Of a stretch of 64,000 bases of DNA, positions 1 through 64,000 are shown in pieces. The notes beneath the pieces are model-generated. The model was not told the origin of the DNA and did not search any database. It worked only from the letters and a program-made list of their open reading frames with translations. Positions within the stretch are counted from its first letter, which is position 1. Each line of letters opens with the position of its first letter. Where the stretch lies: NCBI RefSeq assembly GCF_000172555.1, contig NZ_ABOX02000036.1, positions 1 to 64,000 of the forward strand, in the 5' to 3' direction. The translations under genes and the position numbers were made by a program. The stretch comes from Pedosphaera parvula Ellin514 (GTDB lineage Bacteria; Verrucomicrobiota; Verrucomicrobiia; Limisphaerales; Pedosphaeraceae).

Positions 1-210
1 GTCGTCCCGATGGGGTTGGAAATGCATTTGGGCGTGGGTTCCGGGACTCTGGAGCCGGGCCATTTTCATGATGTCGCGCCGGGAGACTGGGAAATGTCGG
101 ATAGCGAGTTTCAAATTTCTAATGGAAAAACCGGGAGGCTACGCAGATGTAGAACTGCAAGTTTTGGGTATCGATTGAGCAGGATCGGGAGGCTAATGAG
201 TGATGGAAAA

Positions 211-260
211 TCGGAAGGTATCGGAAGGTATCGGAAGGTATCGGAAGGCTTGGAAAATTT
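211..260 (+). repeat. 10-bp tandem repeat array, four units
   Basis: Three consecutive perfect copies of TCGGAAGGTA and a fourth differing in its last two bases occupy 211-250, followed by an A/T-rich tail (GGAAAATTT). The 10-bp period is not a multiple of three, which argues against coding. It belongs with the other 10-bp-period blocks at 461-515 and 20466-20959. Confidence 0.85.
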
Positions 261-417
261 CGAATGGCGAATTTCAATTGTCGAACGGAGGGGGCGAAAG
301 GTTGAAAGATGAGAGCTGGGAGAACAATAGAAGCCGGGATTGAGCTGAAATGGTGCATTTCGGTTGGTTGTGGTCGGTTAATGTTAATACATGAATGAGG
401 GTTCGGTCGGCCATGGA

Positions 418-437
418 AATTTCGAATGGCGAATTTC
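418..437. repeat. Dispersed 20-bp repeat AATTTCGAATGGCGAATTTC
   Basis: The 20-mer AATTTCGAATGGCGAATTTC occurs exactly at 256-275 and 418-437. A diverged relative (AAATTTCGAATGCCGAT, then GAATTTCGAATTGG) lies at about 20431-20465, again directly before a 10-bp-period block. The phrase therefore seems to be part of the same composite intergenic element. Confidence 0.75.
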
Positions 438-460
438 GAATGCCAAATGGGAGAATCAGA

Positions 461-515
461 CGGTGGATGACGGTAATAGACGCCAATGGTCGGTAACGGT
501 CGGTTAAATTTTTTT
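461..515 (+). repeat. 10-bp-period degenerate array ending in TTAAATTTTTTT
   Basis: Five degenerate 10-bp units starting CGGT or CGCC run without a gap into a seven-T tract. Nineteen bases (CGGTAATAGACGCCAATGG) are identical to the array at 20791-20846, about 20 kb away. The array ends about 10 bp before the ribosome binding site (AGAGG, 526-530) of the amidohydrolase gene, so it sits in its promoter or leader. Confidence 0.85.
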
Positions 516-537
516 GCGGGCTTCGAGAGGACAAAAT

Positions 538-2220
538 ATGCGCTGCTTTTTTGCTTTAATTGTATTGGGGGGAGTCGTAGCGTCGTTTGCCATGGGAACT
601 AATTCAAGCTCGGCGATGTCGGCGGATTTGGTGATTGTCAATGCGAAGGTTCATACGATGGACGAGGCGCGTCCGAAGGCGGAGGCGGTGGCGGTTTATG
701 GGAATCGGATTGCCGCGATTGGGACCACCGAGGAGATCAAGGAACTCGCCGGCAAAAATACCCGGGTGGTGGATGCGGGCGGGAAGCTGGTGTTGCCTGG
801 GTTCAATGATTCGCATGTGCATTTTTTGATGGGCGGTTTTCAGTTGTCGCAGGTCGATTTGCGGGATGCGAAGTCGCCGGAGGAAGTGGCGGAGAGGTTG
901 AGGAAGTTTGCTGAGAAATTGCCGAAGGGGCAATGGATTGTGGGCGGTGAGTGGGATCATGAGCGGTGGCCGGGAGCGCCTTTGCCGCACAAGGAGTGGA
1001 TCGATGCAGCGACGCCGAATAATCCGGTGTTCGTGAGCCGGTTGGATGGACATATGGCGTTGGCGAACAGCCTGGCGTTGAAGTTGGCGGGGGTGACGAA
1101 GGAGAGCAAGGAGATTGATGGCGGTTTGATTGTTCGTGACCCTAATGGGGAGCCGACGGGGTTGCTGAAGGATGCGGCGATGTCGTATGTGGATAATGTG
1201 ATTCCGGACAAGACTTTTGATGAGAAGTTGGCGGCGGCGAAGGCGGCGACGGATTATGCGGCGAGCTTGGGCGTGACGAGTGTTCAGGATATGTCGACCG
1301 GGCGGGATGTGGGAGTTTACCAGACGCTGCTGGCGGAAGGCGGGTTGAAGACGCGGATTTATGGGATGTCGCCGATTTCGTCTTGGGAACGGTTGGGGAA
1401 TACGGGGATGAAGGCACCTTTCGGGAATGACATGTTGCGGATTGGGGGATTGAAGGGTTTTTCGGATGGGAGTCTGGGGTCGTCGACGGCGTTGTTCTTC
1501 GAGCCTTATTCGGATGATGCGCATAATCGGGGTTTGCCTGGGCCGGAGATGTTTCCTGAAGGGATCCTGTTGAAGCGGGTGCTGGAGGCGGATCGCGCAG
1601 GATTTCAAATCATCATCATGCGATTGGGATGAGGCGAACGCGCAGATTTTGGATATTTATAAAAGACGGTGGACAAGAACGGAGCCAGGGATCGGCGTCC
1701 GCGCATCGAGCATGCACAACATTTGCGGGCGCAGGAGATTCCGCGTTTCGGCGCGGAGCATGTGATTGCGTCGATGCAGCCGTATCATGCGGTTGATGAC
1801 GGGCGCTGGTGCGAGGAGCGGATTGGGAAGGAGCGGACGAAGGGGACGTATGCGTTTCGGTCGCTGCTGGATTCGGGGGCGATGCTGGCGTTTGGGTCGG
1901 ATTGGACGGTGGCACCGTTGAACCCAATGACTGGCATTTATGCAGCCGTAACGCGTCGAACGTGGGATGGAAAGCATCCGAATGGCTGGGTGCCGGAGCA
2001 GAAGATCACGTTGGAGGAGACGTTAAGGGGTTATACAGTTGGATCTGCTTATGCGGAGTTTACCGAGAAGGTTAAAGGGACAATTACGCCTGGCAAGCTG
2101 GCGGACGTTGTAATTTTGGATAAAGACTTGTTTGCCATTAATCCGGAGGAGATTTTGAACACGAAGGTGGTGTTAACGGTGATGGATGGACGGGTGGTTT
2201 ATGAAAGGGAAGGCAAATAA
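538..2220 (+). pseudogene. Amidohydrolase family protein (YtcJ-like), three one-base frameshifts
   Basis: This is a metal-dependent amidohydrolase of the amidohydrolase_3 / YtcJ-like family, predicted to hydrolyse C-N bonds; the substrate cannot be told. The N-terminus (MRCFFALIVLGGVVASFA) looks like a signal peptide, followed by the beta-sandwich start and the metal-binding DSHVHF. ATG at 538 is preferred to the upstream TTG at 514 because AGAGG lies at 526-530. The frame stops at 1630-1632 and reopens in the same phase. Family comparison explains this by three missing single bases near 1616, 1628 and 1666, restoring [17 protein letters not shown] and then [11 protein letters not shown]. The repaired protein would be about 560 residues, with RIEHAQ and the C-terminal [10 protein letters not shown] intact. 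Three deletions in 50 bp could be sequencing error or recent decay. Confidence 0.85.
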
Positions 2221-2232
2221 GGCATTAGACAT

Positions 2233-2712
2233 ATGAAGTCTCTGAAAGTCATCGTTGCGGCCGCAGGAGTATTGGTGCTTGCGGTAGTGGTTTTGGTCAT
2301 GCTGAAAATGGCGGACCATACGAAGGAATTTCGGAACGCGCTGTATTCTGGAAATGTGGCGTTGGTAGAAAAGCTGCTGAAAGAGCATCCCTCCCTGGCG
2401 AATGTGAAAAACGTGGACGGACAGGAGAAGGGTTGGACGCCGCTGCATGTGGCAGCTTATGTAGGGGACGCGGAGTTGGCCAAGGTTCTCCTGAATCATC
2501 ACGCGAAGGTGGATGCGATGGACAATCGGGGTCTTACGCCGCTGCTCTGGACAGCATTTGGCGGGAAGGAAGAGATGGCGGCGGTATTGTTGTCCAACGG
2601 TGCGGATGTGAATGCGCGGGGAAAGGATGGGAGGACGACATTGGATCTGGCAAAAAACACGCTGAATGAAAAGTTGATTCAACTTCTGCGTGAACGCGGG
2701 GCAAAGGAGTAG
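2233..2712 (+). CDS. Membrane-anchored ankyrin-repeat protein
   Basis: A 159-residue protein with an N-terminal transmembrane helix (about residues 6-26, rich in V, L and A) and three to four ankyrin repeats. The recognisable repeats are GWTPLHVAAYVGDAELAKVLL, split by a helix turn, then a second with GLTPLLWTAFGG, and a third with DGRTTLDLAK. Ankyrin repeats mediate protein-protein contacts. The helix suggests the repeat domain faces the periplasm, though orientation cannot be read. The gene starts 12 bp after the amidohydrolase stop on the same strand, so the two are probably co-transcribed. No partner can be named. Confidence 0.8.
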   Translation: MKSLKVIVAAAGVLVLAVVVLVMLKMADHTKEFRNALYSGNVALVEKLLKEHPSLANVKNVDGQEKGWTPLHVAAYVGDAELAKVLLNHHAKVDAMDNRGLTPLLWTAFGGKEEMAAVLLSNGADVNARGKDGRTTLDLAKNTLNEKLIQLLRERGAKE

Positions 2713-3003
2713 ATTTCAGAACGGTTGGGCGGTCACGGTGGACCAATGCGTCGGCGAATGGGGGAAAATAATCAAAAACCTTCAATTCAGGACTTTACAA
2801 CTCCCGGCAGTTGTTGTTTATTAAATATATCACACCATCAGAAGCGTTCCTCAAGAACGATTCCCGTACTCTTTTCGAGTGCCGCCATCGCATGGAAGCC
2901 TGGAAGAGAGAGCAACGCAGGCAGCAGAAAAACTGGAAACTGAAATGAATCTCCTGAATGGAGATCAATCCGACCTAAACGACCAGCAACCAGGAGAGCG
3001 AAC

Positions 3004-3453
3004 ATGAATATCAGCGGAACAATCGACTCGATCCTCAACTATAAAGGCAAGCAAATCTGGTCCATCCAACCATTCGCCACCGTTTATGAAGCCGTTGAGA
3101 AAATGGCTGAAAAGAACGTGGGCGCGTTGCTGGTGATGGAAAATGACAGATTGGTTGGCATGTTTTCAGAACGCGATTACACGCGCAAAGTGGTGCTTCA
3201 CGGAAAATCCTCCCGCCAGACACTGGTGAGAGAAATCATTTCGAGACCGGTTATTTCGGTTGACCCGGATTGTTCGGTGGAAGAAGCCATGCGGATAATG
3301 ACCGAGAACCGCATCCGTCATTTGCCGGTGATTGAGAGCGACCAGGTTGTGGGGGTGGTTTCCATTGGTGACCTGGTTAATTGGATGATCTCCGCGCAAC
3401 ATCTGGCGTTGAACCAGATGGAAGATTACATCACTGGCAAGTACCCGGGTTGA
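3004..3453 (+). CDS. CBS-domain pair protein
   Basis: A 149-residue stand-alone Bateman module. The first CBS domain covers about residues 12-68 (VGALLVMENDRLVGMFSERDY) and the second about 76-135 (RIRHLPVIESDQVVGVVSIGDL). CBS pairs bind adenosyl ligands such as AMP, ATP or SAM and act as regulatory sensors; the ligand cannot be inferred here. The ATG is preceded by an AGGAGAG ribosome binding site at about 2992-2998. The 290 bp upstream hold no gene and probably carry its own promoter. The gene converges on the sugar dehydrogenase gene that ends at 3492. Confidence 0.88.
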   Translation: MNISGTIDSILNYKGKQIWSIQPFATVYEAVEKMAEKNVGALLVMENDRLVGMFSERDYTRKVVLHGKSSRQTLVREIISRPVISVDPDCSVEEAMRIMTENRIRHLPVIESDQVVGVVSIGDLVNWMISAQHLALNQMEDYITGKYPG

Positions 3454-3491
3454 GTGGCGATACCGAGGCCGGGCCAACTGCGCGAGAGGGA

Positions 3492-4757
3492 TCAATTTGC
3501 CTGCGCGGTTTGTTTTGGAGCAGCTTCCAGTTCGTAAATTTTTCCGTCGAAGGCAAGAAGATAAACTTCGCCATCTCGATCTTCACCAAAGCTGGCGATT
3601 GAGCGTGCAAGATTTGGTTTCGTTAGCTGGCTGTCCGCGGTTATCTGACCGTGCTCGTATTTCAGTCCCCACACAGTTCCTTGAACGAAATCTGCATAAA
3701 GATAAACGCCCTGCAACCCGGGCAATTTCTTTCCATGATAAACATAACCTCCAGTGATGCTGAGGCCAATACTATGGTCGGGAAATTTGCACTCTTTCTG
3801 CAAGGCCGGGGTATGGGCGTATTCCATGATGGGGTCGATTAGCCTGGTGGACTGGTCCTTGAGCCGGTCGACGGGTTCTTTGAAAGGATGAAAGCCTTCG
3901 CGCACGCTCCAACCGTAGTTGCCGCCTTTGACGATAAGATCTATTTCTTCAAACTTGTCCTGGCCGACATCGCCGACCCAGAGTTCGCCGGTTTCGCGGT
4001 CGAAGCTCATGCGCCAGGGATTGCGCAAGCCGCAGGCATAAACCTCGCCACGCAGGCCTTTGTCACTTTTGCCAACGAAGGGATTGTCGTTAGGGATGCC
4101 ATATTGCAATGACCCGGTGCGGGAGTTGACATCGATGCGAAGAATCTTGCCGTAGAGGAAGCGGGTGCTTTGGCCGAAGTTGTGCGGATCTCCGCCGAGA
4201 CCGCCATCGCCGACGCTGATATAGAGATATCCATCACGGCCAAAGAGAATGGTGCCGCCGTTGTGGTTTCCATAAACCATGGGCGTCTGCATGATAATGC
4301 GCTCCGAGGCGAGGTCAGCCTTTTGGGGATCGGTTGCGGAGACTGTGAATTCACTGAGAACGCTTCGTTTCGGATTCTGCTGGGAGTAGTAAACGTAAAA
4401 TTTGTGATTTTGTTTGAAATCAGGATGAAACGCAAAACCGAGGAGACCCTCCTCGTTGTTTTCATGCGGTTTGCGTTCGGTGATGTCCAGAAAGACGTTC
4501 GTATCCTTGCATTGCGTATCCTTGGAAAAGGACAGAATGCGGCCAAACTGTTCCACCACGAACATACGCTTGGAATCATCTGGAGCTTCCTCCAGCCAGA
4601 GGGGGCGATTGAAGGTCAGGTTGGGGAAGGCGACTTTCAATTGCATGGCGGCCAGTTCGTCAGCAGCAGGGCTTCGCAAGGCTGAAAATGTCAGGAGACA
4701 GAAGAGAGACAAAACGGGAAAGAAAGTGAACCGATTTAAAATGAGAGCCTTTCGCAT
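3492..4757 (-). CDS. PQQ-dependent sugar dehydrogenase-like protein (GSDH family)
   Basis: A 421-residue secreted protein of the glucose/sorbosone dehydrogenase beta-propeller family, which oxidises aldoses in the periplasm using PQQ. The signal peptide lies in the first 30 or so residues (LILNRFTFFPVLSLFCLLTF). Typical family stretches follow: LLGFAFHPDF, HNGGTILFGRDGYLYISVGD, GLRNPWRMSFD and GDVGQDKFEEI. ATG at 4757 is chosen over a TTG 36 bp upstream because it places the signal peptide at the N-terminus. No PQQ biosynthesis gene lies in the window, so cofactor supply and true substrate are unknown. The BON gene upstream on the same strand is 72 bp away. Confidence 0.85.
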   Translation of the reverse strand: MRKALILNRFTFFPVLSLFCLLTFSALRSPAADELAAMQLKVAFPNLTFNRPLWLEEAPDDSKRMFVVEQFGRILSFSKDTQCKDTNVFLDITERKPHENNEEGLLGFAFHPDFKQNHKFYVYYSQQNPKRSVLSEFTVSATDPQKADLASERIIMQTPMVYGNHNGGTILFGRDGYLYISVGDGGLGGDPHNFGQSTRFLYGKILRIDVNSRTGSLQYGIPNDNPFVGKSDKGLRGEVYACGLRNPWRMSFDRETGELWVGDVGQDKFEEIDLIVKGGNYGWSVREGFHPFKEPVDRLKDQSTRLIDPIMEYAHTPALQKECKFPDHSIGLSITGGYVYHGKKLPGLQGVYLYADFVQGTVWGLKYEHGQITADSQLTKPNLARSIASFGEDRDGEVYLLAFDGKIYELEAAPKQTAQAN

Positions 4758-4829
4758 GGAACAACTAAAGCCTGTTTCTAACGTCTTTGTCAAATCGGCA
4801 AGTTGATGACAAGGCGTGTCACCAACGGA

Positions 4830-5216
4830 TTATTTGACCACCAACAAATTATCGACGTTGGTTTGGCCCACAACATTGGAAGCTATACTTCCAATCTTTT
4901 CTCTTTGTTTCTCACTTTTAACTTTGCCTGAGATGGTGACGTGGCCATTCACTGTAAGGATTTTAAAGCGCCTGGCCTGGACGGCGAGTTCGGTATCTTC
5001 ACGAACGATCTGGGTGATGATTTCCTTGGAGGTAGCCCGGTCGTTAGAGGTTGCGAATTTTTTTTCTTCTGAGGAACTGGAATTGCTGGTTGTGTTCCTG
5101 GCAATTTGGGCCTGGCTTTTTGAGGTTTCCTGTTGATCTGGCGGAGAGGCGAAGCAAACAGAATTAACAGCTGCCACCATCGATGCGAGAACAACAATAT
5201 GTACGATAGTTTTCAT
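4830..5216 (-). CDS. Exported BON-domain protein
   Basis: A 128-residue protein with a signal peptide (MKTIVHIVVLASMVAAVNSVCFA), a serine/lysine-rich linker (about 25-60) and one BON domain (about 60-125: LAVQARRFKILTVNGHVTISGKV and a terminal VDNLLVVK). BON domains occur in OsmY-like periplasmic stress proteins and are thought to contact phospholipid. It may share a transcript with the sugar dehydrogenase gene downstream. A perfect 7-bp hairpin (GTTCGCTgaatAGCGAAC, 5302-5319) lies 86 bp upstream of its start. Confidence 0.82.
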   Translation of the reverse strand: MKTIVHIVVLASMVAAVNSVCFASPPDQQETSKSQAQIARNTTSNSSSSEEKKFATSNDRATSKEIITQIVREDTELAVQARRFKILTVNGHVTISGKVKSEKQREKIGSIASNVVGQTNVDNLLVVK

Positions 5217-5441
5217 GAGGAGCTTTCAGTATTCAAACCTTCCAGCGCACACAGCTTGAGATCAGGCTGTCAGCCGATATGGCTGATGATCAGGCGTGGT
5301 TGTTCGCTGAATAGCGAACGCCTATTCCCCAGAAGTGGGGTTCAAACCCATGAACGCCGAAAGGTATCGATGTCTTGAAAAGCATCGCTCGTGCCAACGC
5401 AAAAATGAGAAAGCCAAGCCATCCAAGATACGTAGATTACC

Positions 5442-5479
5442 AAAGAAAAAGGGCTCCGACGCTGAGGCGCCGAAGCCCT
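5442..5479 (-). terminator. Rho-independent terminator of ilvD
   Basis: On the minus strand a 12-bp stem with two G-T pairs (GGGCTTCGGCGC pairing with GCGTCGGAGCCC, loop CTCA) is followed by TTTTTC. It begins 17 bp after the ilvD stop codon. Confidence 0.88.
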
Positions 5480-5496
5480 ATGAGGCTCGAACAGCG

Positions 5497-7230
5497 TTAT
5501 TCGAGGTTTAAATTATTGTCGGTCACGGCGCCTAATGATGCGGAGGTGACGAGGTGGGCATATTTGGCGAGTACGCCACGGGTGTAACGGGCCTTGGGCT
5601 GCTTCCAAGTTTTGCGACGGGCAGCCATTTCCTTCGCGGAAATGTTTACGGAGAGTTCACGTTTTTCTGCATCGATGACGATGGTGTCGCCTTCCTTCAC
5701 CAGTGCGAGAGGACCGCCAACGTGGGCTTCCGGGGTGATGTGGCCGACCACGAAACCATGGGTGCCGCCGGAGAAGCGACCGTCGGTGATAAGGGCGACT
5801 TCCTTGCCGAGGCCTTTGCCCATGATGGCGGAAGTGGGGCTGAGCATTTCACGCATGCCGGGGCCACCCTTGGGGCCTTCGTAGCGTATGACCACGACAT
5901 CACCTTTCTTGATGCCGCCATCGAGAATCTTTTTGAGGGCGAGTTCTTCGGAGTTGAAGACGCGGGCGCGGCCTTCAAAGCGGAGACCTTCCTTGCCGGT
6001 AATCTTGGCAACGGAACCCTCGGGAGAAAGATTGCCATAGAGGACGACGAGATGGCTGTCCTTCTTGATGGGATCGTTGAGTGGACGGATAATTGTCTGA
6101 CCAACGGGGTAGGGGCGCACGCCTTTGAGGTCTTCCGCGAGAGTCTGGGCGCTGACGGTGAGGCAATCGCCATGAAGCAAGCCGGCGTCGAGCAAGGTTT
6201 TCATCAAAGGACGTATGCCGCCGATGGCGACGAGTTCCGACATGAGATGTTTGCCGCTGGGTTTGAGATCGGCGAGGACAGGAACCTTTTTGCCGATGCG
6301 GGTGAAATCATCGAGCGAGAGTTTTACCTTGGCGGCATTGGCCATGGCGAGCAGGTGGAGAACGGCATTGGTCGAGCCACCGAGAGCGATGACGACCGTG
6401 ATGGCATTTTCGAACGCCTTTTTGGTCATGATGTCGAGCGGCCTGATGCCTTTCTTGATCAGGTTAACCACGGCGGCACCGGCGCGCTGGCAATCATCCT
6501 TCTTGGCCGGAGAGATCGCGGCTTGAGCTGAGCTGTTCGGCAGGCTCATGCCGAGTGCTTCGATCGCGCTGGCCATGGTGTTGGCAGTATACATGCCGCC
6601 GCATGAGCCGGGGCCAGGGATGGCGCAGGACTCGATGGCTTGCAGTTCGCCGTCGCTGATTTTCTTGTTGGCATGAGCACCGACGGCTTCGAAGACGGAG
6701 ACGACGTCGAGCTTGCGCGTGTCGCCAGTGATGCAGCCGGGGAGGATTGTTCCGCCATAAGCGAAGACGGCGGGACGGTTCATGCGGGCGATGGCCATCA
6801 GGGCGCCGGGCATATTTTTATCGCAACCACCAATGGCGACATAGCCGTCCATGCCTTCGCAACCAACGACGGTTTCGATGGAGTCGGCGATGACTTCGCG
6901 GGAGACGAGGGAATATTTCATACCTTCGGAACCCATGGAGATGCCGTCGGAGATGGTGATGGTATTGAAAATAATGGCCTTGCCGCCGGCGGCGTTGGCG
7001 CCTTTCTCGGCTTCGAGCGCGAGTTTATCGATGTGCATGTTACACGGGGTAACCATGCTCCACGTGGAGGCGATGCCGATGAGGGGCTTCTTGAAATCTT
7101 CGGGTTTGAAACCGACGGGATAAAGCATGGCGCGGCTGGGTGCGCGTTCAGGGCCGTCGAGGACGAGGCTGGAATAGGGGCGCAAATTGTCGGCTTTAGG
7201 CGACTTGCTGGCTTTCGAATTGTTTTTCAT
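5497..7230 (-). CDS. ilvD: Dihydroxy-acid dehydratase
   Basis: IlvD dehydrates 2,3-dihydroxy-isovalerate and the 3-methylvalerate homologue to the 2-keto acids, the step before the last in valine and isoleucine synthesis, in the cytoplasm. At 577 residues it has family length. Diagnostic stretches are [21 protein letters not shown] (cluster-binding cysteines, split by a few residues), [28 protein letters not shown] and the C-terminal [19 protein letters not shown]. It is a single-gene unit closed by its own terminator; no other ilv or leu gene is in the window. Confidence 0.97.
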
Positions 7231-7362
7231 CGTTCATACTAATTTCAGCATGAATAGGGCAGATTGACAAGGCTTGGGAATGGATGACTTGGCGATTTGC
7301 GATTCACGCATAAAATGCTGTTGGAAACCGTGGTCAGTTTTATAATGGCGAACGGAGGAAGC

Positions 7363-7653
7363 ATGGGACAAGCTGGACTCAAAACAAAAGGCCGCCAACC
7401 CAATGCTAAAATGAAACCTGAGAAGAATTACGTTTCCGGGGAGCATCACTACAAAACTCGTTTTTGGTGTGGAATGGTGGCGGGTGGCGGTTTAGGGGCT
7501 TGGATCGGGGGCGGTTTATTTCAGTCAGGATGGTTGGTGCTGGCATTCAGTGTTGGTGCGTCTGTTGTGTGTGGGCTGATGGCAGATCACTGGAGAGACG
7601 GATTTTGGGATTTTGTGCTGGAATTGCTGACAAGCTTTTGGTGGTGGTGGTGA
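7363..7653 (+). CDS. Small two-helix membrane protein, unknown function
   Basis: A 96-residue protein with a basic, soluble N-terminus (about 1-35) and two adjoining transmembrane segments rich in glycine and valine (FWCGMVAGGGLGAWIGGGLF and WLVLAFSVGASVVCGLMA). It ends in a run of four tryptophans. ATG at 7363 is chosen because GGAGGAA (7354-7360) lies just upstream; an earlier in-frame ATG has no such site. No family is recognised. It is divergent from ilvD. Confidence 0.65.
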   Translation: MGQAGLKTKGRQPNAKMKPEKNYVSGEHHYKTRFWCGMVAGGGLGAWIGGGLFQSGWLVLAFSVGASVVCGLMADHWRDGFWDFVLELLTSFWWWW

Positions 7654-8045
7654 GAGGAAAAGAGAATGGTTGCAAACAAATGATTTGAGATGTCATCAAA
7701 TGCTTAATGGTTAAATTCAGGTGATATGATAAAAGTTTTATCTGAAGTGCACTGGTTGGTCATCGGCCTGTTATGTTCCAGGTTCGGTGACTCGCTGCGT
7801 TTCCGCATGTAACCTGCTTAGAATCTTCGACATGATAAGGAGGACTGCGATGAAGATGAGAATCCACGCCGTCGCCGTCACAATTCATCTCCACCGACTG
7901 TAAGTCTGGACCCGCTCCGGGCAATTCAGGTAACTGCGTGGAATCTCTCTCAACATGGCAAGCTCTTGCTTTTGGGGCATGGCGTGATGATGTTTAAAGT
8001 ACAAATCTGAGCCAACGCCGATGGCCGATGTGCCGCAGCGTCTCT
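7654..8045. other. Intergenic stretch, one possible very small gene
   Basis: About 390 bp without a standard gene. The only coding-like signal is a 36-codon minus-strand frame at 7771-7881. On the plus strand AAGGAGG at about 7837-7843 precedes a 17-codon frame at 7850, which looks fortuitous. Confidence 0.4.
7771..7881 (-). CDS. Possible 36-residue single-pass membrane peptide
   Basis: A GTG-started frame encodes a short peptide with one strong hydrophobic helix (AWILIFIAVLLIMS) followed by a charged tail (KILSRLHAETQRV). GGAG lies 8-11 bases upstream of the GTG. The composition is typical of small membrane peptides, but nothing else supports it and no family is recognised. Confidence 0.3.
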   Translation of the reverse strand: MTATAWILIFIAVLLIMSKILSRLHAETQRVTEPGT

Positions 8046-8885
8046 CTACTTCAAATACTTAGGGAAAGACGGCAGCATATCAAAATTGCTTTTTTCATGT
8101 TGGATAAAGAGCTTCGCATTGAGATTTTTCGCAATCCGGTTGACCCGGTCGATGGAGGCAAGCGTGTCAGCGCGACTAATGTTGAAGGCGGGAACCAATC
8201 TCTTATCACGGCTTAAAGATTGGTGATATAGATCCCCGGCGAAAATCAAGTTTTTGCCGCTGTCGAGCTTGATTAGTAAAACTTCGTGGCCCGGAGTATG
8301 GCCTGGGGCGGAAAGAATCTTCACCTTGCCGTCACCGAAGACATCATGATCACCATCAATCATCTGTTTTTTCACTTTTTCAGATTGGGAAAATGTCGAC
8401 GGATCGACGCCAAATGGAGTGGGTTGTGAATTCGCCCATTGCAATTCCTTGTTCTGCAGAATCCACGTAGAACTGAGAAACTCATTGGCATTACCTGTAT
8501 GGTCGAAATGAAAATGGGAGAATGCCAGATAAGTAATGTCTTCGGGTTTCAACCCAATATCGGCCAGTTGAGATGAAAGAGTTCGTTTGCGTGTGAATTC
8601 AAAGCCGTCATATTTTTTCGGCTGAACCCCTGTGTCCCAAAGCAGCCAGCCCTTTGGGTGGGCTACCAGGATGCACATGTCACTCAAATGGCCGACCTTT
8701 CCGTCAAATTCACCCGTGTCTGAAAACGGCGCCATATCGTTAAACGTAATCTGGCCGCCATCCAAAATATAAACTCGTACTTCTGTGACTACCGGTTTTT
8801 CAGTGGAATGCGCATATGGAGCGAGAAGAGTTGAAAGAAAAAGTATCGCTATCAGAGTTTTATACTTCGTAATGATTTTAAGCAT
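8046..8885 (-). CDS. Secreted metallo-beta-lactamase-fold hydrolase, lactonase-like
   Basis: A 279-residue MBL-fold protein with a signal peptide (LIAILFLSTLLAPYAHS). The zinc motif HFHFDHTGN and the later APGHTPGHEVLL and FAGDLYHQ fit the two-zinc site of the N-acyl homoserine lactonase / AttM-like group. Such enzymes open lactone rings, so quorum-signal or other lactone hydrolysis outside the cytoplasm is possible; the substrate is not certain. The gene stands alone, with a 15-bp palindrome 29 bp upstream of its start. Confidence 0.82.
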   Translation of the reverse strand: MLKIITKYKTLIAILFLSTLLAPYAHSTEKPVVTEVRVYILDGGQITFNDMAPFSDTGEFDGKVGHLSDMCILVAHPKGWLLWDTGVQPKKYDGFEFTRKRTLSSQLADIGLKPEDITYLAFSHFHFDHTGNANEFLSSTWILQNKELQWANSQPTPFGVDPSTFSQSEKVKKQMIDGDHDVFGDGKVKILSAPGHTPGHEVLLIKLDSGKNLIFAGDLYHQSLSRDKRLVPAFNISRADTLASIDRVNRIAKNLNAKLFIQHEKSNFDMLPSFPKYLK

Positions 8886-9240
8886 GAGCGGAAAGTAGCC
8901 GTGCTGGATCGTACGGTCAAGTTGACCGGGCCCAATGACTGGACACTTAACGGGGTGGTAGTGTGGAGAACCGTCCGTGGGCTGTTCAAGGTTGAATAAA
9001 GGTGTAACTTTGCAGTTCCATTTTTAACTTCACGTCCCTGTAATTCTGCTTCCATTGTCTCTGTGCGCTATTGGACTGAAAGAAACAAGAAGTGTAAAAA
9101 ATTTGGTCTGATCTCCATTGTTGACCCTTTTGTGTAAAGAACTATGACCAACTCCTTAAAGGTGGAACTGTCGATGGTGCAATCAGGCTCGAGATTCTTA
9201 TGATACCAAGATGCTGGCTGACCCGGGCGGTTTGTCAGGC
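8886..9240. other. Intergenic stretch with an IS-end-like sequence
   Basis: No gene is seen. Positions 9091-9135 resemble 11582-11625 (shared core TTGGTCTGA preceded by GTGTAAA), the latter lying directly before a transposase remnant. It may be an insertion-sequence end or a small non-autonomous element. Confidence 0.4.
8914..8928. promoter_or_regulatory. Perfect palindrome upstream of the lactonase-like gene
   Basis: CGGTCAAgTTGACCG is a 7-1-7 perfect inverted repeat ending 29 bp before the start codon of the minus-strand hydrolase gene. This is a common operator geometry and position; the regulator is unknown. Confidence 0.4.
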
Positions 9241-9831
9241 CTACTTGTGCGCTGCTGCATTATTCGTTTCAGCATGTCGCGTGGGAGCATAGGCTATTTC
9301 ATTAGTTCCGAATTTATACAGAAGCAGACGTTTGTCGTGGTCAAACTCGAAAGTTCCGAGGTCCGGATAGGTGAGTAATCGCTCTTCTGTCTTTTGGATC
9401 GGGTTGAAATATACAAGACGGTAAAGGTACTTATGTTGTTCCACCTGGCGGGATGAGCCGTCATACTTTACTGCGATCCATAAATTTGTGCTCGACAACG
9501 GTGCAACCAAATCCCAAGGCATGGCAAAGCCCGCCTTTGCTTGTAAAAAACGTAAAACTTTCCGTTCGCCATCTTCACCTTGCAGGTAGAATCTCCATGT
9601 CTCGCTCGCCACATAGTTTAACTGCATGCCTTCCGGCGAGAAAGGCATGAAGACGTGGTTTTCAGTTGGCACTGCGAAAATCTGCTCTGAAATTTGTCCT
9701 TCAGAGTTTGTCCTAACGCCAACCACGCTTTCCCTGCCGACTTTGCTGCCTATGGGAATCTGGATACAGCCTGTCTGAAACATTAAACAAAGTAAAAGAA
9801 TGATGGTCGCAGATGTGCGGTGTAGTTGCAT
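9241..9831 (-). CDS. Lipoprotein of unknown function
   Basis: A 196-residue protein with a type II signal peptide (SATIILLLCLMFQTGC). The lipobox FQTGC predicts a lipid-anchored cysteine at about residue 22. The mature part is rich in aromatic and charged residues (VASETWRFYLQGEDGERKV, WIAVKYDGSSRQVEQHKY) without a recognisable domain, perhaps a beta-rich sensor or binding fold. ATG at 9831 is preferred to a TTG at 9846. It is a single gene flanked by eroded sequence. Confidence 0.65.
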   Translation of the reverse strand: MQLHRTSATIILLLCLMFQTGCIQIPIGSKVGRESVVGVRTNSEGQISEQIFAVPTENHVFMPFSPEGMQLNYVASETWRFYLQGEDGERKVLRFLQAKAGFAMPWDLVAPLSSTNLWIAVKYDGSSRQVEQHKYLYRLVYFNPIQKTEERLLTYPDLGTFEFDHDKRLLLYKFGTNEIAYAPTRHAETNNAAAHK

Positions 9832-9849
9832 GGTGTGATTGGTCAACGT

Positions 9850-10245
9850 TATTTGCTTTTAGCTTCAGAAAACCGGAGCTCCAAAAGAATATTGAGGTCC
9901 CAAAAGACAACGAAATATGGCGACGATTGGCCGGCATGCTCGATATGCAAGCCGACCGAAAAGATGCCTCTGTACCAGCTCAAACTCCGAATTCTGCTTT
10001 TGGGAAAGATTGTAGCGCCGTCCAAAACCCGAAAGCTGTAACACCTGACGATCGCCTGAAAGTGTCGTAAATGGGTAACTTGCGTTGAGGGAATCCAACC
10101 TCGCTGCTCCTGTCTGTGTAAATGCAACATTCATGTCAGCACGCGAATCCGCATACGATGCAAAACTGAGCCACGTCGGGCCAATAATGTCAACCGCGAA
10201 AGCGGAACGGAAACGGCCAGGATGTTGTCGACTCCAGCATCTCGT
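9850..10245 (-). pseudogene. Possible degraded coding fragment
   Basis: On the minus strand the translation reads plausibly from about 10245 (HPGRFRSAFAVDIIGPTWLSF, broken here, then MNVAFTQTGAARLDSLNASY). The sense then seems to move to another frame near 10020, reading FSVGLHIEHAG and WDLNILLELRFSEAKSK. One frameshift would join the two halves. No family is recognised and there is no good start site, so this may be a broken gene or chance. Confidence 0.25.
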
Positions 10246-10357
10246 CAGAAAGCGTGGTCAGGTTGTCTAAGATTATCTCGCAGGATGAAAAACAAAAGCC
10301 ACTATGCAATCAAAGTGGGGGGGGCACACAAATGAATGCATGCTCTCCAATCGCCAA

Positions 10358-10446
10358 CGTTACAAATCGAATAATCTCTTCGATCTGGGTTATCGTTTTC
10401 CAAGCCATAGTGCTCGGAAGTGTAACCCATCACTCCGGTTCATACC
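10358..10446 (-). mobile_element. Solo 5' end of an IS481-like element
   Basis: Reading on the minus strand, the sequence starts with the same 26-bp end (GGTATGAACCGG onward) as the element at 14470-15094. It contains an ATG and about 18 codons (MAWKTITQIEEIIRFVTLA) nearly matching that element's transposase start, then similarity stops. It is an orphan end left by deletion of the rest of the element. Confidence 0.75.
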
Positions 10447-10514
10447 GACTGATGTGAAATCGGCTTCGCCGGGCCGGTGGGGTTGATGATGCACTCATTT
10501 ATTTGTACCCGAAC

Positions 10515-11219
10515 TTACGCGCCGGCTCCGACTGCATGTTTTTCGGCCGTGAGTACTTCTAGAAGTGCACGGGCCGCAGCGGTGGACGAGGCCGGGTTCT
10601 GCCCGGTAATGAGGCGTCCATCCACGATTGCAAAACTCTGCCAGTCGGGAGCTTTCTCATAAAGGCCACCCACTCGCTTCAACTCATCCTCGACGAGGAA
10701 GGGCACAACATGGGTGAGGTGCACTGCCTCCTCTTCTCCGTTGGTGAAGCCAGTGACACGCTTGCCCTTTACGAGCGAAGCTCCCTCGTACATGGCCCGA
10801 TGGAACACGGCCGGCGAATGGCAGACCGCAGCGACGGGCTTGCCGGAATTGTAGAAAGACTCGATCAGGGCGATGGAATCGGGGTTATCGACAAGATCCC
10901 ACATCGGACCGTGGCCGCCCACGTAGAATATCGTGTCGAAGTCCTCCGCATTCATTTCGGATAGTTTGAGTGTTCGGGACAGCGTCTCTTGCGTCTTCGC
11001 GTCCTGCTTAAAGCGTGTCATCGCGGGAGTCTGATTTTCCGGCAAATCGCTCTTCGGATCGATCGGTGGTTGCCCGCCTTTCGGCGAGGCCAGTGTCAAA
11101 TCGACACCCGCATCCCGAAATACATAGTAAGGTGCCGCGAATTCCTCCAGCCAGAAGCCGGTCTTGCGACCGGTGTTGCCCAGTTGATCATGTGATGTCA
11201 GTACCATTAGTATTTTCAT
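10515..11219 (-). CDS. DJ-1/PfpI family protein (Hsp31-like, type 1 glutamine amidotransferase fold)
   Basis: A 234-residue cytoplasmic protein of the DJ-1/PfpI superfamily. The nucleophile elbow AAVCHSPAVF supplies the catalytic cysteine. The upstream FYVGGHGPMWDL and the acidic WLEEFAAPYYVF fit the Hsp31 / glyoxalase III-like branch, whose members act on methylglyoxal or as holding chaperones. Which activity applies here is not decided by sequence. AAAGGAG lies just upstream of the ATG. The gene is a single unit between IS remnants. Confidence 0.85.
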   Translation of the reverse strand: MKILMVLTSHDQLGNTGRKTGFWLEEFAAPYYVFRDAGVDLTLASPKGGQPPIDPKSDLPENQTPAMTRFKQDAKTQETLSRTLKLSEMNAEDFDTIFYVGGHGPMWDLVDNPDSIALIESFYNSGKPVAAVCHSPAVFHRAMYEGASLVKGKRVTGFTNGEEEAVHLTHVVPFLVEDELKRVGGLYEKAPDWQSFAIVDGRLITGQNPASSTAAARALLEVLTAEKHAVGAGA

Positions 11220-11581
11220 AGCTCGTTCTCCTTTGTTTTCTTATTTGATTGTCGGCTTACCTGGTGGTCAGGCTTTCTGAAGTAAGCCACCACTTAACCG
11301 TATATCCTCAGCACAAGCTTCGCAAAGCTGCTCGATTGGGGTTCCAAGTAAGGCCTTGGTGACTAGTCCCCTTGCGCGTTGGCGTAATCCGGAGTCATGC
11401 CGAAATCCGGTTAAGGGCGAAAGTCGGTTGTGATCGGTCACCTCATGACAAAACGAGCAGAAATCATTTCAATAAACAATTGGCAATCGTTTTATCGGAT
11501 TCGGTGCTGAGCCTGATGGAGGCCAATTCACACTGAGCTATAAATGGGCCGGTCAAATTATTGACGCTCATTTGAGATGGG

Positions 11582-11625
11582 GGTGTAAATAAGTTGGTCT
11601 GACCCCGTTTATGACCCGTTTATAA
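11582..11625 (+). repeat. IS-end-like sequence, second copy at 9091-9135
   Basis: GTGTAAATAAGTTGGTCTGA here aligns with GTGTAAAAAATTTGGTCTGA at 9093-9112, and both continue into a similar stretch with TTGACCC or ATGACCC. One copy abuts a transposase remnant, so a terminal repeat of an IS or a MITE is a fair guess. Confidence 0.4.
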
Positions 11626-11933
11626 GGCATGGGCAGGAGAGGAAAGTCTTGTCGGAAATTGCCGGGTTGAAAAGGAAATGCGGGGAAGCGGGCGAGATGC
11701 TGGCACGGGAGCAAAACCATTTTGCCAATCATGCATCCCCAATGAACTACCAGACCATTGCGCGGCGAGGCTGGCCAATCGGCTCGGAGGCAGTGGAATC
11801 GGCCTGTAAACAGAAGCAATGCCGCTTCAAAAGACCCGGACAGTTTTGGACTCCAAAAGGACTCCGACACCTCCTGGCCATTGATGAAGCCCGCCGCAAC
11901 CACCACTGGGACCAACTTTGGACTTCAAACTAA
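11600..11933 (+). pseudogene. C-terminal remnant of a transposase (ISKra4-like)
   Basis: The frame lacks a proper start but reads as a transposase C-terminus. It contains NHASPMNYQTIARRGWPIGS, EAVESACKQKQCRFKR and FWTPKGLRHLLAIDEARRNH. The pattern of GSxAVES, a basic stretch, then FW and a terminal HWDxLW fits ISKra4-type DDE transposases. Most of the gene, including the first catalytic aspartates, is missing. Confidence 0.6.
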
Positions 11934-11956
11934 GAACAGTGTCAGGATGCGCACTC

Positions 11957-11968
11957 ACATGAACATGT
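11957..11968. promoter_or_regulatory. Palindromic 12-mer ACATGAACATGT
   Basis: ACATGAACATGT lies inside the longer inverted repeat CACATGaaCATGTG. The same 12-mer occurs on the other strand at 41847-41858 and 51856-51867, each time ahead of a gene for an exported protein. Here the next gene, 530 bp on, encodes the secreted lysozyme. Confidence 0.35.
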
Positions 11969-12497
11969 GGTTGGGTGTTGGATTGACAGGAGTTTTGGAT
12001 TGCTTTAATCTCGCGGGTGAATTTCCAGTTCGCGTTGCATGCCCAGATGCTCTCTATTCGCAAGTCAAGAATTCTAGTTCAATAAAGACCCTACTCGCAA
12101 GAGCATAGCCAGGTTTAAAAGAGACAAATAAACAAGCCAGAAGCGCAGTCGTTTTTAATTTTCAATCATCGGCACACACGCGGGCGAAAGCCCACTTCTT
12201 AAAAAGCAGAAATTTTTTAACTGGCCCTTGTGTTGTAGAAGCTTGGGCCGCTGTCCCACCGGCAATTTGCGGTGTGCCGGACATAAAAGTTCAGAGCTTG
12301 TACATCTTACAAATAGGGCAGTAACAGTCTCTGCTGGATGAGGAGTCTGTCGCTGCTTGAGCCGCCCTGCCTTGCACATCATGAATCTGAAACCAACCAG
12401 TTCAGAATCTGCAATCCTCCATCACTGCGGGAGCATTGGGAGATTACAGATCCACAAATTAATGCTCCTGCAAAAGACTAACAGAAAGAAACAAACC

Positions 12498-13277
12498 ATG
12501 AAAACCTTATTACAACGTATCGGGATGAAAACATCCCTCGGACTGGCTGCCGCGCTGGCGCTGGTTGTTGGTGCGCAAAGTGCGCAAGCGAACAACCTGT
12601 TTGGCATCGATGTATCAAGCTACCAGGGGTCGATCAACTGGTCGAGCGCGCATTCCTGCGGAGCGCAGTACGGCTTTGCCAAGGCGACCGAAGGGACCTA
12701 CTTCCAGGATGCTTACTTCAATGGCAACATGAACAACGGCAAGGCTGCCGGCGTGCAAATGGGCGCGTATGATTTCTGCCGCCCTGACCTCTACAGCCCG
12801 GCCACGGAGGCCAATTACTTCTGGGGCTTTGCGGGAGGCAAGATCGCTCCCGACGGCAAGTCCCTCTATCCGATGGCGGATTTTGAGGTGTTTAATGGCC
12901 ATGTTGGCGCCGCCAACTACACGGCCTGGTTCAATGCCTGGTCTTCGACCGTTAAGGGCAAGACCTCGCACTTCCTGCATCCGGTGATCTATTGCAGCGC
13001 CGGCAACGGTGCCTGCGACCTGATCGAATATGACCAGCCAGGCGGCATCTATCTCTCTGCCTGGATTGCAAACTACAACGGTCAGAACCTGTACACGGGC
13101 AATCCCTGGACCTGCTGCACTTGCTGCAACGCCTGGCAGCAGGGCTGTGGTGGTTCCAATTGGACCTACTGGCAGGTAAGCTCGACCGGCAGTTTGTGCG
13201 GCATTTCGGGCAACACCGACTTCGATGCCTATCCGCTGTCTCTGTCGGAGCTGATCGCCTATCAGGGCGTGAAATAG
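12498..13277 (+). CDS. Secreted GH25 lysozyme-like muramidase
   Basis: A 259-residue protein of glycoside hydrolase family 25, which cleaves the MurNAc-GlcNAc bond of peptidoglycan. A signal peptide (LGLAAALALVVGAQSAQA) ends at about residue 31, and the domain fills the rest. It shows GIDVSSYQGSINW at the start of the barrel, YGFAKATEG, YDFCRPD and the catalytic-site MADFEV (the D-x-E pair). Many cysteines, including a CCTCC stretch near residue 215, suggest disulphides in the exported protein. ATG at 12498 places the signal peptide correctly. The role may be wall turnover, predation or competition. Confidence 0.9.
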   Translation: MKTLLQRIGMKTSLGLAAALALVVGAQSAQANNLFGIDVSSYQGSINWSSAHSCGAQYGFAKATEGTYFQDAYFNGNMNNGKAAGVQMGAYDFCRPDLYSPATEANYFWGFAGGKIAPDGKSLYPMADFEVFNGHVGAANYTAWFNAWSSTVKGKTSHFLHPVIYCSAGNGACDLIEYDQPGGIYLSAWIANYNGQNLYTGNPWTCCTCCNAWQQGCGGSNWTYWQVSSTGSLCGISGNTDFDAYPLSLSELIAYQGVK

Positions 13278-13332
13278 CAGGAAAGAGCATTCCGGTGGCG
13301 AGAGAGAGTATCTCCACTGTGTATGAATTCAA

Positions 13333-13366
13333 AACCTGCGCAAATCCACGAGACTTTGCGCAGGTT
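13333..13366. terminator. Strong hairpin after the lysozyme gene
   Basis: A perfect 12-bp stem (AACCTGCGCAAA pairing with TTTGCGCAGGTT, 10-nt loop) starts 55 bp after the lysozyme stop codon. No T-run follows, so it may be a terminator without a U-tract or an mRNA-stabilising hairpin. Confidence 0.55.
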
Positions 13367-13473
13367 CCCTGCAGAAAATAGGTTTTAGTAACGGAAGCAG
13401 AAATGCAGAAGAATCAGAGTGAACCACTTTTTTTTTAGGTACACAGATATAACCAGTAAACAACAGGACTATT

Positions 13474-14430
13474 ATGAATTTAAAATTAGAGAAAACATTA
13501 ATCTTGATCACGGCGTTCACAGCGTTTTCCATCATTGCCCAGGAATTCGCACCAATCATTCCACCAGACAAAGAGAAGGTAAGTTATGCTTTGGGAATGC
13601 AGATGGCTTTGGAATTCAAGCCTACTGGTGTGCATCTTGATCCCGATGTGGTTGCCCAGAGCGTCAAGGATGTGTTGGAAGGAAAACCGACAGTCATGAA
13701 GGAATCCGACATTGCGGAAATTCTTAATAAGGCACGGCAGGATGGGCTTTCGACCTATACGATGACAGTAAAGGGCAGGGACAAATTCAGCTATGCGGCC
13801 GGAATGAGAAGGGGACTGCAACTTCAACTCGCAGGTGCGGAAATAGATTCCAGTGCTCTTGGCTTGGGGTTGAAGGAGATGTTGGAAGGGAAGCCAACTA
13901 AAGTTAAGGAATCAGAAATCGAGCCGCTTTTCAAGCAGGCACAAGCATATGCATTGGGTCAACAATCCAAAAAGAATAAAGCTGCCAGCGAAGATTTTCT
14001 GGCTAAAAACGCCAAAGAAAAGGGAGTCAAGGTTATGCCTGACGGTTTGCAATACAAGGTTCTGGAAGCAGGCAATGGCGAAAAGCCCACCACCAACGAT
14101 CTCATCATAGTAAAGTACCGGGGTACGTATGTTAATGGAACGGTATTTGACTACAAAGAGCATTTTTTGACCAGAAGCGACGCAGGAACCATGGGAATGC
14201 AGGAAGCTTTGCAACAAATGAGAGTTGGATCTAAATGGCAGATTTTTGTGCCCTCGGATCTTGCCTTTGGTCATAAAGGGGAACAGGCGCTGAAGATTGG
14301 TCCTGATTCAACTCTGATTTATGATCTGGAACTGGTTTCCATGCCCAAGCCTGGTGATCCATTAATTGGCACCGGCACGGTGGGCCATGGACTGGATGGG
14401 GAATATACAGCCTCCAATCCGGCCAAATGA
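13474..14430 (+). CDS. FKBP-type peptidyl-prolyl isomerase, exported
   Basis: A 318-residue protein of the FkpA/Mip type, which catalyses proline isomerisation and assists folding in the envelope. It has a signal peptide (about 1-22) and an N-terminal FKBP_N dimerisation region that appears twice: KVSYALGMQMALEFK and, about 80 residues later, KFSYAAGMRRGLQLQ, each followed by LEGKPT and KESxI. A C-terminal FKBP domain (about 190-295) follows, with LIIVKYRGTYVNGTVFD, WQIFVPSDLAFG and STLIYDLELV. The doubled N-terminal region is unusual. Its TGA overlaps the ATG of a truncated ABC-transporter gene. Confidence 0.88.
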   Translation: MNLKLEKTLILITAFTAFSIIAQEFAPIIPPDKEKVSYALGMQMALEFKPTGVHLDPDVVAQSVKDVLEGKPTVMKESDIAEILNKARQDGLSTYTMTVKGRDKFSYAAGMRRGLQLQLAGAEIDSSALGLGLKEMLEGKPTKVKESEIEPLFKQAQAYALGQQSKKNKAASEDFLAKNAKEKGVKVMPDGLQYKVLEAGNGEKPTTNDLIIVKYRGTYVNGTVFDYKEHFLTRSDAGTMGMQEALQQMRVGSKWQIFVPSDLAFGHKGEQALKIGPDSTLIYDLELVSMPKPGDPLIGTGTVGHGLDGEYTASNPAK

Positions 14431-15032
14431 TACGCGTTGAGAATCTCACCAAGGCGTTTGGCCCAAGTGTTAAGTGCCGCACTGCGGTCGTAAAAAGTGC
14501 CGTCTTCTGGCCGAACTGGTGTCACAAACACGGCGAGTTTTATGATGCCAATGCGGCCAAAATCCCGGAAAAAGTTGAAGTCCACCGTCCACACGTGGTT
14601 GGGGTGCGTGGGCACGGTCAGCCCTTCGTTGAGCGCAACGTACAGCCCCGCCTTGCGCCGCCGCTTTACGCTCAGGCCGTGGCGCCGGAGAATCTCGCCG
14701 ATGGTGCTCGGCGCGGGCGGCGACTCAATCCCATGGTTGAGCTCCAAAACCTTGTGCAGCTTCTTGGGCTCCCAGGTCTGGTGCAGCCGGCGCTCGGCCA
14801 GGACTAGGGCTTCCACCGCCAGGTCGGTTCGTTGCGGAAACTGGAGCGGACGATGGCTGCGCTGGGCCAAGCCCTGCAAGCCATCCGCGGCGTAGCGAGC
14901 CAAATGTTTGTAGCCAGTTTTGCGGCTGATGCCGAACTGCTCGCACAGTTCCGTCACCGTAAAGCGCGCGCTCCGCGCCAACATCACAAATCGAATCATC
15001 TCTTCCATCGGGGTCACAGTTTTCCAAGCCAT
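14319..15032 (-). pseudogene. Truncated IS481-like transposase
   Basis: The N-terminal half of an IS481-family transposase. It has a helix-turn-helix (FTVTELCEQFGISRKTGYKHL), a second DNA-binding region (PSTIGEILRRHGLSVKRRRK) and the start of the integrase core (HPNHVWTVDF, containing the first catalytic aspartate). After VDF the sequence departs from the family, so the rest of the DDE core is absent. The frame runs on by chance into the antisense of the FKBP gene and stops at 14319. It cannot be an active transposase. Confidence 0.8.
14427..14468 (+). pseudogene. N-terminal stub of an ABC-transporter ATPase gene
   Basis: An ATG overlapping the TGA of the FKBP gene (ATGA) opens a frame reading MIRVENLTKAFGPS, the standard first strand of ABC ATPases before the Walker A region. 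After about 14 codons the sequence passes into insertion-element DNA and no Walker motif follows. The gene was probably the next member of the FKBP operon and lost the rest when the element arrived. Confidence 0.65.
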
Positions 15033-15094
15033 AGTGCTTGGAAGTGTAACCCATCACTCCGGATAGACTGTAACCCATCACTCCGGTTCATACC
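14470..15094 (-). mobile_element. IS481-like element, 3'-truncated
   Basis: The outer end lies at about 15094 on the transposase 5' side and is shared base for base over 26 bp with the remnant at 10421-10446. A motif TGTAACCCATCACTCCGG occurs twice in tandem (15045-15062 and 15069-15086). No matching inverted end is seen near 14470, so the far end has been lost. Flanking sequences are an ABC-gene stub on one side and a broken frame on the other. Confidence 0.75.
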
Positions 15095-15278
15095 TGGACA
15101 AATGGTGAAAATCTAACTCGATGATTTGAACTACACCGTCCGATAAACTCATCAATTGAAATACTCCGATCGTAAATGGCTTCCGCATCACCGCATAATT
15201 ATACCGAATGCCAAAATTAATTTCCGGAATGGGGAAAGAACTGGAATAAATGGGGGGCAATAACTTCCCTTGCTTCAC
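15095..15278 (-). pseudogene. Coding fragment cut by the IS481-like element
   Basis: A GTG-started minus-strand frame reads plausibly (LPPIYSSSFPIPEINFGIRY, then VMRKPFTIGVFQLMSLSDG and IIELDFHHLS). It then enters the insertion element, where it ends after a few foreign codons. It is either a short gene or the middle of one whose 3' part was replaced. No family is recognised, and there is a stop codon directly upstream. Confidence 0.35.
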
Positions 15279-15453
15279 TTAGCACGACGCGCCGTTCTAC
15301 TTGCAAAATGCGCCAAATGAAAGATGGATTTGGGTCAGATGATGGTGGTTATCGGTCTATGCTTATAGGGATGACCTTCGACCAGCTTGAGCCATCGGCG
15401 AAGGCGCCGTGAACGAGTACGATGTCTTTAACAATTGAAGCGGATTGGATGAT
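15279..15453. other. Intergenic, nothing recognised
   Basis: No gene, hairpin or repeat is convincing between the broken frame and the end of the SnoaL-like gene. Confidence 0.3.
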
Positions 15454-15861
15454 TTACAGAGACATCGGGTTCTCCTCGAATAATTGGGCGACCATCGCTG
15501 AGTCCAAGTAGGCCCGAACTCTTGTGATGACATTGTTTTCGAAGGTGCAAACCCAGCAGTAACGATTGTCAAAACGCATGCCATTTTTTGCCGTCGCTAA
15601 CGAATGTAGTTCAACCACGGCTTCGTCATCCTTCACGAGAAGGTGCTCGACCTGCAACTGCGTACCTTTCGGAAGCACTTTTCCGAGCTTGGCGAACGTG
15701 CCGGCGACGAAGTCCGCCTTCGAGTGATAATGACCGGCCAAGGGATGGGTGCCCTCCACGATCCAATCGACGTCATTGGCAACGTGCGCAAAAAATTCAG
15801 CGCCGTCACCACTCTCGAGGCCTTTGAAAACCTGACGAACATAGTCTGCGGTGATAGCCAT
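15454..15861 (-). CDS. SnoaL-like / NTF2-fold protein
   Basis: A 135-residue cytoplasmic protein with the cone-like NTF2 fold. Family features are VRQVFKGLESGDGAEFFAHV, VDWIVEGTHPLAGHYHSKAD and the end strand NVITRVRAYLDSAMVAQLF. The group includes polyketide cyclases, ketosteroid isomerase-like enzymes and many of unknown function. ATG at 15861 is chosen because GAGAG precedes it. It is the last gene of a minus-strand cluster, 66 bp after the MmgE/PrpD gene. Confidence 0.8.
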   Translation of the reverse strand: MAITADYVRQVFKGLESGDGAEFFAHVANDVDWIVEGTHPLAGHYHSKADFVAGTFAKLGKVLPKGTQLQVEHLLVKDDEAVVELHSLATAKNGMRFDNRYCWVCTFENNVITRVRAYLDSAMVAQLFEENPMSL

Positions 15862-15927
15862 AGTATTCTCTCTTTCTTTATTTGTTGGATTCAAACTATC
15901 TTCGTTAGCTACTTTGCACAAATCGGA

Positions 15928-17301
15928 TCAACGTTGGCCTGTCTTGACGGAGCCGAGCAGTTTCATCAGGTCCCTGACCTGGATGTTTTCCACCGAACGC
16001 GCGGCGTCCTTGATCTCGCCGGATAGCCCCTCGTCGACGCGACCGGCCACGAGCCTGTCGAACTTCTCAACCTCGTCTTCCCATGTGAACGGATCGGAAG
16101 CGAGGCCTGGGTAGTCCTGGACCTCGTGCTCGATCACTTTGCCATCCTGTAGCCGGACTGTGATCTTGGCAGGCATTTTCCCGGGATACTCGTCCGTGTA
16201 TTCATGATTCGGCCGGACCGAAACCTTCTTTAACAAGCCCTGCACGTCGGGCTTGATGATACGGTCTGGTGTGAATTGCGCCGGCATCACGTCGCCATCA
16301 AGCAGGGCCACGGTGAGCAGGTACGGCAGGCTGTGATCCGCCTGCTCCTTGGTGCGGATGAATTTGTCCACGCCGTAGAGGCCACCGCCGGCAAAATCGT
16401 AGGCGAGTTGGAAGACCTCTGCTTCAATCGAGACCACCTTTCCGGCGGCGAGTTTGTTCTGCCTGGCGAGTTCGACCATGCAATGGACTGCGGACTGCGT
16501 GTGGATCATAGAGTTGTACTTTTTGATGGTGCTCTCCAGAACGCCCTCGTACCCCTGTTTTTCCCAATTGATATTGATATTCATCCTCAGGAGGTGATCA
16601 ATGCCCAGTGGGCCCTCGATCACTCGCAGCGGACCCTCCACCCCGCGGCGCGCGAGGAACAGTGTGTTCATGGCACCGAGCGCGGACTGCGCCGAGGCGA
16701 GGCCCTTCCATTGCGACAGTGGCTTCGCCCGAACAACAGCGAAAGACGCGTCGCTGACTGCGGCCATCGCGATGGCGTTCGCGATCTGCTGCTCGCTCAG
16801 ACCGAGCAGCCGGCCGGCGGCGGCGTTGTGCGAGAAGGCCAGTTGTGCGGTGTGGTCGAAGCCGCTACTCATGAAGTTGGCATGATCAACGAACCGTGAC
16901 TGAACCGTGTAGCCCAGTGCCACTCCCAGCATGAGATCGCGGCCGCTGCCGTCCATGTAATCAGCGATGGTCAGCGCCACGCCGAAATTGTCCGCCGTGT
17001 GACACGTTTCGGTTTGGGCCAAAAAGTTGTCCATGAAATCGACGTACCGAACCAGTGCTGTGTGCCAGAACGCCGCGTAGATCGGGTTTGCTTTTCCGCC
17101 GCCGATCAGCGCGCATGGACCCGTGCCGCCGAACTCCGCGACCTGCTCGCGACAGGCCTGAACAGGGCCGGCCCCCAGAGCCGCAATACAGCAGCCCAGA
17201 GAGTCCAGGATGTGGATTGGCAACTCCCTACGAGAGTCGGCCGAGAGGTCGTCGAAGGAAGCACGAGCGGCATACTTGGCGAGTGCTTCAACCTGGGTCA
17301 T
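15928..17301 (-). CDS. MmgE/PrpD family protein
   Basis: A 457-residue member of the MmgE/PrpD family, which includes 2-methylcitrate dehydratase and aconitate decarboxylase. Members act on small tricarboxylic acids without an iron-sulfur cluster. Family stretches are HILDSLGCCIAALGAG, AAFWHTALVRYVDFMD, ETCHTADNFGVAL, DHTAQLAFSHNAAAGRLLG and YNSMIHTQSAVHCMVELA. No methylcitrate synthase is nearby, so the substrate is open. The start at 17301 is fixed by CGGAGGA upstream; a longer frame to 17463 overlaps the preceding gene and lacks support. Confidence 0.88.
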   Translation of the reverse strand: MTQVEALAKYAARASFDDLSADSRRELPIHILDSLGCCIAALGAGPVQACREQVAEFGGTGPCALIGGGKANPIYAAFWHTALVRYVDFMDNFLAQTETCHTADNFGVALTIADYMDGSGRDLMLGVALGYTVQSRFVDHANFMSSGFDHTAQLAFSHNAAAGRLLGLSEQQIANAIAMAAVSDASFAVVRAKPLSQWKGLASAQSALGAMNTLFLARRGVEGPLRVIEGPLGIDHLLRMNININWEKQGYEGVLESTIKKYNSMIHTQSAVHCMVELARQNKLAAGKVVSIEAEVFQLAYDFAGGGLYGVDKFIRTKEQADHSLPYLLTVALLDGDVMPAQFTPDRIIKPDVQGLLKKVSVRPNHEYTDEYPGKMPAKITVRLQDGKVIEHEVQDYPGLASDPFTWEDEVEKFDRLVAGRVDEGLSGEIKDAARSVENIQVRDLMKLLGSVKTGQR

Positions 17302-17378
17302 GATCGGGTTCCTCCGTTTTTGGTGTGTGAGTTCATTTCTGTTACTCAGCGCGTAGTTCAGCTTCGCAAAGGCAACGT

Positions 17379-17786
17379 TTAAATCTCTCCAAAGCAATCC
17401 CCGAACATCGGAAGACCACTCTTCGATGAAGCTCGATTCGCCTCCTCCTGAATCACGTCCCAATGCTCAGCCAGGACACCGTTTTCAACCCGCACGATGT
17501 CCACCACGATCCAGTTTGGCATGCCAGGACCACGCCCCGAGAATCGACCGTGCAGCATCAAGAAATCTCCATTTGCCAGGATCAACTGATTTTCGTATTT
17601 CAGCGTCGCCGGTGCATTCTTAACCAGGTCGAACAGTCCGTCTCGTCCAGGCGGAATATGGGCGCTATGCTGGATATATTTGGGAGACCAATAGCGTTCT
17701 GCCAGTGGGTAATCGCGTTTGTTAAACAGCGTTGCAAACGCATCAAGCACCAAGATCTTATTTTTCTCTTCGATAGATTGATTCAT
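17379..17786 (-). CDS. SnoaL-like polyketide cyclase-family protein
   Basis: A 135-residue NTF2-fold protein distinct from its neighbour at 15454. It has VLDAFATLFNKRDYPLAERYW, YIQHSAHIPPGRDGLFDLV and the closing IVVDIVRVENGVLAEHWDVIQ typical of the SnoaL/ester-cyclase type. It starts one base after the hydrolase stop (TAG-A-ATG), with GGAGGGG inside the end of that gene, which shows translational coupling. Function is unknown but is presumably linked to the cluster. Confidence 0.82.
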   Translation of the reverse strand: MNQSIEEKNKILVLDAFATLFNKRDYPLAERYWSPKYIQHSAHIPPGRDGLFDLVKNAPATLKYENQLILANGDFLMLHGRFSGRGPGMPNWIVVDIVRVENGVLAEHWDVIQEEANRASSKSGLPMFGDCFGEI

Positions 17787-17787
17787 T

Positions 17788-18597
17788 CTATTTCCCCTCC
17801 AGGGCGTGCGATGCAGCGTCTTCGATCAGAGCCGCAACTTCCTTCGGTCTGGAAACGTAGACCGAGTGGCTGGCGCCCGGTACTTCGACCTTGTGGCTGT
17901 TGGCTCGTGTGGCATACCACCGTTCGAGGTCCGGGTTGATCATTCTGTCTTTTCCCGCGACCGCCACCCAGGTTGGTTTGCTTCTCCACGCAGGCGTGGT
18001 GATAACCGCATTGAAATTGTCAGCCAAGTTAAGCACTTGCGACCGCGCCATGAAAGCGGCCTGCTCCGCAGACAGGTCGGCTGCGAAGTACTCATGAAAC
18101 TGCGAGGGGTCAATGTAAGTGAATCCGTCCGCCGTCTTCTTTATCGCGGCAGACTTGCTGACGTCACTTGGGAAGCGTTTTCCATCGTCCGCTTCATTCT
18201 CCCCAGCATCCGGCATATGTGCCGCGATGAACACCAACCCGGCAACCGATGGATCCATCCCGGCTTCCGTAATTACGGATCCCCCATAGCTATGAGCGAC
18301 CAGAATGCATTGTCCAGCTTGTTGAGCCAGGACGCGCTTCGTGGCAGCCACATCTTCCTTAAAGGAGGTCTCCGGCTCCTGGACGATGCTGACGTTGTAG
18401 CCATCCTTGACCAGAATGTCGTAAACACCTTTCCAGCCAGAACCATCTGCCCACGCGCCGTGGACCAGAACAATATTCCGAAGGCGATGCTGTCCGTTCT
18501 GCGCTGAGACCGCGCAGGGGGCCGACAGTAACAACGCGAGGTAGAGAGACTGAAATATTTTTCGTCTTAATCGCGTAGACATTATTGAATTACTCAT
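17788..18597 (-). CDS. Exported alpha/beta hydrolase
   Basis: About 269 residues of an alpha/beta hydrolase resembling the EstC / salicylate-esterase-like group. It has the oxyanion stretch NIVLVHGAWADGSGW, the nucleophile elbow VAHSYGGS, and near the C-terminus GKDRMINPDLERWYA and the catalytic histidine in VEVPGASHSVYVSRP. It starts with a clear signal peptide (IFQSLYLALLLSAPCAVSAQ). The reading frame is open upstream into the NmrA-like gene, with no stop between them. ATG at 18597 with AAGAAAGGAAC just upstream is the likely real start; ATG at 18582 is an alternative. Confidence 0.8.
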   Translation of the reverse strand: MSNSIMSTRLRRKIFQSLYLALLLSAPCAVSAQNGQHRLRNIVLVHGAWADGSGWKGVYDILVKDGYNVSIVQEPETSFKEDVAATKRVLAQQAGQCILVAHSYGGSVITEAGMDPSVAGLVFIAAHMPDAGENEADDGKRFPSDVSKSAAIKKTADGFTYIDPSQFHEYFAADLSAEQAAFMARSQVLNLADNFNAVITTPAWRSKPTWVAVAGKDRMINPDLERWYATRANSHKVEVPGASHSVYVSRPKEVAALIEDAASHALEGK

Positions 18598-19473
18598 TTT
18601 GTTGTTCCTTTCTTTTTTTGCGTTAGTCCTTGCAGGACTGTCTCGAAGGAGACGTCCCCATTTGAGTGATACGGCCTTGCCCCCTTCGAACTCGATCCAA
18701 CCCTCATTGAAACCGTCGAGCATTTGGATCCGTGGCAGCGGGTTTTTCATACCCTGCGACTTGAATAGGGCTTCCCAAGTTTCGCGAGGAACGACCTCCG
18801 CGCGGACCGGACGGCTAAGAATCTTTGAGAACTCAGCGGCAATGTCGTTTGGGGTTACGCGACGCGGCCCTTCCAACTCGACGATGCGCCGGCCGCTCCA
18901 CGTTTCTTGAAGCAACGCCGCCGCGACGCGTATCACATCTGCCGTGGCAACCATCGGGACCGGCTTGTCGAGTGGTTGGAGAAAACTTGGAATCACGCCG
19001 TTGTCGCGGGCCGCCGCCACGTCCCAAGCGTAGTTCTCCACGAACCAACCCGGTCGCAAAAAGGTAATGGGCATGCGCAGCCCGTCGAGTGCCTCTTCCA
19101 TGATCGCGAGCTGAGTGAGCAGATTCGACCGAGTTGCCTGTGCGCCAATCGTGGACAGGAACAGAACTTTCGCGGGACGCGCTGCTTCAAGAGCCGATCG
19201 CACAGCAGTCGCCATCATCCGAGCCTCGGGAAAACCAGGTGTCGGGTCGAAGTTCGGAGGAAGCAGGACGAAGACAGCTTCCACTCCCTCGAATGCGGCC
19301 GTGAGCGTTGCCGCATCATTTATATCCGCAACCGACAGCTCGCAGCCACGCTCTGCCCATGTCGTACCCTTGCCGACGTCGCGTACTACAGCGCGAAGAG
19401 ATTGCCTGGCCGCCAGAAGTGCGCGCCCGACGCCGCCCCCGATACGACCCGTGATTCCAGTGATAGCGTACAT
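18598..19473 (-). CDS. NmrA-like NAD(P)-binding protein
   Basis: About 290 residues of an atypical short-chain dehydrogenase of the NmrA/HSCARG kind. It shows the Rossmann glycine motif ITGITGRIGGGVG at the N-terminus, ADINDAATLTAAFEGVEAVFVLLPP, FLSTIGAQAT and ITFLRPGWFVENY. Some members are redox sensors, others are quinone reductases (QOR2). ATG at 19473 follows TAGGAAAC. The frame has no stop before the next gene's start and would give a 561-residue fusion. A lost stop, possibly by an indel before GACTAACGC at about 18627-18635, is likely because the second half begins with an export signal. Confidence 0.75.
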
Positions 19474-19579
19474 ATTCAGTTTCCTATTACTGTCGCCGTC
19501 TCGCATTGGCTTGCAACGGATCTTGTTGGTCTGTGCCCCGGTGCCGAACCCTTCGTGCTACCGGCCTTCGGATATCCAT

Positions 19580-19714
19580 TTCAGTGTCGGGAGAAGCCAG
19601 AAGGCCGGGATTTTCGCGCTCCAATGGGACGTTGCGAGGTCCTATGATGGGCGCGCCACGGTCGCCCCGGCTCGGTTGCAGCCCGTTGCTAATGTCGCGC
19701 GTTCTTTGAATCAT
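19580..19714 (-). pseudogene. N-terminal stub of an oxalate-decarboxylase-like bicupin
   Basis: An ATG at 19714 opens a frame reading GAPIIGPRNVPLERENPGLL and ASPDTE. This matches the conserved N-terminus of oxalate decarboxylase-type bicupins, where a PNLKWSF stretch normally follows. After DTE the similarity ends abruptly and the frame continues with unrelated low-quality sequence. No cupin metal motif is present. The gene is a deletion remnant at the head of the minus-strand cluster. Confidence 0.55.
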
Positions 19715-20465
19715 AATCGTTAATCCTTTCTTCGCGGAGCAAAACGAACCCTCGTTCACGATACCTCGCAACTTTCTTCCAGAGAAAACCACCAAGAGGT
19801 GCCCTGAGCATAGTATCGCGTGGCTCCAGCCGCAAAAATCAGCATATGGGGATTTACCCTTCCGCTACTGGCTGAATTGGACCCCATCAACCGACTTGGA
19901 AGGTTTCCCGTCGCGTTCGGAGTATCGATCATCTCGCATGCTGTTTTTCTCGCTGTCTGGTTGGCGAATAGCGGCCAACCTTCGACTAGTTGAGGTTGGA
20001 CGTGAGTGAGCCAGTCTTCACAGAAGTAGCTGCCGTTGCTCGGGGTTTACACGCCCAGCAATGCCAGCGGGGCGTCCTTGGCAACGATGGACTGGAAGAG
20101 GGCGGCCCACGGTTCGAAGGGTACAGTTGAGGAGGGGATTTATTTCAAAGGTTGTTAAATGCAGAAAAAGTAAAAAAGTGGTTGACATAGTATTTAAGTA
20201 AGTTAGTTTTGTAAACGTTAAAAGTTATGTTCAGGCAGCTATATAAAGGAATGCCTCAGCGTATGAGAGCAAAGAATGAGCCTGTTTCGGCCATGGCAAC
20301 AACGAGTGAGGCTGGGCAATTGGGTTTGCTTGGACTCGTCGGTCCTCTCGGGTGGGTGCCAAGGTTTAATCGTGTTTCAGTCAGATACATCCATTCATGC
20401 AGTTGGTTATCATGCCGGGTCGGCTCGTTGAAATTTCGAATGCCGATCGTTGAATTTCGAATTGG

Positions 20466-20529
20466 AAGAATCGGAAGGTGGATGAAGGTAGTAGAAGGTG
20501 GATGTAGCTGGATGAAGGCTAAATTTTTT
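20466..20529 (+). repeat. 10-bp-period array ending in CTAAATTTTTTTT
   Basis: Five degenerate 10-bp units around GGATGAAGGT and GTAGAAGGTG run in register into AAATTTTTTTT. The motif differs from the other blocks, but the period, the length of about five units and the closing T-run are the same. Confidence 0.8.
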
Positions 20530-20577
20530 TTAAGGGTGATATCGAATGACGGGTTTCGATTTTCGAGTGGAGAGGTC

Positions 20578-20636
20578 TAACGCCTGATAACGGTAAATAA
20601 CGCTATATAACGCCAAATAACGGTTAAATTTTTTTT
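20578..20636 (+). repeat. 10-bp-period array of TAACG units ending in TTAAATTTTTTTT
   Basis: Five units each containing TAACG at exact 10-bp steps (for example TAACGGTAAA and TAACGCCAAA) lead into GGTTAAATTTTTTTT. Each unit keeps the five-base core while the other five bases drift. Confidence 0.85.
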
Positions 20637-20728
20637 GGGAAGGAGTCAGGAGTCAGAATCCAGAACACAGGATGAAAGGGTTCGGTGCGTGGAGTGAATG
20701 GTTGGATGAGTGGCTGGTTATGAGCAAT

Positions 20729-20768
20729 GCCGATTGCAAATCGGCGATACGGCAGATTAAAAATCTGC
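20729..20768. repeat. REP-like twin hairpin
   Basis: Two small perfect hairpins stand in tandem: GCCGATT-gca-AATCGGC (20729-20745) and GCAGATT-aaa-AATCTGC (20752-20768), both with 7-bp stems and 3-base loops, six bases apart. The shared design suggests a dispersed extragenic palindrome element. Confidence 0.65.
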
Positions 20769-20790
20769 GCTATCTGGCAGGCAGTTCGGT

Positions 20791-20846
20791 CGGTATCGGA
20801 CGGTAATAGACGCCAATGGACGGTAATGGTCGGTTAAAATTTTTTT
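20791..20846 (+). repeat. 10-bp-period array, sister of 461-515
   Basis: Five units starting CGGT or CGCC at 10-bp steps end in CGGTTAAAATTTTTTT. CGGTAATAGACGCCAATGG is identical to the array at 461-515, showing a shared origin for two loci 20 kb apart. Confidence 0.85.
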
Positions 20847-20900
20847 ATGAGGAGAGAAAACCGTATTAAGATGATGCAGGGAGTTGGAGGCTGGAGATTA

Positions 20901-20959
20901 AGCTTGAGTTAACATGAACTAAACTGAGTTAAACCGTGTTAACGGCAGTTAAAAAATTT
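20901..20959 (+). repeat. 10-bp-period array of GTTAA units
   Basis: Five units each ending GTTAA or ACTAA at 10-bp steps (for example CTTGAGTTAA and ACCGTGTTAA) lead into AAAAAATTTATG. The closing tract is A6T3 instead of a T-run. It lies 137 bp before the acnA start. Confidence 0.8.
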
Positions 20960-21095
20960 ATGAGAGCGGGAGCGTATAACAAGGTTCTGAGCAGGAGCAG
21001 AGTTTTGGCTGCAATGCCTTGCTTGACAGTGATTCGCGCAAACCGCATTTTTCTCGTCTGGCTGTTCGCCAAGATTTGGCAGGGCCAACTAATTT

Positions 21096-23957
21096 ATGAA
21101 CAAAGCGCATAACCTGTTTAACACATTTCAAAAGTTTGATTTGGGCAACGGCCAACAAGGGTCGTTCTACTCTCTTCCCGCCCTGGAAAAGGCCGGAATC
21201 GGTCCCATCTCCCGTCTGCCGGTTTCCATCCGTATCGTGCTGGAGTCGGTGTTGCGCAATTACGACGAGAAGAAGGTTTCCGAGACGAATGTTCGCACGC
21301 TGGCGAATTGGAAGGCGACGGCGGAGCGGTCGGAGGAGATTCCGTTTATCGTGGCGCGTATCGTTTTGCAGGATTTTACGGGGGTGCCGTTGCTGGTGGA
21401 TTTGGCAGCGATGCGGTCGGCTGCGGCGCGGTTGGGGAAGAATCCAAAAATTATCGAACCATTGGTGCCGGTGGATTTGGTGGTGGACCACTCGGTGCAG
21501 GTGGATTTCGCCGGTAGCGCTGATGCGCTTCGCAAGAACATCGAGATGGAGTTTCAGCGCAATCGTGAGCGTTATCAGTTCCTGAAGTGGGGCATGCAGG
21601 CGTTTGATACTTTCAAGGTGGTTCCGCCGGGCATCGGCATTGTACACCAGGTGAATTTGGAATATCTCGCGAAGGGTGTGCTGTCGGACAAGAGCGGCGT
21701 GTATTATCCGGACAGTCTGGTGGGCACGGATTCGCACACGACCATGATTAATGGCCTCGGCATTGTTGGTTGGGGCGTGGGTGGCATTGAAGCCGAAGCG
21801 GGGATGTTGGGCCAACCGGTTTATTTCCTCACGCCTGATGTGGTGGGCGTGCATGTGACGGGAACTTTGCAGGAAGGGGTTACGGCGACGGACCTGGCGT
21901 TGACGGTGACGCAAATGTTGCGCAAGGCGAAGGTGGTTGGAAAGTTTGTGGAATTTTTTGGTGAAGGTGCGGCGGCATTGCCGGTGGTGGATCGTGCGAC
22001 CATTGCGAACATGGCTCCGGAATATGGGGCTACGATGGGCTTTTTCCCGATTGATGAAGAGTCGTGCCAATATCTGACTTCGACTGGTCGCACGAAGGAG
22101 CAGGTGGATGCGTTCAGGAATTATTTCAAAGCGCAGGGGATGTTTGGCATTCCGAAAAAAGGTCAGTGCGAGTACAGCACGGTGGTGGAATTGAATTTGA
22201 GCGAAGTGAAGCCGAGCGTTGCGGGGCCGAAGCGTCCGCAAGACCGCATTAATCTGCCAGAGTTGAAGGACAAGTTCGTTGATTTGTTCCAGAAGCCGGT
22301 GGCCGACAATGGTTACAACAAAGCAGTGGCTGACTTGGGCAAGCGGTTTGCCACGCGGTTTGGAGGCCGAACAACCGCTGCTGAAATGATCAGTGGCGGT
22401 GGTGACCAGGTTCCTGCCGCCAAGAAGTCTCAGAATACAAGCGCATTGACGGAGTTGGAAATGATGAATAATCGTCCAACGCCGGATGTGATGCCGGCCA
22501 ATGCCATGGGCAAGGAAGCCGGGTTTGCTGATCTCGGTCATGGAGATGTGCTGATCGCTTCGATCACTTCCTGCACCAACACTTCGAATCCGAGTGTGAT
22601 GCTGGCGGCCGGCATTCTCGCAAAGAAGGCGGTGGAAAAAGGTTTGCAGGTGAATCCAACGGTGAAGACTTCGCTTGCGCCCGGGTCGCGGGTGGTCAGC
22701 GAATATTTGAAGAACAGCGGATTGCAACCTTACCTGGATCGGCTTGGATTCCAGATCGTGGGTTATGGCTGCACGACATGTATCGGTAACTCGGGTCCTC
22801 TCGATCCGCATTTGGAAGACACGATTGTGAGCAACGACATTGTCGCGGCTTCGGTGCTTTCGGGTAACCGCAACTTTGAAGCGCGCGTGCATCAGAGCAT
22901 CAAGGCGAACTTCCTGATGAGCCCGCCGTTGGTGGTGGCGTTTGCGCTGGCTGGTCGCGTGAACATCGACATGTCGAAGGAGCCGATTGGCAAGGGCAAA
23001 GGTGGAGAGGATGTTTATTTGCGCGATATTTGGCCTACTCTGGGAGAGATTCGCGACTTGATGAAATCGTCCTTCAGTGCGGAGACGTTTCATGCGATGT
23101 ATAAAGACTTTTCGTCGCAGAATCCGCTTTGGGACAAGATTCCATCTTCGGCTGGCAATCTGTATCAATGGGATGACAAGTCGACTTACATCCAGGAGCC
23201 CCCGTTCTTCACTGAGTTTTCGCTGCAGACGCATCCCATCACGGAAGTGTTGCAAGCTCGGCCGCTCGCGATATTTGGTGATTCAGTGACCACGGATCAT
23301 ATCAGCCCTGCCGGGGCCATTAAGGCGAGTTCACCAGCCGGAGTTTATCTGCAGGGGAACGGTGTTCCGGTGGTTGATTTCAACAGTTACGGATCGCGTC
23401 GTGGAAATGATCGCGTGATGGTGCGCGGTACTTTCGCGAATGTTCGCATCAAGAACTTGATGGTTCCGGGAGTCGAAGGTGGCGTTACAATGCTTCAACC
23501 TGAGGCGGAGAAGTTGAGCATCTATGATGCGGCCATCAAGTATGCGCAGCGGAAAACTCCATTGATCATCTTCGCGGGTCAGGAATATGGCACGGGCAGT
23601 TCGCGTGATTGGGCGGCGAAAGGCACGAACCTGCTGGGTGTCAAAGTGGTGGTTGCTCAAAGCTTTGAACGCATTCACCGATCCAATCTCGTCGGCATGG
23701 GTGTGTTGCCGTTGCAGTTCAAGGAAGGAACGAGCGCGCAGACGTTGAAGCTCGACGGCACTGAAACGTTCGATGTGCTTGGTCTCGATAAAAACTTGAA
23801 ACCGCAACAGGATGTGACGTTGCGTATTACGCGGGCCAATGGCCAGGTGGAGAATGTAGCGGTGCGCTGCCGCATTGATACGCCGATTGAAATCGATTAT
23901 TACCAACATGGTGGCATCCTGCCGTTTGTATTGCGTCAGTTGATTGCGGCGGCCTGA
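21096..23957 (+). CDS. acnA: Aconitate hydratase A
   Basis: AcnA interconverts citrate and isocitrate in the TCA cycle using a [4Fe-4S] cluster. At 953 residues it has the size of the AcnA/IRP type. Visible features are [20 protein letters not shown], the cluster ligands in [15 protein letters not shown] and [13 protein letters not shown], and the C-terminal swivel domain with [17 protein letters not shown] and [21 protein letters not shown] short insertion (about residues 440-470, [18 protein letters not shown]) precedes the third domain. The ATG lacks a clear Shine-Dalgarno sequence and has a long repeat-bearing leader. A terminator closes the unit. Confidence 0.97.
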
Positions 23958-23977
23958 TAGTTAAGAAAAGCTTAGAG

Positions 23978-24036
23978 CCCGCAAAACAGCAGGAACAAAA
24001 GATTTGGAGACCACTGTTTTGCGGGCATATTTTTGT
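23978..24036 (+). terminator. Terminator of acnA
   Basis: A perfect 13-bp stem (GCCCGCAAAACAG at 23978-23990 with CTGTTTTGCGGGC at 24015-24027, 24-nt loop) is followed by ATATTTTT. It ends just before the ATG of the next gene, which must therefore have its own promoter or depend on read-through. Confidence 0.85.
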
Positions 24037-24038
24037 AA

Positions 24039-25166
24039 ATGAGCCAGACAATTTTATCCATAGCGGCGAAGGTGATAGCGAAGGCAAATCGTGAACGGCC
24101 TGCTGACGCGCAGCTGCGGACAGAGTTGCGAGGGCAGAAGGGAGTTAGTCCAGAGGATGGGCGTTACATCAGCGAAACGGTTTTTGCGTACTATCGATGG
24201 TACGGTTGGTTGGACCGGAGTCAGTCGATGGAAGAACAATTGCGCCAGGCGCGTAAATTGAATCGGGCGTTTTTAAATGAGCCAGCGAGCATACCTGATT
24301 CAGATTTTGTAAAAGCCGTGCCTGAGTGGACGAAGGATCATGTTGATGTATCGACGGCTTGGTTGAAGTCATTGCAACTCGAGCCGAAATTATGGTTGCG
24401 CGCGCGACCAGGCAAGGGCAGGGAACTGGCTGAGAAGTTGGGAGAATGTTGGATTGCCGGGGATGGTCCGTTGAGTGAGACGTTGGAATACGAGGGGAGT
24501 CAGGATCTCTTTCGCACGCCAGAATTTCACGCGGGTGAATTTGAGTTGCAGGATATCAGTTCACAAATGGTCGGGCTTATCTGTGCACCTAATCCCGGAG
24601 AGACATGGTGGGACGCCTGCGCAGGGGAAGGTGGCAAAACTTTGCATCTCGGTGATTTGATGCAGAACAAGGGATTGATTTGGGCCAGTGATCGAGCGGA
24701 ATGGCGCCTGAAAAGACTTAAGCTCCGCGCGGGCAGAGCCAAAATTTTTAATTACAGATCAGTGATCTGGGATGGCGGCGCGAAGTTGCCTACAAAGACC
24801 AAGTTTAACGGTATTCTTATTGATGCGCCATGCAGTGGTGTGGGAACGTGGCAGAGAAATCCTCATGCACGCTGGACGACGACCTTGAAGGATGTTCAGG
24901 AATTGGCCGAGGTTCAAAAGCAACTAATCGCCTATGCTATGCCGGCGTTAAAACCCGGTGGTAAACTGGTTTATTCCGTTTGCACGCTGACACGGGAGGA
25001 GACTTCCGAAGTTGCAGCAGAGATCAGCAAGAGATTTCCCGAGCTCAAAGTAATGTCTCTAATCAACCCGCTTAAACCAGGGACAACGAGTGAGCAGATT
25101 TGGTTTTCACCCCAGGAGATGGGTGGGAATGGAATGTTTGTGTGCGCGTGGCAAAAGGCAGGATAG
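24039..25166 (+). CDS. RsmB/NOP-type RNA (cytosine-C5) methyltransferase
   Basis: A 375-residue SAM-dependent RNA m5C methyltransferase. The N-terminal third is a helical NusB-like region (LSIAAKVIAKANRERPAD). The catalytic domain has WDACAGEGGKTLHLGDLM (SAM binding), ILIDAPCSGVGTW (motif IV cysteine) and VYSVCTLTREE (motif VI nucleophile cysteine). Both catalytic cysteines are present. rRNA is the likely target, but the exact base is not given by sequence. The ATG follows the acnA terminator with almost no leader. Confidence 0.88.
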   Translation: MSQTILSIAAKVIAKANRERPADAQLRTELRGQKGVSPEDGRYISETVFAYYRWYGWLDRSQSMEEQLRQARKLNRAFLNEPASIPDSDFVKAVPEWTKDHVDVSTAWLKSLQLEPKLWLRARPGKGRELAEKLGECWIAGDGPLSETLEYEGSQDLFRTPEFHAGEFELQDISSQMVGLICAPNPGETWWDACAGEGGKTLHLGDLMQNKGLIWASDRAEWRLKRLKLRAGRAKIFNYRSVIWDGGAKLPTKTKFNGILIDAPCSGVGTWQRNPHARWTTTLKDVQELAEVQKQLIAYAMPALKPGGKLVYSVCTLTREETSEVAAEISKRFPELKVMSLINPLKPGTTSEQIWFSPQEMGGNGMFVCAWQKAG

Positions 25167-25180
25167 ACTCAAATCCTGCC
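25157..25180. terminator. Bidirectional terminator between convergent genes
   Basis: GGCAGGAT and ATCCTGCC form a perfect 8-bp stem with an 8-nt loop; the stem contains the methyltransferase stop codon. It lies between that gene and the convergent pseudopilin-like gene ending at 25193. T-runs are weak on both sides. Confidence 0.6.
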
Positions 25181-25192
25181 ATTTGCGAGTGC

Positions 25193-25603
25193 CTAATTTG
25201 AGCGGTAGTAGTCGTCTTGAATTAAGACAGTGCTATCGTCGAAACGTTTGTTAGGCCCGGCCGAGCGGACCAACACGCCTTCGCCTGAAAAGTAGATGCG
25301 GAGTGGTGTGCCCCAAGGATCAATGAATTCGCCCTTGGAATTGAGGTCCTTCTTGCGACCTACGAGAATAATGAGGTTTTTATTATTGTTACCCATCAGA
25401 GCTTTAGCAACTTCTGCATTGCTGCCCACGGGATAGGCCCCGATTCGCTCCTTGTACTGCTGGAGCGCGACGAAGAGGTTATCGACATCCTCGTTGAATT
25501 GGTTGGTTTTGGCGCTCGCCTGGAAGCTGTTCCAGCGCTGAACACCCCAAGCCACGCCAGCCAGCATGGTTACGAGACCGACAATAAAGAGAATACGCTT
25601 CAT
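25193..25603 (-). CDS. Pseudopilin-like protein without a prepilin cleavage motif
   Basis: A 136-residue protein with one N-terminal membrane helix (ILFIVGLVTMLAGVAWGV) and a C-terminal domain like the globular part of type II secretion pseudopilin GspG: NLFVALQQYKERIGAYPVGS, then EFIDPWGTPLRIYFSGEGVLVRSAGPNKRFDD (given here in two overlapping parts, EFIDPWGTPLRIYF and RSAGPNKRFDD). The GFTLxE processing site of true pseudopilins is absent. No other secretion gene adjoins. It may be a membrane-tethered relative that does not enter a pilus. Confidence 0.72.
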   Translation of the reverse strand: MKRILFIVGLVTMLAGVAWGVQRWNSFQASAKTNQFNEDVDNLFVALQQYKERIGAYPVGSNAEVAKALMGNNNKNLIILVGRKKDLNSKGEFIDPWGTPLRIYFSGEGVLVRSAGPNKRFDDSTVLIQDDYYRSN

Positions 25604-25644
25604 ACATGAAGGTAGGAAGCATAGGGAGTGCCAACCCGAAACAA

Positions 25645-26682
25645 CTAAGTGGCTGGTGAGGGTATAAGCGGCCCTAATCTCGGTGTGCCTGTGCTGGCGC
25701 GAACCGCGATCTCTGCTTTCAAGCGCTTTGGTTCGCCACGTTCGCCACCGATCATTTTTAACATGACTTCCATTGCCGCAGAACCGAGGCGAAACTTGGC
25801 CTGACGAACTGTGGTCAGGGGAACGCGGAAATATTCGCTGGTGAGAATGTTCCCAAAACCAATGAGCGATAACTCTTGAGGAATCTTGACCCCTTGATCG
25901 AGGAAGGTGTTGGCGCAACCAATGGCTACGAGGTCATTTACAGCCTGGATGGCAGTGGCATCAGCCGACTCGTTCATGAACTGGAGGGCAGCCTTGGCAC
26001 CATCATCTATCGTTTGGCCTGCCTGGAAGACGAGTCGATCATCCACGTCGAGGCCGGTTTCACGAAGCGCCCGACGGTATCCTTCAAAGCGTTCGTGAGC
26101 CCATGGTGAGGCGTGAGGGCCGGTGAAGAAGGCTATTCGTTTGTGACCTAGTTGAAGCAAATGTTGAGTGGCCGCATAGCCTCCCAATAAATCATCTGCT
26201 CCAACCGCCACAAACTGGCGGCAAAAAGGAGCATTGTTACCGAGAATAACGACCGGAGTGCCACGAGCCTGGAGGATTTGGTAAATCGGCGCTTCTGGTT
26301 TGAGTCGATACACCGGCGAAATGAACAAGCCATCCACGCGGCGAGCCAACAGGCGTTGGATGGCGGCCTCCTCTCTTTCTTCGCGATCCAGGGTTTGTGT
26401 CAAAATAATCTCGAAACCCGATTCGTAAGCCCGTTCCTCCAACGCCAATAGGACGCGGGACAAAATGGGATCGGTCAAAGAGGTTACAACCACACCGAGC
26501 AAACGACTGGTTCGAGTGCGAAGACTTTGGGCCGTGGAATCGGGAACATAGCCCATTTGTTGAGCGAGCACCTTTACCCGTGCCTTGGTGGCGGCCGAGA
26601 TATCGGGGGCGTTGCGCATGACTTTGGAAACGGTCATGACGGAAACCCCCGCACGATTAGCAATGTCCTTTAATCGAACCAT
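25645..26682 (-). CDS. LacI-family transcriptional regulator
   Basis: A 345-residue repressor-type regulator. The HTH is at the N-terminus (RLKDIANRAGVSVMTVSKVM), followed by the hinge (GYVPDSTAQSLRTRTSRLLG) and a periplasmic-binding-protein-like sensor domain (VDGLFISPVY, GHKRIAFFTGP, LSLIGFGN). The sugar or other ligand is unknown. ATG at 26682 lies two bases after the nadK stop (TAACCATGG), so it is probably translated from the tlyA-nadK transcript. No sugar operon is next to it. Confidence 0.88.
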   Translation of the reverse strand: MVRLKDIANRAGVSVMTVSKVMRNAPDISAATKARVKVLAQQMGYVPDSTAQSLRTRTSRLLGVVVTSLTDPILSRVLLALEERAYESGFEIILTQTLDREEREEAAIQRLLARRVDGLFISPVYRLKPEAPIYQILQARGTPVVILGNNAPFCRQFVAVGADDLLGGYAATQHLLQLGHKRIAFFTGPHASPWAHERFEGYRRALRETGLDVDDRLVFQAGQTIDDGAKAALQFMNESADATAIQAVNDLVAIGCANTFLDQGVKIPQELSLIGFGNILTSEYFRVPLTTVRQAKFRLGSAAMEVMLKMIGGERGEPKRLKAEIAVRASTGTPRLGPLIPSPAT

Positions 26683-26684
26683 GG

Positions 26685-27569
26685 TTAAACGTTGGCACCG
26701 CTCCAATTAAGCTTGCGCCGCAAAGTATCGAAAAACGAGTATCCTGGAAGGTGAAGCAATCGGACGGAGTCCGCGCTTCGACGAATCGTCACGGTCTCAC
26801 CAGGCAGCATTTCGCTGACCATTTCTCCATCGGCACTCAGAATAATGTCCGGTTTGGGACTGACCACCCGGACCTGAATCGTGGAGTTGAGGCTGACGAT
26901 GACCGAACGATTGGAAAGTGTATGCGGACAAATTGGGGTGAGTTCGAATACGTCGGCGGAGGGATGAACCACCGCTCCGCCAGACGAGAGTGCGTAAGCA
27001 GTAGAGCCCGTGGGCGAACTGACAATCAAACCATCGCAACGATAGCGCGTAAGGAGTTGTCCATCCACGCTAACTTCCAAAGTAATAAGTTTGGAAATGA
27101 TGCCGCGGCTGATTACAAAATCGTTGAGCGCGCACTTGCTGATGATTATTTCACTGCACCTGCCGTCGACCTGGATCAGTGCCCGCGATTCAATTTCATA
27201 TTCTCCACGCAGGATTCGCTTTAGGGCATTCTCGATTTCGTTTGAGGAAACGGCCGTAAGAAATCCGAGTCCGCCTAAATTGATGCCAAGGATTGGAGTC
27301 GTTGATCCAGCGATTTCGCTGGCGGCACGCAACATTGTTCCGTCACCACCAAAGACCAATAGTAAATCAACGTTCTTGGCAAGCGACGCAGCATCTCGAT
27401 AAATCTTACTTTTGAGATTTGCCATCCGGGCGGTCACCGGGTCGCTGCAGATTTGTCGGCCGCCACGTGAGATAATCTGTGCGGCTTTGGATATAAAGCC
27501 GCTGCTGGCAGCCTTTTCCGAATTCCCAATGAATCCGACCCGTTTAATTGATTTGGCCAGTTTTTTCAA
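26685..27569 (-). CDS. nadK: NAD kinase
   Basis: NadK phosphorylates NAD to NADP using ATP or polyphosphate in the cytoplasm. The 294-residue protein has the defining GGDGT motif (residues 74-78), LGINLGGLGFLT, ALNDFVISRG and the substrate-binding SPTGSTAYALSSGG. The start overlaps the end of tlyA by 26 bp and the stop nearly touches the LacI-family start, so the three genes form a tight operon. Confidence 0.96.
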   Translation of the reverse strand: MKKLAKSIKRVGFIGNSEKAASSGFISKAAQIISRGGRQICSDPVTARMANLKSKIYRDAASLAKNVDLLLVFGGDGTMLRAASEIAGSTTPILGINLGGLGFLTAVSSNEIENALKRILRGEYEIESRALIQVDGRCSEIIISKCALNDFVISRGIISKLITLEVSVDGQLLTRYRCDGLIVSSPTGSTAYALSSGGAVVHPSADVFELTPICPHTLSNRSVIVSLNSTIQVRVVSPKPDIILSADGEMVSEMLPGETVTIRRSADSVRLLHLPGYSFFDTLRRKLNWSGANV

Positions 27570-28302
27570 TCAACGCAAAAAATTCTTTATTGCCGGCCGG
27601 CCCGAGCAAGGGCGATTCCGTAGACCCGCGCCATTCGGCCAGAGGTTGTTCACTTACGAATTGTTCAAGCTCCCGCAACACCCGTGCGTGAATGGCGGGA
27701 TCGGTTATCACGCCTTTGCCTTTATCCGCTTCCGCTTTCCCAGCTTCGAACTGAGGCTTGATCAAGGCGACTATGTTAGCGGAAGGCCGGAGCAATGCAA
27801 TCGCAACAGGAAGAATCTTACTCAGAGAAATAAAAGAGCAGTCAATAACAATCAGGTCGGCAAGGGAAAACGGAGCAGGGAAGCGGGCGGGTGTCAGTTC
27901 GCGTGCATTGGTCTTTTCCATGACCACGACTCTATGGTCTTGTCGCAGTTTCCAGGCGAGTTGGCCGTGTCCGACGTCCACAGCATAAACCTTCGCTGCG
28001 CCATTTTGCAGTAAACAATCGGTAAAACCACCAGTGGATGCTCCCAAATCAATGGCGGTTAATCCGGCAACATTCAAGGCGAAATGCTTTAGGGCATGCT
28101 CCATCTTTAACCCGCCCCGGCTTACGTATTTATCGCCCGACGCCAACGCTATATTGTCACCCTGTTTGACGCGGTCACTGGGTTTTTTAGCCGGTTGCTG
28201 GTTGATGGTGACCTGGCCAGCCATGATGGCGCGACGAGCCTTTTCACGGCTTTCGCATAAGCCGCGCTCCACAAGTGCCTGATCCAATCGATCCAATGCC
28301 AT
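27544..28302 (-). CDS. tlyA: TlyA-family rRNA (cytidine-2'-O)-methyltransferase
   Basis: A 252-residue protein with an N-terminal S4 RNA-binding domain (RLDQALVERGLCESREKARR) and a C-terminal FtsJ-like methyltransferase (IDLGASTGGFTDCLLQNGA, VYAVDVGHGQLAWKLR, KPQFEAGK). TlyA enzymes methylate ribose 2'-O positions in 16S and 23S rRNA; some relatives have haemolysin activity. ATG at 28302 fits the family start. A GTG at 28335 would add 11 residues and cannot be excluded. Confidence 0.92.
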   Translation of the reverse strand: MALDRLDQALVERGLCESREKARRAIMAGQVTINQQPAKKPSDRVKQGDNIALASGDKYVSRGGLKMEHALKHFALNVAGLTAIDLGASTGGFTDCLLQNGAAKVYAVDVGHGQLAWKLRQDHRVVVMEKTNARELTPARFPAPFSLADLIVIDCSFISLSKILPVAIALLRPSANIVALIKPQFEAGKAEADKGKGVITDPAIHARVLRELEQFVSEQPLAEWRGSTESPLLGPAGNKEFFALIEKTGQIN

Positions 28303-28368
28303 CTGGATGTTAGTATGCGGGAGATTTTCCTCCACGACAACTCTGACATTCCAAGGCGGGAACGTGGA

Positions 28369-28830
28369 TTAGCTGTTATGGGTGCTGGCCTGAGCCTCGC
28401 GATAGCTGTTCAGGAAGAAAGTATTATCGGCCACCGCTTTTTCAATCAATTGCTTCAGAAGAAAAAGCTCCGATGCATTGATTACCGCATGCACACTCTG
28501 CTGGAAGGCTTGCATGGGAGTGAAAGTTTGGAAGGAAGTGCCGAAAAGAATCACGGTGGCATGGCGACGCTGACTCATGGTCATGCCCTGGATGAGATGG
28601 AGGGTGGAATTCTCCTCCAGTGAGTTCGCGGCAAAGCACTCCTCAATAATCACTACTTGATAGCGAATCTGACTAAATCGTGTGGCAAAGTCACTGTGAG
28701 TGGCCGCGGTATGGACTTTATACCCCAGTTCAATCAACGCAGATTTGGCGATTTCAAGCCACTCCGGCGTGGAGAAAGCCAGCAGGGCCGGCTTGTCTGT
28801 CGCGCTAACAAAATCGAAATCTTCAGCCAT
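28369..28830 (-). CDS. Small receiver-like protein linked to the PilT-family genes
   Basis: A 153-residue protein of no certain family. The alternation of strands and helices (KPALLAFSTPEWLEIAKSAL, YQVVIIEECFA, RHATVILFGTSF) resembles a CheY-like receiver fold. A normal phospho-acceptor aspartate is not obvious; EE stands where it would be expected. Its ATG lies four bases after the stop of the PilU-like gene, so it is co-translated with the motility ATPases and may modulate them. Confidence 0.6.
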   Translation of the reverse strand: MAEDFDFVSATDKPALLAFSTPEWLEIAKSALIELGYKVHTAATHSDFATRFSQIRYQVVIIEECFAANSLEENSTLHLIQGMTMSQRRHATVILFGTSFQTFTPMQAFQQSVHAVINASELFLLKQLIEKAVADNTFFLNSYREAQASTHNS

Positions 28831-28834
28831 GGCA

Positions 28835-30040
28835 TTATTTCAGTTTGAGGGTTGTGGGGATTGGAGGCGGAGCGACTTTCCCAAATTCCGCCGAAGGCTT
28901 CATTTTCAAGCTGTTCATATGATGGGTATTCTCACCACGGCCTTTTTTGAGGTTATCGATGCCACGAGTAACAGGTCCTCGTTTCGAACAGTAGAGCAGG
29001 GCAGTTTCCTCGGTGATGGTCCCTTGTTCATATCCTTCGAGAGCCGAATAATCGAATGTTCGCCAACCAAACGGTTGGCTGGCTTCGATGATTTCGTAGA
29101 AGCTTTTGCCTTCGCTCTCACCTTGAACAATGGTTTCCTTTGTGCGGAGGTTGGCGCCCATGACTTCCAGAATGGCATGCCGACCACCGCCGATTCTTGG
29201 AACAAGACGCTGGCTGACAACCCAGCGCAGTGTATCTGCGAGGCGAACCCGGATCTGCTCCTGTTCGTCCGTCTCGAACATACCCAGGATACGATTGATG
29301 GTCTGACCAGCATCGACGGTGTGTAGAGTGCTCAAAACCAGGTGACCGGTTTCGGCTGCGCTCAAAGCAATTTTCACAGTTTCACGGTCGCGCATTTCGC
29401 CGACCAGAATCACCTTCGGTGCCTGACGCAATGCGGCGCGCAGGCCGTTGGCGAAGTTGTCGAAATCGCTTCCCAACTCCCGTTGATTGAAAGTAGACTT
29501 CTCATGCGGATGAACAAATTCCACCGGGTCTTCCAAGGTGATGATATGAATGGCCCTGGTCCGGTTGAGCTCATTCAGGACGGCAGCGATGGTGGTGGAT
29601 TTACCCGAGCCGGTGGCACCAGTAACCAGGACCAAGCCGGTCTTTTCATTGGGAACCTGGTAAATAATCTCAGGCAGCTGCAACGCTTCCAGCGTTGGCA
29701 TTTTGGTATTCAGCTTGCGAAGAACAATGGAGTAATTGCCGCGCTGGGAGAAAATGTTGATACGCAGGCGGGCTTTGTCAATAACGGTGTAAGCCGAATC
29801 GCAAGAGCCAGTCCGAAGCAGGTCCTTGATATTCCAGATATTTTCCCCAACGAGATTCAAAGCAATCATCTCAGTTTGAAAAGGGGTGAGTTTTTCAATC
29901 GGAGGATCGCAAGAGACCGGAGCCAGTTCGCCGGCTGCTTCCACCTGGAGCGGCTTGTCGACGGTGAACAAAAGGTCGGATACCTCCGGGGCGGAGTCCA
30001 ACATGGTTGAGAGAATATAATCCAGTTCAGGACGTCGCAT
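28835..30040 (-). CDS. PilT/PilU-family retraction ATPase (second copy)
   Basis: A 401-residue type IV pilus ATPase. It has Walker A (VTGATGSGKSTTIAAVL), the Asp box (IITLEDPVEFVH), Walker B (KVILVGEMRDRETVKIALSA) and the His box (GHLVLSTLHTVDAGQTINR). An extension of about 40 residues at the C-terminus ends in PPPIPTTLKLK. Compared with its neighbour at 30055 it is the more diverged of the pair, as PilU is relative to PilT. It follows that gene by 14 bp. Confidence 0.88.
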   Translation of the reverse strand: MRRPELDYILSTMLDSAPEVSDLLFTVDKPLQVEAAGELAPVSCDPPIEKLTPFQTEMIALNLVGENIWNIKDLLRTGSCDSAYTVIDKARLRINIFSQRGNYSIVLRKLNTKMPTLEALQLPEIIYQVPNEKTGLVLVTGATGSGKSTTIAAVLNELNRTRAIHIITLEDPVEFVHPHEKSTFNQRELGSDFDNFANGLRAALRQAPKVILVGEMRDRETVKIALSAAETGHLVLSTLHTVDAGQTINRILGMFETDEQEQIRVRLADTLRWVVSQRLVPRIGGGRHAILEVMGANLRTKETIVQGESEGKSFYEIIEASQPFGWRTFDYSALEGYEQGTITEETALLYCSKRGPVTRGIDNLKKGRGENTHHMNSLKMKPSAEFGKVAPPPIPTTLKLK

Positions 30041-30054
30041 AATTTAAAGGGATT

Positions 30055-31149
30055 TCAAACTTCATCATCATCGGGCGGAGTGGCCAGGAAGTGACGGAAT
30101 TTCTTTTTATCCAGGCATTTGTCGTAGGCTTCCTCGGGTGAAATGCGTTTCATACGCACATGTTCCATGATCGCATCGTCAAGGGGTTGGTTGCCGTGCT
30201 TCTTGCCCACCTGGATCATGCCTGGAATTTGATGGGTTTTGCCTTCACGAACCAGGTTCGCGATCGCCGTGGTAAACACGAGAATCTCCAGCGCTGCAAC
30301 ACGACCTTTCTTATCAATTCGCTTGAAAAGGTTCTGAGCCACGATGCCCTTGAGGGCTTCTGACAGCGTGGCACGGACTTTGTTCTGTTGCTCGGCCGGA
30401 AACACGTCAATGATACGATCGACAGTTTTACCTGCGCTTTGGGTGTGCAACGTGCCGAAGACCAAATGGCCGGTGGCAGCTGCCGTGATAGCGAGCTCAA
30501 TCGTTTCCAGATCGCGCAACTCACCAACCAGAATGATGTCAGGATCTTCACGCAAAGCCCCGCGCAGCGCGGCCGCAAATGATTTGGTGTGAATGCCTAC
30601 TTCGCGATGATTGACCAGCGAGTTTTTGCTTTCGTGGACGAACTCAATGGGATCTTCCACGGTAATGATATGGTCGCGACGATTTTTATTTGCATAATCA
30701 ATCATCGCCGCCAGCGTGGTTGACTTACCCGAGCCAGTGGGACCGGTAATCACCACCAGGCCTTTATGAAGCATGGAAAGCTTCTTTAACACTGCTGGCA
30801 ACGGCGCATCAAATTTTTCAAAATCTTCGAAAGAAAGCACACGGCTGGGAATTTGGCGGAACACCGCGCCAATACCGTTCTTTTGATTGAAGAAATTGGC
30901 ACGAAAGCGGGATATGTTCGGGATTTCGTAGCCGAAATCGACATCACCGGTTTCTTCGAATAGTTTAATCTTATATTCCGGGGCGATTTCGTATAGCATC
31001 ATCTTTAGATTGTCGCTTTCCAGCGGAGGATAATCGACACGATGAAGTTCGCCATTAATGCGGAGCATGGGAGGATTCCCTGAGGACAGATGCAGGTCGG
31101 AAGCCTTTTGCTCGAACATTAAATTGAAGAATGCATCAATTTTCGCCAT
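30055..31149 (-). CDS. pilT: Type IV pilus retraction ATPase PilT
   Basis: A 364-residue hexameric ATPase that drives pilus retraction and twitching motility at the inner membrane. It shows ASDLHLSSGNPPMLRINGEL at the N-terminus, Walker A (ITGPTGSGKSTTLAAMI), Asp box (ITVEDPIEFVH), Walker B (DIILVGELRDLETIELAITA) and His box (GHLVFGTLHTQSAGKTVDRI). The AIRNLIRE-type motif reads AIANLVREGK here. ATG at 31149 is preferred to one 39 bp upstream. The next gene on the other side is divergent, 56 bp away. Confidence 0.93.
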   Translation of the reverse strand: MAKIDAFFNLMFEQKASDLHLSSGNPPMLRINGELHRVDYPPLESDNLKMMLYEIAPEYKIKLFEETGDVDFGYEIPNISRFRANFFNQKNGIGAVFRQIPSRVLSFEDFEKFDAPLPAVLKKLSMLHKGLVVITGPTGSGKSTTLAAMIDYANKNRRDHIITVEDPIEFVHESKNSLVNHREVGIHTKSFAAALRGALREDPDIILVGELRDLETIELAITAAATGHLVFGTLHTQSAGKTVDRIIDVFPAEQQNKVRATLSEALKGIVAQNLFKRIDKKGRVAALEILVFTTAIANLVREGKTHQIPGMIQVGKKHGNQPLDDAIMEHVRMKRISPEEAYDKCLDKKKFRHFLATPPDDDEV

Positions 31150-31205
31150 AAATCTGTAAGCTAAATAGCAGATAGTGTGCCTAGGCATGCGGACGGCACT
31201 ACATA

Positions 31206-32297
31206 ATGAGCGACATCAATGAAATCATACTAAAAGAGGTGCTCGTGAAGGGGATTATTCCCTTTTCGCGCTTCATGGAACTGGCGCTGTATTGTCCCAA
31301 ATTTGGATACTATGAGCGACAGGATGTATCGCCTGGTAGGAAGGGTGACTTCTATACCAGCGTGAGTGTGGGCGCCCTTTTTGGAGAATTGCTGGCATTT
31401 CAGTTCTCCGAGTGGCTGTATGCTCTGAGTGTGGCAAAATGCCAGATCGTGGAAGCGGGAGCGCATGATGGGCGGTTGGCCCGTGACATTTTGCAGGAGA
31501 TAAAGGTGCTGCAACCTCAGCTGTCCGATAATCTGGAGTATTGGATTATAGAGCCTTCGGAAGCGCGGCAGGGATGGCAGGCAGACACCTTGGGGGAATT
31601 GGCACGGTCGGTTCGTTGGTATCGGTCGTGGCAGGAGACGCCTGAGACTGGCGTCAACGGAGTGATTTTTTCCAACGAATTATTGGACGCAATGCCGGTG
31701 CATCGAATGGGTTGGGATGCCAGCGAAAGGAAGTGGTTTGAATGGGGGGTGATTTTAGAAGGTGGAAGATTTGCGTGGTCACGCATGCCACAAACAAATC
31801 CAGAGATTGGGGGAGCTCTACTGGAACTTCCTCAGGAATTTACCGCGGTTTTGCCAGATGAATTCACGACCGAGGTCTGTCCTGTGGCCCTGAATTGGTG
31901 GAGGCAGGCAGCCGGCAAGTTAAAGTCCGGCAAATTGCTGGCTATTGATTATGGATTAACAGCCGATCAGTTCCTCACTCCAGCGCGAAGAAATGGAACT
32001 TTAAGGAGTTATTATCGGCACCACCAATCAGATGATTTACTGGCGGACGCAGGTAACCAGGATATTACTGCGCATGTAAATTTCAGCGCTGTTCAAAAGA
32101 CAGGTGAAAGTCAGGGATTGAAAACGGAAGGTCTATGGTCGCAAGCGCAGTTTTTGACGCGGATCGCCGGAAGGATTTTTGAGCGGAAAGGACACCATGC
32201 AGCGTGGAATTCCGGCAAGGTCCGACAATTTCAAACTCTCACGCATCCCGAGCATCTGGGAGAATCTTTCCGCGTGCTGGTGCAGTCCGCTGAATAG
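31206..32297 (+). CDS. MidA/NDUFAF7-like SAM-dependent methyltransferase
   Basis: A 363-residue class I methyltransferase of the MidA (DUF185) family. Its mitochondrial member NDUFAF7 methylates an arginine of complex I; the bacterial substrate is not known. Family features are PFSRFMELALYCPKFGYYER, GDFYTSVSVGALFGELLA, IVEAGAHDGRLARDIL and VIFSNELLDAMPVHRM. It diverges from pilT. Its stop codon is one base from the stop of the convergent rsmE gene. Confidence 0.88.
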   Translation: MSDINEIILKEVLVKGIIPFSRFMELALYCPKFGYYERQDVSPGRKGDFYTSVSVGALFGELLAFQFSEWLYALSVAKCQIVEAGAHDGRLARDILQEIKVLQPQLSDNLEYWIIEPSEARQGWQADTLGELARSVRWYRSWQETPETGVNGVIFSNELLDAMPVHRMGWDASERKWFEWGVILEGGRFAWSRMPQTNPEIGGALLELPQEFTAVLPDEFTTEVCPVALNWWRQAAGKLKSGKLLAIDYGLTADQFLTPARRNGTLRSYYRHHQSDDLLADAGNQDITAHVNFSAVQKTGESQGLKTEGLWSQAQFLTRIAGRIFERKGHHAAWNSGKVRQFQTLTHPEHLGESFRVLVQSAE

Positions 32298-32298
32298 A

Positions 32299-33054
32299 CT
32301 AAGCGTAATTGGACTGGAGCTCGTAGTTGAGAACCGAAAGGGAATAAATGGCCGCGGTTTCGCTACGCAGCACCAGTTTGCCCAGAGTGATGGGGAGCAC
32401 TCCCGCAGATTTGATGAGGTTCATTTCCGCGGGAGTGAAGTCGCCCTCGGGACCAATCCAAATCGACACAGTTTTCGGGAGCCGCTTCCGTTCGTTGTGG
32501 AACGTTTTGAAATATTCACGGGGATGACGGCAATCATTTTGAAGCGAGCCAATCAATGGCAGTTCAAATTTTTCACCGCGAGCCAGATAATCCTTCGGAC
32601 TTACCGGTGCATCGACCTGCGGCAGCCACGGCGAACCACATTGTTTGATGGCTTCGATTGCAGTCTGTTTCCATTTTTCCACCTTGGAGGCAGCCCCTTC
32701 ATCATCCAACTGGGTAACTACGCGATCAGAGAGCAGGGGAACGATGCGGAAAGCGCCAAGTTCGGTGGCCTTTTGTATGATTGTCTCAATGATTTTTCCC
32801 TTGGGTATGGCCTGGAACAAGGTGATTTGATAAGGCAGCTGCGGCTGGAAATTGCGTTGCAGGACCTTTAACTTCAGCTGATCCTTTTCCGCTTTTTGCG
32901 CCTCGCACAGAATCTCCTGTCCTGCACCATCCAACACCACCAGCTTTTCCCCTTCGCGTAACCTGAGGACCTGCAGCGCGTGATGCGCTTCGCGGTCGGT
33001 CAGAATTAATGTGTTTTCCTTACATTCCTCTGGTGGCAAATAGAATCTATGCAT
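32299..33054 (-). CDS. rsmE: 16S rRNA (uracil1498-N3)-methyltransferase
   Basis: RsmE methylates U1498 of 16S rRNA. The 251-residue protein has the N-terminal PUA-like part (HHALQVLRLREGEKLVVLDG) and a SPOUT knot fold at the C-terminus (SIWIGPEGDFTPAEMNLI and LGKLVLRSETAAIYSLSVL), with typical order and size. It lies 32 bp downstream of dnaJ on the same strand, a grouping seen in other bacteria, and probably shares the grpE-dnaJ transcript. Confidence 0.94.
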   Translation of the reverse strand: MHRFYLPPEECKENTLILTDREAHHALQVLRLREGEKLVVLDGAGQEILCEAQKAEKDQLKLKVLQRNFQPQLPYQITLFQAIPKGKIIETIIQKATELGAFRIVPLLSDRVVTQLDDEGAASKVEKWKQTAIEAIKQCGSPWLPQVDAPVSPKDYLARGEKFELPLIGSLQNDCRHPREYFKTFHNERKRLPKTVSIWIGPEGDFTPAEMNLIKSAGVLPITLGKLVLRSETAAIYSLSVLNYELQSNYA

Positions 33055-33086
33055 TGAACAGATTTCCTTCTGATTACGAACTGAGA

Positions 33087-34229
33087 TTAACTGAAAAGGT
33101 TTTTAGCCTTTTCAAAGAAACCCTTGGTTAGAGGATTGACGGTTTCATCGCACAAGGCGGCGAATTCCTGCAGCTTCGCTTTTTGAGCGCTGTTAAGATG
33201 CGCGGGAACCTCGACGGTTACACGGACGTGCAAATCTCCTGAGCCAAATCCTTGAACGTTTCTCATGCCCTTACCTTTAAGCCGGAAGGTGGTGCCAGGT
33301 TGTGTTCCAGCAGGAACTTTGATATGAGTTTTACCTGCCAGCGTTGGGACTTCAATTTCCGATCCCAAGGCAGCCTGAACAAAACTAATGGGCACATCAC
33401 AGATCAGATCGTCACCTTCACGCTGGAATATTTCGTGTGGCTTGACGTGGAGGACGACATAGAGGTCACCGGGAGTACCGCCTCGAAGTCCAGCTTCGCC
33501 ATTCCCGGAAGAACGCAGACGCGATCCTGTGTCAACACCAGGAGGAATCTTTAATTTGATCTTGGTAGTACGTTCACGGCGACCAGCGCCATTACAGGCT
33601 TTGCAAGGCTTCTCGATGACCCGGCCAGCACCTTCGCAACGAGGGCAGGTTTGGGCTATGCTGAAAATGCCACGTGAACTGATCACCTGACCGCGACCGC
33701 CACAGGTGGGGCAGGTTTTGCTCTTGGAACCGCTCTCTGCGCCAGTGCCATTGCAAACGTCGCAACGGTCCTGCTTGGTAACGGTAATTTCTTTTTCAAC
33801 GCCGTGGGCTGCTTCATCAAACGAAATCTCCATATCGTACCGGAGATCGGCTCCACGCTGCGGTTGGGTGGGATCGCTGCGCCCACCGCCGAACAAGTCT
33901 TCGAAAATGCTGCCGCCACCACCGCCGCCGAAAACTTCACGGAAAATATCTGAAGGATCGTGGAAGCCTCCGGCGCGTCCGCCACCACCACCTCGCATCC
34001 GGGGATCGAATGCAGCGTGGCCGTATTGGTCATACGCAGCCCGCTTCTGAGGATCGCTAAGAGCCTCATAGGCTTCACCGAGTTCCTTGAATTTCTCCTC
34101 GGCCGCCTTATCGCCTGGATTTTTGTCAGGATGAAATTTGACAGCGAGTTTGCGGTAGGATTTTTTAATTTCCTCGAATTCGACAGTGCGCTCGACACCG
34201 AGCACCTCGTAATAATCTCGTTTAGCCAT
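33087..34229 (-). CDS. dnaJ: Chaperone protein DnaJ
   Basis: DnaJ stimulates DnaK ATP hydrolysis and delivers unfolded clients. The 380-residue protein has the J domain ([20 protein letters not shown], then the HPD tripeptide in [10 protein letters not shown]), a glycine/phenylalanine-rich linker ([17 protein letters not shown]), four CxxCxGxG zinc repeats ([32 protein letters not shown]) and the C-terminal substrate-binding region. It starts eight bases after the grpE stop. Confidence 0.97.
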
Positions 34230-34237
34230 TGGAAGAT

Positions 34238-34810
34238 CTAAGCAGCAGGTTTTTTGGCGACCATTACACTGGCAGGCCGGATCAATCGTTCCCGCAATTT
34301 ATACCCCTTGCGCAATTGTTGCAAAACCTGTCCTTCGGGGACTTCAGTGCTGTCCTGTTGAGAAATGGCTTCATGGAGATTTGGATCAAAAGTTTTGCCG
34401 GTGGCATCCACTTCCTCCAAACCCGATTCAGCGAGCGCGTTTTTGAGTTGTTGAAGGATCATGTTTACGCCAGTCTGCAGCGACTGAACCGACCCTCCCT
34501 GGGCTTGGTTGGCTGCGGCCATGGCGGCATCGAAATTGTCGAGTACTGGCACCAGTCGCTTGATGAGTGACTCGTTGGCGAACTTGATGGCCTCTTCCTT
34601 CTCGCGGCTCGCACGTTTTTTGAAGTTGTCCAGGTCGGCGGCTGTGCGGAGAGCACGTTGCCAATTCTCGTCCGCTTTGGCTGCTTGAGTCTTCAGATCC
34701 TCAATCTGTTCAGGGGACAATGGCTCTGGCACCAGAGCCTTGGCTTGATTTTGAGTTTCCGCACTCTCCATGTCCGTTGGTGGTTTAACTTCTGGCATTG
34801 TGTTATTCAT
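34238..34810 (-). CDS. grpE: Nucleotide exchange factor GrpE
   Basis: GrpE releases ADP from DnaK. The 190-residue protein has an acidic unstructured N-terminus, a long coiled coil (about 30-90, with [20 protein letters not shown]) and the beta-wing domain ([20 protein letters not shown] and [18 protein letters not shown]). It is the first gene of the grpE-dnaJ-rsmE set. No CIRCE element was found in the 110 bp upstream. An in-frame ATG four codons in is an equally possible start. dnaK is not in the window. Confidence 0.95.
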
Positions 34811-34922
34811 TATGACCGAATTGTTCCCTATGGAAATAAATCAATATTGTTTAAAATAAATGATTATTTGCCTATGGGCAACTCTCATAAGCTTACCAAT
34901 GATGTAAGGTAAACTTGATTAA

Positions 34923-37900
34923 CTACTTTGAATCGACAAGTTTCAGAAATTCCGGATTTTTCCGTAGTTTATCAAACCGAGGATCATTTTTGGCAGTAAT
35001 TGAGAGATTGGTGGCTTTAGGGTCTTTTGCCAACCGTTTAGCGTTCGCGGCCAAGGCATTACGTAATGCCTGAATGGCTTCCTCAGGCTTATCGACCGCG
35101 GTTTTCATCGCGGCGAGGTCATAGGATGCTTCCGGGGAGTCCGGCTCCATTTTTGCAAGTTTTTCCAGCGCAATTTCCAATTTGGGAGAGTTCGCAAGCT
35201 GAGCATATAATCTGGCGACAGAAAGGACTGCGTTGGCGTCAGCTTTGGGACTATTCAGAATCTGGTCCAGAATTTGGAATGCCTTGTCGTTCTGTTGGGT
35301 CTGCAGGTAGGCAACCGCAAGGTTGAATCCGACTTGGAAATTTACAGGGTTGGCTGCCCATTCTTTTTCCAAAGCCGGAATGTTTGCTGTGGGTTGAGGA
35401 GCATTCTGCGGAGGAGCCATGGTATAACCGCCCTTCCTAATTTCCTTGAGCTGCTTAACCAGACCTTCCACCTGTGTGTTGTAAGGATCGAGTTTCAAGC
35501 AGGTACTCGCAACCAAAATGGCATCATCCAATTTTTCCGGCTTGTTTTGACTGGCTAATAGTTGAACGTACCGAAACACGGCCTCTGGACTGTATGGACA
35601 AAAAGCAAAGGCTTGGCGGAAAGCAAAGTCGGCTTCCTTCAGCATGCGCTCGTGGTCCGGGGTTCCCAGTGGTGAATTGTTGGCTCTCCAGGCATAAATT
35701 CCGCCAATGGAACTACGGAGCTTCGAAAAGGCTTTTTGTCCCTGGTCATCACGAACGAATTTACGATCTCCTTTAAATCCATTGAAATCGCGCTCGAGAT
35801 AAACCTTTTCAATAAAGGCAGCGATGTCCTTGACTGACGTCTCGTTGGTAACCACGTTTCCGGTAAGGCGTTCTGAATATTTAGCCCAGAAATCATGGTC
35901 TTTCTTGATGATGTCAGCCGAGAATTCAGCCAGGGGCTGTCGGTTGATCTTCATGATGATGCCAAAGGGAGTAAGGTAGGGATACATCCAGTCCAGAGGA
36001 AAACTCTCTTCGACAAAGAACTCATTATTAGTATTGTGCTCAAATATAGTCTTGGTCAGCAGGCCGTTGATGGACATTACAGCGACCTGGCCTGAAACCT
36101 GAACACGATTTTCGATGACCCGAACGTCCTCCCCCGGTTTTATCTGTTTTGCCTCATTAGGACGCTGCTCGTCATGAGCATACCGGCGCTGGGCGTCTCC
36201 CAGATACTCCTGGAAGCATTGTTCTGAGTCCTTTGGTGTCGGAGTGTAGATTTCATTGGGAGGATATACACCTTCAGCGCGGCGCTGGGCTTCAATTTTT
36301 GCGCCCAAGCGCAGAAACGGTTTATCCAGGACATTATAAGCGAGGCCAGCTAGAATGTTCGTTTTATAATTGTCTTCCTTTTCCTTTTTCGAACGCAACA
36401 ATTCCTGGAAGAATGGAGGATCAATCTGCGTGCTGCGGTTGTATTGGGCACGGATATACTCAAGGTAGGTGCCATCCGCGAGCGCGTTTTGAGTGATGAT
36501 ATAAACGTCGCGACGATCAAATTTAGGATCCAGAGGTTTGCAGCGAGGGGGGATAAAGCTCTCGCAAAAAATCATATAAGTAGGACAAAAACGGCCGGGA
36601 TCAGTGCCACCGAACAAAACCGCATTCTTAGTCATTTCGGGGTAAATGCTAAAAGGCGGCGTGAACATATCGTGCCCGAACCAATAGCCGAAAAGATGTC
36701 CACGCTGCTCATTGTCAGACCAATGCGAGAGAATGGAATTGAGAGGGAGGAGGGCAAAAATTCCCAAAGCAACCGGCAGTAGTGGTTTTTTGACTGACAC
36801 CAAACACAATATTGTGAAAAGAACTGCCAAACCGATCAGGATCAGTCCGCCAAAAATAGGCAGGCCATACTGGTTCGGTGCAAATGCTTTCTTTATGGCA
36901 TAGAAGAACTGCTGAATTCCATTCATGTCCGGCACATTGCCAAAGATGGTCGAGGTGGTGGTTGAGAGGGAATACAGGGCCAATGCGGCTGCCAGTGCGC
37001 CTCCTGCCAGAGCCCACAATCGAAAACGCTGATAATTTGTGATCAAGGAGGCCGCAATGAGCGTCAAACCGTAGCCAACGAATATGGCAATCACGGTATA
37101 AGATGCAGTAAAGAACACGCGGATCAGTTCGCGAGTGGCGCGATCCGGAGTTGGATTCAGCAAGATCATCAGGAGGATAGCCAGGCATGACCAGAGACCA
37201 ATAAGACCAATCAGCCAGGCCCGTTCACGCCTCTGCATTTTCAAGAAGAAGAAGAAGGGAACCAGTGCGATTAATAAACTGACGTAGTTAAATTCTTCCT
37301 GGGCTCCATCAAAATACATGCCGAGCTGGATGAAAAACCGCTGAGGGTCGTTGAAGAAATTGGTTGGGTTGGTCTTTTCATACTGACCACGGGTCAGGGC
37401 ATGAATGAAACCTTCAACGGTACGAGGATAGCCCCAGTTCATAGGGGGATTGGACATGGAAGAGATGGGCATCCAGAGATAAAGGGCGGCGCCAACTACA
37501 AAGAGGCTGAACATGATGATCACCGGCAGTATTTCAGTGCCGAGTTTTTTCGTGGTAAGCGTCAGCCAACCGCAGGTGATGATCGAGGAAACGCCTACGA
37601 TGTGGTAAATGATTAATACCATTTGATTGGGTTGGAAATCACCGAGCAGCTTTGTGCTCAAGGCAACCAACCCAATGAGGTAGACCACGGAGTTGGCGAG
37701 GGCCAGATCTCGTCCGAGTTTGGGTTGAGCAGCAAGAATTGCGATTTCAAGACCCATGGCTGCCACAATGAGAGTTTGATGGTTGGTAAAGCAAATCCCG
37801 AAGAGAATCCATGCCCAGTAAAGGTAGCGCCGTTGCTGCGGAGCATAAATCCATCGCAAAAGACAGCAAACCATGCCCATGAGGGACATCACGCTGAAGG

Positions 37901-38417
37901 GATATACCTCGACAATGACGCACTGGCTCCACATGTATCCGTTAAAACCGAGAAGCATGCCTGCTGCAAAACCGGAAACCAGGCAGATGGCGTTTTCCGC
38001 CCGGCGGGAAATGCCCTTAAATTCTTCGATACTTTCGATCATCATGCTACTGCCTCGAGAAACGATCAGGGAGAGCAGTCCGCAAGCTACCGCCCCGGAG
38101 AAAGCAGAAGCAATCGAGACTCGATAGGCAGTGTTTGAGAAAGGAATAAGCTTGGTAAAAACCCAGGTGAAAATAGTCCAGAGAGGATAACCAGGAGGAT
38201 GGGGAACCCCGGCGTAAAAGGAGCCAGTAGCCAACTCGCCAGAATCTTCAAGTGTCAGGTCGGGCGCCAAGGTCAGCATATACCCAATAAAAATTGGGAT
38301 GGCGGTAAGGGCGAAAGTCAGCCAATCGACTTTACGAAACAGCGGCGGCACAATCACCTTAGGCGGCTGTACTGCTGTTTTGGGTTTGTCAGTAGGTTTT
38401 AAATTATCAGCACTCAT
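34923..38417 (-). CDS. DUF2723 multi-pass membrane protein with C-terminal TPRs
   Basis: An 1164-residue inner-membrane protein. The N-terminal part (about 30-560) is a polytopic DUF2723 region with LAPDLTLEDSGELATGSFYA and VPHPPGYPLWTI. The acidic residues after the first helix are as in protein O-mannosyltransferase-like enzymes. A large soluble region follows, and the last 180 or so residues form tetratricopeptide repeats (NFQVGFNLAVAYLQTQQNDK, EEAIQALRNALAANAKR). Members are thought to be lipid-linked-sugar glycosyltransferases, but no substrate is proven. It starts three bases after the anti-sigma-like gene, so it belongs to the ECF operon. Confidence 0.85.
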   Translation of the reverse strand: MSADNLKPTDKPKTAVQPPKVIVPPLFRKVDWLTFALTAIPIFIGYMLTLAPDLTLEDSGELATGSFYAGVPHPPGYPLWTIFTWVFTKLIPFSNTAYRVSIASAFSGAVACGLLSLIVSRGSSMMIESIEEFKGISRRAENAICLVSGFAAGMLLGFNGYMWSQCVIVEVYPFSVMSLMGMVCCLLRWIYAPQQRRYLYWAWILFGICFTNHQTLIVAAMGLEIAILAAQPKLGRDLALANSVVYLIGLVALSTKLLGDFQPNQMVLIIYHIVGVSSIITCGWLTLTTKKLGTEILPVIIMFSLFVVGAALYLWMPISSMSNPPMNWGYPRTVEGFIHALTRGQYEKTNPTNFFNDPQRFFIQLGMYFDGAQEEFNYVSLLIALVPFFFFLKMQRRERAWLIGLIGLWSCLAILLMILLNPTPDRATRELIRVFFTASYTVIAIFVGYGLTLIAASLITNYQRFRLWALAGGALAAALALYSLSTTTSTIFGNVPDMNGIQQFFYAIKKAFAPNQYGLPIFGGLILIGLAVLFTILCLVSVKKPLLPVALGIFALLPLNSILSHWSDNEQRGHLFGYWFGHDMFTPPFSIYPEMTKNAVLFGGTDPGRFCPTYMIFCESFIPPRCKPLDPKFDRRDVYIITQNALADGTYLEYIRAQYNRSTQIDPPFFQELLRSKKEKEDNYKTNILAGLAYNVLDKPFLRLGAKIEAQRRAEGVYPPNEIYTPTPKDSEQCFQEYLGDAQRRYAHDEQRPNEAKQIKPGEDVRVIENRVQVSGQVAVMSINGLLTKTIFEHNTNNEFFVEESFPLDWMYPYLTPFGIIMKINRQPLAEFSADIIKKDHDFWAKYSERLTGNVVTNETSVKDIAAFIEKVYLERDFNGFKGDRKFVRDDQGQKAFSKLRSSIGGIYAWRANNSPLGTPDHERMLKEADFAFRQAFAFCPYSPEAVFRYVQLLASQNKPEKLDDAILVASTCLKLDPYNTQVEGLVKQLKEIRKGGYTMAPPQNAPQPTANIPALEKEWAANPVNFQVGFNLAVAYLQTQQNDKAFQILDQILNSPKADANAVLSVARLYAQLANSPKLEIALEKLAKMEPDSPEASYDLAAMKTAVDKPEEAIQALRNALAANAKRLAKDPKATNLSITAKNDPRFDKLRKNPEFLKLVDSK

Positions 38418-38420
38418 TAA

Positions 38421-38921
38421 TTAAAGTTTCTCGATATTGGTCTTCCACGAGGGAAAAGAGCCGGTAGTTGACAGGGAAGAAGGGGTTTTTGTCCAATCAA
38501 AAGTGGTGGATAAGCTGTTTCCCTCCCTCCAAGTTGGGGTGGAAGAGATAAATGTAAGCAAATTACGGTCAGGCATGGTAAGGCTGGCCAGAATGAATGT
38601 GGCAGATAATACGTTCCATTCCTGACATTGGCGGTCGGCAGCCAAACCGGGGAGCAATTTGTGATCAGATAAGCTGACTAACATATTGGAGTTGCTGGAC
38701 GTAAGGGGTAAGTGTCCGGCGACATCGTTGTGAGAAAGCCAGATGGTGCAGGCTAAGATTAGCATGCAGAGAGCAGGGGCAAACCAGGACCAAAAAGGAA
38801 AGGTCAGCGGTCGGCTCTGAAGCAGCATGGCCTCGGGAAATAACTGTTGCTTGATTTTATCCGAGGGCGGACGGGGAATCCATGATTGCAACTCCTTCTC
38901 CAATTGACTCCAGTCGTTCAT
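38421..38921 (-). CDS. Putative membrane anti-sigma factor
   Basis: A 166-residue protein with a short cytoplasmic N-terminus (MNDWSQLEKELQSWIPRPP), one transmembrane helix (FWSWFAPALCMLILACTIWL, about residues 43-62) and a periplasmic serine/threonine-rich tail. No zinc-binding HxxxCxxC motif is seen. The call rests on its place right after an ECF sigma gene, which it overlaps by 65 bp, and on its topology. AAAGGAG precedes the ATG. Confidence 0.55.
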   Translation of the reverse strand: MNDWSQLEKELQSWIPRPPSDKIKQQLFPEAMLLQSRPLTFPFWSWFAPALCMLILACTIWLSHNDVAGHLPLTSSNSNMLVSLSDHKLLPGLAADRQCQEWNVLSATFILASLTMPDRNLLTFISSTPTWREGNSLSTTFDWTKTPSSLSTTGSFPSWKTNIEKL

Positions 38922-39399
38922 AATTTTCTCCTTTCAAGCAGACTCTAAGCTTCTGCAAACCATAACGATACCTTCCGGCGACGGTATTCGGTGATAGGTT
39001 GAACAGGTTGGCAATTTCTTCGAAAGTATGTTGATTCCAGATCTTTAAAACAATTACTTCGCGCTGCTCCGTTGGCAGTTCCGCGAGACATTTCATGGCT
39101 GCGCGCTCATGTGGTGATTCCGTCGAACTCTTTTCGAACCAATGATGTGATTCCAGTTCACGTTTCAATCGGCGCCAGAGACCTCGGCGGTAATTAAGAG
39201 CACGGTTGCGAAAACTGCGAAGGCAGTAGTACTCCGGTTCCTTGGGGATCTCCTCTTTATGGATCAAGGCCAGAAAGGTCTCCTGAAGCACGTCTTCAGC
39301 TTCGCTGTGAGAGAGACCTAAGGCGCGACCATAAAGGATTAACCCTGAGGCTTTAGCCTCATAAATCTTCTGACACCAGATGTTGCTATTACCGCTCAC
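38857..39399 (-). CDS. ECF-type RNA polymerase sigma factor
   Basis: A 180-residue sigma-70 family extracytoplasmic-function sigma factor. Region 2 reads ALGLSHSEAEDVLQETFLAL and YCLRSFRNRALNYRRG; region 4 reads LAELPTEQREVIVLKIWNQH and FEEIANLFNLSPNTVAGRYR. Its 3' end overlaps the membrane protein gene that probably restrains it. Targets are unknown; the DUF2723 gene in the same operon and the nearby exported proteins are candidates. Confidence 0.9.
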   Translation of the reverse strand: MSGNSNIWCQKIYEAKASGLILYGRALGLSHSEAEDVLQETFLALIHKEEIPKEPEYYCLRSFRNRALNYRRGLWRRLKRELESHHWFEKSSTESPHERAAMKCLAELPTEQREVIVLKIWNQHTFEEIANLFNLSPNTVAGRYRYGLQKLRVCLKGENYERLESIGEGVAIMDSPSALG

Positions 39400-39551
39400 T
39401 TTTAATGTTTCCGACCTATAGACACCAAGATGGAGGAATTTGTATAAAAACGAAAAGGAATATTTATGGATGTAAGTGGTTTAATACAAAAATGATACGA
39501 AGGTATGCCCACGCTTCGGTCAAAATGTCGACCTTTTAGGCTTGGAGAAAT

Positions 39552-39577
39552 AAAAAAACCGGGACTTGCGTCCCGGT
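39552..39577 (-). terminator. Terminator of the 39.6-41.7 kb gene
   Basis: On the minus strand CCGGGAC-gcaa-GTCCCGG is followed by TTTTTTT. The stem starts 32 bp after the stop codon. Confidence 0.9.
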
Positions 39578-39608
39578 TTGTCGTTAAGAACCAATCTTTG
39601 CTGTGCGC

Positions 39609-41696
39609 TTATTGGCGAAGTCGGAAGAATCTGGGCGCACCGCTGAACGTATTCGTATATGGGCTATTCAAGACCGGTCCGGCCACATCAGTATATGGAC
39701 CGCTTGCGCTCGTAGCAGTTTGCAGAGTGTAAGAGCCTGTCCAATTGAGGATGACGTGACTTTTTGCATCCATGCCTGCGTTGATTTTACCAGGAGGCGC
39801 TTGGGGCTGTTGAGCGCCAACCGGCAACAGGAGCATGCGGAACGAGATTGGGTCCGTCATATTCACCATCGGATCGGCTCCAGATGTGGTAAACCTGAGC
39901 CACTTCGTATTATTCGTGCCGCTAAACTGGAAGCGGACGTGGAGTGAGTTAGTGCCGGTATCGGCAATGATATTGGTAACGGCGGAAACATTCGGATTAG
40001 CCAATATATTTCCGCTTGTAGTTCCCGAGAATGAGGGCTGGCGGAAGATAGATGTACCATTTTCGAAAGTTTGGAAGACAGTAGTTCCATTTTGGACATT
40101 GTCGATATAGAGATCGAATGGTCCGGAATCGGTGCCATTGATTGCAAAGTCAATGGAATCTAAAATTCCCCATGAAGTAGCAATGTTATTGGCATTGCCG
40201 ACTGTAGGATTCCATTGGATGGAAGGTGAGAGAGGGATGCTGTTTGGAGTGAGCGTTGGTGATCCAACAGTCCAGCCCGTATTCGAATCAGTATAGCTGT
40301 TGTTGGTCACGTCACGGTAATCATTGTATCCAAAAAAGTTAGTCTGACGAAGCAGGCGGTAACCGGTTGCTCCAGGAACTGCATCCCAAGTCCATTGGAC
40401 CCGGTAAACATCGTTGCTGGACGTGTAACCGTTCCCTGCCGAAAACACTGGATTCGCCGAGTAAGCGGTTGAGCCGTTAATCGTTTCGTAGGCATAAACC
40501 TTAATATCCACGTAGTCGTTGGCAGCATAGCCAGAGCCTGGAAGTGCGTTGCCGAAAGCAGTTGGAACATCGCCAACGGTTGCTGTGCCGTATTGGAAGG
40601 AGACCGTCTGCCAGGTGTTACTCGGATAAAACACAGGAGCATCAATGGGAGCTTGTGATGAGACTTGGGTCGCGCCCAGGAAATGTACGATCCCACTGCC
40701 GGTATTACCAGTTTGGCCAACTGGGCCGGTGCTGGATGTTTCCCGGATGCTCAGAGCTATGCGAACACTAGGATTGGCGCCTCCCCCGACGAACAGTCCT
40801 GTGCTAGGCACGCAACTCTCCTGGCCAGCAATGGTTTGAGTTGCTGCTATTTGAGCAAGTTTCACCAGACCGGTTACAGGAATCGAATTGTTACCGGCGA
40901 CGAGGCCTGAGGCCTTTTCGCCAATTTTTTGCGTTCCACTGGCAGTAATTTGATAAATTGAGACGTCCGTGGCATTGGCTGCCACTCCGGTAACAGTCAC
41001 AGCAGTCTGACCGATAGCGACAGGACCATCAATGGAAGGTGAGGCGACGCTCTGGCAAAGTTGTGCCAGAGTGAACCGGAAGCAGTCCACAATAAGTCGG
41101 TTGTTTTCGGCTGAAGATATTCTTCCACTTGAATAACGAAAGCTGATAGTCGGAGCCAAATTACCAACAGCGTTGGTGATGTACCCGACGGTTTGCCAGG
41201 TTTTGGTACCATACTTCCTCTGAAATTTGTCCGTGCTGGAGAATGATAATGTGCCTCCCGTGCAGGATGCTGAAAAGATGGCATTCGTAGTCACGTTGTT
41301 AGCGGAACTATCGAAAGTGTATTCAATCAGGTAAGCCGCCCCTCCAATGGCCAAGACGGGCTTAATGTCTATACCCGCACTTTGAGAGGTGACCAGCGGG
41401 CTTGATGTATATGCCCTGGAACCACCCCGTGTGGAAGGAGCGTCGGCAACCGAGCTCTTTGCGCTTGTATCGCCGAGGGTTATGCCCGTTTCGGAGTAAG
41501 TGCCGTCCTGGTTTGCTCCCGCGCCAGTAGTATTAGAGGGTGAGATCAGAGCCCGGGCTGTAACATAAACGGTTTCTGCCATCAGGTTGCTCGCGCAGAG
41601 CGAACTTAAAACCGTCAAGACAGCAAGGGATAGTAATTTTCTTTTCTTCCAAAAGGAAGGAAAGACCGATAGTCGAGTGTAGGCGTATTTTTTCAT
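39609..41696 (-). CDS. Large secreted protein with FnIII-like segment and shared C-terminal module
   Basis: A 695-residue exported protein. The signal peptide is long (about 41 residues, core LLSLAVLTVLSSLCASNLMA). The body is Ser/Thr/Asn-rich and beta-predicted. It contains a fibronectin III-like segment (VQWTWDAVPGATGYRLLRQ) and a jelly-roll-like stretch (DSGPFDLYIDNVQNGTTVF). The C-terminus, VILNWTGSYTLQTATSASGP and SPYTNTFSGAPRFFRLRQ, closely resembles the end of the 42021-46202 protein. Function is unknown; surface adhesion or polymer binding is a guess. It has its own terminator and a palindromic 14-mer 150 bp upstream. Confidence 0.75.
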   Translation of the reverse strand: MKKYAYTRLSVFPSFWKKRKLLSLAVLTVLSSLCASNLMAETVYVTARALISPSNTTGAGANQDGTYSETGITLGDTSAKSSVADAPSTRGGSRAYTSSPLVTSQSAGIDIKPVLAIGGAAYLIEYTFDSSANNVTTNAIFSASCTGGTLSFSSTDKFQRKYGTKTWQTVGYITNAVGNLAPTISFRYSSGRISSAENNRLIVDCFRFTLAQLCQSVASPSIDGPVAIGQTAVTVTGVAANATDVSIYQITASGTQKIGEKASGLVAGNNSIPVTGLVKLAQIAATQTIAGQESCVPSTGLFVGGGANPSVRIALSIRETSSTGPVGQTGNTGSGIVHFLGATQVSSQAPIDAPVFYPSNTWQTVSFQYGTATVGDVPTAFGNALPGSGYAANDYVDIKVYAYETINGSTAYSANPVFSAGNGYTSSNDVYRVQWTWDAVPGATGYRLLRQTNFFGYNDYRDVTNNSYTDSNTGWTVGSPTLTPNSIPLSPSIQWNPTVGNANNIATSWGILDSIDFAINGTDSGPFDLYIDNVQNGTTVFQTFENGTSIFRQPSFSGTTSGNILANPNVSAVTNIIADTGTNSLHVRFQFSGTNNTKWLRFTTSGADPMVNMTDPISFRMLLLPVGAQQPQAPPGKINAGMDAKSHVILNWTGSYTLQTATSASGPYTDVAGPVLNSPYTNTFSGAPRFFRLRQ

Positions 41697-41845
41697 GAAT
41701 GTTAAATATTTTTTTGGAATCTTCCTACTAATCGAAAAACGCTGCCGCTAAGGCCAGTGGTAGGTAGATACTCATAAGAATAATTAAAGCAGCTTGACAA
41801 TGGGGAGGTCAATTGTGTTTGAGCTAAAAGGTGAAATTTTCTTGC

Positions 41846-41859
41846 TACATGTTCATGTA
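41846..41859. promoter_or_regulatory. Palindrome TACATGTTCATGTA
   Basis: This 14-mer is identical to 51855-51868 and contains the same 12-mer core as 11957-11968 (reverse complement). It lies 150 bp upstream of the minus-strand secreted-protein gene starting at 41696. A dimeric regulator could bind; none is identified. Confidence 0.4.
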
Positions 41860-41961
41860 AGTCTCACTAATATAACGACTTGTGCATCATTATTGGACAC
41901 TTTTGGTGGTTTTCGAGGCAGTGAATTTTTCATCGCAGCATTACCTCCTCACATGAGTGTT

Positions 41962-41996
41962 AAAAAAAGAAAAGCCGGAGCAGAAATGCTCCGGCT
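41962..41996 (-). terminator. Terminator of the PA14/Ig protein gene
   Basis: On the minus strand AGCCGGAGCA and TGCTCCGGCT form a perfect 10-bp stem with a TTTC loop, followed by TTTCTTTTTTTA. It starts 25 bp after the stop codon. Confidence 0.92.
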
Positions 41997-42020
41997 TACT
42001 GACTTAAAACCAATCGTTCC

Positions 42021-45000
42021 TTATTCGCTAATCAATCGAAAGAACATTTGCGGATTGGCAGTGAGGTCATTGGTGTACGGACTCGTTGAGCCTGTGACAT
42101 CGACGTATGGTCCTTCGACGTTGGGGGAGCTTTGCAGGGTGTAAGATCCCGTCCAATTCAGAATGAGATTAGTACCATTGCTTACTCCTGCAGCAGTGAG
42201 CTTGGGGTTGGGAGCCGATACGCCCGGGTAGAGTTGGGTTTGCGGAATAATTTGTTTAACCTGGCCTAGGCTGGACCAACTTAATTGTGCCACAGCACCT
42301 ACAGCGTGTTCGTAATATTCCATGATGATATCATACTTTTGATTAGCGACGAGAGAGATCGTGCCGCTCGCCTCGGTGGGACCTTGGTCAATCCAACGAT
42401 CGACGATTTTTTGTCCGTTCACCCACAACCTGGCACCATCATCAGTTCGAGTGTAGAAGGTGTAAGTTTGCGAATAAAGCGGTTGCACCTGACCGGTCCA
42501 ACGAATAGTAAAGTTGTCGACGGTTATCAAAGGATCGGGTGAGCCTGAGCCGAAGTCGAAATCGATGGTGGGATCGATACGGTTGAGATCAGGAGAGCTG
42601 GCAAAAGTCTTAAGCTGGTTGGAGTAATAATCGCCATTCAGACCGGTGCCATTTCCCAAGGTTCCAACCGTAAGGCTTGCTACCAGGCTGGTGGCGGTTT
42701 GGCCAAGCGGGTCGGTGACGAGCACCGTATAACCGCCCGCATTGGATTGCTGAGCGTTGTTAATAGTCAGAGATGATAAAGTGGCTCCGGCAACGTTGGT
42801 GCCATTCAAACTCCATTGATAGGTAAATGGAGAATTGCCATCAGCCGCCACGCTGAAGCTGGCGGCGCCGCCAACAGCGACCACCTGGCTCACTGGCTGA
42901 TTGGTGATGACAAGCGGGAAGTCCAGCACGGCGATGGAACTGGTGATGAGGCCGAGAGAATTCGTTATGACGACAGTATAATTTCCCAGGTTGGCCAATT
43001 GAACATTAGGAAGGTCCAAGGTCCGGTTGGTGGCGCCGGCCAGGTTGGCTCCGTTCAATCGCCATTGATAATTCTGAAGTGAACCGATGGAACCCACATC
43101 GAAGAATCCAAGGCCGCCGCGCGGGACGATATAATTTTGCGGCTGGCTGCAGATGCTGGGCGCAGCAAGTTTTGGGGCCAGGCTAAAGGCGATGATGCCG
43201 CTGCCGCTGTCCAGAGTATAGAGCCGGCTGCCATCAGGAGTGAAGTCAACCGAGCCGGTTCCAAAAGTGCCAACCGAGACGGCAAATGGTTTGGCATCCA
43301 CCGGGCTGTTGGTTGTGGGGGCGACGACGAGAGCATTTAAATCGAACAGATTCATCGAATGAGACGAGCCGGTATTCGGGAGCGTCAAATCTCCAATGAG
43401 ACGTTGATTGGCAATGTCCACGCCGATTGGGCCAAACCCAGGCGAGCCCTGTTTATCATAGATGGCATAGGATGCAGTCAGACTGGCGACAGTTGACGTA
43501 GGGCTATTAAATGAAACGAACTTCGTGGAGTTGGCGGTGGTTTGGCCGTAGAATGTGTTGCCGCAACCAAAGGCGAGGCCCAAACGAACACTGGCATTCG
43601 GCAAATTGGCAACGCTGAGAGCTATGCCGGTAAAATTGATGCCATCAGTCGTGCTGAAAATCGGTACCGTATTTACAGCACTGTTTCCGGAGACGAGGAT
43701 CTGGGTGCCCGCACCAGAACGGCGGACGACAAAATCATCGCCGCACCGTGTCGAGCCACCGAGCGCAAGCCCGCTAAAGGCAGTTGTTGGCGTCGAGTTC
43801 TCATCCTGCCAGCGATAGATGATCAGTGGAACGGTGGCCCATGAGGTTGTCAGATTGCATGCATAGATGGCTCCATCGTCAGCGATATCAATCATGTTTA
43901 ACTTAAACGTACCTACTCCTGTGGAGGCGATGGTGCCGAGATTTAGCTGCTTGATATAAAGACCGGTATTGCCATCGAAGACACCTACGCCCAAAGCATT
44001 CGGACCGTCGGCACCGGTGGCGGAATTCCGGCTGATAACCAGCACATGGCCGGTCTTTGGATTGTACGCCAGGCCGCGTTCCGTGCCAGCTGAAGTGATC
44101 CATTTTGCCCAGGTTGGATTGGCGGCGGATGCCGGGGGAATCGCCCAAAGCTGGGTCAGGATGTTTTCAACCACGAACTGATAGGAGTTTGTACGACGAG
44201 TAGAGCTGGTATCTGTGAAGGCGATTTGGACGGTGTTGGTGGAGTTGGGGGACAAAGGTGTGGCGGGTTGGTATTGCACACTCGTGATGCCAGCTCCGCC
44301 TGAAGTAATCGCCGGTGTAACAACCACCCCATTCAACTGGATTTGGATAGTGTTCGTTTGAACGGTAATGGAGCCGTCAACCAGAGTCGCGTTGATCGTG
44401 GCGGCACGGGGAACGCCGGTATCACCTGGCGCCGGATTGAGTACGGAAATATAGGGCTTGGTGGCTGCGGCCTGAAATGCAGGGATATAGCCGGCCACAT
44501 TGGTGTCATTGACCAGCGTTTTGACACCATTTACGTCCGTTGAAAAGAATTCGAGGCTCGGATCGGTTGTTCCGGGATTCGCCGGTTCCAATCCGCCAGC
44601 AAAGTAAATCACGCGAAACGGATAGTAACCAGTCTGAGTGACGGCGAATGTGAAGGTGGAGTCTGCCGCTGCCCGGACGCCATCAAAGGCACGGGCCTGC
44701 GTGGCAAAGACGTCTGCATTCGCCGCCTCGGTCAGTTTGAAACCGTCGGAACTGTTTACTCCGAGAGTGTAGAGGCCGGGAGTCAAATGTAAGTAAGTAA
44801 CGGCATCCAAGGCAATGTTGGTCGCTCCACCTGTAGTCCCAGGAATACCTGGCATGGAGATATCTGGCGTGAAGTTGCCTTGATCAAAGGTCAATGAATA
44901 GTTGAGTGTGTTGGTTTCCTGATAGATAAAACTGGCATCGATGGGATTTGGAGTTGCCAAATTGGTGTAGGGCAGGCTGGTGGTCGGGTCAATGAGCCGG

Positions 45001-46202
45001 TTGGCGAGTTGATTTTCCGCGCGCTGTAGTGTTGGCCCAAGGTTTACATCGATCTGGCTGACACGGATGGTGAATCCGGGATTGGCGCTCACGAGCGATG
45101 GCGTAGCGATCAGGTTGGTGGGGAGAGTGGTATAGGTAGCGACGGTGAACCCATATTGAAAGGTGTTCGTATTCGGCGTTGGGGTGGCATTATCCGCAAA
45201 AGTCAAACTGACCGAGTGGGTTGAACCGGACGTGAAGAGGGCTGGCGGAGTGAAGCTGATCAGGGTGCTGGGAGCAGATTGAGTGATGCTGGAAGCGACA
45301 TTAGTGCCATCCAACGTTAGCACAATCGTGTTCGTATCCACCGAACTGGTATTATCAGAAAGGGTGATGTTAATTGGACTGTCTCCGCGCACGTTTCTGC
45401 CAATAGGGGCAAACGATTGTACAAATGGCTGGGCATTTGTGAAAGTTGTTATATTCAGGTTATCTATGAAGTGATTATCATTTTGTCCCCCGGTGCGAGC
45501 GCCAAAGCCGAAGTGCCCACCGGTAGTTGGTGAAAGGCTCACGAACAAATTGGTATAAACTGGTACGCCATCGTAATAAACGTCCAGGGTGCTATCAGGA
45601 TTGAGTTGAATGACAACATCGACGAATGCATTGGCCCTGATTCCTGGAAAAGAGGCGGTTGCCACTTCAAACCCGCCCACCTTGACGTCGATCGAAGGAG
45701 CAGCATCGTTGGGATCTGTTGTATTAAGAAATGTGTCGAATTCCACTGTCAAGCCGGTGCCTGCGCCTTCTTCCCCCAGTGGGAAAACTCCAAACGGCAG
45801 ATCCGGAGCAAAATTAAAGCTAAACCCGTCCGCCGCAGAACCGCCACCCACCAGCGCTTTGAACGAAGCGGTGAAACTCACCACTGGTTGGCCTGCGTCC
45901 AGATCATTTGTGATAACAAAGGTTCCAGTTTGGCTGGCAGTTGTGGTTGTTAATTTAAGACAGCCGCTATTCGAAAACCCTCCATTCGTGGAGACCACCG
46001 CGTTTCCAAACACAGCAGACCCTGCGGGTACACCGGAATTGAAATCAGTGACGAAACTGCCAGCCTGTGCAGAAACCGTTGCTCCAAGCAAAATACTGCT
46101 GGCAAAGGCGGCGTATTTCGTCAGGAACCGGGAAACGACAAGGGGTGTAATATTCAAGTTTTGAATACGAGTTAAGAGTAAACACTTTTTTATAGAGGTC
46201 AT
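42021..46202 (-). CDS. Giant secreted protein with lectin-like, Ig-like and PA14 domains
   Basis: A 1393-residue exported protein. A signal peptide (FASSILLGATVSAQA) is followed by an L-type lectin/concanavalin-like domain (about 48-250, with GGSAADGFSFNFAPD and LTVEFDTFLN). Next come beta-sandwich repeats, a beta-propeller-like middle (RLYTLDSGSGIIAFSLAP at its end) and two Ig-like domains (VLDFPLVITNQPVSQVVAVG, FTYQWSLNGTNVAGATLSSL). A PA14 domain follows (YTFYTRTDDGARLWVNGQKI, about 1190-1325). The last 60 residues (LILNWTGSYTLQSS to FFRLISE) are shared with the 39.6 kb protein. The domain set points to carbohydrate binding outside the cell. Confidence 0.82.
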   Translation of the reverse strand: MTSIKKCLLLTRIQNLNITPLVVSRFLTKYAAFASSILLGATVSAQAGSFVTDFNSGVPAGSAVFGNAVVSTNGGFSNSGCLKLTTTTASQTGTFVITNDLDAGQPVVSFTASFKALVGGGSAADGFSFNFAPDLPFGVFPLGEEGAGTGLTVEFDTFLNTTDPNDAAPSIDVKVGGFEVATASFPGIRANAFVDVVIQLNPDSTLDVYYDGVPVYTNLFVSLSPTTGGHFGFGARTGGQNDNHFIDNLNITTFTNAQPFVQSFAPIGRNVRGDSPINITLSDNTSSVDTNTIVLTLDGTNVASSITQSAPSTLISFTPPALFTSGSTHSVSLTFADNATPTPNTNTFQYGFTVATYTTLPTNLIATPSLVSANPGFTIRVSQIDVNLGPTLQRAENQLANRLIDPTTSLPYTNLATPNPIDASFIYQETNTLNYSLTFDQGNFTPDISMPGIPGTTGGATNIALDAVTYLHLTPGLYTLGVNSSDGFKLTEAANADVFATQARAFDGVRAAADSTFTFAVTQTGYYPFRVIYFAGGLEPANPGTTDPSLEFFSTDVNGVKTLVNDTNVAGYIPAFQAAATKPYISVLNPAPGDTGVPRAATINATLVDGSITVQTNTIQIQLNGVVVTPAITSGGAGITSVQYQPATPLSPNSTNTVQIAFTDTSSTRRTNSYQFVVENILTQLWAIPPASAANPTWAKWITSAGTERGLAYNPKTGHVLVISRNSATGADGPNALGVGVFDGNTGLYIKQLNLGTIASTGVGTFKLNMIDIADDGAIYACNLTTSWATVPLIIYRWQDENSTPTTAFSGLALGGSTRCGDDFVVRRSGAGTQILVSGNSAVNTVPIFSTTDGINFTGIALSVANLPNASVRLGLAFGCGNTFYGQTTANSTKFVSFNSPTSTVASLTASYAIYDKQGSPGFGPIGVDIANQRLIGDLTLPNTGSSHSMNLFDLNALVVAPTTNSPVDAKPFAVSVGTFGTGSVDFTPDGSRLYTLDSGSGIIAFSLAPKLAAPSICSQPQNYIVPRGGLGFFDVGSIGSLQNYQWRLNGANLAGATNRTLDLPNVQLANLGNYTVVITNSLGLITSSIAVLDFPLVITNQPVSQVVAVGGAASFSVAADGNSPFTYQWSLNGTNVAGATLSSLTINNAQQSNAGGYTVLVTDPLGQTATSLVASLTVGTLGNGTGLNGDYYSNQLKTFASSPDLNRIDPTIDFDFGSGSPDPLITVDNFTIRWTGQVQPLYSQTYTFYTRTDDGARLWVNGQKIVDRWIDQGPTEASGTISLVANQKYDIIMEYYEHAVGAVAQLSWSSLGQVKQIIPQTQLYPGVSAPNPKLTAAGVSNGTNLILNWTGSYTLQSSPNVEGPYVDVTGSTSPYTNDLTANPQMFFRLISE

Positions 46203-46413
46203 AGACTTGATGACGGGTTAGCGACAGGGCCATGCCATGCAACGTTTACTACGGGGAACTTTATTGTTATAGAAACCGGCTATGGGGAAGTCAAGACACA
46301 AGTAGTCCAGCACCCTAACATATTTATGTAGAGTAAGAGATTTGAGGCGAAAGAACCAATCGTTCAGCAGCAGGTCGGTGAGGGAGCAGGCTCGTTTCGG
46401 CGAATGAAAAAGT

Positions 46414-48714
46414 TTATTCCCAACCAAGCAGGCGCCCGCCTTGGTATGTAATGAAGGCAAGCAACCAGGCAAGCGCTCCCATGTAGAGCCATTGAAACGC
46501 CGGCCATTTCCAGGAATTGGTTTCGCGGCGAACCACGGCTACTGTGCTTACGCATTGAAGAGCAAAGACGTAGAAGACCATCAAGGCGACGGCGGTCAAA
46601 GGAGTATAAATCGGTTTGCCGTCGGCACGTGTCTGCTTCGTTAAAGTCTGCGCCAGACTGGGCGTGATGCTTTCTGAGCTTTCAGCCTTGCCAAGATTGT
46701 ACACCGTTGACATGGTGCTTACGAAAACTTCACGAGCCGCAAAGGACGCAACGATGCCGATGCCGATTTTCCAATCAAATCCCAGTGGTGCGATGGCCGG
46801 CTCGATAAATTGCCCCATGCGTCCGGCAAAGCTGTAACGGAGTTTGGCACCGCTTTCTTCCTTCTCGAGCTCCGCGAGCTTTTCGGTGGCTGCATTGGAG
46901 TCGGTTGGCGACTTCGATACTGCTGCGAGAATCGCCTGGCGTTGCAGGTCATACTTTTGGTTCAACTCAGCACTGCGCGGATAGGTAGCCAAAAACCAAA
47001 GCAGTATGTTGATGCCAAGAATGACAGTTCCCGCGCGGCGCAGGAACAATCTCGAGCGATCCCACATGTGCCGGAGAACGACCCGGGCGAGTGGCCGTTT
47101 GTAAGGCGGGAGTTCCATAATAAGCATGGGTGTCTCGCCCTTGAGCAAAGTCTTTTTGAAAAGCCAGGCCATCAGCAAAGCAACGACAATCCCAAGCAGG
47201 TACATGGATAGCATGGTGAGGCCAGGTAACCGGAGGAATCCCAGGAAGCGTTTATTGGGAATGCAGGCAGCGATGAGCAGGGTGTAAACTGGCAATCTCG
47301 CAGAGCAACTCATCAAGGGGGCGACCAGGATAGTGACGAGTCGGTCTTTGGGGCTTTCTATCGTCCGTGTGGCCATGATTCCTGGAATGGCGCAGGCGAA
47401 GGAGCTGAGCATGGGAATGAAGCTCTTGCCGTGCAGCCCGACCTTGCTCATCAAACGATCCATTAAAAATGCAGCGCGTGCCATGTAGCCCGTGTCTTCC
47501 AGAAGCCCGATAAATAGAAACAGCAAAAGAATTTGCGGCAGGAAAACAATCACGGCACCAACGCCGGCAATGATCCCGCCCACCAACAAACTGTTCAAAT
47601 CCCCGGCAGGGATCGAGCGGCCTACCCATCCCCCAAACCAATCGACTCCGGCCTGAATGGCATCCATGGGGATGCGCGCAAAGCTGAAGATGCTTTGAAA
47701 CATCAGCGCCATGATCCCTAAGAAAATTAAAGTGCCCCACACCTTGTGGGTCAGGATGGCATCGAGTTTGTCACTGAAGCTTTCCTGATCGAGTTGCGTC
47801 TCCGTCACCACTTCCTGATAAATTTTGGCGACGCTCGTATAACGGGCTTCGATGGGAACACCCCGCCAATCGATCTGTGCGGCATCCAATCTTTGGCGTG
47901 CGGCTTCGACGGCCTGAAGAATATGGGCAGGATAATGTTCAAGACTGGAGGCAATGGCCTTTTCATTACTCAGAATAAGCAAGGCTTCAGCGGTTGCCTG
48001 GGTGCGATGCTCGTGAAAAGTAATGGCAAGCTGGGAAGCGATGTCTGCCGTTTCCTTCGAAAAGGATGCCGGCAGATCAGCGAATTGGCGGGGGGTTGTC
48101 TTTGGCGGCTTCGAGCGCAGACAAGAAAGTATTCGGTCGCGCATTTCCGGAATGCCGTTGCCGGAACTTGCGACCAGGGGAATTACTGCAGTTCCGAGGG
48201 ACTTGGCGAGCGCCTGGATATCAATCTGATGGCCGTTGCTCTCAGCCACATCGATCATGTTTAAAGCGATGAGGGTGGGGTAGCCCAATTCAATAACCTG
48301 GGTTGCATAGTAGAGATTACGCTGCAGGTTTGACGCATCCACCACGATCACAATCAACGCAGGAGCCGGGAGTTGTGGCAGACGATGCAAAAGTACATCG
48401 CGGGAGACCTGTTCATCCAGAGATTGTGGACTCAGGCTGTACGTGCCCGGCAGGTCCAGCACCTTGATGCCCATTTCCGGCGGACTTCCCATGAGACGCC
48501 CCTCCTTGCGTTCCACAGTGACGCCGGCATAATTCCCTACTTTGGCCCGCAGACCGGTAAGGGCATTAAATATAGTGGTCTTTCCGCAATTTGGATTTCC
48601 AGTGAGAATGACGTAGTTTTCAGACGCAGCCGCCGGACGTTGATCGCCCAAACCGGGTGGTTCGTTTGATTGACGAGATACCCCTTCATCCGTGTTGGCA
48701 GGTCCTGAACTCAT
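46414..48714 (-). CDS. feoB: Ferrous iron transport protein B
   Basis: FeoB is the inner-membrane Fe2+ transporter with a cytoplasmic GTPase. At 766 residues it shows G1 (GNPNCGKTTIFNALTG), G3 (LDLPGTYSLSP) and G4 (ALNMIDV). The Gate regions and core helices follow (MLSSFACAIPGIMATRTIES, MSCSARLPVYTLLIAACIPN and, later, FAAREVFVSTMSTVYNLG). The N-terminus carries about 35 extra residues before the G domain. It follows the second feoA by 19 bp. Confidence 0.96.
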   Translation of the reverse strand: MSSGPANTDEGVSRQSNEPPGLGDQRPAAASENYVILTGNPNCGKTTIFNALTGLRAKVGNYAGVTVERKEGRLMGSPPEMGIKVLDLPGTYSLSPQSLDEQVSRDVLLHRLPQLPAPALIVIVVDASNLQRNLYYATQVIELGYPTLIALNMIDVAESNGHQIDIQALAKSLGTAVIPLVASSGNGIPEMRDRILSCLRSKPPKTTPRQFADLPASFSKETADIASQLAITFHEHRTQATAEALLILSNEKAIASSLEHYPAHILQAVEAARQRLDAAQIDWRGVPIEARYTSVAKIYQEVVTETQLDQESFSDKLDAILTHKVWGTLIFLGIMALMFQSIFSFARIPMDAIQAGVDWFGGWVGRSIPAGDLNSLLVGGIIAGVGAVIVFLPQILLLFLFIGLLEDTGYMARAAFLMDRLMSKVGLHGKSFIPMLSSFACAIPGIMATRTIESPKDRLVTILVAPLMSCSARLPVYTLLIAACIPNKRFLGFLRLPGLTMLSMYLLGIVVALLMAWLFKKTLLKGETPMLIMELPPYKRPLARVVLRHMWDRSRLFLRRAGTVILGINILLWFLATYPRSAELNQKYDLQRQAILAAVSKSPTDSNAATEKLAELEKEESGAKLRYSFAGRMGQFIEPAIAPLGFDWKIGIGIVASFAAREVFVSTMSTVYNLGKAESSESITPSLAQTLTKQTRADGKPIYTPLTAVALMVFYVFALQCVSTVAVVRRETNSWKWPAFQWLYMGALAWLLAFITYQGGRLLGWE

Positions 48715-48733
48715 TGGCTGGGGAGTGCAGGGT

Positions 48734-48985
48734 TCAAGGCTTGGGAGCCAAAGGTTTTACCCAGATCTGGTCCGCCTCGTGTTTGCGCAAGGTCAAATGA
48801 TATCCACGGACTTTAATTTCCACGGGATCACCGAGCGGCGCAAAGCGGACGAGTTCGACGGGAGTGCCTACGAGTAATCCCATTTCCATCAATCGGGGGC
48901 GACTGGTAGAAGGAAGTTTTATATCCGTGACAGTTGCCGTGGTTCCGACAGCGACCGAGGTCAGCGGCTGGATGGCATCAGACAT
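48734..48985 (-). CDS. feoA: FeoA-family protein, second copy
   Basis: An 83-residue SH3-like FeoA protein that assists FeoB in the cytoplasm. Family features are RLMEMGLLVGTPVELVRFAP and the closing YHLTLRKHEADQIWV. It lies between the first feoA and feoB, with a five-base gap to the first. Two tandem FeoA proteins before FeoB are known in several phyla. Confidence 0.9.
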   Translation of the reverse strand: MSDAIQPLTSVAVGTTATVTDIKLPSTSRPRLMEMGLLVGTPVELVRFAPLGDPVEIKVRGYHLTLRKHEADQIWVKPLAPKP

Positions 48986-48990
48986 AGGGC

Positions 48991-49290
48991 TTAAGCCACT
49001 TTGAGACGTGAGGAAACCGGTTCAACCATGATGGATTCAGCCAATTGCGAACTGATTCCAAGACGGGCATTGCAGACCTGACAGATTAGATTTCCGTTGC
49101 GGCTGATCAGTTTGATGGTCTGTTGCTCACAGAAACCCATTTCGCGCAGGCGACCGGTGATTTCTTCTGGAGCGGAAAGCTGTTTGATGCAAACGACTGT
49201 GCCTGCCTGAACCCGGCTGAGCGGGCAGATGGAGGGTTGGGCACATTGACCTTCCCGAACGACGTTCGATGATTGCACAGATCCGTTCAC
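48991..49290 (-). CDS. FeoA-family protein, first copy
   Basis: A 99-residue FeoA-domain protein (about residues 25-95: GTVVCIKQLSAPEEITGRLR, EMGFCEQQTIKLISRNGNLI). It has a cysteine-bearing N-terminal extension (CAQPSICPLSRV) and another cysteine pair in LICQVCNARLG, which could bind metal. It opens the iron operon. In the 120 bp upstream an imperfect inverted sequence (TTGCAACTAAGTCTCAATTG on the minus strand, about 49307-49326) could be an iron-regulator site, but the match is not firm. Confidence 0.85.
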   Translation of the reverse strand: MNGSVQSSNVVREGQCAQPSICPLSRVQAGTVVCIKQLSAPEEITGRLREMGFCEQQTIKLISRNGNLICQVCNARLGISSQLAESIMVEPVSSRLKVA

Positions 49291-49411
49291 TGGGAAGCAA
49301 GTTATGCCAATTGAGACTTAGTTGCAAGAAGGAATTTGAATCGAAACGACCGAAAGCAAACAATAAAACCTGCACAACCAAGCATCGGTTCGCGACTCGG
49401 AGAACAATCAG

Positions 49412-50254
49412 TTAATATGTCGTAAACCTGATGATTTTCTGCAAGTCAATATTGGGTGTGCCAATCCCACTGGGGGAAGTCCATTGAGCAGTGGTATTGG
49501 TATCATTCATTTTGAATATCTCGGCATGGCCATCCGCGAAATTCCAGGAGAACGCATTGGCGTGGCGCCGTGTAGGAGCATCGAGAAATTTGGCACCAGT
49601 TAGATCAACCAGGAACATGCCGTCATTGATGCTGCTGGTGTCCTCATCTATCAATACCCATGTCTCCGAGGGTTTGGTGATTTGGATGCTTTTCGTAAAA
49701 AACGTATGAGTCAGACCGGATGGGGATTGCCAGTAACTGGGATTTCCTCCTTCACCGTATGCTATGCCGCCCACCCAACCATTCATGGACAAACTGCGCA
49801 AGACTGGTACACCCCTCCAATTATTTTTATCTGCTGGACAATGATATACTCCGGCACTCTTCACATAGGGCCAGAACTTGCCTTGTTCCAACGCATATTG
49901 ATTGGTGCCATCATAGAGGGGTGGTGGGCCATATGTAGCGTTGGGGCCCGACGCAGCACAATTGCCGGGACACCAGGTATAAGGGTTTACGCCAGTAGTA
50001 GGAGTGAGAGGAGAAGTGCCGATCGGGTATGCAGGAGCAATAAAGCCTCCGCTATCGTCGGCATACATCACAAAGGCTAATCCCAACTGCCGCATGTTAC
50101 TTGTGCACGCAGTTCGCTGCGCCTTCAGTTTTGCTTTGGCAAGCGCAGGCAAGAGGAGCCCCGCAAGAATCGCGATAATGGCAATAACTACAAGGAGTTC
50201 GATCAGCGTAAACGCGCGGTATGCAAAACCGGGCCGGACTCGAGCGTGTTTCAT
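49412..50254 (-). CDS. Prepilin-type protein with H-X9-DG-like end
   Basis: A 280-residue protein starting with a prepilin-like helix ([20 protein letters not shown]), with R-A before FTLIE where many have G. The rest is a beta-rich extracellular domain of the kind abundant in Verrucomicrobia and Planctomycetes ([28 protein letters not shown]). It closes with [19 protein letters not shown], matching the H-X9-DG signature. These proteins may form pseudopili; their function is unknown. ATG at 50254 puts the helix near the N-terminus. Confidence 0.85.
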
Positions 50255-50404
50255 AAAGGCAATATGGAGTAACGAATTTTCAACTACAAGCCTGTGCATC
50301 GAAACGCACAGTACGCAGTTTGTGTAATAGCATTAGCAGTTTGCAAATGAGAGGTCAATTAGTTGTAAGTGCTTCTTATGGCTCAAATCAGGTGGCAACA
50401 AGAA

Positions 50405-50438
50405 AAAAAGAGGTCTTCATCGCTGAAGGCCTCTTTTG
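50405..50438 (-). terminator. Terminator of the PEP-CTERM gene
   Basis: On the minus strand AGAGGCCTTC and GAAGACCTCT pair (one mismatch, loop AGCGAT) and TTTTTTTCT follows. It starts 22 bp after the stop codon. Confidence 0.9.
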
Positions 50439-50459
50439 TTTAATATGTGATAATCAAGA

Positions 50460-51623
50460 TCACTTCTCACCACGGACACGACGGAACAGGAACATCATAC
50501 CGATGCCGCCGAACAGTCCGAGTGCCAGAGTGGAAGGCTCAGGAACAGGCACAGGAGTGACAAGACCGGTCGCATCAATCTGACCGTGAGCATTGCCAAA
50601 GTCAGCGAAGACGATATCGTCCAGTTGTGCTTGGGTAAAGCCGGTATTGTCTGTGCCGAACTGAAGAGTGCTCGAACCGAGAGTGAAATTGATGATTGTA
50701 AGGTTAAAACTGGTCCAATCAAAGGCTTTACTGTCATCAATAGAAACGGTACCGCTGTTAGCCAGGTCAATCGTAAGGTTACCTTGCAAATCCATTGGGC
50801 CAATGTGCTGGTTTAAGCCTCCAGTTTCAAAAGTCGATGTGCCGGTAACCTTTAAAGCATTGCCGGATCCCAATGCATCCACCTTCGCGGCGGTTATGGT
50901 GCCCTGTTGAATGACATTTGTTCCAACGAATGTATTTGCAGCTGTGCCACCAAGAACAAGTTTGCCTGCCCCGTTTTTAATCAATCCCGAGAAGGTACCT
51001 GTGTTTGTATTGACAATCTGACCACCGCTTGTTGTTCCAATTGTGATCGTCTTTCCCGCCGCAGCAGTGAGGGTAAGGGCGGAAGCACCATTGAGGTTGA
51101 TGGTCCAAGGGGCTGAGGACTGGTTAACGCCGTTGAAGAGCAGGTTACCTCCCGCTGCATTGAAAGTCATTGCAGCGCCTGCTCCTACACCACCAGCACT
51201 AGTGGTGAGTTTCATTGGCACGTTGAAGGTCTGAGTATTGTCATCATTATTAATGATGCCATTGGCCGTGCCTCCCGCCCGCAGGAACCATCCTGGGCCA
51301 GGATTGGAACTGCTGCTAAAAACGAAACCAGAGCCACCTGAGAAGGCATCAAACCTTATGCCGGTTGCGACTCGCCCAAAGCCGCCTAAATCTACTGAGT
51401 GCTGAATCGTTGAGCTGTCTGCATAAATCGCCAGTGTGGTTGCGCCAGCACTTGGCAGCACACCGCCAGTCCAATTTCCAGTGGTCGCCCAGGCAGTGCT
51501 GGAAGTACTGATCCAGGTCGTATCAGCCATGGCTGCTGGCACTATCGCCAGCGTTAATGCGGTGACAACTGCGGCTGAGCCGGCTTTTTGCTTTGAAGAG
51601 CGTAATGATGATTTGTTGTTCAT
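50460..51623 (-). CDS. PEP-CTERM secreted protein with autotransporter-type beta repeats
   Basis: A 387-residue exported protein. The signal peptide ends at about residue 33 (TALTLAIVPAAMADT). The body has autotransporter-associated beta-strand repeats (GAGKLVLGGTAANTFVGTNV) and a leading WISTSSTAWATTGNWTGG stretch. The C-terminus is a textbook PEP-CTERM signal: VPEPSTLALGLFGGIGMMF, then FRRVRGEK. This targets the protein to an exosortase for processing and surface release; no exosortase gene is in the window. A palindromic 14-mer lies 230 bp upstream. Confidence 0.93.
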   Translation of the reverse strand: MNNKSSLRSSKQKAGSAAVVTALTLAIVPAAMADTTWISTSSTAWATTGNWTGGVLPSAGATTLAIYADSSTIQHSVDLGGFGRVATGIRFDAFSGGSGFVFSSSSNPGPGWFLRAGGTANGIINNDDNTQTFNVPMKLTTSAGGVGAGAAMTFNAAGGNLLFNGVNQSSAPWTINLNGASALTLTAAAGKTITIGTTSGGQIVNTNTGTFSGLIKNGAGKLVLGGTAANTFVGTNVIQQGTITAAKVDALGSGNALKVTGTSTFETGGLNQHIGPMDLQGNLTIDLANSGTVSIDDSKAFDWTSFNLTIINFTLGSSTLQFGTDNTGFTQAQLDDIVFADFGNAHGQIDATGLVTPVPVPEPSTLALGLFGGIGMMFLFRRVRGEK

Positions 51624-51854
51624 TTAGTTGCTTCTGTTTCGGACCATTCGTGCCAGTTTTCTACTTCACTAATAAGGACTTCCACGGAAATGTTTTTCAG
51701 ATCACACATGGCATCTCACGGAAGCAATACTTGCTCCAGAAATCCCATTTCCGCCTGCTGACTCAAAGAATTCCGCTTAATTAACCGTCAATTAGAACCA
51801 GCTTTCCCGTTTTGATCGCAATCAGCGTGCCAAAATCTGAATCAGTGGAACCAT

Positions 51855-51868
51855 TACATGTTCATGTA
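51855..51868. promoter_or_regulatory. Palindrome TACATGTTCATGTA, second copy
   Basis: Identical to 41846-41859 over all 14 bases. It lies 230 bp upstream of the PEP-CTERM gene start. Confidence 0.4.
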
Positions 51869-51893
51869 GTAAGTACTTAAATCTGGCAAGCCC

Positions 51894-51937
51894 TGTATTG
51901 GAAATCCTAATGAATCTTGTATTGGAAATCCTAATGA
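51894..51937. repeat. 20-bp direct repeat at a 24-bp step
   Basis: TGTATTGGAAATCCTAATGA occurs perfectly at 51894-51913 and 51918-51937. Two exact copies four bases apart suggest a recent tandem duplication or a two-site binding region. Confidence 0.8.
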
Positions 51938-52139
51938 CCTTATTGACCTAGAAATACTATGTCCATTTGCATGACACTATCGTGTCTCTAATGTCGGGAC
52001 ACTAAGTGCCGAACGTGTATTATATTTTTAAGCTTCTCAACCACTAGGTGATTGTGCATTTTCTCAGGCAAATCTGGGGCGGGGTGGGCAATCTGTTTCG
52101 GTTTTTGCCCTGCGTCCACTTTAATGGAACGGAATCGTC

Positions 52140-52943
52140 ATGTTTCAAAATAAAAAAGTCATCGTAGTCATGCCGGCTTACAATGCCGCCAAAACTTTGC
52201 GTCGCACCTATCACGAGGTGATGGACCAGGGGGTGGTGGACGGAATTATCCTGGTGGATGACAAAAGCAAGGACGACACGGTGGCGGTGGCGAAGACACT
52301 TCCCGGAATTAGGGTGCATGTCCACGAAGTGAACAAGGGTTATGGCGGGAATCAGAAGACATGCTATCGACTCGCACTGGAGGCGGGGGCGGATATTGTA
52401 ATCATGATACACCCCGATTACCAATACACGCCGAAGTTGATTCCGGCCATGGTTTCAATCATTGGCAATGGCCTGCATCCCTGCGTGCTGGGAAGTCGTA
52501 TTTTGGGTAACTATGCGCTTAAGGGGGGTATGCCGCTTTGGAAATACGTGGCGAATCGATTTCTGACACTGGCGGAGAATATTTTATTGGGAGCCAAGCT
52601 CTCGGAATATCACACCGGTTATCGCGCTTTCTCGCGAGAACTGCTGGAAAAAGTTGATACGAGCAGGAATTCTGACGACTTCGTTTTTGATAACCAAATG
52701 TTGGCGCAGATTTTTTGGTATGGCTACACCATCGGAGAGGTGAGTTGTCCTACGAAGTATTTTGCGGAGGCTTCATCGATTAATCTTCGGCGCAGTATTA
52801 AATATGGTTTCGGTTGTCTGGGAACCGGGCTGGGTTACCGCCTGTCGAAGTGGGGAATTAAAAGCTCAGCGCTTTTTCCCAAGCAGACAGTCAAGCTGGA
52901 AAATGAGGTCCAACCGGTCCTGGGAACGAATCAACGTTCCTAA
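52140..52943 (+). CDS. Family 2 glycosyltransferase (dolichyl-phosphate-mannose synthase type)
   Basis: A 267-residue GT-A glycosyltransferase. It opens with VIVVMPAYNAAKTLRRTYHE, has GIILVDDKSKDDT for nucleotide binding, NKGYGGNQKTCYRLALEAG, the metal-binding HPDYQYTP (in place of a plain DxD) and SEYHTGYRAFSRELL. No membrane helix is evident, so it is probably a soluble or peripheral enzyme handing a sugar to a lipid carrier. It stands alone before the efflux operon. Confidence 0.87.
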   Translation: MFQNKKVIVVMPAYNAAKTLRRTYHEVMDQGVVDGIILVDDKSKDDTVAVAKTLPGIRVHVHEVNKGYGGNQKTCYRLALEAGADIVIMIHPDYQYTPKLIPAMVSIIGNGLHPCVLGSRILGNYALKGGMPLWKYVANRFLTLAENILLGAKLSEYHTGYRAFSRELLEKVDTSRNSDDFVFDNQMLAQIFWYGYTIGEVSCPTKYFAEASSINLRRSIKYGFGCLGTGLGYRLSKWGIKSSALFPKQTVKLENEVQPVLGTNQRS

Positions 52944-53123
52944 TTGGGAGCCCTGGAGCATGCGGGAGTATCCTGAGCTGTGGTGCATGAGAGGGCGGAA
53001 TTGGGTGTTTACGATCAGTGTGAATGTGGGTTTATATTGATTTGCAGCAGTTGAGGTGTGATGATCGACAACATGCTGAAGTTTGCTTTGGGAGTTAATT
53101 ATGAGGATGTAGAATAATAGTTG

Positions 53124-53133
53124 ACTAATTAGT
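53124..53133. promoter_or_regulatory. Possible operator of the TetR-controlled efflux operon
   Basis: The perfect 10-bp palindrome ACTAATTAGT overlaps a good -35-like TTGACT (53121-53126), 66 bp before the TetR start codon. The location suits autoregulation. A matching -10 box is not clear. Confidence 0.35.
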
Positions 53134-53198
53134 AAACATGCGTAATTGTTCACTTGAAGAGCAGCGAAAGCACTGCGAAGAAATTTAAAGAATTAATC

Positions 53199-53813
53199 AT
53201 GAGCCGTTGTAGTGATGCCAAAGAACGTTTGATGGGAGCTGTTTCAGAGTTGATCTGGACAGGGTCCTATGGCAGCACGACGATTGATCAAATTTGTGAA
53301 AAGGCGGGGGTTAAAAAGGGAAGTTTCTACTATTTCTTCGATTCCAAGTCCGATCTGGCGATTGCAGCCCTGGATGCGAATTTTAAAGCGAAAAAAGCAC
53401 AACTAGATTCCAATTTTTCCCCGACCGTTCCTCCCTTGGAGCGGATTCGTTGTCTGTGCGACACCTGTTATCAATTCCAGCTCGAAGCCAGGCAGAAATA
53501 TGGCTCTGTGTTGGGATGCCCACTGTGTACGCTTGGAACTGAAGTAAGCACGCAGGATGAAAAACTTCGCGCGAAGATCCAGGAGATATTGGAATATCAC
53601 GGAAAGTATGTTGAGTCAGCCATCCGCGATGCCCACGCGCAGGGGCAGATTCATGCTCCGGACGCCGCTGCGACCGCCCGCATGATTGAAGCTTACTACG
53701 ACGGGATGTTAACGCAGGCCCGCATCAAGAATGATGTGGAAATTCTTAAGGAAGTGCCCACCGGTGTTTTTAAGCTTCTCGGAGTCACAGAGCAAAGACC
53801 ATTAGTGGTATAG
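53199..53813 (+). CDS. TetR/AcrR-family regulator of the efflux operon
   Basis: A 204-residue TetR-type regulator. The HTH is at the N-terminus (GSYGSTTIDQICEKAGVKKG, SFYYFFDSKSDLAIAALD), and the C-terminal ligand domain has RCLCDTCYQFQLEARQKYGS and GCPLCTLGTEVS. Two cysteine pairs are notable and could sense redox or metal. ATG at 53199 is chosen over a TTG at 53154. It is the first gene of a same-strand operon with the RND genes and so probably represses it in the absence of a drug-like ligand. Confidence 0.88.
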   Translation: MSRCSDAKERLMGAVSELIWTGSYGSTTIDQICEKAGVKKGSFYYFFDSKSDLAIAALDANFKAKKAQLDSNFSPTVPPLERIRCLCDTCYQFQLEARQKYGSVLGCPLCTLGTEVSTQDEKLRAKIQEILEYHGKYVESAIRDAHAQGQIHAPDAAATARMIEAYYDGMLTQARIKNDVEILKEVPTGVFKLLGVTEQRPLVV

Positions 53814-53863
53814 ACAGATTTTTTTTGCCCGTTAACTTTACTAAACAGTCAAATACTAATTTT

Positions 53864-54130
53864 ATGAGTAACGAAATTGAGAACCCGACACCGCCTGTTC
53901 ATGTCCGTTGTTTAAATTCCTGCCGCCAAATCCTCACGCAAATCAAAGCGGCGCTGTTGTCCGAATTGCGCGAAGTTATCGCTTTGCATGGTGAAATCAT
54001 ACGGGCAGCAATCAACGAGGCCGAAGCCCTGGCCTGCGGAACGGAGTTTCCGCATTTATTTTTCCCCACACTGGCGATGGAGAAAGTCCAGGCGGTGGCG
54101 AAGAGCAATCAGGGGCTGGTCCGCAGATAA
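53864..54130 (+). CDS. Small protein of unknown function in the efflux operon
   Basis: An 88-residue protein with a mostly helical middle (CRQILTQIKAALLSELREVI, EIIRAAINEAEALACG). It has no signal peptide or membrane helix. It lies 50 bp after the TetR gene and 57 bp before the adaptor gene, so it is co-transcribed. The start at 53864 is taken from the first ATG; the frame is open from 53825. No family is recognised. Confidence 0.5.
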   Translation: MSNEIENPTPPVHVRCLNSCRQILTQIKAALLSELREVIALHGEIIRAAINEAEALACGTEFPHLFFPTLAMEKVQAVAKSNQGLVRR

Positions 54131-54187
54131 GCCGATTCAACATACAATTCATCGTTATAATTCAGAAAGCCTAACTACAGAAAATTT

Positions 54188-55357
54188 ATGGTGCGTGATC
54201 AATTATTCCGTTTTTCGACCGTTATGTTAGCCGTTGGAGGGGCAGGATTGCTGGTCGCCGGTTGTGAACACAATCAGGCTCAGCAGCAGATGCCGATTCC
54301 GCAGGTCACGGTAGCCAAAGTGGAAGCGAAGGAAGTCGTCGAATGGGACGAGTTTACCGGCCGGACCGAGGCGGTGGAGACGGTTGAAATACGGCCACGC
54401 GTTTCAGGTTACATGCAGGAGGTCAAATTCCAGTCCGGCCAAATGGTTAAGAAAGGAGATGTGTTGTTCGTCATCGATCCGCGGTGGTATCAGGCGGATT
54501 ACAATCAGAAGCAGGCATCGTACGAGCAGGCCAGGGCGCATTTCGAAAATGCGGAACGTGAAGCCAAACGAACCGGCCAATTGCTTAGCAGCAAAGCCAT
54601 TTCAACCGAGGAAGCAGAAGCGCGTCAATCGCGGTTTCAGGAAGCGAAGGCAGCTCTGGCCGCCGCCGAGGCAATGCGTGATTCGTCCAAGCTGGATTTG
54701 GACTACACAGAAGTTCGCGCCCCAATTGATGGACGGGTGAGCAGGGCCTTGGTGACCCAGGGCAATTTCGTCAGCGGGATTTCCGGTGTGAACACATTGC
54801 TGACCACCTTGGTGACGGTTGATCCCGTCTATGTTTATGCAGATGTGGATGAGAATTCGTTGCTCAAATTTACCAACCTTGAGCGTTCGAAGAAGCTCGA
54901 GGGAGAGGTGCCGATTGAATTGCAGTTGGGGGATGAAGAAGGGTTTCAGCACAAGGGCAAAATCGAATCGTTTGACAATCATCTCGATCCTAATACCGGG
55001 AGCATTTTGTTGCGGGCAGTGTTTCCGAATCCGGATGGCAAGATCATGCCCGGATTGTTTGCCAGGATTCGCGTGCCGTTGAGCGAGCGTTATTCCGCTC
55101 CGTTAATCGAGGAGCGATCGATCGGGACGGACCAGGGACAAAAGTTTGTGCTGTCATTGACGTCCTCAAATACCGTGGCTTATCGCGCCGTGAAACTGGG
55201 ACCTCTGGTGGATGGCAAACGCATTGTGCGATCAGGCGTGCAAGCGGGCGAAAGCATTGTCGTTAACGGATTGCAAAAGGTTCGTCCGGGAGCACCAGTG
55301 GAACCGAAGGAAGAAACGGCCACGAATGCTTCGGAATTGAAAACGGCGCAACGCTAA
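54188..55357 (+). CDS. RND efflux periplasmic adaptor (membrane fusion protein)
   Basis: A 389-residue AcrA/MexA-type adaptor linking the pump to the outer-membrane channel. The signal peptide ends in the lipobox LVAGC (Cys at about 26), so it is a lipoprotein. It has the lipoyl half-motifs (VEIRPRVSGYMQEVKFQSGQ; DLDYTEVRAPIDGRVSRALV), a coiled-coil hairpin (about 95-165, YEQARAHFENAEREAKRTGQ) and the beta-barrel and membrane-proximal domains. It is followed 36 bp later by the pump gene. Confidence 0.93.
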   Translation: MVRDQLFRFSTVMLAVGGAGLLVAGCEHNQAQQQMPIPQVTVAKVEAKEVVEWDEFTGRTEAVETVEIRPRVSGYMQEVKFQSGQMVKKGDVLFVIDPRWYQADYNQKQASYEQARAHFENAEREAKRTGQLLSSKAISTEEAEARQSRFQEAKAALAAAEAMRDSSKLDLDYTEVRAPIDGRVSRALVTQGNFVSGISGVNTLLTTLVTVDPVYVYADVDENSLLKFTNLERSKKLEGEVPIELQLGDEEGFQHKGKIESFDNHLDPNTGSILLRAVFPNPDGKIMPGLFARIRVPLSERYSAPLIEERSIGTDQGQKFVLSLTSSNTVAYRAVKLGPLVDGKRIVRSGVQAGESIVVNGLQKVRPGAPVEPKEETATNASELKTAQR

Positions 55358-55393
55358 TCGGCTGCAGACGGTTAAAACCTACAACTAACTGCC

Positions 55394-58300
55394 ATGAACT
55401 TTTCGCATTTTTTCATCAAGCGCCCGATCTTTGCCGGCGTATTGTCGATTATTATTTTCCTGCTCGGCTTGATATCGATGTTCCGGTTGCCGATCAGTGA
55501 ATACCCGGAAATTGTGCCACCCACCATTGTGGTGATGGCAACATATCCGGGCGCCAATCCCAAGACGATTTCTGAAACCGTGGCCGCGCCGTTGGAGCAG
55601 GCGGTCAATGGCGTTGAGAACTCGTTGTATATGTTTTCCCAGGCAACTGGGGACGGGGTCATGACCCTGACGGTGACGTTTGCGTTGGGAACCGACGTGG
55701 ATAAGGCGCAGGTGCAGGTGCAGAATCGTGTTTCGCAAGCCTTGCCAAAGTTGCCGGAGGAAGTGCGCCGCCTGGGCGTGACAACGATTAAACAATCGCC
55801 GGATTTGACGATGGTGGTGCATCTCATTTCTCCAAGCGGCCGGTATGACGAAATTTATTTGCGCAATTATGCCACGCTGCAGGTGAAGGATGTACTGGCG
55901 CGTATCCCGGGTGCCGGGTCGGTGCAGGTATTTGGGTCCGGGCGACTATGCGATTCGTATTTGGTTGGATCCCAACAAAGTTGCAGCGCGAAATATGACG
56001 GCGACCGACGTGGTAAATGCCATTCGCGAGCAGAATGTCCAGGTCGCCGCCGGCGGCATCGGGCAACAGCCGGTGAGCAAGCCAGTGGCACTGGAATTGC
56101 AAATTAACGCCAAGGGACGTTTGATTGATGAAGATGAGTTCCGCAATATCATCGTTAAGACGGGACCACATGGCGAGAAAACGCTGCTGAAAGATGTGGG
56201 CCGGGTTGAATTGGGGGCGGCAGGTTACGCATTGCGCTCGTTGCTGGACAATAAAACGGCGGTCGCGCTGCCGATTTTTCAATCTCCGGGTGCCAACGCG
56301 ATTCAGCTTTCCACCGATGTTCGCAAGGCAATGGATGAGTTGAAGAAGAACTTTCCCGAGGGTGTTGATTACAGCGTGGTTTATGATCCAACGGTTTTCG
56401 TGAAGCACTCCATTGAAGCGGTGCTGCATACGCTGCTCGAAGCCATCATGCTGGTGGTGATTGTGGTTATTCTCTTCCTGCAGACGTGGCGCGCATCGAT
56501 CATTCCATTGGTGGCGGTGCCGGTCTCGTTAGTTGGAACATTCGCAGTAATGTTGGGGCTTGGATTCAGCATCAATGCGCTCTCCTTGTTCGGCCTTGTG
56601 TTGGCCATCGGTATCGTGGTGGATGATGCGATTGTGGTGGTGGAGAACGTGGAGCGAAATATCGCGCTTGGATTGTCACCACTTGAGGCCACGAGAAAGG
56701 CGATGACGGAAGTGACGGGGCCGATTGTGGCCACGGCGTTGGTGCTATGTGCGGTGTTCGTGCCGACCGCATTCATCAGCGGGTTGACGGGGCAGTTTTA
56801 CAAGCAGTTCGCGATCACCATCGCCATTTCAACGGTTATTTCGGCGTTCAACTCCCTGACGTTGTCGCCGGCACTTTGCGCGGTGTTATTGAAGGGGCAT
56901 GGGGCGAGGAAAGACATCGTTTCACGTGTCATGGATCGCGGCCTTGGATGGCTTTTCCATCCGTTTAACCGCTTCTTCGCCTGGACTGGCATCAAGTATT
57001 CCGCTGGCGTAGGCCAGGTGATCCGGAAGAGTGCGATCGCATTGATTCTCTATGCGGGCTTGGTGTTCCTGACGGGATGGGGTTTCAACAAGGTGCCGAC
57101 CGGTTTCGTGCCGACACAGGACAAGCAATATGTGATTGCTTACGCGCAATTGCCTGATGGTTCTTCACTGGACCGCACCACCGATATCATTCGCAAGATG
57201 ACTGATATGGGATTGCACACTCCAGGTGTGGCAAATGCCGTGCAGTTTCCCGGTTTGAGCATCAGCGGGTTCAGCGTAGCTCCCAATGCGGGAATTGTGT
57301 TCTTTGGACTCAAGCCATTTGAGGAGCGCACAACAAAGGATAAGAGTGGCATGGCGATTGTGGGGGCGTTGCAGCAGCAGTTCTCCTCCATAAAGGACGC
57401 GTTGGTTTTTGCCTTTCCGCCGCCGCCGGTGATGGGCCTGGGGGCTTCGGACGGCTTCAAGCTGTATGTGGAGGATCGCGCGGATCTTGGCTACGATGCC
57501 TTGTACCAAAATACAATGGGCGTATTGGGCAAGGCCTGGCAGAGCAAGGAACTAAACAGCCATAGCACTTACTCCACTTTCACCGTGAATGTGCCGCAAA
57601 TCGATGCGAACATTGATCGCGTTAAAGCGAAGGCTCAGGACGTTCCGCTCGCGAGTCTTTTTGATACGATGCAAATCTATCTCGGGTCGCTTTACGTGAA
57701 TGATTTCAATCGTTTCGGTCGGACGTTCCAGGTGATTGCGCAGGCAGATGCGGAGTTTCGTGAACATCCGGAGGACATCGTTCGGCTGAAGACACGTAAT
57801 GCCAAGGGACAGATGGTATCGCTCGGGACATTGTTAAAGGTAAAAGAGACTCATGGTCCCGATCGCGCGATGCGCTACAATGGCTATCCGGCAGCGGAAA
57901 TCAGCGGTGGGCCGGCACAGGGCTTTAGCTCAGGCCAGGCTGAGGCGATGATTGCAAAACTGGCGGGAGAGAATCTGCCGAAAGGTATGACCTATGAATG
58001 GACTGATTTGACGTATCAACGCATTCTTGCGGGTAACACAGCGGTATATGTTTATCCGCTTTGTCTTCTGCTCGTGTTCCTCGTGCTGGCGGCACAGTAT
58101 GAAAGCTTCCGTCTGCCGCTCGCGATTATTTTGATTGTGCCGATGTGTTTGTTGTTCGCCATTACAGGGGTGTGGCTCAAGGGGAGCGATAACAACATCT
58201 TCACGCAGATTGGTTTGATTGTGCTGGTGGGTTTAGCGTGCAAGAACGCGATTTTGATCGTGGAGTTTGCAAAGGACAAACAGCACGAAGGAATGTCGGT

Positions 58301-60068
58301 GGTCGACGCTGCCATTGAGGCATGCCGGTTGCGGTTGCGTCCGATCTTGATGACATCCATTGCCTTCATTGCCGGTGTGTTTCCGCTGGTGGTGGCAAAG
58401 GGCGCTGGTTCTGAAATGCGCCAGGCGATGGGGATCGCGGTGTTTAGCGGTATGATTGGTGTTACCATCTTCGGATTATTTCTGACGCCGGTCTTTTACG
58501 TGGTGCTCATGAAGTTGGGACGTAAGAAAACCAACGTGACTGCTCCCAAGGAGGATGGGCATGTGCGGCCTTTGGAATCGAATGGCGCCGTGGTGAAGAC
58601 GGTTGCAGTGCTGTTGATCACGATGGTTGCGTTGAGTGCCAAGGCAGCAGTGGGGCCGAATTATGTGCGGCCGACGAACGCGGTGCCGCAGGAATATAAA
58701 GCCGAGGAGTTGGGGAATTGGAAGGAGGGGAAACCGCTCGACCATTTGCCGAAGGGCAAGTGGTGGGAGGTTTATGAAGACGCGACGCTCAATGAACTGG
58801 AGGAGAATGCGTCAGCCGGCAATCAGGGTTTAAAAGGTGCGGTGGCACGGGTGGAGCAGGCGCGGGCAACGGCGCGAGTGGCGCGTGGGGAACTGCTGCC
58901 ATCGCTGAACTTTGACCCCAGTTTTATTCGCCAGCGGTTCTCGCCGAACCAGGATCCGAGTTTTGGCGCCATCACGGCAAATTCATTTAGCGTGCCGCTG
59001 GACTTGAGTTATGAGATCGACTTGTGGGGCAGGGTGCGTCGCGGCTTCGAGAGCGCGAGGGACCAGGCGGCGGCGAGTCTGGCTTCGTACTACAGCGTTC
59101 TGCTCACGTTACAATCGGACGTCGCACAGAACTATTTCGGACTGCGCTCGCTCGATGCGGAGATAGCGACGGTGGCGCGCACGGTGGAGTTGCGCAAGGA
59201 GCAGGTGCAATTGGTGCACGGCCGGTACGAGGGTGGCATTGGAAGCGAGTTGGACATGGCGCGTGCGGAAACGGAGTTGGCCAATGCCGAGGCGGAAGCG
59301 GCGGGATTGGCCAAGCGAAGGGCGGAGCTGGAAAATGCGATTGCGATTCTGGTGGGAAAGATTCCATCAGAATTTCATCTGGCTGCGGGTACTGCGCCAA
59401 ACTGGAATCCACAGCCGCCAACGATTCCTGCCGGATTGCCGGCAGATTTGTTGCAGCGTCGTCCGGATGTGGCGACAGCGGAACGCAACCTGGCATCGGC
59501 CAACGCGCAGATTGGCGTGGCGAAAGCGGCGTTCTTTCCCGTGGTGAGCCTGACTGCTTCCGGCGGCTATTTGAGCGGCGACATTGAGACACTATTCAAT
59601 TGGTCGAGCCGTACGTGGTCCATCGGGCCGAGCATATCGCTGCCTATCTTTGCGGGTGGCCGGAACAAGGCAAATTATCGTCGCTCCAAGGCGGCGTACC
59701 AGGAGGCTATTGCAACTTATCGCCAGCAGGTTCTGGTGGCGTTCGGGGATGTGGAGAACAGCCTGGCTGGAATTTATCACCTGGCAAAACAATCAGAGGC
59801 ACAGAATCGCGCGGTGGCGAGTGCCCAGCGAGCGGCTGATCTGGCAACGGAACGTTACCGTTCGGGGTTGGTGAGTTACCTGGACGTGGTGGATGCTGAT
59901 CGTGAGGCGTTGACGGCCGAGCGGGCACGGGCGCAGTTGGCCGGGCAACGGCTCGTGGCGAGTGTGCAGTTGATCAAGGCGTTGGGTGGTGGCTGGACCG
60001 AGGCGATGGTTGTTCCGCAGGCCAAGCAGGTGAGCGTTACGACAGCTTCGGCGAAAAAGGCGCTGTAA
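55394..60068 (+). pseudogene. HAE1-type RND efflux pump fused in frame to an outer-membrane factor, one frameshift
   Basis: The first 183 codons (FFIKRPIFAGVLSIIIFLLG, PISEYPEIVPPTIVVMATYP) read in one frame up to VFGSG. One extra C at about 55943 then shifts the frame, and DYAIRIWLDPNKVAARNMTA onward continues to 60068. Removing that base gives 1557 residues. The first 1045 or so are a full AcrB/MexB-like proton-driven pump with the TM4 acidic pair (AIGIVVDDAIVVVENVERN). Without a stop the chain runs on through a hydrophobic segment (TVAVLLITMVALSAKAA) into a TolC/OprM-like channel protein of about 490 residues. Whether the shift is a sequencing error or decay is undecided; the rest looks fully maintained. 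Confidence 0.88.
58563..60068 (+). CDS. Outer-membrane factor (OprM/NodT family), possible separate start
   Basis: The channel portion of the efflux system, 501 residues if begun at GTG 58563. That GTG lies eight bases after a perfect AAGGAGG (58548-58554). The resulting N-terminus would be a normal signal peptide (TVAVLLITMVALSAKAAVGP). Family features are VGPNYVRPTNAVPQEYKAEE, two OEP repeats with YEIDLWGRVRRGFESARDQA and LPADLLQRRPDVATAERNLA, and FFPVVSLTASGGYLSG. The acylated cysteine common in OprM/NodT proteins is missing. It can be made as part of the fusion, separately, or both. Confidence 0.75.
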   Translation: MRPLESNGAVVKTVAVLLITMVALSAKAAVGPNYVRPTNAVPQEYKAEELGNWKEGKPLDHLPKGKWWEVYEDATLNELEENASAGNQGLKGAVARVEQARATARVARGELLPSLNFDPSFIRQRFSPNQDPSFGAITANSFSVPLDLSYEIDLWGRVRRGFESARDQAAASLASYYSVLLTLQSDVAQNYFGLRSLDAEIATVARTVELRKEQVQLVHGRYEGGIGSELDMARAETELANAEAEAAGLAKRRAELENAIAILVGKIPSEFHLAAGTAPNWNPQPPTIPAGLPADLLQRRPDVATAERNLASANAQIGVAKAAFFPVVSLTASGGYLSGDIETLFNWSSRTWSIGPSISLPIFAGGRNKANYRRSKAAYQEAIATYRQQVLVAFGDVENSLAGIYHLAKQSEAQNRAVASAQRAADLATERYRSGLVSYLDVVDADREALTAERARAQLAGQRLVASVQLIKALGGGWTEAMVVPQAKQVSVTTASAKKAL

Positions 60069-60124
60069 AACATAGGTTGCTTCCAACTTGACCCCGTTGA
60101 GTCGTCGGGCGCAACATGAAATAA

Positions 60125-60153
60125 CCCGCAGGACAAACACCTGCGGGGCTTTT
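60125..60153 (+). terminator. Terminator after the RND/OMF gene
   Basis: CCCGCAGG and CCTGCGGG form a perfect 8-bp stem with a 7-nt loop, followed by GCTTTTC. It lies directly against the ATG of the M23 peptidase gene at 60155. Confidence 0.75.
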
Positions 60154-60154
60154 C

Positions 60155-62123
60155 ATGAAGGCTAATTTCCGCTCAACGTGGGCAATGGCATTCTGCATTG
60201 CGCTCATTTTGTATTTGATACCCGGCGGCACGGTGCAGGCACAGGTGGCACCGGGGCCTTACGAGATGCTGCCGTTTCAGACGGGTTCATCATCGAGGGC
60301 GTTCAAGGATTTGCTGACCAACACGACTGCGATAGCAGATTGGACAGGCTGGTCGGGCAGCACGTGGGCTTCTCCAGATCCATACAATGATCACATTGGG
60401 TCGGACTTTTCGGTGCAGACGGGGACGCCCGCTTTTCGCGGCGACGGCGGGAACGGTGGTGGAGATTGAGACGACGAATGCGAGGAATGCGCATGCGGAT
60501 TATTACGGCAATCATGTGAAGATTGCGGTGGATGGAAAGACTCCGAATGGCGAATCCATTGACCTGATTTATGCGCACATGCTGGCGGTGACGGTGAGCG
60601 TGGGGCAGCATCTGAATGTGGGGGATCCGGTGGGGCTCTCAGATAACACAGGCAATTCCACGACGGAGCATGTGCATTTCCAGAGTGAATACCGGGGCGG
60701 GGCGCAGACATGCCCGTTTTATTTCGCACACTTCAAATACCCGATTGTTTTCAATCCAACGGGGACATTGCAGGTGGGCAGGGTGATCCGAGTGACTGCA
60801 CCCAGCACGCCGATTCGGACAGATCGATTCGATAGCAGTTCGCAGATTACGACTGCTTATTCAAACCAGCTGTACTTCTGCAGTTATCCGAAGCGGGGTT
60901 ATTACCAAGTTTTTATTCCCAATAATACTTCGTGTCGATCGGGTTGGATCAGGGCGACGGAGGCGGAGGAAGTTTTTGCCGGCACGGTGATTCAGGCGTT
61001 GCCGGATAATGCGGCTTTCACGCAACTGGGGCAACTCGCGAGCAAGTACGCCATCCTCTCGGGGGCGAATGATACCAACAACCAGATCGGACAGATTGTT
61101 TTTGGTGGTGGTCGTTTCGTGGCGGATCAAATCACGAACGGATACTATCGCATCCCATTGCCGGGAGCTTCCGCGACATGGGGTTGGGTGAAGCCGACGG
61201 CTCGGATGGTGGTGTATCCGCAATTGACGAATCCGAATCTGAACCTGGCGACGTTGCCGAATAACAATTTTCCGATACGGGAATCGTTTAGCAGTGTGGG
61301 CAAGTCGATGTTTGGTCGGCCGAAGTTTAATCGCTCGGTGGTGAATACGTTCAGTCCGGCGTCGCCGGGTGGTGATGGAAAGGCGTTGTTTGTGACGGAT
61401 GCCACGAATGCCGGCGATGGGACGAGTGAATCGGTGTTGGTGGGGAAGCCGTGGCATAAAAATTATTATGTGCAGTGCGATGTGTATTTCAATTATCGCC
61501 CGTCCTATCTGGTTGGTGATGGCGGTTACGAACGCTATGGAATATTTTTGCGCGACGATGGGTTCGCCGGTTTGGACACGACGTTTGAAGGAGCCGGGAA
61601 TGCTTATGCGCTGCTCTGGGATGCGGATGACGGTCGTTTGCGGGCTGCGAAACTGGTGGATGGGGCGGTAACGGATTTTTTACCCACGATAACATATGTC
61701 ACTGGAAGCGGATGGCACACGATGCGCATTGAAGCGCGGGGGAATAAAATTAAATACCTGTTGGACGGGCAGGTGTTGATTGAGGCGACGGATTCGACGT
61801 TTGCTTCGGGACAATTTGGCATTGGCTACTCGATGCATTTCACCGGCTATCCGGCGGGTCGTGGGGCGTATTTCGATAACTTTGTGGCGGACACGTTGGA
61901 TGTGACGCCTCCGCGTTTTGGTGTGAGTTTGCAGGCGGATGGGAAGCTGCACTTATTGCTGAGCGGAGATGTGGGATCGACCAGTGCGGTGGAGCGGGCG
62001 ACGAGTTTGAGTCTGCTCGATTGGTCATTCTACACGAACATCGTCAATAGCAATGCGACGGTGGAATTCCTGGATGAGACGAATGTGCCCGCACGGTTCT
62101 ATCGGGCAAGAAGGTTGCAATAG
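60155..62123 (+). pseudogene. Secreted M23 (LytM-type) peptidase with C-terminal beta domains, one frameshift
   Basis: A signal peptide (AMAFCIALILYLIPGGTVQA) is followed by an M23 zinc endopeptidase domain that cuts peptidoglycan cross-links. The zinc ligands are in DHIGSDFSVQTGTP and TEHVHFQSE, with the family's LIYAHML between. One extra T in the TTTT run at 60433-60436 moves the frame; removing it joins TGTPAF to AATAGTVVEIETTNARNA. The repaired protein is about 655 residues. After about residue 200 it has SH3-like and concanavalin-like regions (MFGRPKFNRSVVNTFSPASP, YLLDGQVLIEATDSTF). The end, PARFYRARRLQ, resembles the C-termini of other exported proteins here. Confidence 0.85.
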
Positions 62124-62151
62124 GATTTTCATGCGACGATGGGGCGGTCTA

Positions 62152-62583
62152 TCAACGGACTGGCATTCTGGCTATGATGATGCCGATGCATAAAAGACCG
62201 ACCAGGCAGAGGAAAATCGCGACGATCAAGCTGGAATAGAGGTTTCTCATGCCTTTGATTCGAGCGATGGAGTGAAAGGGTTCGCTCCGCAGATAATTCA
62301 CGAGCTTCTGGTATTGCATGATGGCGATGCCCAATGCCGTGGTTCCGATCGCTATCAAAGCCAGACCGATGTTGCGGGACAAATGCGGGTTCCTGGGCGG
62401 CACCACCTCTTGCATCTGGTTCAGCCGATCAAAGAACTGCACAATGGCGAATCCGAACGCGATCAAGGCCGATGCGGTGCGAATCCAGGATTCCAGGGTG
62501 CGTTCGGCGGCCATGCGGGTGCGAATCCAGGCAAGGTGGTTGTTCACATTTTCGTGTGAGCATGGGTCGTTTGTATCTGGCAT
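62152..62583 (-). CDS. YidH/DUF202 membrane protein
   Basis: A 143-residue inner-membrane protein with three helices. The conserved DUF202 opening reads NNHLAWIRTRMAAERTLESW and IRTASALIAFGFAIVQFF. The later helices are IGLALIAIGTTALGIAIMQ and LIVAIFLCLVGLLCIGIII. The family is widespread but has no settled function. It follows the DUF4126 gene on the same strand after 111 bp. Confidence 0.85.
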   Translation of the reverse strand: MPDTNDPCSHENVNNHLAWIRTRMAAERTLESWIRTASALIAFGFAIVQFFDRLNQMQEVVPPRNPHLSRNIGLALIAIGTTALGIAIMQYQKLVNYLRSEPFHSIARIKGMRNLYSSLIVAIFLCLVGLLCIGIIIARMPVR

Positions 62584-62694
62584 AACGCTCCTTTGACTTG
62601 CAAGATAATCCCGCTGCTTGCTTTTGGAAATACGGAATGAACAGGAGGCTCCTTTTCACCGTCGGAGCGGAAATTCCGGCCTGGCTGAGAGGGT

Positions 62695-63183
62695 TCAGCT
62701 TCCACGCAACGAAAATGTGATGAGCAGGCAGGCAATGCCGATGGCGACGATGTCTTCGGGGATGGCGACGAAGACGTCTTTTACATGGAAACGGTTTACG
62801 AGCTTGGTGCGGGCCTGGTAACCGGAATAGGCTCCGATGATGGCACCGATTCCACCGAGCACGGCACCCAGGATCAGGGATTGACCGGCAGCAGCGCAAA
62901 TGCAGGCACCGCAGAGTGCGCCCATGATGATGCGCGCGGTCAAGGGGCCGGGCTTGGTGCGGCTCGGAGTTTTGGGCAGGAGGTCGGTCACAAATTCGAG
63001 GACGGCCAGCAGCGTGAAAATGAGCGCTGCCGCGAGGGTCCCCATGAACGCGACGGCGGTGCCGTGCAGGTTCAGCCAACCGAGATGCGCAGCCCAACTC
63101 GTCACAGCAGGGGCGGTGAGGGAACGTAGTCCGGCGACGATTCCCATGCCGAGTGCAATGACGAAAATGTAGTTCGTATTCAT
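62695..63183 (-). CDS. DUF4126 membrane protein
   Basis: A 162-residue protein with four or five membrane segments. Conserved stretches are ALGMGIVAGLRSLTAPAVTS near the start, LEFVTDLLPKTPSRTKPGPL between helices, and GAVLGGIGAIIGAYSGYQAR. This pattern fits DUF4126, a family of unknown function. It lies between the five-residue-repeat protein and the DUF202 gene, all on one strand, perhaps one unit of small membrane proteins. Confidence 0.82.
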   Translation of the reverse strand: MNTNYIFVIALGMGIVAGLRSLTAPAVTSWAAHLGWLNLHGTAVAFMGTLAAALIFTLLAVLEFVTDLLPKTPSRTKPGPLTARIIMGALCGACICAAAGQSLILGAVLGGIGAIIGAYSGYQARTKLVNRFHVKDVFVAIPEDIVAIGIACLLITFSLRGS

Positions 63184-63253
63184 TTTAATACTCCTGTTCT
63201 CGTGGTCTGGTGGTTGGTGGATTTGTTGAAATTTGCCGAAAGTGCAAAGCCGG

Positions 63254-63547
63254 TTATTTGACGGCTGTTACCGGTGTCCTCAGGGCGTCGGTGACGATCA
63301 GTTCACCCACACGCAGACGCTTGACGCTGAGTTCCTTGATTTTCAGGGAGCGAATGCGCGCCTTGTCGAGGGCCAGACGCCGGACAGCCAGGAAACCAAT
63401 GGCCAGGGCTCCTATGGAGAACGCACCCAAGGCGAGGGCTCCAACCGCGAGGGCGCCGACGGCACCTTTATTGGCGCGGAACTGCGTGATTTGCCGGGGC
63501 ATGGCCTCTATGGCCCGAGGTTGTTTCGGCTGAATGAGTGCTCTCAT
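63254..63547 (-). CDS. Protein of tandem five-residue repeats (GALAV-type)
   Basis: A 97-residue protein built almost wholly of a five-residue period. Residues 28-82 split into eleven consecutive pentads such as GALAV, GALAL, GAFSI, GALAI, then DKARI, RSLKI, KELSV, KRLRV and GELIV. The fifth position is always V, I or L. The first half is hydrophobic and small-residue rich, the second half charged. A right-handed beta-helix or a short membrane-plus-helix structure is likely. The spacing differs from the usual A(D/N)LxX pentapeptide repeat. AAAAGGAG precedes the ATG. Function is unknown. Confidence 0.7.
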   Translation of the reverse strand: MRALIQPKQPRAIEAMPRQITQFRANKGAVGALAVGALALGAFSIGALAIGFLAVRRLALDKARIRSLKIKELSVKRLRVGELIVTDALRTPVTAVK

Positions 63548-63670
63548 TTTGAATCTCCTTTTCCTAACCGTACGAGAATTTTTGGTTCTGTCCAGTTCGA
63601 GAATGGGTGGATTCAATGGGGGTCAATAGTTACGATCGCCCCTTCATGCCCGCTTGCACGCAGGAATTTT

Positions 63671-64000
63671 CTATGGTTTGCGCAAACGATAGAAGACGCT
63701 TCCTTGTGTTACGCTATCAGTGATTGTTAGCGTGCCCATCCCCTGGCCGGGGAGTTGGGAAAAATTTGTCCAGCTGTTGGCGGCAGAGAGATTGATGGTC
63801 TTCTGCAAGTTCCAGCCGGACACGGAATTTGTCCATGCGATAGAAATAATGTCATTGGAGAGGTTCAAATGGAGTTTGGGAATCACGGGCGGAATGATTG
63901 AGAAGGCAAGGAAACCATTGTTCCCATCGCAGGCATAGAGCCGGTCCCCATTGATCACGATCTGGCCGATGAAATTGGCATTGCCGAGTTCGTTAGTCGG
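63671..64000 (-). CDS. C-terminal part of a secreted protein, start outside the window
   Basis: The frame is open at the window edge, so only the last 109 residues are seen. They begin in a beta-propeller-like repeat (NANFIGQIVINGDRLYACDG, NNGFLAFS). They end in the module LHLNLSNDIISIAWTNSVSG, WNLQKTINLSAANSWTNF and SVFYRLRKP. This is the same type of C-terminus as in the 39.6, 42.0 and 60.2 kb proteins. The ATG at 63958 is internal, since the match continues upstream. Confidence 0.75.
   Translation of the reverse strand, partial: PTNELGNANFIGQIVINGDRLYACDGNNGFLAFSIIPPVIPKLHLNLSNDIISIAWTNSVSGWNLQKTINLSAANSWTNFSQLPGQGMGTLTITDSVTQGSVFYRLRKP

Follow-up and report, generated by a model that had tools for sequence, protein, structure and literature searches.

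Exact 10-bp tandem arrays in gene leaders of Pedosphaera parvula are linked to Gp27-like genes and may be pac-like sites

Intergenic regions of the window, by which we mean the whole 64,000-nucleotide stretch analysed here, contain blocks of short units repeated in tandem at steps of 10 bp, about one turn of the DNA helix, and most of these blocks run into a T-tract. The question is where such arrays come from and what may read them. The sequence-only reading had described six blocks (211-260, 461-515, 20466-20529, 20578-20636, 20791-20846 and 20901-20959). Exact 10-bp steps are present in all six at these positions, with a lag-10 self-match of 0.52-0.82, compared with at most 0.39 at lags 8, 9, 11 and 12. 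In agreement with the same reading, all six lie on the + strand upstream of + strand genes (Amidohydro_3 and aconitase), and four of them close in TTAAA(A)TTTTTTT or GCTAAATTTTTTTT. Each block had been credited with a core of its own; many cores on one architecture do exist, but the blocks at 461-515 and 20791-20846 belong to one type, hence the window holds five cores and not six.

Two arrays precede the amidohydrolase gene (538..1632, + strand, ATG at 538). The distal one (T4, 211..250, + strand) consists of four units of TCGGAAGGTA and has no closing T-tract of its own; its block continues into the next module, of 7-bp period, through GGAAAATTTCGAATGG. Longer T4 copies are found at C1:101.2 kb and C3:175 kb of the source genome. 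The proximal array (T2, 461..515, + strand; CGGTGGATGA CGGTAATAGA CGCCAATGGT CGGTAACGGT) ends in the tract TTAAATTTTTTT at 504-515, 22 bp upstream of the amidohydrolase ATG, and its type is present at many sites of the genome.

The aconitase gene acnA (21096..23957, + strand, ATG at 21096) lies downstream of four arrays, and its leader is headed by the -35-like motif TTGACATAGT (20182..20191, + strand). All four arrays are on the + strand: a T3 array at 20476..20531 (AGGTGGATGA AGGTAGTAGA AGGTGGATGT AGCTGGATGA, closing tract GGCTAAATTTTTTTT), a T1 array of five TAACGSYNNA units at 20577..20636 (closing tract GGTTAAATTTTTTTT), a T2 array at 20791..20846, the closing tract of which, TTAAAATTTTTTT, is directly followed by ATGAGGAG, and a T5 array with a GTTAA core at 20901..20959, which closes in TTAAAAAATTT followed by ATGAGAGCG. 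The order of units before the closing unit of the T1 array is identical to that of a copy at C29:23.6 kb. Other repeated elements are interspersed with the arrays. Modules of 7-bp period, AATTTCGAATGGCG, are located at 254-284, 418-447 and 20429-20460, and such modules often stand directly before T1 arrays; a double palindrome, GCCGATTGCAAATCGGC ... GCAGATTAAAAATCTGC, lies at 20728-20776 between the T1 and T2 arrays and recurs in locus L118 at C34.

To see how far the arrays exceed chance, we scanned 1.944 Mb of the source genome (320,643 intergenic bases), selected almost entirely without regard to arrays, for stretches with at least 26 of 40 matches at a given lag, using gene calls from a simple hexamer model made for this analysis and 20 second-order Markov shuffles as the null. 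The genome comprises 7.41 Mb in 102 contigs, of which the genome-wide counts given here cover 1.94-2.06 Mb. Twenty-three intergenic lag-10 arrays were found, while each of the 20 shuffles gave none, so the excess over shuffled intergenic DNA on which the sequence-only reading had staked its claim is present. Control lags 8, 11, 12, 13, 16, 17 and 19 gave no intergenic array and lag 9 gave one. A second scan, anchored on the closing tract, returned 35 arrays at lag 10 and between zero and two at each control lag. Lag 7, with four intergenic arrays, is the sole other period with a clear intergenic excess, apart from multiples of 10. In coding DNA one lag-10 array was detected. The proposal that the period excludes coding thus holds nearly always in the source genome, but it does not extend to relatives, where many arrays reach into the 3' end of a Gp27-like reading frame (see below).

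The arrays are a few recurrent types spread over many loci: T1 (TAACGSYNNA), T2 (CGGTAATGG/CGCCAATGG), T3 (AAGGTGGATG), T4 and T5 (CGNGYTAACT). T1 occupies about 20 places in the source genome, which together give 39 overlapping core matches; 14 of 16 fully read T1 arrays have five units, and each unit combines a conserved 6-base core with four variable bases. Between unrelated flanks, the T1 copies of C9 and C11 agree over 62 bp with two mismatches, a length that comprises just the array and its tract. Recurrence of this kind speaks against a mechanism that invents arrays anew at each site, one of the two possibilities raised at the outset. The T1 core was found in one other family of the order and was not found in a genome of the same genus (G001). 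Relatives show the same architecture with other cores. A further 10-bp array, GGATNNACNC (with the relatives ACACAGATAA and CGCGGATGAA), was observed in GTDB contigs L200-L316, for example L203, L223 and L249; it is present in well over 100 contigs at the least, from a wide range of phyla including Acidobacteria, Planctomycetes, Chloroflexi and Proteobacteria, and some copies are paired in inverted orientation, so that they would fold into hairpins. Our literature search returned nothing on the array sequences, on 10-bp intergenic arrays or on PF11985 in Verrucomicrobia.

The position of the arrays relative to genes is not random. Eighteen of 20 clusters are directed at a downstream gene on the same strand (p = 4e-4), which bears out the suspected orientation bias, and mixed orientation occurs in one of the 20 only. 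Ten of 19 clusters lie between divergent genes, which account for 31% of intergenic bases, and one lies between convergent genes. In 14 of 30 arrays an ATG lies no more than 1 nt from the end of the tract, compared with 57 of 1094 control tracts (5%). The motif TTGACATAGT occurs 12 times in the source genome; five leaders headed by it bear arrays downstream, including that of acnA, and one leader has two copies of the motif. In G001, a promoter of the form TTGAC-N5-TATAAC-N4-GTTAT is present in 11 copies, with none in the 29 other genomes searched, the source genome included. A 10-bp array follows within the next 900 bp after all 11 copies, and a boxA-like sequence, CTTTGACAA, lies between the promoter and the first array in seven of them. 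Since promoter-like sequences and, in G001, boxA-like sites precede the arrays, we place the arrays in long 5' leaders, which from this arrangement of motifs are probably transcribed.

Two features of these leaders were observed in addition. In the G001 loci L329-L333, L336 and L339 the boxA-like sequence is of the rRNA type and stands between a promoter with the inverted repeat TATAAC-N4-GTTATA and the long array leader, which suggests Nus-factor antitermination of leaders other than those of rRNA. Rfam Acido-Lenti-1 motifs, a known and unexplained RNA motif, lie in or beside array leaders at L336:1746-1791, L333:1898-1943 (- strand) and L326:2983-3010; the first two score above the gathering threshold, while the match in L326, cut off by the end of the sequence, scores below it. 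Acido-Lenti-1 may be one of the dispersed modules.

A function of the arrays as folded RNA is not favoured by the sequences. Hairpins between GGT and GCC units were considered, as the G and C classes of T1 units look balanced, and rejected because T1-T4 fold no better than shuffles. An intrinsic terminator was also rejected: no stable hairpin directly precedes the T-tract, and T1, T2, T3 and T4 again fold like shuffled sequence. T5, which lacks a long T-tract, folds somewhat better than shuffles through its TTAA palindromes. With the covariance models of Rfam 15, no family reached its gathering score in the window.

A candidate partner protein is encoded next to the arrays. Four of the 11 promoter units of G001 encode, intact or broken, a protein MARRTGLIARLPMDIREHLN..., while the other seven promoter copies drive array leaders. 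Relatives of this protein match Pfam PF11985, Phage_Mu_Gp27, with the G001 copies just under the cutoff; the copy at C43 of the source genome reaches 44.7 bits (cutoff 28), and 11 of 24 aligned family members match at E<=0.01. Gp27 of phage Mu is, as we take it, a small terminase. A search of 167 genomes of the order found the Gp27-like family in 29, with 13 copies in G001, 13 in G003, five matches in G015 and up to 17 per genome by profile. The G001 protein had no match in PHROGs, and the family profile, run against PDB sequences, brought up no convincing hit. An AlphaFold monomer (mean pLDDT 83) predicts an N-terminal HTH-like bundle followed by long helices. Its two best structural matches are both G20C TerS, and they are weak (Z 6.0 and 5.6, Foldseek E 2.2), the Z scores lying below the level that would mean more than a common arrangement.

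Arrays are tightly linked to PF11985-type genes in many genera. At 30 Gp27-like loci, each taken as the gene with about 1.5 kb on either side (88 kb in all), 16 lag-10 arrays were found, many of them at the start or stop of the gene, compared with none at lags 11 and 13 and two at lag 8. In G001 and G015 the array density at such loci is 10-40x that of random DNA from the same genomes. As an independent test we used 20 loci from 20 further genomes, outside the data that gave rise to the idea. They contain ten lag-10 arrays, eight of which lie within 60 bp of a Gp27-like start or stop; near the gene ends a single array was found at lag 7 and no array at lags 8, 11, 13, 14, 16 and 17. Such proximity was thus seen at 8 of 20 Gp27-like loci and at 7 of 1160 ordinary genes (Fisher p = 8e-12), the baseline being from the source genome only.

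In the source genome the linkage is seen at C43, where a T1 array with its tract is followed after ~57 bp by a truncated Gp27-like frame and a repeat module, and then by a T2 array with its tract and, after ~45 bp, by the full Gp27-like gene. At C3:222.8 kb a truncated Gp27-like start, RRKEKVARLPYKIREAM, a weak match (E 0.1 alone), precedes a T1 array. The same array type occurs both at a Gp27-like gene and dispersed for T1 and T2 in the source genome, for TACGAGCTGG in G001 and for AAATCAAACC in G157 and G151, and the -35-like TTGACATAGT heads one Gp27-like start (L322) as well as array leaders. Among the arrays of relatives that enter the 3' end of the frame, several span the stop codon. Cores at the 3' end (AAATCAAACC, AATCCGACCA and AGTCAAACCC) are similar across several families. 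A sequence pattern for these cores matched 6 of the 22 genomes that have the gene and none of the 15 that lack it, which alone is not significant (p = 0.06). The linkage is not universal: in G003 no array was found at the five loci read. Co-inheritance of a core with a particular paralogue was rejected, as the two TAACG-linked proteins (C43 and G015 C46) are not sister sequences. No Gp27 remnant could be recognised in most array leaders, that of acnA included.

We consider a protein that reads the one-turn period, the second possibility of the sequence-only reading, the best explanation, and the Mu-Gp27/small-terminase-like family its candidate. More precisely, we assign a probability of about 0.4 to the reading in which multi-copy HTH proteins of this family in the order have the arrays as their pac-like sites, whether still intact or surviving as dispersed relics. 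The HTH domains of the SF6/SPP1 small terminase form a ring in which neighbours are about one full turn of B-DNA apart, and the pac direct repeats cover the promoters and the start of the small-terminase gene, whose operon is repressed (PMC4737164). Judging by the sequence linkage, Gp27-like proteins may bind the arrays in the same manner, presumably as rings. A ring or chain of subunits would present one reading domain per helical turn, so that each domain would meet one 10-bp unit, and the A/T tract would ease bending of the DNA. The proteins would have sites where their own genes start or stop, and dispersed copies would stand in the long 5' leaders of further genes, aconitase among them. 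There, binding would most simply lower or time transcription, as with the SPP1 small terminase at its own operon; any regulatory effect, including one on acnA, is in this sense a prediction. The exact 10-bp period, the tolerance of unit changes, the bendable A/T tract and the site at the own gene would all follow from the logic of a terminase ring.

The likeness to the TerS-pac systems of SPP1 and SF6 extends to several features: direct repeats at the start or the end of a gene that itself encodes an HTH protein from a small-terminase-like family (at C43 and at the eight independent loci), an exact array step matching the reported spacing of neighbouring HTHs in the ring, and A/T runs adjoining the repeats. 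The differences are that the Gp27-like family has many chromosomal copies with different cores, and that the arrays, exact 10-bp tandem units of conserved sequence, are also dispersed at unrelated genes. Since weak binding with little sequence preference has been reported for the SF6 terminase domain, the conserved cores exceed what that precedent requires.

A doubtful, though serious, competitor is that the arrays are functionless, one of many small intergenic repeat modules copied between leaders by selfish or neutral dispersal, with the Gp27-like gene as another passenger or as the former full element. Array-rich intergenic regions are indeed mosaics built from several recurring modules, among them 7-bp modules, palindromes and Acido-Lenti-1 motifs, and leaders could be eroded copies of that element. 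Truncated Gp27-like starts adjoin arrays, the 62-bp copy stands at two loci with unrelated flanks, and T1 is missing from the same-genus genome. The short tandemly repeated repetitive (STRR) sequences of cyanobacteria form several degenerate families of 7-bp units dispersed in intergenic regions; to our knowledge neither a function nor a closing T-tract, gene orientation or partner gene is known for them. The arrays, too, form several families of short degenerate tandem units, intergenic and dispersed, but their unit is 10 bp, and it is the 7-bp modules of the source genome that resemble STRR more. Dispersal alone leaves unexplained the strong orientation towards genes and the near absence of mixed clusters, the ATG at the tract end, and the way in which arrays with different cores recur in many genera where genes start and stop.

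The ATG could instead indicate translational punctuation, in which one stop codon per 10-nt unit halts ribosomes in three frames, because 10 mod 3 = 1 shifts the frame with each unit, and the U-tract and ATG permit restart. All three sense frames are closed in 21 of 30 tract-closed arrays, compared with 13% of random leader windows, the ATG frequency fits, and so do the arrays that span Gp27-like stop codons. We nevertheless regard this account as improbable, and reject a three-frame stop element as the sole explanation: T4, TACGAGCTGG, GCGGCTTTCC and many GGATNNACNC units contain no stop, and the stretches between arrays show no lack of sense stops (38.1 per kb, compared with 39.3 in other leaders). 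Moreover, the frame of the first ATG reaches the next array or gene in 10 of 20 cases only, and the required frame shift would come from every period that is not a multiple of three, yet the arrays keep to 10. Even less credible, in our view, is an ordinary tandem-binding transcription factor, such as a response regulator of the OmpR/PhoB type, unrelated to the Gp27-like proteins. Four to five tandem units with a conserved core upstream of genes would suit it, and PhoB/OmpR boxes and plasmid iterons likewise are direct repeats at roughly helical spacing read by cooperating subunits. Pho boxes, however, have a period of 11 bp and iterons one of about 20 bp, and we know of no multi-copy family of phage-like genes with such sites at either end. 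Such a factor would also leave unexplained the arrays at Gp27-like stop codons and the many cores per genome, and it is the promoter-like motifs that stand upstream, with the arrays behind them.

With pac-like sites of Gp27-like proteins as the favoured reading, an unnamed class of bacterial repeats gains a candidate partner protein and, with it, a rule that can be put to the test: each helical turn is read by one domain. If the reading is true, a bacterial order has put small-terminase-like proteins and their pac-like sites to new use as a chromosomal system present in many copies, and its proteins and DNA cores form a ready-made collection for learning how proteins of this kind choose their DNA. 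A wider version, which we put forward tentatively and think rather unlikely as a whole, is that Verrucomicrobiota domesticated a phage packaging family, which then multiplied in them, that every copy or lineage has a 10-bp-step recognition array of its own, and that the dispersed network controls many genes or marks DNA for packaging.

Follow-up and report, generated by a model that had tools for sequence, protein, structure and literature searches.

PEP-CTERM is a protein-sorting signal, and the C-terminal domain (CTD) of type IX secretion system (T9SS) substrates is a seven-stranded module. The placement of the many large extracellular proteins of Verrucomicrobiota is, to our knowledge, an open question. 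For the type II secretion system (T2SS), PMC7949064 describes loop 3 of the Fn3 domain of PelI/Pel3 as a key signal.

In the window (the whole 64,000-nucleotide stretch of Pedosphaera parvula Ellin514 DNA that was analyzed), three proteins encoded on the minus strand end in one domain family, hereafter called the tail, whose extent is larger than could be seen in the sequence-only reading that had drawn attention to it. The first protein is a 695-aa ORF (39609..41696); it begins with a signal-peptide-like sequence and matched no Pfam family at E ≤ 1. Its short-form tail (39612..39797) ends in FFRLRQ at the stop codon (E 2.5e-20), and when all six frames of the window were scanned with the family profiles it scored iE 9.8e-21 with 0 aa to the stop. 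The second is a multidomain protein of 1393 aa (42021..46202), in which Pfam detected Ig domains, PA14, and a sub-threshold match to an L-type lectin, with a short-form tail at its end (42024..42212; FFRLISE-stop; E 2.6e-24, and iE 2e-24 in the six-frame scan). Genome searching began with this second tail as query, and an AlphaFold2 model of it was made. The two ends are alike, as had been noted, with LNWTGSYTLQ common to both, followed by GPYxDV, SPYTN, and FFRL (52–54% identity).

The third protein runs past the window edge, and its C-terminal part (63671..64000) carries a long-form tail (63674..63859) ending in FYRLRKP-stop. In full, it comprises 796 aa (L200:1175-3562), with the start as called in this analysis. 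The profile training set included the tails at 39.6 and 42.0 kb and excluded this one, which scored iE 1.8e-13. The end of an M23 peptidase ORF on the plus strand (60387..62123; Pfam M23) had also been proposed as a related tail. This end (PARFYRARRLQ) is weakly tail-like, giving a match of 3–8 bits when scored alone, and was absent from the 25 best hits of the six-frame scan; we therefore did not accept the peptidase as a family member, its membership being too weak to call.

As judged by profile searches, the tail is a C-terminal domain of 60–66 aa, occurring in a short and a long form, that has no Pfam or NCBIfam entry and appears to be undescribed. Scanning 52 members against both databases at E ≤ 1 revealed no family that covers the domain; among the long-form members, no family was common to two of them, and the best single match was to DUF481 (E 0.0067). 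Among the open-licence PMC papers listed, titles and abstract openings pointed to no work on it, which is no proof of its being unpublished. The tail finishes with F[FY]R and then 3–4 residues, often P or Q. Two aromatic residues, Arg, and exactly 3 or 4 further residues close 155 of the 187 terminal copies. The last residue is P or Q in 109/187 terminal tails, compared with 55/276 non-tail ORFs, a statistic that overstates independence because the tail copies are related to one another. The predicted models contain five and six strands of at least 3 residues and suggest an FN3/Ig-like sandwich that ends after strand F, before strand G. In our own assignment, FN3 strands A, B, C, E, and F align with the predicted tail strands, and the models would end after F; the model alignment to the Fn3-like chain 3mpc, which has 96 residues, goes no further than residue number 77.

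The conserved C-terminal position held clearly. Counted as shares of detectable copies, because the loci were fetched for matching the tail profile, 187 of 195 distinct copies in 394 loci end within 8 aa of the stop codon, another 2 end no more than 20 aa from it, and the other 6 are internal, so the tail does not occur inside proteins as often as at their ends. The Pedosphaera genome itself holds 79 distinct copies at iE ≤ 1e-6, 77 of them ending no more than 8 residues from the stop, and the long-form profile alone gave 99 matches there. Two of the six internal copies come from this genome, and two more of its copies (L163 and L166) have further sequence behind the tail. One set of loci showed a terminal tail in 29/30, and another in 44/47 match places, two of these places being common to the 30-locus set.

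A profile search of Verrucomicrobiota, which the sequence-only reading had called for, located the short form of the tail in 36 and the long form in 39 of 40 genomes of the same order, the Pedosphaera genome being one of the 40; elsewhere in the phylum the tail is sparser. Within the order, G014, G030, G032, and G036 have few or no tails. The number of short-form copies correlates much more strongly with genome size (rho 0.76) than with the counts of PEP-CTERM (0.39), exosortase (0.31), or GspG (0.25), an observation that speaks against a sorting role.

The proteins in front of the tail are otherwise diverse, as had been suggested: 106 Pfam families are represented in 60 tail proteins, the commonest being Ig_3 (18), I-set (15), and LamG_3 (14), with PATR (5) and GH16 (3) also among the 25 families listed. 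A signal-peptide-like start was found in 55/64 tail proteins and 42/69 non-tail ORFs under a lax rule that discriminates poorly between the two groups. Among the TIGR03803 (GloVer) choice-of-anchor proteins, the tail stands at the end of 14 of 19 closed ORFs (iE ≤ 1e-4); leaving out three ORFs that came from loci fetched for their tails gives 11 of 16. Two other GloVer ORFs, at iE 3 and 10, were not counted as tailed. Outside the order, most proteins with GloVer repeats have a different end domain. From the TIGR03803 description we had presumed that they end in PEP-CTERM; none of the ends read did so, and the argument was dropped.

On homologous exported domains, either the tail or PEP-CTERM stands at the end; one homologue of the 63.7-kb protein, for example, has PEP-CTERM where that protein has the tail. 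Among 52 PEP-CTERM proteins, 22 of which were picked by hand and partly for length, 11 are homologous to at least one of the 195 tail proteins in the database and 3 to at least one of 515 non-tail ORFs. In five of the 52, the homology reaches up to both end modules, and none carries the tail itself. Thirty automatically picked loci gave a tail homologue (E ≤ 1e-3) for 5 of 32 PEP-CTERM ORFs. Some of these PEP-CTERM/tail matches (L351, L352) fall in repeat-like host regions. The Pedosphaera genome encodes a PEP-CTERM protein with 58% identity over 255 aa to a tail protein, and in G001:C109 a PEP-CTERM gene is flanked by two tail genes. The tail sequences read contain no Pro-Glu-Pro motif, transmembrane helix, or basic cluster, and PF07589 matched none of 52 members, in agreement with the earlier claim that the tail is something other than PEP-CTERM. 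Exosortase occurs in 37/40 genomes; as the machine of the tail it was rejected because the tail lacks the sequence features of PEP-CTERM and the rank correlation noted above is weak.

Direct observation covers the domain, its terminal position, its fixed end, the lineages that carry it, and the exchange with PEP-CTERM seen on homologous proteins. Beyond this, we propose that in Sec-exported extracellular proteins of this Verrucomicrobiota order the tail fills the slot of PEP-CTERM, as an alternative domain for C-terminal sorting or attachment, a proposal to which we give an even chance. The export or anchoring tag put forward in the sequence-only reading is supported in part and stays putative. 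It gains independent weight because PEP-CTERM replaces the tail on homologous host domains; on the other side, no cognate machine was found in 40 genomes searched with the type IX (SprA_N) and GspG profiles and counted for exosortase. Exchange alone does not prove sorting, since end domains are swapped freely in this phylum, as the GloVer-repeat proteins outside the order illustrate. In the proposed sequence of events, a signal peptide would take the protein across the inner membrane and the tail would fold in the periplasm. Its open edge strand F and free end F[FY]R-x(3,4) might then be bound by an envelope receptor or an outer-membrane export machine, which would move the protein out or hold it on the surface. 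A bolder version, which we regard as speculative and on balance unlikely, is that an undescribed outer-membrane machine for export or anchoring, handling ~100 proteins per genome in Verrucomicrobiota subdivision 3, reads the tail as an address label. Recognition would proceed by strand complementation, with a receptor strand replacing the missing strand G beside the conserved FYR strand, as in the T9SS CTD or the pilin groove, though unrelated to either.

The tail could instead be an ordinary stabilizing or sugar-binding FN3- or CBM-like C-terminal domain, spread by shuffling and with no sorting role, a serious rival that we rate as less likely than the sorting proposal. The best fold matches of the tail models are FN3/Ig domains, and a sandwich without strand G would cap a chain well, accounting for the end position. 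The short-form profile matched 3mpc at E 0.0033, and the long-form profile matched over 60 residues a glucanase/chitosanase chain (E 3.7e-4) that we take to be a CBM32 domain. Pfam fn3 (PF00041) and F5_F8_type_C matched none of 52 members, one of which matched Fn3_Dep-1_5th at E 0.12. The conserved W and GPY are also found in an ordinary FN3 and may be structural. Internal copies exist (6/195), and other lineages place other end domains on the same GloVer repeats. However, this explanation predicts neither the narrow end, with its 3–4 residues after Arg in 155/187, nor the P/Q bias of the last residue, nor replacement by PEP-CTERM, itself a sorting signal.

Recognition by a T2SS, with the tail in the part of the PelI/Pel3 Fn3 domain, seems improbable to us. 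Both Fn3 domains are among the top structural rows (Z 5.7, rmsd 2.7, 61 aligned), but many other rows tie with them, and so middling a Z may mean fold resemblance only. The T2SS search covered the GspG component (PF08334), which was detected in 29/40 genomes and in the E. coli and Caulobacter controls. Tail-rich G000 and G001 gave no GspG match at E ≤ 1e-3, for which reason we rejected a GspG-type T2SS as tracking with the tail; GspG-positive G032 and G036 lack short-form matches, though they have 1 and 3 long-form matches. Export by T9SS, with the tail as a divergent type IX CTD, appears more improbable still. The two share a size class and an Ig-like fold, but no Por_Secre_tail or other T9SS-tail model was among the Pfam/NCBIfam matches of 52 members at E ≤ 1, and the predicted tail models have five and six strands, the CTD seven. 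The suggested tracking with type IX was not seen as far as tested, SprA_N (PF14349) matching 0/40 genomes; as it was also silent in all 14 control genomes, this is no proof of absence. The structure-search rows listed included no known T9SS CTD chain, which excludes nothing.

The tail gives annotators a domain absent from Pfam and NCBIfam and makes the placement of large extracellular proteins in Verrucomicrobiota experimentally testable. If the sorting reading is true, the tail would mark out many surface or secreted proteins of a little-known order as one large class and provide a handle on how large proteins cross, or are retained at, the outer membrane.

Compared with described systems, the tail resembles PEP-CTERM in its several to many copies per genome, its place at the extreme C-terminus of diverse proteins, and its homologous host domains, which carry one or the other within the same genomes. 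It differs in being a predicted folded β domain of 60–66 aa, whereas the PEP-CTERM model has 24 positions, and in its longer hosts (median ORF 682 versus 249 aa). GloVer (TIGR03803) is a repeat of host proteins, and the tail is a separate end domain. With Por_Secre_tail the tail shares an approximate size and the character of a C-terminal Ig-like β domain found on exported proteins of diverse kinds, but there is no sequence match and the last strand is missing in the predicted models. Fibronectin type III supplies the closest fold matches of the tail and a single weak match in sequence; unlike it, the tail is predicted to end without strand G and has a fixed FYR end at the stop codon.

The proteins encoded at 39.6 and 42.0 kb are genuine minus-strand open reading frames (ORFs), as the sequence-only reading had them, and an alignment of their final 60 residues bore out its statement that the two share one end. 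That reading had also related the end of the 63.7 kb protein to other tails, and a six-frame profile scan of the window showed that this protein carries the long form of the tail. With the 42.0 kb tail as query, a search of the P. parvula genome (7.41 Mb, 102 contigs) returned 33 places at E ≤ 1. A short-form profile, A2, built from 27 tails among 30 fetched loci of this genome, found at least 108 places at E ≤ 1 (150 of 258 candidates scored), and a long-form profile, A5, built from 25 sequences, found at least 99 at E ≤ 1e-3 (150 of 301 scored). The approximate consensus is L.W..g.tLQsatnv.GPYtdv.gatSPYtn......FFRLr for the short form and LsWP....gf.Le....l....W..v...........FYRLrkp for the long form. 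A DHTGW-like motif in three sequences gave a small third profile, used in a scan of 226 loci.

Our results show that the tail does not occur inside proteins as often as at their ends. In 29 of the 30 fetched loci, a stop codon lies 0–26 residues past the tail, the exception being the weak match L030 (E 0.136). Inspection of 47 A2 places (E 2.2e-12 to 0.0031; two already among the first 30 loci) revealed 44 that end 0–14 residues ahead of a stop, two internal tail-like copies, and one ordinary internal FN3 domain. When the 226 loci were translated in six frames and scanned with the three profiles at iE ≤ 1e-6, 77 of 79 distinct P. parvula copies ended within 8 residues of a stop; in loci L079 and L087 of this genome, the open frame continues for 190 residues or more beyond the tail copy. 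The same scan gave two further non-terminal copies, L163 and L166, each followed by a stretch that we take to be formylglycine-generating-enzyme-like. At iE ≤ 1e-3, two P. parvula copies with a stop in view were non-terminal: L085, the leading copy of two in tandem, and L096, an ordinary FN3 domain. Across 394 loci and two profiles, 187 of 195 distinct copies lay within 8 residues of a stop, a count to be read knowing that the profiles contain no stop codon, yet were built from terminal copies, and that the loci were fetched through matching. Two more copies lay within 20 residues (L385, L124), and six were internal (L079, L087, L219, L380, L381, and L384).

The end itself is fixed. The last aromatic-aromatic-Arg motif is followed by exactly three (55) or four (100) residues in 155 of the 187 distinct terminal copies and is absent from four; FYR and FFR together account for 159 of the 188 terminal copies listed, among which one gene was entered twice. 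Pro or Gln is the last residue in 109 of the 187, compared with 55 of 276 non-tail ORFs of at least 200 aa found in those loci (p 2.5e-17 by Fisher's test with all 188 listed copies, an optimistic value, as the copies are related).

We then considered 40 genomes, comprising P. parvula itself, one congener, six further members of its family, and others of its order, Limisphaerales (Verrucomicrobia subdivision 3). The short form was found in 36 and the long form in 39. The search across Verrucomicrobiota that had been proposed from the sequence placed the short form in at least 15 and the long form in at least 30 of 240 genomes, P. parvula included; these are lower bounds, since no more than 26 candidates were scored in any genome, and some matches (L212, L214) are ordinary FN3 domains. 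A scan with a four-sequence short-form alignment named 39 loci, 38 of them titled Verrucomicrobia, Pedosphaera, or Limisphaerales. The other, L156, is in a metagenome-assembled genome labeled Candidatus Omnitrophota, which could reflect transfer, a wider distribution, or a mislabeled contig. The terminal position, fixed end, and distribution of the tail are well supported.

The proteins bearing the tail are diverse. We recovered 64 P. parvula tail ORFs for which both ends could be seen, and the 60 scanned against Pfam match 106 families at E ≤ 1e-3; among the 25 families listed, the commonest are Ig_3 (18), I-set (15), LamG_3 (14), and Ig_2 (14). PATR occurs in five of the 60, and the NCBIfam choice-of-anchor repeat GloVer in two P. 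parvula tail ORFs. A signal-peptide-like start was seen in 55 of the 64, which is weak evidence because 42 of 69 non-tail ORFs score by the same lax rule. The tail forms the end of 14 of 19 closed GloVer ORFs at iE ≤ 1e-4 (11 of 16 without the three that came from tail-fetched loci), and of two more only by eye (iE 3 and 10); of the three without a tail, two belong to a single locus as fragments of it. Most GloVer proteins from outside the order have other ends, with L298 and L305 tail-like and L262, L266, and L285 weakly so; end modules are thus often exchanged, by lineage. Other C-terminal stretches recur on GloVer proteins of other Verrucomicrobiota families (L286–L289, L293–L297, L304), such as ...WWGTGAWKLKAAGR and ...GGTHLLHVAVP, and are possibly further lineage-specific end modules.

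Exchange was also seen with PEP-CTERM, a C-terminal signal whose definition and location are given in PMC1569441 and which the Akkermansia genome paper also covers (PMC3048395). PEP-CTERM is present in 35 of the 40 genomes, with nine matches in P. parvula, and exosortase in 37. Our comparison took in 52 unique PEP-CTERM ORFs, of which 30 came from tool-picked loci and 22 from regions that we chose, partly for length, after trimming the last 32 residues from these ORFs and the last 70 from the tail proteins (195 in the database). Eleven have a tail-protein homologue at E ≤ 1e-4, whereas three have a non-tail homologue in a database of 515 ORFs with a greater residue total; in five, homology extends to both end modules. 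The tail was found within none of the 52 at iE ≤ 0.01. The 30 tool-picked loci alone gave 5 of 32 PEP-CTERM-like ORFs with a tail homologue at E ≤ 1e-3. Within P. parvula, L340 (PEP-CTERM) and L175 (tail) match at 58% over 255 aa, with Ig domains between the L340-like region and the tail of L175. L350, from genome G022, shares 43% identity over 330 aa with L127, one running into VPEPSTYVLIGLGVGALWLVRQRKR and the other into the tail, and 33% over 347 aa with the 63.7 kb window protein, up to both end modules. At L336 (G001:C109, 467–6173), three consecutive genes on one strand encode a tail protein, a PEP-CTERM protein, and another tail protein; the PEP-CTERM protein is partly homologous to one of its two neighbors.

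Elsewhere in the window, a 1392-aa plus-strand frame (55890–60068) encodes ACR_tran of an RND pump from profile position 174, then an outer membrane efflux protein (OEP) domain; it is apparently a pump-channel fusion that probably lacks its upstream start. The plus-strand M23 peptidase gene (60155–62123) is spread across two overlapping frames (60155–60469 and 60387–62123) and is therefore broken or misread. A minus-strand pseudopilin-like gene (49412–50299; N_methyl and a sub-threshold DUF1559 match) lies near FeoA/FeoB-like genes recognized by eye.

Searching Pfam and NCBIfam at E ≤ 1 with 27 short-form and 25 long-form members identified no family common to two members, and isolated single-member matches had E 0.0067 or worse; by these sequence searches, the tail is not a described family in either database. 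AlphaFold2 modeled A2 with mean pLDDT 88.6 and pTM 0.72, placing strands at 6–10, 16–21, 25–30, 47–50, and 58–63 of 64, and A5 with pLDDT 84.0 and pTM 0.65; the A5 model has six strands, of which the final one spans 60–65 of 66. Foldseek against the PDB gave no match at E ≤ 0.001, its best rows being the FN3-containing 5g56 and 3mpc (probability 0.99, E about 0.1). VIA-align Z values were all middling: PelI/Pel3 Fn3, CtXyl5A, 3mpc, and many FN3/Ig-like domains tied for the short form (4.9–5.7), and cytokine-receptor, Ig, and starch-debranching-enzyme domains appeared for the long form (4.9–6.6). Against PDB sequences, A2 matched 3mpc (E 0.0033) and A5 matched glucanase/chitosanase chains (best E 3.7e-4). 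We read the models as an FN3/Ig-like sandwich that would end after strand F, without G, naming strands from their order and the FN3 alignments.

A role in sorting or attachment is the best single explanation for the tail, and we give it roughly an even chance, on the grounds that the tail is terminal, that its end is fixed, and that it is exchanged with a known sorting signal. A putative receptor would bind the tail by strand complementation. SprA_N matched none of the 40 genomes, while no control genome gave a match either. GspG (PF08334) was found in 29 of the 40 and in two control genomes; it had no match in the tail-rich same-genus genomes G000 and G001. Both G032 and G036 have GspG, with no short-form match in either and one and three long-form matches, respectively. 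The short-form count correlates with genome size (rho 0.76), compared with 0.39 for PEP-CTERM, 0.31 for exosortase, and 0.25 for GspG. Among known systems, the type IX C-terminal domain is described in PMC4804311 as Ig-like and seven-stranded, with an essential last strand and a suggested beta complementation, and in Pel3, loop 3 of the Fn3 domain is described as a key type II secretion signal (PMC7949064).
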